From: Bernardetiaceae bacterium
GTDB taxonomy: Bacteria > Bacteroidota > Bacteroidia > Cytophagales > Thermoflexibacteraceae
NCBI GenBank assembly: GCA_025454895.1
Contig: JALONO010000018.1
Coordinates: 1 to 33,342, forward strand
Direction of reading: 5' to 3'
DNA length: 33,342 bases
Positions 1 through 33,342 of the stretch are shown here, piece after piece (within the stretch, counting starts at the first letter, position 1; every line of letters begins with the position of its first letter). A program made the translations under genes and the position numbers. The notes under the pieces are model-generated. The model was not told the DNA's origin, searched no databases, and saw only the letters and a program-made list of their open reading frames with translations.

Positions 1-12
1 GGGCTTAAACCG

Positions 13-87
13 GGAGGAAGATGGGGCTCGAACCCACGACCCTCAGAACCACAATCTGATGCTCTAACCTACTGAGCTACATCCTCC
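13..87 (-). tRNA. tRNA-His (anticodon GTG)
   Basis: Read on the minus strand this folds into a complete cloverleaf. The D arm begins GCTC after T8-A9. The anticodon stem TCAGA/TCTGA encloses the loop TTGTGGT with anticodon GTG, and the T loop is TTCGAGC. Eight bases precede T8, so there is an extra 5' G (G-1), which pairs with C73. That is the histidine-specific identity element and supports the call beyond the anticodon. The acceptor stem has one T-T mismatch near its base. The 3' CCA is not encoded. Confidence 0.93.
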
Positions 88-150
88 GTATTGGAGGGGC
101 AAAATTAGCGGGCTGGTTTGGCAAATCCAAAAAAAGGCGGGCTTTTTGCA

Positions 151-1488
151 CTAGGCGGGCCGGTCGAACAGGAGCCGCTGGCCCGGACCGGCCTCGATCA
201 ACTGCCCGTGGGCGTACACCACCCGCCCCGACACGACGGTGTGGGTAACGGCCGCGCCAAAGGTTTGCCCCTCCAGCGGCGACCAGCCGCATTTGTAAAA
301 CAGATTGTCGCGGCGCACGGTGGTGGTGGCCTGGGGGTCTACCAGCACCAGGTCGGCTTTGTAGCCCTCGCGCAGGTAGCCGCGCTCCGCCACCTGGAAA
401 CATTGGGCCGGGGCATGGCACATTTTCTCCACCACTTGGGGCAGGGTGAGTTCGCCTTGGCGGCTCAGTTCCAGCATCATCAGCAGGGCGTGCTGCACCA
501 ACGGCAGGCCGGAGGGGGCTTTCCAGTAGGGTTGATCCTTCTCGGCCCGGGTGTGGGGGGCGTGGTCGGTGGCCACAATATCGAGCCCGCCCTCGCGCAA
601 GGCCCGGCGCAGGGCCGCCCGGTGGGGCGGGGCTTTGATGGCCGGGTTGCATTTGATGTCCATCCCGTGCCGGGCGTAGTCATCGGCCGAAAACCAGAGG
701 TGGTGCACGCACACCTCGTTGGTGATCCGCTTTTGGCCCAGCGGTAACGGGCTGGCAAACAGCGGCAGTTCGTCGGCAGTGGTGATGTGCAGCACGTGCA
801 GCCGGGTGCCGTGCTTTTTGGCCAGGGAAATAGCCAACTCCGACGACTTGTAGCAGGCTTCCACACTGCGGATTTCCGGGTGGAGGCGGGCGGCCACCTC
901 CTCGCCGTACTGCGCGCGGTAGCGGGCGGCGTTGGCGCGCACGGTGGCCTCGTCTTCGCAATGGGTGGCGATTAGCAGGGGGCTACGGCTAAAAATGGTC
1001 TCGAGCGTGCTAGGCTCATCCACCAGCATATCGCCCGTGGACGAACCCATGAAAATCTTGATCCCGCACACCCGGCGCGGGTCGGTGCGGAGCACTTCTT
1101 CCACATTATGGTTGGCCGTACCCATAAAAAACGAGTAGTTGGCCAACGAGTTGCGGGCCGCGATCTGGTATTTGTCTTCCAGGAGTTGCTGGGTGAGCGC
1201 GCCGGGCACGGTGTTGGGCATCTCCATAAACGAGGTGGTGCCCCCGGCCACGGCCGCCCGCGACTCGGTGTAGATGTCGGCCTTGTGGGTAAGGCCCGGC
1301 TCGCGGAAGTGAACCTGGTCGTCGATGACCCCGGGCAGCAGATAGCTACCCTGCGCGTCGATGACTTGGCCCGCCCCGGGCAAGCTCAGCCCCGGGCCAA
1401 TTTTCTCGATCCGATCCTGGCGCACCAATAAATCGGCTTCGAATAGTTGGCCCTCATTAATGAGTTTAGCATTGGTGATGAGCAACAT
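151..1488 (-). CDS. pyrC: Dihydroorotase (PyrC), Bacteroidota type
   Basis: Cyclises N-carbamoyl-aspartate to dihydroorotate in cytoplasmic pyrimidine synthesis. The 445-residue protein is a full-length amidohydrolase. Visible motifs are the strand-1 motif VIDDQVHFREPG near residue 60, the carboxylatable lysine in GIKIFMGSSTG (K144), THCED (H176), HVLH (H231/H234) and ATDHAPH (D308). The usual HxH of strand 1 reads QVH, so one metal-ligand histidine is glutamine; I recall this as normal for Bacteroidota PyrC. The ATG at 1488 is chosen because MLLITNAKLI is the family-like N-terminus; an in-frame ATG at 1500 would add four residues. The gene is divergent from mrp and appears monocistronic. Allantoinase or another amidohydrolase is the main alternative. 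Confidence 0.9.
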   Translation of the reverse strand: MLLITNAKLINEGQLFEADLLVRQDRIEKIGPGLSLPGAGQVIDAQGSYLLPGVIDDQVHFREPGLTHKADIYTESRAAVAGGTTSFMEMPNTVPGALTQQLLEDKYQIAARNSLANYSFFMGTANHNVEEVLRTDPRRVCGIKIFMGSSTGDMLVDEPSTLETIFSRSPLLIATHCEDEATVRANAARYRAQYGEEVAARLHPEIRSVEACYKSSELAISLAKKHGTRLHVLHITTADELPLFASPLPLGQKRITNEVCVHHLWFSADDYARHGMDIKCNPAIKAPPHRAALRRALREGGLDIVATDHAPHTRAEKDQPYWKAPSGLPLVQHALLMMLELSRQGELTLPQVVEKMCHAPAQCFQVAERGYLREGYKADLVLVDPQATTTVRRDNLFYKCGWSPLEGQTFGAAVTHTVVSGRVVYAHGQLIEAGPGQRLLFDRPA

Positions 1489-1512
1489 AGCAAAAAACAT
1501 GGTTTGGCTGGC

Positions 1513-1520
1513 CAAAGATA
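1513..1520 (-). promoter_or_regulatory. Housekeeping -7 box for pyrC
   Basis: On the minus strand the bases read TATCTTTG, a perfect match to the Bacteroidota -7 consensus TAnnTTTG. It lies 12 nt upstream of the ATG at 1500 and 24 nt upstream of the preferred ATG at 1488. I see no TTG-type -33 element at the usual distance, so the assignment rests on the -7 box and its position. Confidence 0.5.
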
Positions 1521-1613
1521 AGCCAAAGCGGGCTTTAGGAGCCGCCCTCGTTGGTGAACTAGGCAAAACCGGGGTTACCCAACCTTCGCGCCGCACATCT
1601 GGTTATTCCGTTG

Positions 1614-1621
1614 CACTTTTG
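1614..1621 (+). promoter_or_regulatory. Probable -7 box for mrp
   Basis: CACTTTTG, followed by CAGCC, differs from TAnnTTTG by one base and sits 22 nt before the ATG at 1644. A transcription start just downstream would exclude the in-frame start at 1611, so it helps choose the mrp start. No convincing -33 element is visible. Confidence 0.4.
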
Positions 1622-1643
1622 CAGCCATAAAACCCAACCGGAC

Positions 1644-2780
1644 ATGAGTTTGACCCCCAAAGAGGTGTTGCGCGCGCTCACCCACGTACAGGAGCCTGAC
1701 CTAAAAAAGGACTTGGTTACCTTGGGCATGGTGCGCGACGTGGAGATCAACGGCCCCCAAGTGGCGTTTACCGTGGTGCTCACCACGCCCGCCTGTCCGC
1801 TGAAAGAGAAAATCCGGGCCGATTGCGAAGAGGCTATCCACCAACACCTGGGCGCGGATTTGGAAGTGAAGATCAACATGGTGGCCGAAGTAACCTCGCT
1901 ACGGCCCGCCGGGCCCATTTTGCCGGGGGTGAAAAACCTGATCGCGGTGGCCTCGGGCAAGGGCGGGGTGGGCAAGTCGACCGTGTCGGCCAACTTGGCC
2001 CTGGCCCTGGCGGGCAGCGGGGCGCGGGTGGGCCTCATCGATGCCGATATTTTTGGACCATCGTTGCCCACCATGTTCAACTGCGAGAGCGCCCGCCCCG
2101 GCGTGGTGGAACGCAACGGCCGCCAGCTCATCATCCCGGTGGAGCGTTACGGGGTCAAACTGCTGTCGATCGGGTTTTTGGCCCCGCCCGAGGAGGCCGT
2201 GGTGTGGCGCGGGCCCATGGCCAGTTCGGCCTTGCGCCAGTTTTTGGCCGACGCCGACTGGGGCGACCTCGACTACCTGATTTTGGATATGCCCCCCGGC
2301 ACCAGCGATATCCACCTCACGCTGGTGCAAACCGTGCCGGTTACCGGGGCGGTAATTGTTACCACGCCCCAAAAAGTGGCCCTGGCCGATGCCCAAAAGG
2401 GCCTGGCCATGTTCCGCCAAAAGGCCATTAACGTGCCGGTGCTGGGTGTGATCGAGAACATGGCCTATTTTACGCCCGCCGAGTTGCCCCAAAACCGCTA
2501 CTACATTTTTGGGCAAGACGGTGGCAAGGTGCTCGCCAGCCGCAACCAGGCCCCGTTCCTGGGCGAGATCCCGCTGGTGCAGAGCATCCGCGAGAGCGGC
2601 GACCAGGGCGAGCCGGCCGTGCTCCGGGGCGGCCCCGTAGCCGAGGCGTTTGTGGAAGTGGCCCAAAAACTGGCCCAGGCCGTGGCCTTGCGCAATGCCC
2701 AGCGCGAAGAACAAATGGCCGCTGCCGCCGCCCTGCCTAACCCAAGTGCCGGGCACCAAGCGTTCAAGTTTGTGAAGTAA
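1644..2780 (+). CDS. mrp: Mrp/ApbC-type Fe-S cluster carrier P-loop ATPase
   Basis: A cytoplasmic ATPase of the Mrp/NBP35 family, thought to ferry Fe-S clusters to apo-proteins. The 378 residues comprise an N-terminal MIP18/DUF59 domain (about 1-75, with the conserved TTPACPLKEKI around C51). A ParA-like ATPase follows, with the deviant Walker A SGKGGVGKST (about 104-113), the switch DADIFGPSLP and DMPPGTSDIHL. The cluster-binding CxxC that usually follows the ENM.YF motif is absent; the segment reads ENMAYFTPAELPQNRYYIFG. I recall this as common in Bacteroidota homologues. The ATG at 1644 is preferred over 1611 because MSLTPKEV begins the family fold and a promoter-like box lies between. It is divergent from pyrC with no operon partner. 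Confidence 0.9.
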   Translation: MSLTPKEVLRALTHVQEPDLKKDLVTLGMVRDVEINGPQVAFTVVLTTPACPLKEKIRADCEEAIHQHLGADLEVKINMVAEVTSLRPAGPILPGVKNLIAVASGKGGVGKSTVSANLALALAGSGARVGLIDADIFGPSLPTMFNCESARPGVVERNGRQLIIPVERYGVKLLSIGFLAPPEEAVVWRGPMASSALRQFLADADWGDLDYLILDMPPGTSDIHLTLVQTVPVTGAVIVTTPQKVALADAQKGLAMFRQKAINVPVLGVIENMAYFTPAELPQNRYYIFGQDGGKVLASRNQAPFLGEIPLVQSIRESGDQGEPAVLRGGPVAEAFVEVAQKLAQAVALRNAQREEQMAAAAALPNPSAGHQAFKFVK

Positions 2781-3214
2781 AGGCAGTTGGGGTCATCCAA
2801 TAGAGTTTTTGTATATTAAAAATCAGATAGTTAGCTCAAAACGCTACTTTGCACATAACCTCCTACTCGTTCCGAAATTGCGCCCCCTCCCCAAAAGGCA
2901 GGGCTGATTCCTTCTATTTTTGGCGGCTCAGAATAGGCCATTTATATTAACTCGACATGGGCAAAAGCCCAAAACTAACTTTGCGGCTTTGCGAGCAATA
3001 TTTTTGAACGGATCAGCCTTGCCCAACCGGGAGGGGCTTCCTCGAGATTAAGCTAAGATACTCATTATCAACACGCAAAAACTCTAATGAAAATCAATGG
3101 TGAGTATGGCGATGATGGTAGTGGATGCAGGGAGAAGCAGCGAGCGAAGTTTTAGTAACTGCCCCAAATATAATTTTTTGAAATTAAACATAACTATCAC
3201 TTAATCAATTTATT
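2781..3214. other. Intergenic region, A+T-rich, no gene seen
   Basis: This 434-bp stretch between mrp and the sulfoxide reductase is clearly richer in A+T than its surroundings. It contains one copy of a dispersed CTTTGCG-type repeat (listed separately). Only very short open frames occur, for example 22 codons from the ATG at 3088, with no recognisable product. I see no tRNA, riboswitch or strong terminator hairpin. Confidence 0.6.
2978..3009 (+). repeat. Dispersed heptad-type repeat, copy 1
   Basis: The stretch begins ACTTTGCGGCTTTGCGAG and continues to TATTTTTGAAC. It matches the segment at 7696-7727 in 30 of 32 positions, counted by eye. It contains two head-to-tail CTTTGCG heptads and ends in TATTTTTG (2999-3006), which equals the Bacteroidota -7 box. 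It is noncoding. CTTTGCG-type repeats of this kind are, from memory, scattered in many bacterial genomes. Confidence 0.7.
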
Positions 3215-3700
3215 ATGGCCGAAACCATCGCCCTCGCCCCTAACCTGACCAAAGCGGAAAAATACGAGGCCCTGCTGCCCCAATTGGAAGCCCTGGTGGC
3301 CCACGAACCCGATCTGGTGGCCAACCTGGCCAACCTGGTGGCCGGGCTTAAAGAGGCTTTTGACTTTTTTTGGGTCGGGTTTTATTTGGTCAAAGCTGGC
3401 CAATTGGTGCTCGGCCCCTTCCAAGGCCCGGTGGCCTGCACCCGCATCAGTTTCGACCGGGGCGTATGCGGGCACGCCTACCGCACGGCGGCCACCGTGA
3501 TCGTGCCTGATGTGGAGGCGTTCCCCGGCCACATTGCGTGCAGTTCGCTGTCCCGCTCCGAAATTGTAGTGCCCGTGTTTGACCACCACGGCCAAGTAGC
3601 CGCCGTGCTGGACGTGGACAGCCCCTCGCTCAACGATTTTGACCTCACCGATGGCCGCTATCTGGAGCAGGTGGCCGCCCTGGTTACCCAACTTTTATAA
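3215..3700 (+). CDS. msrC: Free methionine-R-sulfoxide reductase (fRMsr), GAF fold
   Basis: Reduces free methionine-R-sulfoxide to methionine, a cytoplasmic oxidative-damage repair reaction normally recycled by thioredoxin. The 161-residue protein is essentially a single GAF domain, the usual size for the family. It carries DFFWVGFYLV and the three family cysteines: C75 in GPVACTRI, C85 in RGVCGHA and C109 in GHIACSSLSRSE. DVDSPSLNDFD near the C-terminus is also typical. With all redox cysteines present it should be active rather than a ligand-binding GAF protein. ATG at 3215 is the only sensible start. It stands alone between two noncoding gaps. Confidence 0.92.
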   Translation: MAETIALAPNLTKAEKYEALLPQLEALVAHEPDLVANLANLVAGLKEAFDFFWVGFYLVKAGQLVLGPFQGPVACTRISFDRGVCGHAYRTAATVIVPDVEAFPGHIACSSLSRSEIVVPVFDHHGQVAAVLDVDSPSLNDFDLTDGRYLEQVAALVTQLL

Positions 3701-3852
3701 CGGCAACCCCAAATTATTTCGCCAAAACGGCCCGGCCTAGGCGTTTCCGGTTATTTTAGCAGCCGAAAATGGTTTGCTATGTAACCTCGTCGCGACTTTG
3801 CCAGCCATTCATCTTATACCAAAATCAGATAACAGTTGCGCATTTCAAATCA

Positions 3853-3890
3853 ATTAAATGATTGATAACCAAATAGAACAATCATTTAAT
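3853..3890. repeat. Perfect 12-bp inverted repeat upstream of panB
   Basis: ATTAAATGATTG at 3853-3864 and its exact reverse complement CAATCATTTAAT at 3879-3890 flank a 14-nt spacer. The structure ends 39 nt before the panB ATG. It could be an operator or a weak A+T-rich hairpin in the leader. A G+C-poor stem without a T-tract makes a terminator for the upstream reductase gene less likely. Confidence 0.6.
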
Positions 3891-3929
3891 CCCGCCATCA
3901 TCTCCCCACTTTAACCTGAGCCGAAAAAC

Positions 3930-4754
3930 ATGTCCGTAGCCACCCCCAGCAGTGACTATAAACGCATCACCACCCACCGCTTGCAAGAAATGAAGCGGAA
4001 AGGCGAAAAAATCGCCATGCTCACCGCCTACGATTTCTCGATGGCCCGCATCGTGGACGAGGGCGGCATGGACGTGATCCTGGTGGGCGACTCGGCCAGC
4101 AACGTCATGGCGGGCAACGAAACCACCCTGCCCCTCACCTTGGAGCAAATGATCTACCACGCCTCCTCGGTCATTCGGGCCGTGCGGCGCGCCTTGGTCA
4201 TAGTGGACCTGCCGTTTGGCTATTACCAGGGCAATTCCAAGCTGGCCCTCGACTCGGCGGTGCGCATCATGAAGGAAGCCGGGGCCCACGGCGTAAAAAT
4301 GGAAGGCGGCAGCGAGATCAAAGACTCCGTGGTGCGCGTGCTCAGCGCGGGCATCCCCGTCATGGGCCACCTGGGCCTCACGCCCCAATCCATTTACAAA
4401 TTTGGCACCTACTCCGTGCGGGCCAAGGAAGAAGCCGAGGCCAACAAGCTCCTCGAAGACGCGCACCTGCTCCAAGAATGCGGCTGTTTTGGCCTGGTGG
4501 TCGAAAAAATCCCCGCCGCCCTGGGCCAGCAATTGGCCGGCCAGTTGCAAATCCCCGTCATCGGCATCGGGGCGGGCGGCGGCGTGGACGGCCAAGTGCT
4601 CGTCATCCACGACATGCTGGGCATCAACAACGAGTTCAAGCCCCGGTTCCTGCGCAAATACGCCGACCTGCACAGCGTCATCCTCCAAGCCGTGAGCCAC
4701 TACATCGGCGATGTAAAAAGCCAGGACTTCCCCAATCAGTCAGAAAGTTATTAA
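3930..4754 (+). CDS. panB: 3-methyl-2-oxobutanoate hydroxymethyltransferase (PanB)
   Basis: Transfers a hydroxymethyl group from methylenetetrahydrofolate to alpha-ketoisovalerate to give ketopantoate, the committed step of pantothenate synthesis. The 274-residue TIM barrel has normal family length. It shows [15 protein letters not shown], the metal ligand in LVGDSASNV (D54), [10 protein letters not shown] (D93), KMEGG (E125), [12 protein letters not shown], the catalytic glutamate in VVEKIP (E192), and [20 protein letters not shown]. All catalytic and Mg ligands are visible. The ATG at 3930 gives the expected N-terminus. No panC, panD or panE is next to it. A 12-bp inverted repeat lies just upstream. 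Confidence 0.95.
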
Positions 4755-5092
4755 CCTGATAACCAATCACTTTTACCCTTTTTCTGTCTTTATTTTTTGC
4801 GCCAGGAGCCGTTGGTTTTCATAGGTTACCTCGGTGCGGCGCCCTCCACGGTGCGCTTCGCTCCCGTGGGCGTGGGCGGGCGGGCACGGGCAAGTCCGGC
4901 TGCGCCAGGCCTGCCGCGCCCGCCCGCCCACGCCCACCTGGGGCCCCAACCCCAGCGTTCCGGTCGCCGGGCGTGGCTGGCCGCCCGTCTCCGAACCGCG
5001 CGGCCCCGGCCCTACCACCGCCAACATTTTGCCCCCACCCTTGGTTAAAGCCCTAAACCCGATCAATTTTTCACCCAAAAACCAACCGCCCC
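4755..5092. other. Intergenic region with very G+C-rich palindromic core
   Basis: The 338-bp gap between panB and the DUF6435 gene has a T/A-rich edge on each side and a core (about 4840-5030) of extreme G+C. The core is dominated by a 20-bp inverted repeat (listed separately). Open frames cross it in several phases, but their translations are low-complexity Ala/Pro/Arg/Gly strings, as expected of such DNA. I do not call a gene. Confidence 0.6.
4866..4937. repeat. 20-bp perfect inverted repeat, G+C-rich
   Basis: GTGGGCGTGGGCGGGCGGGC at 4866-4885 is the exact reverse complement of 4918-4937, with a 32-nt spacer. The arms contain mostly G on one side and C on the other, so the transcript would form a very stable stem. 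No T-tract follows. The element lies 156 bp before the next start codon. It may be a dispersed palindromic repeat or a structured leader; no second copy occurs in this window. Confidence 0.75.
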
Positions 5093-5275
5093 ATGTTCGG
5101 CCTGTTCTCTAAAAAATCGCCTACCGAAAAAGCCATCGAAAAGCTGCAAAAACAGCACGCTCAACTACTCGAGCAAGCCCGCGACCTGCAACGCAAAGGC
5201 GATATCAAAGGCTTCGCCGTTAAAACCGCCGAGGCCGACGACGTAATGGCCCAACTGGCCAAGCTCCAAGCCTAG
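5093..5275 (+). CDS. Small DUF6435 / Lacal_2735-type protein
   Basis: A 60-residue cytoplasmic protein of unknown function. It begins MFGLFSKKSPTEK, followed by a charged helical segment with heptad-like spacing (IEKLQKQHAQLLEQARDL) and a second helix ending MAQLAKLQA. This matches my recollection of the DUF6435 (Lacal_2735) mini-proteins common in Bacteroidota, which open with MFGLFKKK and form a helical hairpin. There are no cysteines and no membrane segment. Its TAG ends 2 nt before the eutC start, so the two are probably co-transcribed and may be translationally coupled. A functional tie to ethanolamine metabolism is not known and may be incidental. Confidence 0.8.
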   Translation: MFGLFSKKSPTEKAIEKLQKQHAQLLEQARDLQRKGDIKGFAVKTAEADDVMAQLAKLQA

Positions 5276-5277
5276 CC

Positions 5278-6057
5278 GTGGCCGAGCCTGATCCCTGGCT
5301 TTGGCTGCGGCAATTCACGCCCGCCCGCCTGGCCTTGGGCCGCAGTGGGGCTGGCCTGCCTACGGCCCAATGGCTGGCCTTTCAACTGGCCCAGGCCGAG
5401 GCTCGCGACGCTGTGGGGGCCGCCCTGGATTTGCCCCATTTGCAACAGGGCCTGGCCAGCCTGGGCCTGCCCTGGCTCGCCCTTGGCAGCCTGGCCACCT
5501 CCCGCGAGCAATACCTGCTCCGCCCCGACTTGGGGCGGCAACTCTCGGCAGCTTCGCAGGCCAGCTTGGCCGCCGTGGCCCCGCCCCCGGTGCCGCCCCT
5601 GGCCCTCGTCCTCGCCGACGGGCTGAGTGCCGAGGCCGTGAACCGCCACGCCTTGCCCTTACTGGCCCAGTTGCGGCCCCACTTGCAAGCCGCAGGCTGG
5701 CCCCTGGCCCCCGTGGCCCTGGTGCAGCAAGGCCGCGTAGCCGTCGGCGACCCCATTGGGCACGGGTTGGGGGCCACGGCGGTGCTGGTGCTCATCGGCG
5801 AGCGGCCCGGCCTCAGCGCGCCGCACAGCCTGGGGGCCTACCTCACCTGGCAGCCCCGCCCTGGCCTCACCGACGAGGCCCGCAACTGCGTGTCCAATAT
5901 CCGCCCGGAGGGGCTGCCCTACCCCGCCGCCGCTGACAAACTGCGGTATTTGCTGGGGGAGATGCGCCGCCTGCAACTCAGCGGGGTGCAGTTAAAGGAC
6001 GAGCAACCGCCGGGCCACCTGGGAGGTGGCGAAGCGTGTAGCATTGGGTTGTCATAA
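5278..6057 (+). CDS. eutC: Ethanolamine ammonia-lyase light chain (EutC), GTG start
   Basis: Small subunit of the B12-dependent lyase that splits ethanolamine to acetaldehyde and ammonia. The 259 residues show ARLALGRSG (16-24), AEARDAVGA (40-48), LADGLSAEA (112-120), a VQQGRVAVGDPIG stretch (149-161), LIGERPGLS (172-180), SLGAYLTWQPRPG (184-196) and RNCVSNIRPEGL (202-213), all EutC-like along the full length. The start is GTG at 5278; reading back in frame meets a TAA at 5221 with no ATG between. Oddly, the catalytic large subunit EutB, normally encoded directly upstream, is not here; a DUF6435 mini-gene takes that place. No microcompartment genes are nearby. Whether eutB lies elsewhere cannot be judged from this window. 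Confidence 0.88.
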   Translation: MAEPDPWLWLRQFTPARLALGRSGAGLPTAQWLAFQLAQAEARDAVGAALDLPHLQQGLASLGLPWLALGSLATSREQYLLRPDLGRQLSAASQASLAAVAPPPVPPLALVLADGLSAEAVNRHALPLLAQLRPHLQAAGWPLAPVALVQQGRVAVGDPIGHGLGATAVLVLIGERPGLSAPHSLGAYLTWQPRPGLTDEARNCVSNIRPEGLPYPAAADKLRYLLGEMRRLQLSGVQLKDEQPPGHLGGGEACSIGLS

Positions 6058-6088
6058 CCTCTGGAAGCCACTTTTTATCGGCTAGGGG

Positions 6089-7357
6089 CTACCCCGCCAA
6101 CTCCTTCAACCCTGCCACTAACTTATCCAGATCAGCGAGCGAAGTGAACAAATGGGGCGTAACCCGGATGCCTTGCACGGGGCCGTGGTCGATGGCCACG
6201 GTGAACACCCGGTGCTTTTCCAGCAAATAATCGGCGATTTGGGTGGGGGTTTTGCCGCGGATGCCCACATTGCCCAGGCCGCTGGAACGGGCCGGGTCCA
6301 ACGGCATGTTGAGGTAAACCCCGGGGATGCGGCTGGCCCGCTCGGCCCAGTAGGTGCGCAGGTAGCGCAGCCGGGCCTCCTTTACGGCCCCGCCCAGGTG
6401 CTGGTGGAACCGGATGGCCTCCGCAATGGCCAAGTGGTTGGCGCAGGGCTGGGTGCCCACCCGCTCCAATTTGCGGATGTCGGTAGCGGGCAGGGTGGCA
6501 TCGCCGAACAAGGGAGGCACCTGGGCAATTTTGGCCTGCTTGATGTAGAGCATCCCGGCCCCCAAGGGCGCGCAAAGCCACTTGTGCAGGCTGGTGCCAA
6601 AATAGTCGCAGCCGAGTTGGGGCAGGGCAAAGTCGAGGTGGGCAAAGCTGTGCGCCCCGTCCACGATCACTTCAACACCCTTGGCCCGGCCCAGGTCGCA
6701 CAGTTGCTTTACGGGCAGCACCTGGCCCGTGAGGTTGATTAGGTGGGTGGCCAGCATCACCTTGGTGCGGGGGGTAATGGCGGCGGCGTAGGCATCCACC
6801 ACCTGCTGGTCGTTGGTGGGGTGCAGGGGCAGTTTTACCACGTTCACCTTAATGCCTTCGCGCCGTTCGCGCATCCGAAAGGCTTCCACCATGTTGGGAT
6901 AATCTTGGTCGGAGATAACGGCCTCGTCGCCGGGCCGCATGGGCAGGCCCAGGATCAGGATTTCCAGGGCCTCGGTGGCGTTGCGGGTAATCACCACCTC
7001 GTCGGCCGAAACGCCCGCTAACTGGGCAAGCTGCTGCTTAAGTTGCTCGCGGTCAGCAAATTGGTGGCGGCGCATGTACCAAGCTGGCTCAGCGTTGATG
7101 CGGCGCACCTGCTGCAAGTGGGCTTCCAGCACGTCCTGGGGCACGGCACACAGGTAGCCGTTCTCGAGGTTGGTTACGTCCGGGTTGACCATGAAGGAGC
7201 GGGCCACTTGGGCCCAAAAAACCTCATCGATGGCCAGTTGGGCCGGGCTGAGCTGGCCGGGCACGGCAGGCCAAGGCTGGGCCGAAGCTAGGCGGGGCAA
7301 GGCGGCCGCCGCGGCCAACCCGGATATTTTTTGCAGGAAACCACGACGACCAGCCAT
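6089..7357 (-). CDS. Tat-exported class V aminotransferase (isopenicillin N epimerase-like)
   Basis: A 422-residue PLP enzyme. The N-terminus MAGRRGFLQKISGLAAAAAL with a following ASAQ site is a twin-arginine signal, implying export of the folded, cofactor-loaded enzyme. The body has the class V fold: ITRNATEALEIL (phosphate-binding), VIVDGAHSFAH (D233, the PLP-N1 partner) and TSLHKWLCAPLGAGML with the Schiff-base lysine K259. The C-terminal small domain is complete. The nearest named families are isopenicillin N epimerase-like and cysteine desulfurase-like proteins; the real substrate cannot be told. ATG at 7357 is used; a TTG two codons earlier is less likely. It is convergent with eutC. 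The octamer array at 7399-7494 sits 41 bp upstream of the start, where a promoter should be. Confidence 0.85.
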   Translation of the reverse strand: MAGRRGFLQKISGLAAAAALPRLASAQPWPAVPGQLSPAQLAIDEVFWAQVARSFMVNPDVTNLENGYLCAVPQDVLEAHLQQVRRINAEPAWYMRRHQFADREQLKQQLAQLAGVSADEVVITRNATEALEILILGLPMRPGDEAVISDQDYPNMVEAFRMRERREGIKVNVVKLPLHPTNDQQVVDAYAAAITPRTKVMLATHLINLTGQVLPVKQLCDLGRAKGVEVIVDGAHSFAHLDFALPQLGCDYFGTSLHKWLCAPLGAGMLYIKQAKIAQVPPLFGDATLPATDIRKLERVGTQPCANHLAIAEAIRFHQHLGGAVKEARLRYLRTYWAERASRIPGVYLNMPLDPARSSGLGNVGIRGKTPTQIADYLLEKHRVFTVAIDHGPVQGIRVTPHLFTSLADLDKLVAGLKELAG

Positions 7358-7398
7358 AAGCAAAAGGTTTTAACGAAGATAGGCATTCAAGGCGAAAT

Positions 7399-7494
7399 GA
7401 TTGCATGATTGCATGATTGCATGATTGCATGATTGCATGATTGCATGATTGCATGATTGCATGATTGCATGATTGCATGATTGCATGATTGCAT
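7399..7494. repeat. Octamer tandem repeat, 12 perfect copies of GATTGCAT
   Basis: GATTGCAT is repeated exactly 12 times without a single mismatch (96 bp), flanked by partial units. The period of 8 is not a multiple of 3, and the open frames across it are artefacts of an 8-residue cycle. The array lies 41 bp upstream of the aminotransferase ATG on the minus strand, roughly -42 to -137. A -7-like TATCTTCG occurs between array and start, so the array may cover or adjoin the promoter. Perfect short-period arrays of this size are prone to slipped-strand length change. Confidence 0.95.
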
Positions 7495-7630
7495 GTTTTT
7501 TGTTTTAGGGGACGAAAGGGCCAGGTCTTCAGCTTCGCGCACCCGGCCGATCCCTGCCATTTTTGACGACGTGGAATGGTGGGCCATTTGTACCCAACTT
7601 GGCCCGATAAAAAGCCAAAGATACCTTAGT

Positions 7631-7727
7631 GGCTTTGCGACTTTGCGGAAAACCAACTTAGCGTCTCCGTGCCTTTGCGAGAAACCACCTATGCGACTTT
7701 GCGGCTTTGCGAGAGATATTTTTGAAC
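7631..7727 (+). repeat. Dispersed heptad-type repeat, copy 2 (extended)
   Basis: The stretch contains repeated CTTTGCG and CTTTGCGA/G heptads interrupted by short spacers (GGCTTTGCGACTTTGCGG, then GCCTTTGCGAG, then ACTTTGCGGCTTTGCGAG). It ends in ATATTTTTGAAC. The last 32 bases (7696-7727) match 2978-3009 in 30 positions. It is noncoding and lies just past the 3' end of the minus-strand glycosyltransferase gene. Like copy 1 it terminates in TATTTTTG, identical to the -7 promoter box. Confidence 0.7.
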
Positions 7728-7748
7728 CGGGGTGAAATCCCACCCCCG

Positions 7749-9521
7749 CTACTCCGGTCGCCCTCCCGGTACAAAGGCCACCAAATACACCCGGTTGGTT
7801 ACTTGCAGGCGGGTGGCCGGGTTCAAAAACTCGGGCGTAAGCTGGGTTACGTGCCACTTATCGAACCCCCGCAAAATGGTTACCTGGCCCCGCTGTTTCA
7901 TCTCGGCCAGGCCCTGCTCGTCGAGGTAGAGCCAGGCGGGCCGTCCCCCCACGGCGGCCAGCAGACTGTCGGGGTGGGTGTACAGGGGCCGCTCGTCGCC
8001 GCTGTAAAAATCGACCGTGTTGGGGAAAATGTCCTTGCCGTCGCCGCTAATCCGGTGCAGCATAAAAAACCGGTTGAGCGGAAAGTCGGTTTGCCGGGCC
8101 AGGTACTTGCCCAGCACGCTGCCCGCTTGGTATTGCACCAGTTGCGGGTAAAAATGCGCGTTGAGCATCAAGTATAGTGTTAAAATGGAGGTTACTGACG
8201 GCAAAATGAGCCGCTGGAACCGGGTTTGGCCCTTAAAACCCAAGTATAAGGTGGCCAGTAGGCCCAGCATCATCACTGCCCAGAGGGCCGCGTTGGCCAG
8301 CGGGAACATCCACAGGGCCACCGCCAGCCCCACGGCCCAAATAATGACAACGTGTAGCCACTGCAAGCCAAAGGCCACCCGCAGCCACGCCCGGTGGCCG
8401 GGGCGCGCGAGCAACCCGTGTACGTAATGCGCGCAAAAAACCGAGCTGAGCGGGATCACGATGTTGATATAATGGGGCAACTTATACTGCGACATCGACA
8501 AAGCCACAAACGGCAATAGAAACCCGCCCAGCGTAAGGTATTCCGGCGGGTTGGTTAGGCGATTTTTCTCTTCTTTATTCTCCTTATTAACAATAGATGA
8601 GCCGAACCACTGCCGCCAAACTTGCCGCCCGGTATTGGTCAGTAAGTGGCCGAAAGCCAGCACCGTGAGCAGCCCCCAGGGCAGCACGCTCCACAGGTAG
8701 GTATGCACAAAAAAGAACGGGTCGCTGTCGTCTTTCCACACGTTTTCGCCGGTGAGGCGGCCAAAACTTTGTTTCCAAAAAAAGAAATACAGCCCCGAGG
8801 TATTGCGCTCGCCCTCGATCAGTTTCTGGGGCTGGGCATCAAACTGGGTGTAGAGGCCCACGCCCATGGGCAGCAGTACCACGGCCGCCACCCCCACGGC
8901 CACCAGCCATTGCCAGCGGAACAACTGCCGCCATTGCTGCCCCAGCCCCAAGTGCGTGCCCAGGGCCAAGGCGCAGATCATGAACCCAATGGGGCCTTTG
9001 GCCAGCATGGCCAGGCCCACGCCCAGCCCGCCCAGCAACAGGTGGCCCCAGTGTTGGGTTTGCAGGTAGGCGGCCAATTGCCACAGGGCAAACACGGCCC
9101 AGCCCATTAGCATGGTATCGGTGCGCACGTCGTGGTTGGCCAGCAGCACGCTGTACGAGGTGCCCGCCATCAGCGCGGCCAGGTAGGCGGTTTTTTGGGG
9201 GTAGAACAGCCGGGCCAGCCGATAAGTGGCGTACAGGCCCAACCCGCACACCAGCACGGGCACCAGCCGATAGGTGAAATTGCCGGGGCCAAACAGGTTG
9301 AACACCAGGGCCGACACCCAAAACAGCAGCGGGGGTTTGTCCAAATAATCTTGCCCCCGGTGGTAAACTTCCAAGTAGCTGCCGGTTTGAGCCATCTCCA
9401 GGCCAATGGAAGCGTACTGGGCTTCGTCGATGTCCATCACGTCGATGAACATCCCGGCCAGGCACACGATGGCCAGGGCCACAAACGGCCCGTATTCTTT
9501 TACATAAGGGGGTAGCAGCAT
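7749..9521 (-). CDS. ArnT/PMT-like membrane glycosyltransferase (GT39/GT83 type)
   Basis: A 590-residue polytopic inner-membrane glycosyltransferase that would move a sugar from a polyprenyl-phosphate carrier to a lipid or protein acceptor on the periplasmic side. The first periplasmic loop holds the family motif VMDIDEAQYASIG (D30/D32-E33), followed by the GQDYLDKPPLLFW segment also characteristic of ArnT-like enzymes. About ten or more hydrophobic segments follow, then a soluble C-terminal part (about residue 490 on) with HRISGDGKDIFPNTVDFYSG. The start ATG at 9521 is 3 nt after the stop of the upstream GT2 gene, so the two form an operon. The partner probably makes the lipid-linked sugar used here. 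Sugar and acceptor are unknown. Confidence 0.88.
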   Translation of the reverse strand: MLLPPYVKEYGPFVALAIVCLAGMFIDVMDIDEAQYASIGLEMAQTGSYLEVYHRGQDYLDKPPLLFWVSALVFNLFGPGNFTYRLVPVLVCGLGLYATYRLARLFYPQKTAYLAALMAGTSYSVLLANHDVRTDTMLMGWAVFALWQLAAYLQTQHWGHLLLGGLGVGLAMLAKGPIGFMICALALGTHLGLGQQWRQLFRWQWLVAVGVAAVVLLPMGVGLYTQFDAQPQKLIEGERNTSGLYFFFWKQSFGRLTGENVWKDDSDPFFFVHTYLWSVLPWGLLTVLAFGHLLTNTGRQVWRQWFGSSIVNKENKEEKNRLTNPPEYLTLGGFLLPFVALSMSQYKLPHYINIVIPLSSVFCAHYVHGLLARPGHRAWLRVAFGLQWLHVVIIWAVGLAVALWMFPLANAALWAVMMLGLLATLYLGFKGQTRFQRLILPSVTSILTLYLMLNAHFYPQLVQYQAGSVLGKYLARQTDFPLNRFFMLHRISGDGKDIFPNTVDFYSGDERPLYTHPDSLLAAVGGRPAWLYLDEQGLAEMKQRGQVTILRGFDKWHVTQLTPEFLNPATRLQVTNRVYLVAFVPGGRPE

Positions 9522-9524
9522 GGC

Positions 9525-10238
9525 CTAGGCAAACAAATTGTACTTCAAAATACAGTAAATGGCCCTAAAACCGTCTTTCCAGCCAATTTTTTTGCCCTCG
9601 GCGTAGGTGCGGCCGTAGTACGAAATCCCTACTTCGTAAATGCGGATGTTGGGCACGCGGGCCACCCGGGCGGTTACCTCCGGCTCAAACCCAAAACGTT
9701 TCTCGCGCAAGGGCAGGGCCTGCACCACTTCCCGTTTAAACAATTTATAGCACGTTTCCATGTCGGTCAAGTTCAGGTTGGTGAACATGTTCGATAAAAA
9801 AGTGAGGAACTTGTTGCCGATGGTGTGCCAAAAAAACAAAATGCGGTGGGGGTTGCCGCCCATAAACCGCGAGCCGTACACCACGTCGGCCACGCCGTTG
9901 AGGGCCGGGGCCAGCAGCAGGCCATACTCCGCCGGATCGTACTCTAAATCAGCATCTTGGACGATCACCCAGTCGCCCTGGGCCTGGGCAATGCCCGTGT
10001 GCAGGGCCGCGCCCTTGCCTTGGTTTACCACGTGGCGGTGCAGTTGCAACGGAAAATCCGGGTGCTGGGCCTGGTAACGGGCCAGGGCGGCCTGGGTGTC
10101 ATCTTTGGAGCAATCGTCCACCACAATCACCTCTTTGCCCACCCCGGCGGGTAGTTCTCCCGTTCTAATTTTATCCAAAATAAGATGGATGGTGCGCCCC
10201 TCGTTGTAAGCAGGGATGACGATGGATAACGTGGTCAT
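9525..10238 (-). CDS. GT2 family glycosyltransferase (polyprenyl-phosphate sugar synthase-like)
   Basis: A 237-residue GT-A enzyme resembling dolichol-phosphate mannosyltransferase. It shows [13 protein letters not shown] at the N-terminus, [12 protein letters not shown] (D41/D42), [12 protein letters not shown], the metal-binding [10 protein letters not shown] (D95/D97), YGSRFMGG, and [24 protein letters not shown] and [17 protein letters not shown] near the C-terminus are typical of the DPM1/undecaprenyl-phosphate sugar synthase group. There is no C-terminal membrane anchor beyond a short hydrophobic tail. The ATG at 10238 (MTTLSIVIP) is preferred to one 18 nt upstream. It is followed after 3 nt by the ArnT-like gene, consistent with making its lipid-linked donor. 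A one-mismatch -7 box (TAACCTTG) lies at 10276-10283. Confidence 0.88.
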
Positions 10239-10391
10239 AAATAGCATGGCGGGCACAATACCGGCTTACCCACCGCAAGGTTAAGCCAGTTTGCCCTGAT
10301 AGCGCGGCCCGGGTGCCAAAAACTGCGGCCCGGTTCGTTGCGATTGCGCCGAATAAACCCCAATTTGGGCCACCTAAAACCTTCACCAATC

Positions 10392-11270
10392 ATGCATACC
10401 GAACCCATGCTGCGCCCCGGCGCCTTAAAAGGAAAAACCATCATCGTTACCGGCGGGGGCACCGGCCTGGGCCGCTCCATGACCCAGTATTTTCTGGAAC
10501 TGGGGGCCAACGTAACCATCGCCAGCCGCAAACTGGACGTGCTCCAAGCCACCGCCAACGAGTTAATGGCCCAAACCGGCGGCCAAGTGCTGGCCGTCGA
10601 CTGCGACGTGCGCGACTACGCGCAGGTGGAAAAAACCCTGGCTGCCACTGTGGAGCGGTTCGGGGCCGTGCATGGCCTGCTCAACAACGCGGCGGGCAAC
10701 TTTATTAGCCCCACCGAGCGGCTGAGCCACAAAGCGTTTGATGTGGTGGTGGGCATTGTGCTGCAAGGCAGCTACAACTGCACCCTGGCCCTGGGCAAAC
10801 ACTGGATCGCGCAGCAGCAGCCCGGCACCATCCTCAACATTGTTACCACCTACGCCTGGACCGGCTCGGGCTACGTGGTGCCCTCGGCCTGCGCCAAGGC
10901 CGGGGTGCTGGCCCTCACCCGCTCGCTGGCCGTGGAGTGGGCCAAGTACGGCATCCGGTCCAACGCCATCGCGCCGGGGCCATTCCCCACCAAAGGGGCC
11001 TGGGACCGCCTGTTCCCCGAAGCCCTGCACGGCCAGTTAGACGTGGCCCAGCGCGTGCCCCTCAAGCGGGTGGGCCACCATCAAGAACTGGCCAACCTGG
11101 CCGCCTACCTCATGAGCGACTACAGTGCCTACCTGAACGGCGAGGTGGTAACCATCGACGGCGGCGAGTGGCTGAGCGGGGCGGGCGAGTTCAGTTTCCT
11201 GGAAACCCTCACCCCCGACATGTGGGATCAGGTGGAGCGCGCCGTGCGCGGAGCTAGTAAAAAAAGCTGA
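10392..11270 (+). CDS. SDR oxidoreductase, 2,4-dienoyl-CoA reductase-like
   Basis: A 292-residue short-chain dehydrogenase that probably reduces 2,4-dienoyl-CoA with NADPH during oxidation of unsaturated fatty acids. The Rossmann motif VTGGGTGLGRSM (20-30) and NNAAGNF (98-104) are clear. The classical YxxxK reads SACAK, lacking the tyrosine. Instead Y154 in the VTTY segment and K169 are 15 apart, the same spacing as the Tyr/Lys pair I recall for the mammalian DECR family. GSGYVVPSACAKAG and GPFPTKGAWDRL also fit DECR. The ATG at 10392 is chosen over 10338 because the earlier start adds an Arg/Pro-rich tail without family character. It is transcribed alone, divergent from the glycosyltransferase operon. 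Confidence 0.85.
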   Translation: MHTEPMLRPGALKGKTIIVTGGGTGLGRSMTQYFLELGANVTIASRKLDVLQATANELMAQTGGQVLAVDCDVRDYAQVEKTLAATVERFGAVHGLLNNAAGNFISPTERLSHKAFDVVVGIVLQGSYNCTLALGKHWIAQQQPGTILNIVTTYAWTGSGYVVPSACAKAGVLALTRSLAVEWAKYGIRSNAIAPGPFPTKGAWDRLFPEALHGQLDVAQRVPLKRVGHHQELANLAAYLMSDYSAYLNGEVVTIDGGEWLSGAGEFSFLETLTPDMWDQVERAVRGASKKS

Positions 11271-11290
11271 CCGGGAAAGTAACTTGTTTT

Positions 11291-11330
11291 CCCCCGTGGT
11301 GTCAGTTTCTCAAAACCGACACCACGGGGG
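11291..11330. terminator. Hairpin between convergent genes; palindromic repeat copy i
   Basis: CCCCCGTGGTGTC (11291-11303) pairs perfectly with GACACCACGGGGG (11318-11330) around a loop containing TTTCTCAAAA. It sits between the SDR stop (11270) and the convergent zinc-ribbon gene stop (11353), so a bidirectional terminator role is likely. On the minus strand the stem is followed by a run of A's, and on the plus strand by no T-tract, so it is not a textbook terminator. The inner 30 bp (11296-11325) belong to the dispersed palindrome family seen again at 12356, 14396, 14579 and 14615. Confidence 0.7.
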
Positions 11331-11352
11331 CAGTGGCCAACCCGTCCCGTAA

Positions 11353-12330
11353 TCAGTCGCCGCTCAACCAAGTGAGCAGGCCGACCCCTAAAAAGCCCAG
11401 GGTGAATAACCAGGTCAAAAAGTAAAGATTGAACCGAAGGTCTGCCCACTTTTCGCGGTAGGCCGCCATGGCGGTACGGAGAGAAAACCGGGCTGCTTGC
11501 CGGGCTTGGTTGACCTGGTTTTGGGCCTGCCACACCAGCTTGGCCCTAAAAGTCTCGGTGCCACAGTAGCCGCACAGGGTGGCCAACGCCTCCGGGGCGT
11601 ACTCGATGCCCCCGCCGCATTGGGGGCAGTTGGTCGCTTCGGCGGGTAGCGGCTGGCTTGGTTGGTCGGTGGTGGGCAGGGCCTTGCGCAGTTGGGGCTG
11701 CCACAACCCAGCAGCCAGGGGCAGGGCGAACAGCCATACCAAAAAGGCGAGGCCACCACCCCAGGTCAACGCTTCGGTTACCACCGGGTGATCGCCTAGC
11801 CAGCGGGCGAAGGTAGCTTCTTGGGCTTGCTGCTCGGCGGTTTGCCAAGCATCGGCCGTGAGGGCCAGGCCCGCCCAAAGCCATAGCCAGGCCCAGGCCG
11901 CCCAAAGGCCCCACTGCACCGGGCGCAGCACCCAAAACTGGGCCTGGTGCCAAAACCGTTCGGCCGCTTGCAACTCGACCAGCAATTGGCGGCGGGTAGT
12001 AAATAATTGGCCATAGGCAGCCGGCACGGGCTGGTCGGTGCCGCAACTGGTGCAGCGCATGGCCGTTTGGGCCAGGGCCAGCCCGCCCCCGCACTGTGGG
12101 CAATTGAGCGGTTGGAGCCGGGGCGGCTCCTCGGCTGCCGGGGTAGTGCCCAGTTTAGCCGGGGGTGGTTGGGGCTTTTTAATGCCCGGCCCGGCTTGCC
12201 AAGCGCGCACCATTTGCCATAAACTTACGCCCAGCACGGCCCCGTAGGCCACTGTTAGCAAAATCAAAGTTCCGTAAACCAAGTACACCATCCTTAACGT
12301 GAGGTTGGGCCACCTTAGCTGGTAGCCCAT
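11353..12330 (-). CDS. Membrane protein with two zinc ribbons, unknown function
   Basis: I do not recognise this 325-residue family. Predicted membrane segments lie at about 16-38, 138-158, 189-209 and 301-321. Two Cys4 zinc-ribbon-like knuckles are present, each opening with NCPQCGGG: C77/C80 with C93/C96 (MRCTSCGTD), and C235/C238 with C253/C256 (LCGYCGTET). Each knuckle lies in a soluble loop before a segment rich in Gln, Ala and Trp. The duplicated layout suggests internal duplication of a ribbon-helix-membrane unit. The ATG at 12330 is used; ATG at 12291 would shorten the N-terminus but keep the first membrane helix. It is divergent from the ECF sigma operon, and palindromic repeats lie at both ends. 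Confidence 0.75.
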   Translation of the reverse strand: MGYQLRWPNLTLRMVYLVYGTLILLTVAYGAVLGVSLWQMVRAWQAGPGIKKPQPPPAKLGTTPAAEEPPRLQPLNCPQCGGGLALAQTAMRCTSCGTDQPVPAAYGQLFTTRRQLLVELQAAERFWHQAQFWVLRPVQWGLWAAWAWLWLWAGLALTADAWQTAEQQAQEATFARWLGDHPVVTEALTWGGGLAFLVWLFALPLAAGLWQPQLRKALPTTDQPSQPLPAEATNCPQCGGGIEYAPEALATLCGYCGTETFRAKLVWQAQNQVNQARQAARFSLRTAMAAYREKWADLRFNLYFLTWLFTLGFLGVGLLTWLSGD

Positions 12331-12355
12331 TTAAATGATCAATCAACTTGCTAGC

Positions 12356-12385
12356 GTCAAGCCAATTTCTCAAAACTGGCTCCAC
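12356..12385. repeat. 30-bp palindromic repeat, copy ii
   Basis: The core GCCAATTTCTCAAAACTGGC (12361-12380) is an imperfect palindrome with the same TTTCTCAAAA centre as the copies at 11296, 14396, 14579 and 14615. Here the paired arms are GCCA/TGGC. It lies 26 bp upstream of the zinc-ribbon gene start on the minus strand. It is the only clear copy at the 5' side of a gene rather than between convergent ends. Confidence 0.7.
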
Positions 12386-12732
12386 CAATTTTTTAGCCGC
12401 CTTACCCGATAGCCCCATTCATTTAGACAATCAAACAAGTTATTGAGATAGCAGATGCCCAACCACCTACCATCCCATAGCTCCTGCTTTCCCCAGACCA
12501 AGCCATCTTGGTCGGCAGGCGGCCAAATTAGCAATTTTTCTCTCTATCTATTTGATTGTCAAATATTTATTTTGATTTTCGGCCGGATTTACCAGTATTT
12601 TTGGCCGAGCCGGGCCGCCGTTCGCTCCGGTCAAGGTGGGCCAGGCCTAATTCCCGGCTTAAAATTTTCAAAAATTGCCTCGGTTAGGGTTACTTCGCCT
12701 TTTGGAAACGTATTAAAAGAAGTCAGCCATTG
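12386..12732. other. Divergent intergenic region and leader of the ECF sigma operon
   Basis: This noncoding stretch is A+T-rich in the middle. It holds a small hairpin, GACCAAG/CTTGGTC with a CCAT loop (12496-12513), and the promoter at 12571-12603. The predicted leader from that promoter to the sigma ATG is about 125 nt. A 92-codon open frame crosses it, but its composition is unlike the neighbouring genes and I do not call it. Confidence 0.55.
12571..12603 (+). promoter_or_regulatory. Housekeeping promoter of the ECF sigma operon
   Basis: TTTG at 12571-12574 and TATTTTTG at 12596-12603 match the Bacteroidota -33 and -7 elements exactly, with a 21-nt spacer. The same spacing is seen before bamD. 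It drives the sigma/protease pair and implies transcription by the primary sigma factor. I see no GGAAC-type autoregulatory ECF promoter with a correctly spaced -10 element, though such motifs are lineage-specific and could be missed. Confidence 0.65.
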
Positions 12733-13296
12733 ATGAAGCCAGCCGCCATTGCCACCGAAGCCGATTTCGTGAATGCACTGCGTGAGGGCGACCGGGGGCT
12801 GATGAACCGCCTTTACCGGCTGCATTTTCCGATGGTGTTGCACCTCATCACGAGCAACAACGGCAGCGAGGCCGAAGCCAAGGATGTGTACCAAGAGGCG
12901 TACATTGTACTCTACGAAAACCTGCAAAAGCCTGATTTTGAGCTAAAATGCAAAATCAAAACCTACCTCTACTCCGTAAGTAGGCGGCTGTGGCTCAAGC
13001 GGCTCGATAAAAAAAAGAGCCATACCAGCCTGCATGATTTTGAAGAATACCTGCCCCTGGTGGACGACGATGGTTCCCTGGCCGAGGCCCGGTTCAACCT
13101 CATCAACCACGCCATGAACAAACTGGGCGAGCCTTGCCGCTCCATTTTGGAAGATTACTACCTCAACGACCTGAGTATGGCCCAAATTGCCGACAAAATG
13201 GGCTATACCAACGCCGACAATGCCAAAACGCAGAAGTACAAGTGTTTTAACCGATTAAAGAAGATACTGGAGGGTTTGCAAAATGAAGACCAATGA
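12733..13296 (+). CDS. ECF-family RNA polymerase sigma factor
   Basis: A 187-residue sigma-70 protein with only regions 2 and 4. Region 2 (about 25-95) includes RLYRLHFPMVLHLI, the region 2.2-like AEAKDVYQEAYIVLYENL, and KIKTYLYSVSRRLWLKRL. After an acidic linker (LPLVDDDGS), region 4 holds MNKLGEPCRSILEDYYLNDLSM and the helix-turn-helix AQIADKMGYTN, then AKTQKYKCFNRLKKIL. This style of region 4 is common in Bacteroidota ECFs. ATG at 12733 is used rather than the TTG one codon earlier. Its 3' end overlaps the protease gene by 14 nt, implying translational coupling and a dedicated sigma/anti-sigma relationship. The regulon is unknown. Confidence 0.92.
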   Translation: MKPAAIATEADFVNALREGDRGLMNRLYRLHFPMVLHLITSNNGSEAEAKDVYQEAYIVLYENLQKPDFELKCKIKTYLYSVSRRLWLKRLDKKKSHTSLHDFEEYLPLVDDDGSLAEARFNLINHAMNKLGEPCRSILEDYYLNDLSMAQIADKMGYTNADNAKTQKYKCFNRLKKILEGLQNEDQ

Positions 13297-14377
13297 CGAC
13301 GCACTGATTGACGACTACCTACACCACCAACTTACCCCCGCCGAACGCCTTGCCTTTGAGGCCCGGCTGGCTCAGGAGCCCCAACTGGCCGCCCAGTTGG
13401 CCCAAACCCGACAAGTGGTGGCCGAGCTTCGGTTTTTGGGCCAACGCCAAAAAACCAGAGCCTTGCTGGATAGCTTCCATCAAGACCTGAACCCGGCCGA
13501 AGTGGACGCGGGCCTACGCCGCTATGCCCGCAGCTTTACCGTGCTGCGCCGCAAGTACCTGCCCACGGTGGCCGCCGCCGCCTCGGTGGCCGTGATCACG
13601 GTGTTCTCCATTTTGCTCATGCGCGACTACCTGCGCGGGGTCGAGAACAGCCTGCAAACCAGCTATCGCTCGCTGGCCCGCCAATTTGGCCAGATCAAAA
13701 AGAAACAAGAAGTACTACAAGACAGTATCGAAGCCGTGCGCAGCCGTGATGAGTATCTCAAACAAGGGGCTACCGGGTTTGCCATCTCGGCCGATGGCTA
13801 TCTGCTCACCAACTACCACCCCGTGGAAAAATCGGACTCGATATTTATTGAGTCGGTTACGCCCACTAACGAACGTTACCGGGTAGAACTGGTGTACGGC
13901 AACCGCGAAAGCGACGTGGCCTTGCTCAAGGTGGTGGACGAGAAATTCAAAGGTTTCAGCAAAATCCCCTATACGTTCAAGTCTAGCGGGGCCGACCTGG
14001 GCGAGGAGATATTCACCCTGGCCTACCCCCGCGACGAACTCGTGTACGGCGAAGGCTCGCTGAGTGCCCGCACCGGCTTCGAGGGCGACCAAGGGGCCTA
14101 CCAAGTGTCGATCCCGGTCAACCCCGGCAACAGCGGCAGCCCCGTATTTGATGCCCAGGGCAACCTCATTGGCCTCATCAAAGGCAAACAACTCGAGGCC
14201 GATGGCGTGGCCTTTGCCATCAAGTCGGCAGCGGTGCTGGAAATGATCGAGAAACTGCCCAGCGACACCCTGAAAAACCCGCTCAACCTGTCCCGGGCCA
14301 ATAAACTGGCCGGGCTAAAGCGCAGCCAACAAATCAAACGCATCGAGGAATTCGTGTTCCAAGTAAAGGTTTATTAG
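13283..14377 (+). CDS. Predicted anti-sigma / trypsin-like protease fusion, single-pass membrane protein
   Basis: The 364 residues read as three modules. Residues 1-92 are cytoplasmic; LIDDYLHHQLTPAERLAFEARLAQ resembles the N-terminal helix pair of Bacteroidota anti-sigma factors (the DYL..QLTPAER..FE pattern) and has no zinc-binding Cys. Residues 93-113 form one membrane helix (LPTVAAAASVAVITVFSILLM). Residues 114-160 form a charged coiled-coil-like linker, then an S1/HtrA-type protease domain: NYHPVEKSD (H179), GNRESDVALLKV (D211) and NPGNSGSPVFD (S284), so the catalytic triad is intact. There is no PDZ domain. The gene overlaps the ECF sigma gene by 14 nt. Likely role: holds the sigma factor at the membrane and is inactivated or self-cleaved upon an envelope signal. 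The domain order is seen; the mechanism is inference. Confidence 0.85.
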   Translation: MKTNDDALIDDYLHHQLTPAERLAFEARLAQEPQLAAQLAQTRQVVAELRFLGQRQKTRALLDSFHQDLNPAEVDAGLRRYARSFTVLRRKYLPTVAAAASVAVITVFSILLMRDYLRGVENSLQTSYRSLARQFGQIKKKQEVLQDSIEAVRSRDEYLKQGATGFAISADGYLLTNYHPVEKSDSIFIESVTPTNERYRVELVYGNRESDVALLKVVDEKFKGFSKIPYTFKSSGADLGEEIFTLAYPRDELVYGEGSLSARTGFEGDQGAYQVSIPVNPGNSGSPVFDAQGNLIGLIKGKQLEADGVAFAIKSAAVLEMIEKLPSDTLKNPLNLSRANKLAGLKRSQQIKRIEEFVFQVKVY

Positions 14378-14395
14378 TGGCATAGGGATACTTGT

Positions 14396-14425
14396 GTGGG
14401 ATTATTTTCTCAAAACTGACATTAG
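14396..14425. repeat. 30-bp palindromic repeat, degenerate copy
   Basis: Begins GTGGGATTAT and contains the invariant TTTCTCAAAACTGAC centre (14405-14420). The outer arms no longer pair well. It begins 19 bp after the protease stop codon. Confidence 0.55.
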
Positions 14426-14513
14426 GGAGTGGAATACCCCGCACTATCCCACCTCCGTTTACAGCAACTTAACCGCCCTGCTCAGGGCTTCTCACCTAAC
14501 CTATCGAACCCGT

Positions 14514-14545
14514 CAAGACCCGGCCATGCCGGGTCTTGGTGTTTT
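14514..14545 (+). terminator. Rho-independent terminator after the sigma/protease operon
   Basis: CAAGACCCGGC (14514-14524) and GCCGGGTCTTG (14528-14538) form a perfect 11-bp stem with a 3-nt loop, followed by GTGTTTT. It lies 137 nt past the protease stop codon on the same strand. The T-tract is short and interrupted, so efficiency is uncertain. Confidence 0.65.
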
Positions 14546-14578
14546 GGAGGGTGATGTCGCCAGTTTTGTATTTCTGCG

Positions 14579-14644
14579 GTGGGGTCAGCTTTGAGAAACT
14601 GGCCCCACTTCTCAAAAGTGCCAGTTTTGAGAAACCGGCACCAT
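14579..14644. repeat. Two 30-bp palindromic repeats in tandem, copies iii and iv
   Basis: Copy iii (14579-14608) pairs GTGGGGTCAG with CTGGCCCCAC around CTTTGAGAAA. Copy iv (14615-14644) pairs GTGCC (14618-14622) with GGCAC (14637-14641) around AGTTTTGAGAAAC. Between them CACTTCTCAAAAGTG (14606-14620) forms a third, smaller palindrome with the same centre. Read on the other strand, both match the TTTCTCAAAA-centred copies at 11296 and 12356. They lie between the convergent protease and dnaK genes. Confidence 0.75.
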
Positions 14645-14679
14645 GGGGCTTTGCCTCTGGGGATGCCACCGGGCACCAA

Positions 14680-14711
14680 AAAAATCCCTGGCGGTTGGGC
14701 CAGGGATTTTT
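14680..14711 (-). terminator. dnaK rho-independent terminator
   Basis: AAAAATCCCTGG (14680-14691) is the exact reverse complement of CCAGGGATTTTT (14700-14711), with an 8-nt loop. On the minus strand, 21 nt past the dnaK stop, this is a 12-bp stem ending in a run of seven T's, a classic intrinsic terminator. It may also work in the other direction. Confidence 0.88.
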
Positions 14712-14731
14712 ATAACTACCCGCAGGAGGGG

Positions 14732-16648
14732 TTACTTTTTCACTTCTTCATATTCCACGTCAGTGAATTCGCTGCCGCCGGAGTTGCCGCTGCCGTCAGT
14801 GCCGGGGTTACCGCCGGGCTGCTCGCCACCGGAGTTAGCGTTGTTGCCCACGTTTTGGTAAATCTCCTGCGAGGCCGTGGCCCAGGCGGCGTTGATCGCC
14901 TCCATGGCCCGGTCAATGGCTTCCACGTCTTTAGCGGCGTGGGCGGTGCGCAGGTCTTTGAGGGCGGCCTCGATAGCGGTGCGGTTACCTTCGCTCAGTT
15001 TCTCGCCGTACTCCTTCAGTTGTTTTTCGGTTGTGAAAACCATGCTGTCGGCGGCGTTGATTTTCTCGGTGCGGTCGCGCTCGGCCTTGTCGGCACTTTC
15101 GTTGGCCTTGGCCTCGTTACGCATCCGTTGAATTTCGGCGTCGGTAAGGCCCGAAGAAGCCTCGATGCGGATGTGTTGCTTTTTCTGAGTGCCCAGGTCA
15201 ACGGCCGTTACGTTCAAAATACCGTTGGCATCAATGTCGAACGTAACCTCGATTTGGGGCACACCGCGCGGGGCGGGGGGCAGTTGGTCGAGGTGGAACT
15301 TGCCAATGGTGCGGTTGTCTTTGGCCATCTGGCGCTCGCCTTGCAGCACGTGAATTTCTACCGAAGGCTGACTGTCGGCGGCCGTTGAAAACACCTGCGA
15401 CTTTTTAGTAGGAATGGTCGTGTTGGACTCGATGAGGCGGGTAAACACGCCGCCCAAGGTCTCGATGCCCAACGAGAGCGGGGTAACGTCCAGCAGGAGC
15501 ACGTCTTTCACCTCGCCGGTGAGCACACCGCCTTGGATCGCGGCCCCTACGGCCACCACTTCGTCAGGGTTAACCCCTTTTGAGGGTTTTTTGCCAAAGA
15601 ACTTCTCCACTTCTTCCTGGATGCGCGGGATGCGGGTGGAACCGCCCACCAAAATCACCTCGTCGATTTCGTTAAGGTTGAGGCCGGAATTTTTCAAAGC
15701 CCGGCGGCAAGGCTCCAGCGTGCGCTGGATGAGGCTATCGGCCAATTGCTCAAACTTAGAGCGGCTCAGTTGGCGTACCAAGTGCTTAGGGATGCCGTTT
15801 ACCGGCATAATATAAGGCAGGTTGATGTCGGTTACCGTGGAGCTTGAGAGTTCGATTTTGGCTTTTTCGGCGGCTTCTTTCAGGCGTTGCAGGGCCATAG
15901 GATCCTTGCGCAGGTCGATGTTTTCATCACGGATAAACTCTTCAGCCAGCCAGTTGATAATGGTTTGGTCAAAATCGTCGCCGCCCAGGTGGATGTCCCC
16001 GTCGGTTGATTTTACCTCGAACACCCCGTCGCCGAGTTCCAAAATCGAGACATCGAACGTGCCGCCCCCTAAATCGAACACGGCGATTTTCATGTCCTTG
16101 TGCTTTTTGTCCAAGCCGTAAGCCAAAGCTGCAGCGGTCGGCTCGTTGATGATGCGCTTCACATCTAGCCCGGCAATTTGACCAGCCTCTTTGGTGGCCT
16201 GCCGTTCGGCATCGTTAAAATAAGCGGGCACGGTAATCACGGCCTCGGTAACGGTGGTGCCCAGGTAGTCTTCGGCGGTGGCCTTCATCTTTTGCAAAAT
16301 GATGGCCGAGATCTCCTGCGGGGTGTACAGCCGGTCGCCGATGCGCACGCGGGGGGTGTCGTTATTGCCGCGCTCCACTCCGTAAGAAATGGTGAGTAGC
16401 TCCTTGCCCACATCGGTGAATTTTTTGCCCATAAACCGCTTGATGGATTGCACCGTGTTTTTGGGGTTGGTAATGGCTTGACGCTTGGCTGGGTCGCCCA
16501 CCTTGCGTTCGCCATTGTCCATAAATGCCACGATCGAGGGGGTGGTACGCTTGCCCTCGCTGTTGGCAATTACGGTAGGTTCGTTCCCCTCCATAACTGC
16601 CACGCACGAGTTGGTGGTACCCAGGTCAATGCCAATGATTTTTCCCAT
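14732..16648 (-). CDS. dnaK: Molecular chaperone DnaK (Hsp70)
   Basis: ATP-driven cytoplasmic chaperone working with DnaJ and GrpE. The 638 residues cover the whole protein. The N-terminus [20 protein letters not shown], the nucleotide-binding signatures [14 protein letters not shown] and [13 protein letters not shown], the linker region [20 protein letters not shown], and the substrate-binding domain with [13 protein letters not shown] are all present. The helical lid ends in a Gly/Asn/Ser-rich tail and an acidic [12 protein letters not shown], the normal DnaK C-terminus. ATG at 16648 is unambiguous. dnaJ and grpE are not adjacent. No CIRCE-type inverted repeat was found upstream, nor a clear TAnnTTTG box, so heat regulation is not evident from this sequence. 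Confidence 0.98.
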
Positions 16649-17130
16649 GATTCTTTATTTAATGCTTGTTATATGAAATAGTAGGTGGTAAAACGATGTT
16701 TTTGCCGTTTGGCTGGCCGGTATTTGGGCCACTTTGGCCGCCACGCCGATTTTAGCCTACTAGTGTTACACAAGCCAAATGCCAAGCGGCTGGTTTCATT
16801 TAAACCTGCCACATTGGCAGCCAGGTGTCAGTTTTTTAGGGGAGCCAAGTTTGCCCCGCTGACTTTTTGCCCCGGACGCAGCGACAAAAAATGAAAAAAA
16901 CCGCCAAACCTTTCGCCGACCGCTGCCCCGGTGGGGCTGGGTAGAAAGGGGTTTGTATAGTTTTTGCGTTTTGCACAGGGGGCACGGCGGCCTAGGCAGT
17001 GTTTAACAAGGTGCTGCTGCTTGACGGTGCAACTGTTTGCCAACGTTCCCATTTATCCCTAAACCGCTATTCTGCTTATCCCGATTGGCCGGGGCGGCGC
17101 TTGTCAGCCCTGTAATCTTAGCTCAAACCC
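16649..17130. other. Divergent intergenic region dnaK / LRR gene
   Basis: This 482-bp region separates two divergent starts and should hold both promoters, but I find no exact TAnnTTTG in the expected places. A small hairpin CTGCCA-CAT-TGGCAG lies at 16806-16820. GGTGTCAG at 16824 starts like the dispersed palindromes but diverges at once. The open frames in it are short and look random. No RNA gene is recognised. Confidence 0.5.
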
Positions 17131-18519
17131 ATGCGTAAGTCTGTTATCTTTTGCCGTGCCTTTTTTATTACTTGCGGGTTATTGGCCTCTTTGGGTAAGG
17201 ATGCCCAAGCCCAGGCCCTGCTCGACTCGGCCGCGCTGGCCCGGCAGCCCGTTTTCACTACCCTGGAAGAGGCCCTGGCCGATCCCAGCAAGGTGTACCG
17301 CTTGGAGTTGAACAACTTCGGCATCAACTTTTGGGAAGAAACGCCCGATACCCTCAAAAACCTCCCGGCCAGCATTGGCAAACTGGTCAACTTGCAGGAG
17401 CTGGACCTGAGCGATAACTTTTTAGAGACCTTGCCGCCCGAAATTGGCAAACTGAAGCACTTGCAGGTGCTCAAAGTGGCCCACAATCAGTTAAAATCGC
17501 TGCCGGCCGAAATTGGCAAACTAATCCAACTGCGTCACCTCAACCTGGAGGGGAACAGCCTGCGCCAATTGCCCTCGCAAATTGGCGAGCTAAAGAACCT
17601 GATCAGCCTTAACGTGAACCACAACGTGCTGGAGGATTTCCCGGCGGTGGATCACCTGGTGGCCCTGCGCGAGCTATACCTGCACAGCAACGAGATCAAA
17701 AGCCTCCCCGCACTCGCTAGCCGCCTGCCCCAGTTGCAGGTACTGGAACTGTGGGACAACCAGTTGCGCGACCTGCCCGAAGAGGTGGGCCAGTTGCCCA
17801 GCTTGGTGAAGTTGGACCTTAACTCCAACCAGATCACCCGCTTGCCCGGTAGCCTGGGGCGGTTGCCTAAGCTCCGCCGATTGAACATTTCGCTCAATTT
17901 CCTTACACGGTTGCCCGCCGAGCTAGGCCAACTCGTAACGCTGGAGGAGTTGGATGCTTCGTACAACCATTTGGCCAGCTTGGCCCCCGAAATTGGCGGC
18001 CTGGAGGCCCTGGCCCGGCTAGACCTGAGCCATAACCTGTTGCGCAGCCTTCCGGCCGAGTTTGGCCGTTTGGGCAGCCTGCGCAGCGTGGACCTCAACA
18101 TCAACAAGTTAACGGCCCTGCCCGCCGAAATTGGCCAGTTGGCCAGCTTGCGCGAACTGGTGCTCTGGCAAAACGAACTGGTAACCCTGCCCGCCAGCGT
18201 TGCCCAACTGCAAGGTTTGGAAACTTTGGACCTGAATTCCAACAAAATAGAGCAACTTCCGACCACCATTGGCGAACTTTCCAATCTTCGTATCTTAATT
18301 TTGTGGAACAATAAGCTCACCCAGTTGCCTAGCGAGGTGTGTAACCTCCAAGGTTTGCGGGCGCTGGACCTGAAAAACAACCAAATTAGCAAAATGCCCG
18401 CAGCCCTGGCCAAAATGGACAAACTACTGCTGCTGGAACTGAACGGCAACAAATTGGAAAAAGCCGAAAAGCAACGCATTACCAATGCCCTGGAAAACAC
18501 CCAGGTGTCGTTTGATTAA
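17131..18519 (+). CDS. Secreted leucine-rich repeat protein
   Basis: A 462-residue protein with an N-terminal signal peptide (FCRAFFITCGLLASLG, then AQAQ). A short cap (LEEALADPSKVYRLELNN) leads into about 16 leucine-rich repeats from residue about 75. The period is 23 residues, with the pattern LxxLPxxIGxLxxLxxLxLxxNx; the fifth repeat is one residue short. The regular LPxEIG type is the bacterial/plant-Ras-group-like class of LRR. There is no C-terminal sorting domain or membrane anchor; it ends soon after the last repeat. It probably acts as a protein-binding scaffold in the periplasm or outside the cell. The ligand is unknown. rpiB starts 15 nt after its stop, so they may be co-transcribed. 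Confidence 0.88.
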   Translation: MRKSVIFCRAFFITCGLLASLGKDAQAQALLDSAALARQPVFTTLEEALADPSKVYRLELNNFGINFWEETPDTLKNLPASIGKLVNLQELDLSDNFLETLPPEIGKLKHLQVLKVAHNQLKSLPAEIGKLIQLRHLNLEGNSLRQLPSQIGELKNLISLNVNHNVLEDFPAVDHLVALRELYLHSNEIKSLPALASRLPQLQVLELWDNQLRDLPEEVGQLPSLVKLDLNSNQITRLPGSLGRLPKLRRLNISLNFLTRLPAELGQLVTLEELDASYNHLASLAPEIGGLEALARLDLSHNLLRSLPAEFGRLGSLRSVDLNINKLTALPAEIGQLASLRELVLWQNELVTLPASVAQLQGLETLDLNSNKIEQLPTTIGELSNLRILILWNNKLTQLPSEVCNLQGLRALDLKNNQISKMPAALAKMDKLLLLELNGNKLEKAEKQRITNALENTQVSFD

Positions 18520-18534
18520 AATTAACACCCCCTC

Positions 18535-18963
18535 ATGAAAATCGCCATCGGTGCTGATCACGCTGGTTTTGCCTATAAGCAGCAATTGGTAACCGCCCTT
18601 CAAAGCCAGTTCGATGTGGAGGATTTTGGCACCCATAGCGAAAGTTCGGTCGACTACCCGGACTTTGCCCACCCCGTGGCCGATGCCGTGGAGAGCGGCC
18701 GGGCCGAGTTTGGGGTGCTGCTGTGCGGCAGTGCCAATGGCGTGGCCATCACGGCCAATAAGCACCAAGGCATTAGGGCGGCCCTTTGCTGGAACGAAGA
18801 AGTAGTGAAACTGGCCCGCCAGCACAATAACGCTAATGTACTTTGCTTACCCGCCCGCTTTGTCAGTTACGATCAGGCCTACCGATACATCCTTACTTTT
18901 GTTACTACGGCGTTTGAAGGCGGCCGTCACCAAAACCGGGTGGCCAAAATCGCTTGTTCCTAA
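18535..18963 (+). CDS. rpiB: Ribose-5-phosphate isomerase B
   Basis: Interconverts ribose-5-phosphate and ribulose-5-phosphate in the pentose phosphate pathway (cytoplasm). The 142-residue RpiB/LacAB fold shows IGADHAGF (D8), DYPDFAHPVA, the catalytic cysteine in LLCGSANGVA (C64) and QHNNANVLCLPARF (H97). CGSANG replaces the CGTGIG of E. coli RpiB, putting Ser where E. coli has Thr; I recall this form in Bacteroidota. Length is normal. It starts 15 nt after the LRR gene and ends 41 nt before ugd on the same strand, so the three could share a transcript. Confidence 0.93.
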   Translation: MKIAIGADHAGFAYKQQLVTALQSQFDVEDFGTHSESSVDYPDFAHPVADAVESGRAEFGVLLCGSANGVAITANKHQGIRAALCWNEEVVKLARQHNNANVLCLPARFVSYDQAYRYILTFVTTAFEGGRHQNRVAKIACS

Positions 18964-19004
18964 ATTTATTTCCATTCTATTATTACGCTTAACTCTATTT
19001 TAAG

Positions 19005-20324
19005 ATGAACATTGCAGTTGTAGGCACCGGCTATGTAGGTTTGGTGTCAGGAACTTGCTTTGCCGAAACCGGCAATCACGTGATTTGCGTTGACAACAAC
19101 GCCGAGAAAGTGGCCAAGCTGCAACGCGGCGGCCTCACCATTTACGAACCCGGCCTGGAAGTGCTGTTCGAGCGCAATACCAAGCAGGGCCGCCTGCATT
19201 TCACCACCGACCTGGCCGCAGCCATCAAAAACGCCAAGATCATCTTTTTGGCCCTGCCCACCCCGCCGGGCGAAGATGGTTCGGCCGACCTGAGCTACGT
19301 GCTGGGCGTGGCCGAACAGTTGGGCAAAATCATCACCGACTACAAGGTGATTGTGGACAAGAGCACCGTGCCCGTGGGTACGGCCGAAAAAGTCCACGCT
19401 GCCTTGGCCAAAAACCTCAGCCCGGACTTGTTCGATGTGGTGTCCAACCCCGAGTTCCTGCGCGAAGGCGTAGCCGTGGAGGACTTCCTCAAGCCGGACC
19501 GCGTGGTGATCGGCACCTCGTCGGAGCGGGCTAAAGAAATCATGCAACGCCTGTACGAGCCTTACGTGCGCCAGGGCAACCCCATCATTTTTATGGATGA
19601 GCGTTCGGCCGAACTGACCAAGTATGCCGGCAACTCGTACCTGGCCATGCGCATCAGCTTCATGAACGAGATCGCCAACCTTTGCGAACTGGTAGGGGCC
19701 GACGTGGACAACGTGCGCAAAGGTATCGGCTCGGACCGCCGCATTGGGCCGCGCTTCCTGTTCCCTGGGGTGGGCTACGGGGGGAGCTGTTTCCCTAAAG
19801 ATGTACAGGCCCTGGGCAAAACCGCCCAAGAATACAACTACGATTTCCGGATCCTCAACTCGGTAATGAGCGTAAACTACAAGCAACGCTACGCTTTGGC
19901 CGATAAAATGAAGGATTTTTACGGGGCCGAACTAAAAGGCAAAAAAATCGCCCTTTGGGGCCTGGCCTTTAAGCCCAATACGGACGACATCCGCGAAGCT
20001 CCGGCCATTTACACGATAGACGAATTGCTGAAAGCTGGGGCCGAGGTAGTGGCCTACGACCCCGAGGCCATGGAAAACATTGCCCGGATGTACGGCAACC
20101 GCATCAAGTTGGTGGAAGACCAGTACGGAGCCCTGGAAGGGGCCGACGCGCTGGCCATCGTTACGGAGTGGAGCGTGTTCCGCACCCCGGATTTTGAGGC
20201 AATGGCCAACCAAATGCGCAGCAAAGTGATTTTCGACGGCCGCAACCTCTACCATTTAGAGACGATGGAAGAAACCGGTTGGTACTACGCCAGCATCGGC
20301 CGCCGCACCGTTTACAAAAAGTAA
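19005..20324 (+). CDS. ugd: UDP-glucose 6-dehydrogenase
   Basis: Oxidises UDP-glucose to UDP-glucuronate with two NAD+, feeding capsule, exopolysaccharide or LPS synthesis. The 439 residues are complete. The NAD-binding N-terminus is IAVVGTGYVGLVSGTCFAE, followed by ALPTPPGEDGSADLSYV, DKSTVPVGT, SNPEFLREG, ELTKYAGNSYLAMRISFMNE (K206, N210), and the catalytic cysteine in GVGYGGSCFPKD (C262, D266). The C-terminal domain has LWGLAFKPNTDDIREAP. The related UDP-N-acetyl-mannosamine dehydrogenases are less likely given this motif set. Ends at a clear intrinsic terminator. It may connect to the glycosyltransferase operon functionally, though they are 10 kb apart. Confidence 0.94.
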   Translation: MNIAVVGTGYVGLVSGTCFAETGNHVICVDNNAEKVAKLQRGGLTIYEPGLEVLFERNTKQGRLHFTTDLAAAIKNAKIIFLALPTPPGEDGSADLSYVLGVAEQLGKIITDYKVIVDKSTVPVGTAEKVHAALAKNLSPDLFDVVSNPEFLREGVAVEDFLKPDRVVIGTSSERAKEIMQRLYEPYVRQGNPIIFMDERSAELTKYAGNSYLAMRISFMNEIANLCELVGADVDNVRKGIGSDRRIGPRFLFPGVGYGGSCFPKDVQALGKTAQEYNYDFRILNSVMSVNYKQRYALADKMKDFYGAELKGKKIALWGLAFKPNTDDIREAPAIYTIDELLKAGAEVVAYDPEAMENIARMYGNRIKLVEDQYGALEGADALAIVTEWSVFRTPDFEAMANQMRSKVIFDGRNLYHLETMEETGWYYASIGRRTVYKK

Positions 20325-20339
20325 GCCTAGCTACTAAGT

Positions 20340-20375
20340 AAAAAGGGAAGCCGAACGGCTTTCCTTTTTGTTTTT
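20340..20375 (+). terminator. Terminator between ugd and OmpA-family gene
   Basis: AAAAAGGGAAGCC (20340-20352), loop GAAC, then GGCTTTCCTTTTT (20357-20369) form a 13-bp stem with a single G-T pair, followed by GTTTTTC. It lies 15 nt past the ugd stop. A-rich and T-rich flanks make it usable for the convergent OmpA-family gene as well. Confidence 0.88.
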
Positions 20376-20389
20376 CCGTGGCCGGGCGG

Positions 20390-21097
20390 CTATTGGCCTT
20401 CAATGTTGCCGTCTTTGGCATCTTCTTTCAACTTCTCATTGGCAATGATCGAGATTTCCACCCGGCGGTTTTTCTGCTTGCCACCGGCCGAGGTGTTATC
20501 GGCCACGGGCTGCTCCTCGCCCAGGCCCCGGGTTACCAGGCGCTCGCGGGCCACGCCCCGGCCCACCAGCTCGTTGGCCACGGCCTGGGCCCGTCGCTCC
20601 GATAGGGCGTGATTATGCTCCGAGGTGCCGTCGGCATCGGTGTGGCCGGTGATGAGGATGTAGGTCTCGTCGTATTTGTTCAGCGTTTGCGACATGCTGC
20701 CCAGCCCACTACGGATGCCCGGTTTGAGGTTGGATTTGTTCACGTCGAACAAAATGCCCGAGCCCATGGTGAGGTTGATGCCCTCGCCCACCCGTTCAAC
20801 TTTGATTTGCTGGTCGGGCGGTAGCTTCTCGTTTTCTTTCTCCAGGTCTTTTTCCAGGTCTTTCTTCTGTTTGTCCATGTAAAAACCAATGACGGCCCCG
20901 GCCGCGCCGCCTACCGTGGCCCCCAAAATAACCCCCAGGGCGGTGTTTTTGCCGCCCCGGCCCAGCAGCCCGCCAATTACCGCCCCGGAGGTGGCTCCGA
21001 TCACGGCCCCTTTGGTTTTGCGGTCGGCACTTTTCCATTTGGCGCACCCGGCCAGCACCGCGAGGGCCAGCACCAGGGCAGTTATCTTAAACTTCAT
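20390..21097 (-). CDS. OmpA-family lipoprotein with glycine zipper
   Basis: About 235 residues: a lipoprotein signal (ALVLALAVLAGC, lipid-modified Cys at about 18), then a Gly/Ala-rich hydrophobic glycine-zipper stretch (about 30-73, GAVIGATSGAVIGGLLG repeated), a charged coiled-coil linker, and a C-terminal OmpA peptidoglycan-binding domain (about 105-220). That domain has FDVNKSNLKPG, TGHTDADGT and LSERRAQAVANEL; the D and R of the latter two, spaced by 15, match the diaminopimelate-binding pair of OmpA. It resembles YiaD-type proteins and likely tethers the outer membrane to peptidoglycan. Two adjacent ATGs (21097, 21100) are equally possible. It is convergent with ugd. Confidence 0.9.
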   Translation of the reverse strand: MKFKITALVLALAVLAGCAKWKSADRKTKGAVIGATSGAVIGGLLGRGGKNTALGVILGATVGGAAGAVIGFYMDKQKKDLEKDLEKENEKLPPDQQIKVERVGEGINLTMGSGILFDVNKSNLKPGIRSGLGSMSQTLNKYDETYILITGHTDADGTSEHNHALSERRAQAVANELVGRGVARERLVTRGLGEEQPVADNTSAGGKQKNRRVEISIIANEKLKEDAKDGNIEGQ

Positions 21098-21284
21098 CAT
21101 GGCAATTTGTTGGTTTTAGGTTGGTTAATCGCGTAAGGAGATGGCCTGGTCGCCCCGGCCTCGCTTCCCTACATAACGCAACCGGGGCGGCGGATGTTTT
21201 GCCAAGCCGTTGAAGCAGGTTACTTGCCCGTCAAGTTCGGCCAGGGCGCGGAAAATCAACTAACTTTGGCCCGGTTTGGCCCCG

Positions 21285-21317
21285 TTGCCTAGCAGGCAGC
21301 CAGATTTGATAAATTTG
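21285..21317 (+). promoter_or_regulatory. Promoter of pruA
   Basis: TAAATTTG at 21310-21317 matches the Bacteroidota -7 box exactly, and TTG at 21285-21287 is a plausible -33 with a 22-nt spacer, slightly long. The predicted leader to the ATG is about 65 nt. The rest of the 290-bp gap between the divergent genes shows nothing else I recognise. Confidence 0.55.
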
Positions 21318-21387
21318 CGAAGCCAAATCCCGGCTCTATCGCCAACAACTAACTATCATTGTCCACTCAGCCTTTAACCCCCTGCCC

Positions 21388-23016
21388 ATGTACGGCTTTT
21401 ACAAAGTGCCCACCCCGGTAAACGAACCTGTCAAAAGTTATGCCCCCGGCTCGCCCGAGCGGGCCGAGCTAAAAGCCATGTTGGCCAAAATGCGGGCCGA
21501 GGTGCGGGAAATCCCCATGTACATTGGGGGCGACGAAGTGTTTACCAACGACCGGCACCGCCTGGCCCCGCCGCACGATCATGCGCACACGCTGGGCTAT
21601 TTCCACCGGGGCGACGCGGGCCACGTGGAGCAGGCCGTAAACGCCGCCCTGGGGGCCAAAGCCCTGTGGGCCGAGTTGCCTTGGCAGCACCGGGCGGGCA
21701 TTTTCCTCAAGGCCGCCGACCTAATGGCTGGCCCGTACCGCGCCCAACTGAACGCGGCCACCATGCTGGGGCAGTCGAAAACGGCCTATCAGGCCGAGAT
21801 CGATTCTGCCTGCGAAATCATTGATTTTCTGCGGTTTAACGTGGCTTACATGGCTGAGTTGTACGGTCAGCAAGTTAACAGTGGCCCCAGCATTTGGAAC
21901 CGCCTGGAGCAACGCCCGCTTGAGGGTTTTGTGTTTGCCATTACCCCTTTCAACTTTACGGCCATTGCGGGCAACTTGCCCACGGCCCCGGCCATGCTGG
22001 GCAACACCGTGGTTTGGAAACCCGCCGAAACCCAAATTTACGCCGCCGAGGTGCTTATGCGGGTGTTCCGGGAAGCAGGCCTGCCCGATGGCGTGATCAA
22101 CCTGATCTACACCAAAGGCCCCGTGGCGGGCGAAGTGGTGTTCAACCACCCTGACTTTGCCGGGCTGCACTTTACGGGCAGCACCGAGGTGTTTCAACAA
22201 ATGTGGCGCATTATCGGTAACAACATCCCCAAATACCGCAGCTACCCGCGCATTGTAGGCGAAACCGGCGGCAAAGACTTTGTGCTGGCCCACCACAGTG
22301 CCGATGCGCGCGCGCTCGTTACCGCGCTCGTGCGCGGGGCGTTCGAGTTCCAGGGCCAAAAGTGCTCGGCGGCCTCGCGGGCTTATGTCCCCCACACACT
22401 TTGGGAGCAGGTGAAGGGTTTGTTGGTGGCCGACTTGCGGACCGTGCGCCAGGGCGGGGTAGAGGATTTTCGCAACTTCATGAGTGCGGTGATCGACGAA
22501 CCCGCCTTCCGCAAAATCACGGGTTATATCGAAGCAGCCAAAAAAGCCCCTGGTGTGGAACTAGTTTGGGGCGGCGGCCACGATAGCAGCAAGGGTTATT
22601 TTATCGAGCCAACGGTGCTGCGGGTGGACGACAGCCAGTACACCACCATGGTGGAGGAGATTTTTGGGCCGGTGCTCACTATTTACGTGTACCAAGCCGA
22701 GCGATTCGAGGAAGTACTGGAACTGGTAGATACTACCTCGCCCTACGCCCTTACCGGAGCCGTGTTTGCCCAGGACCGCTACGCCATTGAATTGGCCGAG
22801 CGCAAACTGGTACACGCGGCGGGTAACTTTTACATCAACGACAAGCCTACCGGGGCCGTGGTGGGCCAGCAACCGTTTGGCGGCGGCCGCGCCTCCGGCA
22901 CTAACGACAAGGCCGGGGCCATGCAAAACTTAATGCGCTGGGTGAGCACCCGCACCATCAAAGAAACCTTTGCCCCACCCACCGACTACCGCTACCCGTT
23001 TATGGCCGAAGAATAA
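21388..23016 (+). CDS. pruA: L-glutamate gamma-semialdehyde (1-pyrroline-5-carboxylate) dehydrogenase
   Basis: Second step of proline breakdown: oxidises glutamate semialdehyde to glutamate with NAD+. The 542-residue aldehyde dehydrogenase is the stand-alone P5CDH type, without the PutA proline dehydrogenase. Visible are ITPFNFTAIAGNLPTAPAML, VVWKPAETQIY, HFTGSTEVFQQ, the general base in VGETGGKDFV (E292), and the catalytic cysteine in FEFQGQKCSAASRAYVP (C326). EEIFGPVLTIYVY and FYINDKPTGAVVGQQPFGG complete the fold. The ATG at 21388 gives MYGFYKVP, a P5CDH-like start. There is no prodh gene next to it. Confidence 0.95.
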   Translation: MYGFYKVPTPVNEPVKSYAPGSPERAELKAMLAKMRAEVREIPMYIGGDEVFTNDRHRLAPPHDHAHTLGYFHRGDAGHVEQAVNAALGAKALWAELPWQHRAGIFLKAADLMAGPYRAQLNAATMLGQSKTAYQAEIDSACEIIDFLRFNVAYMAELYGQQVNSGPSIWNRLEQRPLEGFVFAITPFNFTAIAGNLPTAPAMLGNTVVWKPAETQIYAAEVLMRVFREAGLPDGVINLIYTKGPVAGEVVFNHPDFAGLHFTGSTEVFQQMWRIIGNNIPKYRSYPRIVGETGGKDFVLAHHSADARALVTALVRGAFEFQGQKCSAASRAYVPHTLWEQVKGLLVADLRTVRQGGVEDFRNFMSAVIDEPAFRKITGYIEAAKKAPGVELVWGGGHDSSKGYFIEPTVLRVDDSQYTTMVEEIFGPVLTIYVYQAERFEEVLELVDTTSPYALTGAVFAQDRYAIELAERKLVHAAGNFYINDKPTGAVVGQQPFGGGRASGTNDKAGAMQNLMRWVSTRTIKETFAPPTDYRYPFMAEE

Positions 23017-23033
23017 TGGGAAAGCGAGTTGCC

Positions 23034-23057
23034 GATTGCCTGATTAAATGATTTTTC
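23034..23057 (+). repeat. Three degenerate GATT-octamers
   Basis: GATTGCCT, GATTAAAT and GATTTTTC follow one another at an 8-bp period just after pruA. The first differs by one base from the GATTGCAT unit of the array at 7399-7494. This may be a decayed remnant of a similar array or chance in an A+T-rich gap. CAATCATTAAT follows 15 bp later, so an imperfect inverted repeat also spans it. Confidence 0.35.
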
Positions 23058-23170
23058 CTGTCTGACTATCAATCATTAATGGCTTCAAGGATGGGCAATC
23101 GCCAATTGATTTTGGTATAAGTAATTGATAAGCAAGGTTTTGATTGAGCGGCACTTGCTTTGGCGAGCCG

Positions 23171-24634
23171 CTACTGATCGACCGGGGCTAATTTCCTGGC
23201 GATCTTTTCGCGCTTTTTGGGCTTCATTTTGGGGCCGCCCCGGTGCAGGGCTTCGTTTAGTTTGATAATGGCCGGGAAGTTGGCCTCGTTCATCTCCATG
23301 GTTTTTTGCACGGCGGCGGGCTGTTTGGGCACCATGTCGGGGGCCAGGTCGATCCCGTTGGCATAAAAAATCAGCTTGGCCTCGGGCGGCAGCGTAAACC
23401 GGAAGGTGGGGTCGAGCACGTAGAACAATTGGTCGTCCACCCGGAGCGTGGGCCAATCGGTTTTGGTTAGGGTGAAGGCACTGTCCAGCCCGTCAAAGTA
23501 GAGCTGCCCGCCGGTTTGCCGGGCCACTTGCCAATACTGAGCGTTGAGCAGCCGGAACCACCGCCCAAAGAGTTGAAAGCGGGTGTTGCACAGGATCACG
23601 TTTACCGGGCGGGGCAGCCGGGGCAGCAAGCTGCTGTCGCGCATGGCCGACCGGTTGTCGGCCACCAGGTGGATGCTGCGCACCTCCGGGTGTTGGTTGG
23701 CCACGGCCAGTACGGCTTCCAGGTCGTTTTCGGGGTTGTCGCCACCGCCGCCTTTTTTGCGGGCCAGGCGCATAGCGGCCAGTACTTGCTCCGGGTTAGC
23801 GGCCGCAGCTTGGTAGATGCCGCCGGTTTGGCCCACCACTTTCTCGGCATTGCGCTTGCCGTCGCCGTCGTTAAAAAAGGCGAGCCAACGGGCCTGCTGG
23901 CCGGGCTGCCTGAGCAAGCTGGCCAAAATAGCGTCGCAGCCGTAGGCGTACATGCTGGCCGTCCAGTCCATCACAATGGCACTGCCGGGCAGCCGGGTGG
24001 TGTCTTCGGTGAAGTAACGGCTCACCAGCGGCTCGTGGTACTCGGGCCGGGTAGTAAACGTATCGAGGGCGGGGCGGTATTTAGCCACCACCGCTTGGTG
24101 GTTAGGCGGGGGCAATTGGTTGGGTTTGGCCGGGGCCGGCTGCACGTGCAGCACCACCCCGTGGAACAACTGCTTGGCTTGGGCCAGGCTAGTGGCCCCT
24201 ACTTGGCGCACCACCCGCCAGCGCGCGCGCGGGTGGTTCAAATGCGGAAATTTAGCCAGCACGGCGACCACACGCTGGGCCAGCAACTGGTGGTAATCAA
24301 TGCCCCAGTCGGTTAGCCGGGCCGGGTACAGGGTAAAAACCAGGTCCACCCCGACCACGCGGTGAGGCTGGGCGGGCATTTGCAAGGTGCGCCAGTCCAC
24401 GGTGTGGCCCTCGTAGCCAAACCGGGCGTAGGGCGATCCGGTAGGGGGTTGGTAATGCGCAGTGTCTAGCCTGGGCAGGGCTTGGTCCCACCAAGGGCGG
24501 TGCTGGGTGGGTTGTTGCAGCACCGAGTCGGGGAAACGGAGGGGAACCGGGCGCGGCTGGCCCACCGCCCCGGCCAGGGTAATCGCCGCCAACCCCCAGG
24601 CTCCGGCCAAACGGATGAAAAAACGTAATTTCAA
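23171..24634 (-). CDS. Secreted protein with von Willebrand factor A-like domain, unknown function
   Basis: I do not recognise the family. The 487 residues start with a signal peptide (FFIRLAGAWGLAAITLAGAVG). An N-terminal region of about 190 residues has no clear domain. From about 215 a vWA-like fold appears: AIVMDWTASMYAYG offers a DxTxS metal-site motif (D223, T225, S227), followed by ARWLAFFNDGDG, GGGGDNPENDLEAV, and IHLVADNRSAMRD as a further candidate metal loop. The C-terminus is very basic (KPKKREKIARK). No ATG exists between the upstream in-frame sequence and residue 86, so the TTG at 24634 is taken as start because it directly precedes the signal peptide. It has no operon partner. 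Confidence 0.7.
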   Translation of the reverse strand: MKLRFFIRLAGAWGLAAITLAGAVGQPRPVPLRFPDSVLQQPTQHRPWWDQALPRLDTAHYQPPTGSPYARFGYEGHTVDWRTLQMPAQPHRVVGVDLVFTLYPARLTDWGIDYHQLLAQRVVAVLAKFPHLNHPRARWRVVRQVGATSLAQAKQLFHGVVLHVQPAPAKPNQLPPPNHQAVVAKYRPALDTFTTRPEYHEPLVSRYFTEDTTRLPGSAIVMDWTASMYAYGCDAILASLLRQPGQQARWLAFFNDGDGKRNAEKVVGQTGGIYQAAAANPEQVLAAMRLARKKGGGGDNPENDLEAVLAVANQHPEVRSIHLVADNRSAMRDSSLLPRLPRPVNVILCNTRFQLFGRWFRLLNAQYWQVARQTGGQLYFDGLDSAFTLTKTDWPTLRVDDQLFYVLDPTFRFTLPPEAKLIFYANGIDLAPDMVPKQPAAVQKTMEMNEANFPAIIKLNEALHRGGPKMKPKKREKIARKLAPVDQ

Positions 24635-24915
24635 GTGGATAGGACGAGCAGGGAAAAGGAAATGGATCGAGGTTAGTTTGTTCTTAAGAAAAATATTTTT
24701 ATAAAATTATACATTAATTATAAAGTAAATCAATAAAACAAGCGATCAAACTAAAATGAAACGGTAAATGTTGATCGCTTCGTAAAATATTGATAATCAA
24801 TGGCTAAAATAATTTAATCAGGCGATTATTAAGTCATTTTAGGATAAATCAACATCAAACCCACCAAATATTTGCCAAATAAAAGAAAGAAAAAGGCATT
24901 GGAGGAAGCTAGGGC
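24635..24915. other. A+T-rich intergenic island with inverted repeat
   Basis: From about 24690 to 24900 the base composition switches sharply to A+T, unlike anything else here of this length. AAGCGATCAA (24740-24749) and TTGATCGCTT (24771-24780) form a perfect 10-bp inverted repeat with a 21-nt spacer. The region contains no open frame of note. It is downstream of the M61 gene and upstream of the vWA gene (both minus strand), so it should hold the vWA promoter. Confidence 0.6.
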
Positions 24916-26637
24916 CTAGCTCAACATCCAACTCTCGAAATTTTCGCGCTCGGCTTCGGTAAAGTCAGCCGCAAAACTTACCTCATAATCAGGCAGATAC
25001 TCCCCGCCGTCGGCTTTGAGCAGCACTACGCGCTCTTGCTCATGGCGCATTATTTTAACAATCACGTCGGTTTTACCAGTGAGTAGTTGGTTGAGGTTGC
25101 CTTCGGCCAGCTCTTCGCCGTCCACGCTCAGGAGCCGATCTTTATAAGCCAGCACTTGGTAGGCCGGGCTGTTTGGGGCCAGGCGGGTAACGGTGGTTCT
25201 GCCGGCTTTGGTTTCGGCTTTGAACCCAAAGCGCGCGCCCTCTTGCTCGCTAGGGCTGATGATCAGCTCGCAGGCCACGTAGGCCAGGGCGCGTTGCAGG
25301 TGGGGCACCAGGTCAGTAGGGTGGTGCAACAGGGCAAAGTAGTGGGGCAGAGGCTGGCCCGCCACGGTTTCTACGACCTGCTGGTAGTCGGCCTCGGTGT
25401 AGCCGTGGCCGGTTTGGCCAAAGTGTTGCCACAGGTGGCGCATGAGGTGGTCTAGGCTGCGCTGGTTGTTGGTAAGGCGGCGCAGCTCCAGGTCCAGCAG
25501 CAGGGCCAGCACGGCCCCCTCGGTGTAAATGGACACCTTGCGGCCGGGTACGCCGGGTACATAGCCGTCCAACCAAAGGTCCCACGAGGCCTCGCGCACG
25601 CTCATGTGCAGGCGGGCCGGGTTCTCGATGTGCTGAGTAACCAGCTTGCTCAATTCCTGAAAATACCGGGGCATATCCCACACCCCGGCGCGGGCCAGCA
25701 GGTAATCGCCGTAGTAAGTGGTGAGGCCCTCGGCTACGTAGCCGGTGTGGAAATAGGCCGGGCGGCTCAGGTCGTAGGGCTGCAGCTCGGCCGGGCGGAT
25801 GCGGCAAACGTTCCAATAATGGAACAGTTCGTGGCTGGCCAGGCCCAACCAGTCGTCGTATTGTTTGGGGGTATTGAACTCGGCCGCCGGGCCTAGCACC
25901 AGCACGGTGCTGTCCCGGTGTTCCACCCCGTGGTAGTAGGTCCAGGCCGGGCAAATACCGATGAAGTGAAAAGCCGGGCTGGGAAAATCGGCCGGTTGGC
26001 CGCCCATTACCTCGATGTGCTTATGGGTAAACGTTTCAAAATCAAGCAATAAACGCTGCCAATCTGGCTCGGGCGCGCCCAACAGCCAGAGGTGGAACGT
26101 GGCCGTTGCGTTGGGCACCTGGTAGGTGCGATGTTGCAGGTGAGGGGCGGCCAGCAGCGGGCTGTCGGCCAGTTGGCGGTAGCTGCTGGCCCGTAGAGTA
26201 GCCCCTTCCGGCGGCAGCGCGCAGGCTATTTGGTAGGTGGCGGGCACGTGCAGGTGGCAAGTGCATGGCTCGTGCTCGCGCCCAGGCACGTAAAGTAGGC
26301 AATTAACCGGGTTGAGGTACAAAAAGTCGTCGCCTAGCCAACTGCCGCCCGCATCTAGTTGCTGGGCAAAATACTGATAACGCACCACCACGCCCGTTGG
26401 CTGGGCCAGGGTTACCAGCCACGTATGCGGACCCGTTTTGCGCACGGGTAGTGGTTGCCCATCCGGCGTGGCCACGGTTAACCGCCTCAGGTTTTTGGCA
26501 TAAGCCTGGGTTTCGTAGCGGCCGGGCCGCCAAGTAGGTAGTTGTAAAGTCAGCTGCGGCTCGGCCACGGTTTCAATTTGCCACTCGATGTTGATAAACT
26601 GGTGATGGGGCAATTGGTAGCTAACGGTGTAGATCAT
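24916..26637 (-). CDS. M61-family (glycyl aminopeptidase-like) metallopeptidase with PDZ domain
   Basis: A 573-residue zinc peptidase. An N-terminal beta domain (about 1-185) includes LQLPTWRPGRYETQAYAKN, typical of M61. The catalytic domain has FHFIGICPAWTYYHGVEHRDS, the zinc motif SHELFHYWN (H269, E270, H273) and the third ligand in GYVAEGLTTYYGDY (E303). A C-terminal PDZ domain (about 475-555) includes APNSPAYQVLAYKDRLLSVDG. All catalytic residues are intact. No signal peptide is visible, so it is probably cytoplasmic, whereas many M61 proteins are exported. The start ATG at 26637 gives the family N-terminus. A near-consensus -7 box (TTACTTTG) lies at 26667-26674. It appears monocistronic. 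Confidence 0.9.
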   Translation of the reverse strand: MIYTVSYQLPHHQFINIEWQIETVAEPQLTLQLPTWRPGRYETQAYAKNLRRLTVATPDGQPLPVRKTGPHTWLVTLAQPTGVVVRYQYFAQQLDAGGSWLGDDFLYLNPVNCLLYVPGREHEPCTCHLHVPATYQIACALPPEGATLRASSYRQLADSPLLAAPHLQHRTYQVPNATATFHLWLLGAPEPDWQRLLLDFETFTHKHIEVMGGQPADFPSPAFHFIGICPAWTYYHGVEHRDSTVLVLGPAAEFNTPKQYDDWLGLASHELFHYWNVCRIRPAELQPYDLSRPAYFHTGYVAEGLTTYYGDYLLARAGVWDMPRYFQELSKLVTQHIENPARLHMSVREASWDLWLDGYVPGVPGRKVSIYTEGAVLALLLDLELRRLTNNQRSLDHLMRHLWQHFGQTGHGYTEADYQQVVETVAGQPLPHYFALLHHPTDLVPHLQRALAYVACELIISPSEQEGARFGFKAETKAGRTTVTRLAPNSPAYQVLAYKDRLLSVDGEELAEGNLNQLLTGKTDVIVKIMRHEQERVVLLKADGGEYLPDYEVSFAADFTEAERENFESWMLS

Positions 26638-26895
26638 GCGGGGAAGAGTTTTTTTAGCCCGGGGTGCAAAGTAAGGCCAAAATCAAATGCAAATTGTGCA
26701 TTTTTCGTTTTGTAAGTAATTGAAAATCAAGCAGAAAAATCGCTTACTGATTTTCATAAACCAGCCTGCCGAAAAGGACTAGGTGGTTGGAAGAAGAAAC
26801 CCTGGTTGGCGATGGTTGAAACCCGTTACCAGCCCCAAGCCAAAAAGCCCAAAGCAAGTGCCGCTAGGCGATGCTCTGGGCTTCAAACAAAAAAG
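26638..26895. other. Intergenic region between M61 and rpoZ genes
   Basis: This holds the presumed M61 promoter at the left (TTACTTTG read on the minus strand, 26667-26674). Near the right is a hairpin-forming pair AGCCCAAAGC/GCTCTGGGCT (about 26847-26884) flanked by A-rich runs, which may be a second terminator for the bamD-rpoZ transcript. No gene is seen. Confidence 0.45.
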
Positions 26896-26937
26896 TAAGG
26901 CGAACTGCGGCGGGCTAAGCCCCAGCGTTGGGCCTTA
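26896..26937 (-). terminator. Putative terminator overlapping the rpoZ stop
   Basis: TAAGGC (26896-26901) pairs with GCCTTA (26932-26937), enclosing an inner GGGCT/AGCCC hairpin. On the minus strand the stem is followed by CTTTTTTG. The stem includes the rpoZ stop codon, which is unusual but possible. The hairpin at 26847-26884 is a competing candidate. Confidence 0.45.
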
Positions 26938-27291
26938 TTCGTCCATGAAATCGTCTTTAGGGATTTCCCGCACCTCGTGGAAGCGCTGGAAGATCAGCTT
27001 ATTATCGATAAACTCGTCGATGGCCAAGGTGGTAGGTTTGGGCATCCGTTCGTAGTGCTTCGATATCTCGATCTGCTCCCGGTTCTCGAACACCTCTTCC
27101 AGGTTGTCCATGGTGGTGGCAAAGTCGGCCAGCTTGTGGCTCAGCTCTTCTTTGATCTTCTGCGAAATTTGCCTAGCCCGCTTCGAGATAATCACCACGG
27201 CCTCGTACATGTTGCCGTCGGTTTTACTGGACAGGGCCGCCACATCGCGGGTAACGATGGAGGGGTTGGAGGTGTTTTTTTGCTTTGACAT
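26935..27291 (-). CDS. rpoZ: RNA polymerase omega subunit, Bacteroidota type
   Basis: A 118-residue homologue of RpoZ/Rpb6, the small subunit that helps assemble RNA polymerase. Recognised by SIVTRDVAALSSKTDGNMYE, AVVIISKRARQISQKIKEEL, and the signature DNLEEVFENREQIEISKHYERMPKPT (given here in parts: NREQIEISKHYE then RMPKPT). The C-terminal EFIDNKLIFQRF fits too. It differs from the proteobacterial omega and is often annotated simply as hypothetical. The ATG at 27291 (MSKQKNT) is used rather than the non-ATG start three codons earlier. It follows bamD by 59 nt on the same strand. The two genes are neighbours in many Bacteroidota, with coaBC often next; coaBC is not here. Confidence 0.88.
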   Translation of the reverse strand: MSKQKNTSNPSIVTRDVAALSSKTDGNMYEAVVIISKRARQISQKIKEELSHKLADFATTMDNLEEVFENREQIEISKHYERMPKPTTLAIDEFIDNKLIFQRFHEVREIPKDDFMDE

Positions 27292-27350
27292 GAATAACAA
27301 ATGGATGTAAATGCTTCTATCTAAACTTAATGTTAACGCCTGGTGGTCAG

Positions 27351-28214
27351 TTATTTACCGCCCGACTGTGCCCCGGCGGCGGTTCCGGCCCCGGTGGCTT
27401 TGCGTTCGGCCTCGCTAATGGCTTTCAACTGCTTCTGGCCGTCGTCGAACATCGATCCGGCCCGGCGGGTAAAGTTGCTTTCGGGGTACTTGTCCACAAA
27501 GTCTTGGTAATAACCCAGCAACTGGACAAAACGTTCTTTTTTGCGAAAATCGTAGCTGTTGCGGGCCAGGGCGTACTGCGACTCGAGCCGCCGGAAGGCG
27601 ATTTCTTCTTGATAACGCGAGTCGGGAAAATCTTTTTGGAAGTTCTCAAAAGCGATTACGGCCGATTTGTACCGCTCCAGTTTGTGGTAATACATCGCCA
27701 GGCGGAAGGCTTTTTCTTCCAACTTGGCCCGCATTTCTAAAATGATAGCCGCAGCCTGTTTGGCGTATGAACTTTCGGGGTAACGGTTAATAAAATCCTG
27801 GAACGCATCAATCGCGGTGTTGGTGTTGGCTTGGTCCAAATTGAGGGGCGGCGAGTCCAAGTACAGCGAGTAGCAGTGCATGAACAGGGCTTCCTCGGCA
27901 AACTGGCTGCGGTTAAAGGTATCGTGGAATTTTTTGAACTCGTTGGAACTGGTGAGGTATTGCCGCTGCTTGAAATAGCAATAAGCCCAATAAAACTGGG
28001 CTTTTTCGGCTTCGGGCGTGCCGCGTAAAATGGGCACCAGGTCTTCCAGCAAAACCCCGGCCCGGTAATAGTCTTGCTTTACCTCATAATACTCGATGGC
28101 CGCTTGATAACGGACTTTCCAATCCTCGTTCTTCACGATTCTTTGGAACTTGCCGCAGCCGACCAACCCAGCCAGCAACAGCAGCGCAACAACCCCGGTG
28201 ATGTTTTTAATCAT
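27351..28214 (-). CDS. bamD: Outer membrane assembly lipoprotein BamD
   Basis: Component of the BAM complex that inserts beta-barrel proteins into the outer membrane, acting on the periplasmic face. The 287 residues begin with a lipoprotein signal (GVVALLLLAGLVGC, Cys20) and contain about five TPR-like helical repeats: AAIEYYEVKQDYYRAGVLLEDL, KAQFYWAYCYFKQRQY, then SSNEFKKFHDTF, NTAIDAFQDFINRYPESSYA, AVIAFENFQKDFPDSRY and YYQDFVDKYPESNF. The repeated F..RYPES element is a BamD hallmark. A Gly/Ala-rich tail ends the protein. A strong housekeeping promoter lies directly upstream, leaving almost no leader. It is co-directional with rpoZ. Confidence 0.93.
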   Translation of the reverse strand: MIKNITGVVALLLLAGLVGCGKFQRIVKNEDWKVRYQAAIEYYEVKQDYYRAGVLLEDLVPILRGTPEAEKAQFYWAYCYFKQRQYLTSSNEFKKFHDTFNRSQFAEEALFMHCYSLYLDSPPLNLDQANTNTAIDAFQDFINRYPESSYAKQAAAIILEMRAKLEEKAFRLAMYYHKLERYKSAVIAFENFQKDFPDSRYQEEIAFRRLESQYALARNSYDFRKKERFVQLLGYYQDFVDKYPESNFTRRAGSMFDDGQKQLKAISEAERKATGAGTAAGAQSGGK

Positions 28215-28219
28215 ATCTG

Positions 28220-28252
28220 CAAAATTAGCTAACTTAGGCTTTTATCACCAAA
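28220..28252 (-). promoter_or_regulatory. Housekeeping promoter of bamD-rpoZ
   Basis: On the minus strand TTTG (28249-28252) is followed after 21 nt by TAATTTTG (28220-28227). Both match the Bacteroidota consensus. Only 5 nt separate the -7 box from the ATG at 28214, so transcription would start at or within a few bases of the start codon. Confidence 0.7.
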
Positions 28253-28418
28253 ATTTATTGAGTAGATGCGACAAATGCCCCTAAGGTTGCCCGGCGGAGG
28301 TAATTTTTGGGGCCAGGGTAAGCCTAGGGCGCAAGTGGTATGATATTTTCTTGACAATTAACGGACTTTTGCCCTGAAATTCTACCCTTGCGGGCATTTT
28401 AAAACCGTTGCTTTGGTT

Positions 28419-29615
28419 ATGCTGGGCGTAGCTCACTTGTTTGTTCTGTTGTTGGCGGGGTTGGTATTGCTTAGCTACGGGCTGTTGCAAACCCCTGACC
28501 ATTGGCTGGACGAGTTTTTGCTGGGCTTGCTGGCCGGGCTGTTGGCCCTGCTTTATTTTACGGCCCGCCGGGGCTTGCTGCTGCCCTTGCAAAAGCTGGC
28601 CAGCCTGGCCCAACGGCCCGCTGCCTCCCCGGCCAACTATGCCGCCAAGTTCAGCGGAGAGTTGAAGCGGATTTACCTAGCCCTGACCCAAGCTTGGGCA
28701 GGCACGGCCCACGCCACGCAGTTTGTGAGGCAATTGGCCCAAGGCGATTTACAGGCCCGATACCCTGGCCCAGAGGCCGAACAAGACGAAAAACCGGAGT
28801 TGGTGGCGGCCCTGTTGGACTTACAACAACGGCTGGCCCAACTGGCCCAGCGCGACCGGGAGATCAACTGGGCTAACCAGGGGCTGGCCCGGTTTGCCGA
28901 GGTGTTACGGGTAGATGGGCGGTCGGCTGCCGAAATTGGCCGACAGATCATCGAGCAGGTGGTGAAATACCTGGACGCTTGTTACGGAGCGTTGTACGCC
29001 CTAGCCAACGAAGACGGCGAGGTGTTCCTGCGCCTGAACGCCGCCTACGCCTACCCCCGCGAGCCGCAGGCCACCATTGAGCCAGGCGAGGGGCTGGTGG
29101 GGCAGGTGTTCTTGGACAAAACGGTTTTGCACCTCACCGAGTTTACGCCCGATTTTTTGCCGGTTAGCTCGGGGCTAGGGCAGGCCCCGCCCCGCCAGCT
29201 CATTTTAGTGCCCGCCATGTTTAACAATGAAGTGCTGGGCGTGGCCGAGATTGCCACCTTCCATGAGTTAAAACAGTACCAGGTCGATTTTTTGCTCAAG
29301 TTGGGGCAAAACATTGCGGCCAGCCTGGCCAGTGCCCACCACCATCAAAAAAGCTCCGACATGGGCGAGGACGCGGAGTTCCTCGCCAGCATGATGCGTA
29401 CCCAGGAGGCCGCCCTGCGCGAAAACATGGAACGGGCCGAAGCGCTTACCAAGGATTTAATGCGCCAAAACCGGGAAATTGACCAACTACGGCAAGACTT
29501 ACAGCGCAAAACCGAGCAGCACGCCAAGGCCCAAGAGGCGGCCAAGGAACAAATCGGGGAATTTCAGCGGCAATTAGCCGCCAAAGAAGCCGAGTTACTG
29601 GCCTTGAAGGGGTAA
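28419..29615 (+). CDS. Membrane GAF-domain protein with C-terminal coiled coil
   Basis: I know no name for this 398-residue protein. Two membrane helices (about 5-22 and 33-49) form a short hairpin. A HAMP-like or helical linker follows (about 65-145, including QFVRQLAQGDLQARYPGP and LLDLQQRLAQLAQRD), then a GAF domain (about 155-310; CYGALYALANEDGEVFLRLN, EPGEGLVGQVF, LILVPAMFNNEVLGVAEI). A long charged coiled coil occupies the last 85 residues. No histidine kinase, GGDEF or phosphatase output domain is present, so the signal must pass to a partner through the coiled coil. The layout resembles the sensory half of Bacteroidota GAF/HAMP histidine kinases. ATG at 28419 is chosen over a TTG two codons upstream. 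It is convergent with hisD. Confidence 0.8.
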   Translation: MLGVAHLFVLLLAGLVLLSYGLLQTPDHWLDEFLLGLLAGLLALLYFTARRGLLLPLQKLASLAQRPAASPANYAAKFSGELKRIYLALTQAWAGTAHATQFVRQLAQGDLQARYPGPEAEQDEKPELVAALLDLQQRLAQLAQRDREINWANQGLARFAEVLRVDGRSAAEIGRQIIEQVVKYLDACYGALYALANEDGEVFLRLNAAYAYPREPQATIEPGEGLVGQVFLDKTVLHLTEFTPDFLPVSSGLGQAPPRQLILVPAMFNNEVLGVAEIATFHELKQYQVDFLLKLGQNIAASLASAHHHQKSSDMGEDAEFLASMMRTQEAALRENMERAEALTKDLMRQNREIDQLRQDLQRKTEQHAKAQEAAKEQIGEFQRQLAAKEAELLALKG

Positions 29616-29681
29616 AATTGCCCGTTTCATAAAGCCTACATTGGCCGCTGCGTAAATCCAAATTTGATTTTAGCGAAGAGG

Positions 29682-30968
29682 CTATTTTTCCAAACTCCGT
29701 AGCCGCACCGATACGGCCTCTTTGTGGGCTTGCAATTGCTCGGCCTCGGCCATTATTTCCACGGTTTGGCCCAGGGCCTGCAACCCGGCCGGGGTCAATT
29801 GTTGATAGGTTACTTTGCGCATAAAACTATCGAGCGATACGCCCGCCCAGGCCTTGGCAAAGCCGTTGGTGGGCAGGGTGTGGTTGGTGCCCGAGGCATA
29901 GTCGCCCACGGCCTCAGGGGTGTAGTGGCCCAGAAATACCGAGCCGGCGTTCACGATTTGCTCCGCCACTTTTTCCGGCTCGGCCACGGCCAAAATCAAG
30001 TGCTCGGCCGCGTATTCGTTCAGCAGTTCCACCGCCTCGGTGGGCTGGCGCACCAAAATGGCCCGACTGTGCTCCAGGGCCACCTTGGCAATCACCCGGC
30101 GGGGCAGGGCCTCCACCTGCCGCTCAATTTCGCGCTGCACGGCCTGCAACAGGGCCTGGCTGGTGCTCACCAGCAGCACCTGGCTGTCGATGCCGTGCTC
30201 GGCTTGCGACAGCAGGTCGGCCGCCACAAACTCCGGGCGGGCGGTGTCGTCGGCCAGTACGGCCACCTCGCTAGGCCCGGCGGGCATATCAATGGCCACC
30301 CCAAACCGGGCCACAAACTGCTTGGCCGCCGTAACAAATTGATTGCCAGGGCCAAATATCTTATACACCTGCGGTACGCTTTCGGTACCGAAGGCCATGG
30401 CGGCCACGGCCTGGGCACCGCCCGCTTTGATCACCTTGGTGATGCCCACCAACTGGGCGGCGTACAAAATGGCCGGGTGAATTTTACCCTCCGCGTTAGG
30501 CGGCGAGCACAGCACCACTTCTTGGCAACCGGCCAGCCGGGCGGGCACCCCCAGCATTAGCACCGACGAAAACAACGGGGCCGTGCCACCCGGCGCGTAC
30601 AACCCCACCCGCTGGATGGGTAAACTGCGCCGCCAGCAGGTTACGCCCGGCATGGTTTCTACCGGGGCAAACTGCTCCCGCTGGGCCGCGTGAAATTTCT
30701 CTAAATTGGCCACGGCGGTTTGCATGGCGGTTTTGAGGGCCGGGCTAACGGCTTGCTCGGCTTCGGCAAACTCGGGGGCGGTTACCACCAGGTTGTCCAA
30801 TTTCGCGTTATCAAATTTGTGGGCCAGTTTGTACAACGCCTTGTCGCCCTGCTTTTTCACCTTTTTGATGATCGGCTTTACTTTCTTTTCCATCGCCCGC
30901 ACATCACTTACGGGGCGGGCCAGCAAGGCGGGCCAGTCTTGGCGGTTGGGGTAACTGATAAACTGCAT
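29682..30968 (-). CDS. hisD: Histidinol dehydrogenase
   Basis: Catalyses the last two steps of histidine synthesis, oxidising histidinol to histidine with two NAD+ and zinc. The 428 residues are full length. Zinc ligands Q255 and H258 (SQAEHGIDSQ), D356 (AVGDYASGTNH) and H415 are present, as is the catalytic pair E322-H323 (AAEHLILA). All are offset by 4 from the E. coli positions I recall. RVGLYAPGGTAPLFSSVLM and GPGNQFVTAAKQ are also diagnostic. ATG at 30968 has a promoter directly upstream. hisG, usually just before hisD, is not here: the next gene upstream is divergent. In this window hisD therefore stands alone. Confidence 0.96.
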   Translation of the reverse strand: MQFISYPNRQDWPALLARPVSDVRAMEKKVKPIIKKVKKQGDKALYKLAHKFDNAKLDNLVVTAPEFAEAEQAVSPALKTAMQTAVANLEKFHAAQREQFAPVETMPGVTCWRRSLPIQRVGLYAPGGTAPLFSSVLMLGVPARLAGCQEVVLCSPPNAEGKIHPAILYAAQLVGITKVIKAGGAQAVAAMAFGTESVPQVYKIFGPGNQFVTAAKQFVARFGVAIDMPAGPSEVAVLADDTARPEFVAADLLSQAEHGIDSQVLLVSTSQALLQAVQREIERQVEALPRRVIAKVALEHSRAILVRQPTEAVELLNEYAAEHLILAVAEPEKVAEQIVNAGSVFLGHYTPEAVGDYASGTNHTLPTNGFAKAWAGVSLDSFMRKVTYQQLTPAGLQALGQTVEIMAEAEQLQAHKEAVSVRLRSLEK

Positions 30969-30975
30969 AGAAGTG

Positions 30976-31008
30976 CAAAAGGTAAAATCGGGGCTTCGTT
31001 AGCCCAAA
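30976..31008 (-). promoter_or_regulatory. Promoter of hisD
   Basis: On the minus strand TTTG (31005-31008) and, 20 nt on, TACCTTTTG (30976-30984) resemble the -33 and -7 elements. The -7 has three instead of two bases between TA and TTTG. It ends 7 nt before the ATG, giving a nearly leaderless mRNA. Confidence 0.5.
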
Positions 31009-31155
31009 AACCGCGCGAAATTAGGCTACAAACGCCCGCCAAACTGCTACATCAAATCAGAAATCCGTCAAACCAAAATAAATCAGTTATTCGGATGAAA
31101 AAAACCTTCCTAAGTGGTCGGGATTTTTTACTTTCCTGCCTTTTTCATCGAGACG

Positions 31156-33336
31156 ATGCACCAACAACCGGGCTTGCCTTCGGTACTTTGTTCCCGGCCG
31201 CCGGGCGGCTGGGGTAGGCTCCGCTGGCTGGCAGCCTGGGCGGCCCTGTTGCTGGGCGGGTGCTTGGCCCATAGCACGTTGGCCCAGCCGGGGCGGGTGC
31301 GCCGCCCGGCCACCGAGGCCGACCTGGACCAGTTCATCCAAAACCTGTTTGCCGTGCCCGACGGCAACCTCAACTACGACGATGCCTACGAGAGCCTGTT
31401 CCTGTTGTACACCAACCCGCTGAACCTCAATGCGGCGACCCGGCAGGAGTTGGAAGGACTTTACGTGCTTACTACCGCACAGATTGAGCAGTTTTTGGCC
31501 TACCGGCAGCGGCACGGACCGCTGTTGGTCATTTTTGAGCTGGCCGCCGTGCCGGGCTTCGACCAGGCCACTATCGACAAAATCCTCCCCTTCGTGGAAG
31601 TGCCCGGCACCGACCTGAACGCGGATAACCAGTCGCTTTGGCAACGGCTGGCCCAGGAACGCAACAACATGCTGCTACTGCGCTACGAGCGCACGCTTGA
31701 GCCTCGGCGCGGCTACCGCCCCGCCACCGATGCCAACGGCCAGCCCCAGAACCACTACCTGGGCAGCCCGGATAAACTCTACGCCCGGTTTAGGGTGAGC
31801 CACGCCCGTGATTTTAGCCTGGGGTTCACGCTGGAAAAAGACGCGGGTGAACGATTGGCTTGGGCACCGGCGCAGCGGCAATTTGGCCCCGATTTCATCT
31901 CGGCCCATGCGGCGGTGTACAACCGGGGGCGGCTCAAAGCCCTGCAACTGGGTGATTACCAGATGCAAGTGGGCCAGGGGCTGCTGCTCTCGGCGGGGTT
32001 TGTGGTGGGTAAGGGGGCCGAAACCGTGGCCACCGTGCGCCGCCCGAACACGGGCCTGCGCCCGTACACCTCCGTGTTGGAAGGCAACTTTTTGCGCGGG
32101 GCCGCCGCCACTTTTGCCCTGGGCCGGGTGGAAATTACCGGCCTGGCCTCGCTGGCCCGCCGCAGTGCCAGCCTCCTCCAACTGGATGGCGACACCCTGG
32201 CCGACGAAGACGCGGTGGCCGGGGCCATCATCCCGTCCGGGTTGCACCGCACCCCCCGCGAACTGGCCGCCAAGGGCAACCTGCGCGAGCTGACCTTGGG
32301 GGCCACGGCCACCTACCGCAGCCCCGACCGGCGGCTGGAACTGGGCGGCACCGCCCTGCTCACCCAGTTTGACAACGCCATTGTGCCCACCGATCGGCTC
32401 TATAACCGGTTTGAGTTCCAGGGCCGCCAAAACCACCTAGCGGGGGCGCACGCGAGCTACCATTGGCGCAACTTTAACTTTTTTGGCGAGGCGGCCCGCA
32501 GTGCCAGCGGGGGCCTGGGCTTGGTAGGCGGGCTGCTGGCGGGGCTGTCGGCCCGGGTGGAAACCGCGCTGCTCTTCCGCCGTTACGACCGCCACTTCTA
32601 CAGCTTTTATGGCAATGCCTTTAGCGAAGGCAGCCGGGCCATTAACGAGCAGGGCCTCTATTGGGGCCTCAAGATCAAACCCAACCCGCGCTGGCAATGG
32701 GCCGGGTATGTGGATACGTTCCGGTTCCCGTGGCTGCGGTTCCAGGTGGATGCGCCCAGCCAGGGGCACGAGTTTTTGACCCGGCTCACCTACACGCCCA
32801 GCAAAAAGGTGCTGCTGTACGCCCAGTACCGGCTGGAAACCAAGGGCCGCAACCTGCGCGACAACGCCCTGCGCCTGGACCCGGTGGTGCCCAGCACGCG
32901 GCAAAACTACCAGCTCAACGCCGACTTCCGGGCCGAGCGGGTGCTCAGTTTCCGCTCGCGGGTGCAGTGGAGTAGCTACCAACAGGCCGGGGGGCCGCTC
33001 ACGGGGGGGCTGGCCCTGGTGCAGGACGTTACCGCCGACCTGGGCCTGGTGCGCCTGAGCACCCGGTTTGCCCTGTTCGACACCGACGACTTTGAGAACC
33101 GCCAGTACGTGTTTGAAAAGGACGTGCTCTACGCCTTCAACATGCCCGCTTACTTTGGCCGGGGCTTCCGCAATTACTGGCTGTTGCAGTTGAACCTGGG
33201 CCGCCGGGCCGACCTGTGGGTGCGCTACGCCTACACCCAGTACCGCGACCAAACCACCATCAGCAGCGGGCTGGAACAGATTGACGGCAACCGCCGTAGC
33301 GATGTGAAAGTGCAACTGCGGCTACAGGTATGGTGA
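31156..33336 (+). CDS. Helix-hairpin-helix protein with predicted outer-membrane beta-barrel
   Basis: A 726-residue exported protein of unknown function. The N-terminus has a signal peptide (LRWLAAWAALLLGG, then STLAQ). Residues about 55-150 hold two ComEA-like helix-hairpin-helix units: NPLNLNAATRQELEGLYVLT (HHH 1), QIEQFLAYRQRHGPLLVIFE and LAAVPGFDQATIDKILPFV (HHH 2). The remainder (about 170-726) is made of alternating aromatic/hydrophobic strands with Gly/Asn/Arg turns such as LYARFRVSHARDFSLGFTLE and ends in a strand (VKVQLRLQVW) fitting an outer-membrane barrel. I recall similar unnamed proteins in Bacteroidota. DNA handling at the outer membrane is possible but unproven. ATG at 31156 is used because it leads straight into the signal; a GTG at 31114 is rejected. 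The stop lies 6 nt before the window end. Confidence 0.78.
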   Translation: MHQQPGLPSVLCSRPPGGWGRLRWLAAWAALLLGGCLAHSTLAQPGRVRRPATEADLDQFIQNLFAVPDGNLNYDDAYESLFLLYTNPLNLNAATRQELEGLYVLTTAQIEQFLAYRQRHGPLLVIFELAAVPGFDQATIDKILPFVEVPGTDLNADNQSLWQRLAQERNNMLLLRYERTLEPRRGYRPATDANGQPQNHYLGSPDKLYARFRVSHARDFSLGFTLEKDAGERLAWAPAQRQFGPDFISAHAAVYNRGRLKALQLGDYQMQVGQGLLLSAGFVVGKGAETVATVRRPNTGLRPYTSVLEGNFLRGAAATFALGRVEITGLASLARRSASLLQLDGDTLADEDAVAGAIIPSGLHRTPRELAAKGNLRELTLGATATYRSPDRRLELGGTALLTQFDNAIVPTDRLYNRFEFQGRQNHLAGAHASYHWRNFNFFGEAARSASGGLGLVGGLLAGLSARVETALLFRRYDRHFYSFYGNAFSEGSRAINEQGLYWGLKIKPNPRWQWAGYVDTFRFPWLRFQVDAPSQGHEFLTRLTYTPSKKVLLYAQYRLETKGRNLRDNALRLDPVVPSTRQNYQLNADFRAERVLSFRSRVQWSSYQQAGGPLTGGLALVQDVTADLGLVRLSTRFALFDTDDFENRQYVFEKDVLYAFNMPAYFGRGFRNYWLLQLNLGRRADLWVRYAYTQYRDQTTISSGLEQIDGNRRSDVKVQLRLQVW

Positions 33337-33342
33337 AAGTGG

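Follow-up and report, generated by a model that had tools for sequence, protein, structure and literature searches.

An ECF sigma factor paired with a candidate anti-sigma/HtrA-like protease fusion, and its predicted near-minimal regulon in Bacteroidota

The 33,342-nucleotide stretch of Bernardetiaceae DNA analysed here (the window) carries an ECF sigma factor gene overlapping a gene whose product joins an anti-sigma-like domain to a periplasmic protease. The pair is best explained as a self-contained envelope-signalling switch in which the fused protease is both the input and the site-1 protease; we give this reading as a whole a probability of about 0.55. The system appears, from sequence, to switch on almost nothing besides itself and a tiny, motif-rich lipoprotein. 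The pair is kept across at least three Bacteroidota orders, with a candidate site-1 protease built in, and its promoter is specific enough to name targets, which makes the envelope-signalling circuit compact and testable and opens a way into the PG1828-like small lipoproteins.

The gene pair and its distribution

The sigma gene (12733–13296, + strand) encodes 187 amino acids comprising regions 2 and 4 without region 3. Its product scored 70.3 bits against TIGR02937 (cut-off 42.9), which together with this layout places it among the ECF factors, and 41.2 bits against Pfam Sigma70_r2 (cut-off 24). ATG 12733 is preferred to TTG 12730 as the start codon, since its methionine is conserved. The fusion gene (13283–14377, + strand; 364 amino acids) was delimited by its ORF, domain models, conservation and an AlphaFold model, and re-deriving the ORFs confirmed that it overlaps the sigma gene by 14 nt. 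In this genome dnaK (14732–16648, − strand) lies convergent and directly 3′ of the fusion gene; it is not a conserved neighbour.

Conservation of the pairing among homologues, which the earlier note had proposed to check, was borne out in two sets of sequences. Full-length fusions were found in about 26 of 59 related genomes, each with an adjoining sigma homologue (36–65% identical). Among 80 named loci drawn from Cytophagales, Sphingobacteriales and Chitinophagales, the sigma gene is directly upstream in 78; at L044 it is present and split by a frameshift, and L095 reaches the end of its contig. Among 395 genomes from the phylum searched with a profile, 29 had a full-length fusion, one copy each. 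These family counts exclude protease-only matches, which have other N-terminal parts and lack the anti-sigma domain. No further gene in the neighbourhood of sigma and fusion was common to all loci, and a search of viral contigs for relatives of the sigma factor returned none.

A second ECF sigma factor, 38% identical to the first (genome G000, contig C192, locus L145, 1479–4836, − strand), adjoins a gene for a 921-aa protein whose first 70 or so residues resemble the anti-sigma domain of the fusion and are followed by a long, beta-propeller-looking region. Set beside the fusion, L145 makes it seem that the same anti-sigma domain has been combined with different periplasmic parts.

Domains of the fusion protein

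The earlier note had described a zinc-less, anti-sigma-like domain followed by a single transmembrane helix, then a coiled coil and an HtrA-like protease without PDZ, and this architecture held up on re-analysis. The product has no cysteine and a single hydrophobic segment, with its hydropathy peak at about residues 95–113. In the AlphaFold model, helices at 2–13, 19–31 and 33–68 are followed by a long helix (71–117) that spans the membrane, a helix at 125–153, a trypsin fold, and a C-terminal helix and strand. We assign residues 1–92 (13283–13558, + strand) to a cytoplasmic, helical, anti-sigma-like domain, residues 93–113 (13559–13621, +) to the membrane helix, and residues 125–153 (13655–13741, +) to a conserved coiled-coil linker. 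The closing helix plus strand (residues 340–364; 14300–14374, +) is conserved in the alignment, including R347, Q350 and V363.

The periplasmic protease occupies residues 163–325 (13769–14257, +). Pfam Trypsin_2 matched residues 163–298 with 83.9 bits (cut-off 27.6), a Pfam search detected no PDZ domain, and the closest solved structures were DegS-deltaPDZ and the HtrA1 catalytic domain (Z about 19). The catalytic triad of H179 (13817–13819), D211 (13913–13915) and S284 (14132–14134), all on the + strand, had been reported as intact and proved invariant in 81/81 sequences, so that fold and triad together place the domain with the HtrA/DegS (S1C) proteases. Trimers are the usual state of HtrA enzymes. 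The linker has hydrophobic a/d positions at 128, 131, 135, 138, 145 and 149, with Gln, His or Thr at 142, a heptad pattern that fits a protease domain probably held as a trimer on the coiled coil. The same protease domain, with a similar C-terminal helix–strand and without the anti-sigma domain, occurs in secreted or lipoprotein proteases of other Bacteroidota (L146–L152, L154–L156), and such stand-alone enzymes are the likely source of the fused protease.

The curated anti-sigma models that matched residues 1–92 all did so below their cut-offs: NF052375 gave 33.1 bits (cut-off 100) and zf-HC2 gave 13 (cut-off 22.2). Contact of this domain with the sigma factor, which the earlier note had proposed to model, was examined with loci having both genes in the same frame, intervening stop codons being read as glycine. 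The sigma factor and anti-sigma domain of a relative, Thermoflexibacter ruber, folded as one tethered chain without a negative control, gave pTM 0.81 and mean pLDDT 87, values that suggest a confident mutual placement within this uncontrolled single-chain model. The arrangement of sigma2 and sigma4, however, is unlike that in solved complexes (rmsd 12 Å to sigmaE/RseA and 7.7 Å to BldN/RsbN); the whole model aligned well with these complexes for single domains only, a comparison that excludes nothing. In a coevolution analysis of 115 sigma–fusion pairs, residues 1–92, which make up 25% of the columns, accounted for 40 of the 100 highest-ranking column pairs. The strongest pairs involve the protease, and the anti-sigma domain is not singled out.

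Promoters and the predicted regulon

A conserved ECF-type promoter, GGGTTAC-N16-GTATTAA, lies just upstream of the sigma gene (12687–12716, + strand) and had been missed by the earlier note. GGTTAC is present in all 79 sigma upstream regions, which align as GGGTTAC-N15/16-GTATTAA shortly before the sigma gene; GGTTAC and GTATTA are both exact in 70 and changed in 9. The motif also tracks the system genome-wide. It occurs in exact form in 26/29 fusion-bearing genomes against 4/366 without the fusion (Fisher p = 3e-33, counting the sigma promoter itself and uncorrected for relatedness). We predict that this sigma factor itself reads the motif and is thereby autoregulated.

The promoter to which attention had been drawn previously was TTTG-N21-TATTTTTG (12571–12603, + strand), a candidate of the Bacteroidota housekeeping type. 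The site exists and sites of its kind exceed chance (3 in the window against 0.16 expected), but it is not conserved: it recurs in 1/79 upstream regions, the window's own, and was rejected as the relevant promoter. At most it is an extra promoter of the housekeeping kind. Two more sites of the form TTTG-N-TANNTTTG, also above chance, lie at 100–131 and 28220–28252, both on the − strand, and are probably ordinary Bacteroidota promoters.

In the window's own genome the ECF-type motif has exactly two sites, even when one mismatch is allowed. One precedes the sigma gene; the other is 48 nt before a gene for a 69-aa lipoprotein elsewhere in the genome. The loci examined contained 161 distinct sites, with 90 before sigma genes, 52 before small lipoproteins as called by script and 19 before other genes or nothing; one lipoprotein call (L207) looks spurious, leaving about 51. 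The lipoprotein gene frequently diverges from sigma, and at times it is repeated in tandem with a separate site for every copy (L068, L081, L101, L050). The predicted regulon is near-minimal, consisting of the sigma operon and one or a few small lipoprotein genes. In two genomes (L205, L210) the gene that follows an exact sigma-type site is short (about 96 aa, alike in both) and does not encode a lipoprotein; it is a possible extra member. A divergent zinc-ribbon gene beside the pair had been put forward as a target; no copy of the promoter was found ahead of it even when up to 3 mismatches were allowed, and we rejected it, the predicted regulon being the sigma operon and the lipoprotein gene elsewhere in the genome.

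Each of the target lipoproteins (48–90 aa) carries a signal peptide and a lipobox cysteine, and T, A, S, D and K abound in its short tail. D-[ST]-[AILVMT] occurs 218 times in the mature parts, whereas composition-preserving shuffles gave 47 copies (sd 6) and the reversed motif occurs 41 times; the tails are repetitive, so the sites are not independent. The general O-glycosylation system of Bacteroidota uses this motif (PMC12871550), and O-glycosylation of the tails is our prediction.

Proposed mechanism, alternatives and related systems

In the resting state, the fusion would use its N-terminal domain to keep sigma bound at the inner membrane, as pairing and modelling support. A periplasmic signal would then trigger the DegS-like domain to cut the linker, either in the same chain or in a neighbouring one, shedding the bulky periplasmic part. 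No conserved cleavage site was evident in the linker in the alignment of 81 sequences, and cleavage by the fused protease is therefore something we infer; sigma release by this route is plausible. An RseP-type protease would next cut the membrane helix near its XAA motif and ClpXP would degrade the anti-sigma remnant, both steps being proposed from the motif and the RseP homologue. The freed sigma factor would transcribe its own operon, restoring sigma and inhibitor, together with one or a few small lipoprotein genes, as the promoter sequences strongly support.

The motif in question, A-A-A here (residues 98–100; 13574–13582, + strand), has A99 and A100 in 81/81 sequences, while position 98 is V in 65, I in 11 and A in 5. 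The window's genome encodes an RseP-type M50 peptidase of 449 aa (213 bits); such enzymes are near-universal. The single transmembrane helix, the XAA-type degron and the genome-encoded S2P are together the sequence features of a substrate of regulated intramembrane proteolysis. In RsgI anti-sigma factors, XAA in the membrane helix yields a ClpXP recognition tail after RseP cleavage (PMC12203970), and such a tail is predicted here; in RseA, the RseP cut falls between residues 108 and 109, inside the membrane (PMC6963605).

The fused protease could instead be an output of the system, a membrane-anchored quality-control enzyme present in amounts governed by the autoregulated operon, with another HtrA-type protease cutting the linker to free sigma. 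The operon stands behind sigma's own promoter, which makes the protease a regulon member; related secreted proteases exist without the anti-sigma domain, and three other HtrA-like genes in the genome are possible site-1 proteases. Yet a tight, single-copy fusion with a linker conserved in 81/81 sequences would be needless if the functions were independent, and we consider this account possible but unlikely. Much less probable is that the protease-like domain acts as a sensor that binds a ligand and has no need to cut, like the S1C-like domain of RsgI9, and that other cleavage triggers release. The S1C-peptidase-like domain of RsgI9 has been described as able to bind cellulose (PMC12203970), and phmmer matched its structure 7sjy with E 2e-6, but a retired enzyme would not be expected to keep its whole triad, with G-[NY]-S-G, in 81/81 sequences. 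We attach similarly little credence to the N-terminal domain being a pro-sigma co-activator, as in some FecR proteins, rather than an inhibitor: the domain is indeed helical, zinc-less and below the curated anti-sigma cut-offs, but Pfam found no match to the FecR periplasmic domain that would put the protein in that family, and its best partial matches are anti-sigma models.

For the self-contained switch, the nature of the target by itself suggests a trigger linked to the state of the outer membrane or of lipoproteins. A doubtful extension, offered as speculation, closes the loop: the fused protease would sense the state of the envelope, perhaps of lipoprotein delivery, and cut itself to free sigma, and sigma's only dedicated product would be a tiny lipoprotein with a disordered, densely O-glycosylated tail that feeds back on the protease as ligand, substrate or inhibitor.

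The system resembles RseA/DegS/RseP of the E. coli sigmaE pathway in its ECF sigma factor, its zinc-less, single-pass anti-sigma factor, its DegS-type protease fold and the intramembrane cleavage expected of an RseP-type enzyme. Unlike DegS, the protease is fused and has no PDZ domain, and it scored 47.6 bits against the DegS model TIGR02038 (cut-off 422.95). RsgI9 of Clostridium thermocellum, with an S1C-like domain plus NTF2, shares the anti-sigma factor, the XAA membrane helix and the periplasmic S1C-like domain. It is, however, a SigI-family orphan whose autocleavage takes place in a separate periplasmic domain (PMC12203970), whereas the fusion has an adjacent sigma partner and an invariant triad. 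Pfam gave no RsgI domain match, and the partner is an ECF factor, which keeps the fusion outside the RsgI family. A short, helical cytoplasmic domain before a membrane helix, encoded beside an ECF gene, recalls the class I anti-sigma domains (ASDI), but here the domain falls below the curated model cut-offs tested; ASDI-linked ECFs are reported to be scarce in Bacteroidetes, where 6% lie near a class I anti-sigma gene (PMC7406223). RsgI9 already provides an anti-sigma factor that carries an S1C-like domain. No description of such a protein beside an ECF gene, with an invariant triad and so small a regulon, came up in the literature searched, which took in few of the subscription journals.

On the side of the targets, two of the four lipoproteins tested passed the 50-bit cut-off of NF050142 ('PG1828 family lipoprotein'), while that of the window's genome (28.3 bits) and one from Hymenobacter fell below it; that this family is linked to a promoter read by an ECF sigma factor is our proposal. 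The family is named after PG1828 of Porphyromonas gingivalis, and PG1827 is the ECF sigma factor SigH (literature, NCBIfam). The consecutive numbers PG1827 and PG1828, taken by themselves, suggest an old link between sigma factor and lipoprotein.
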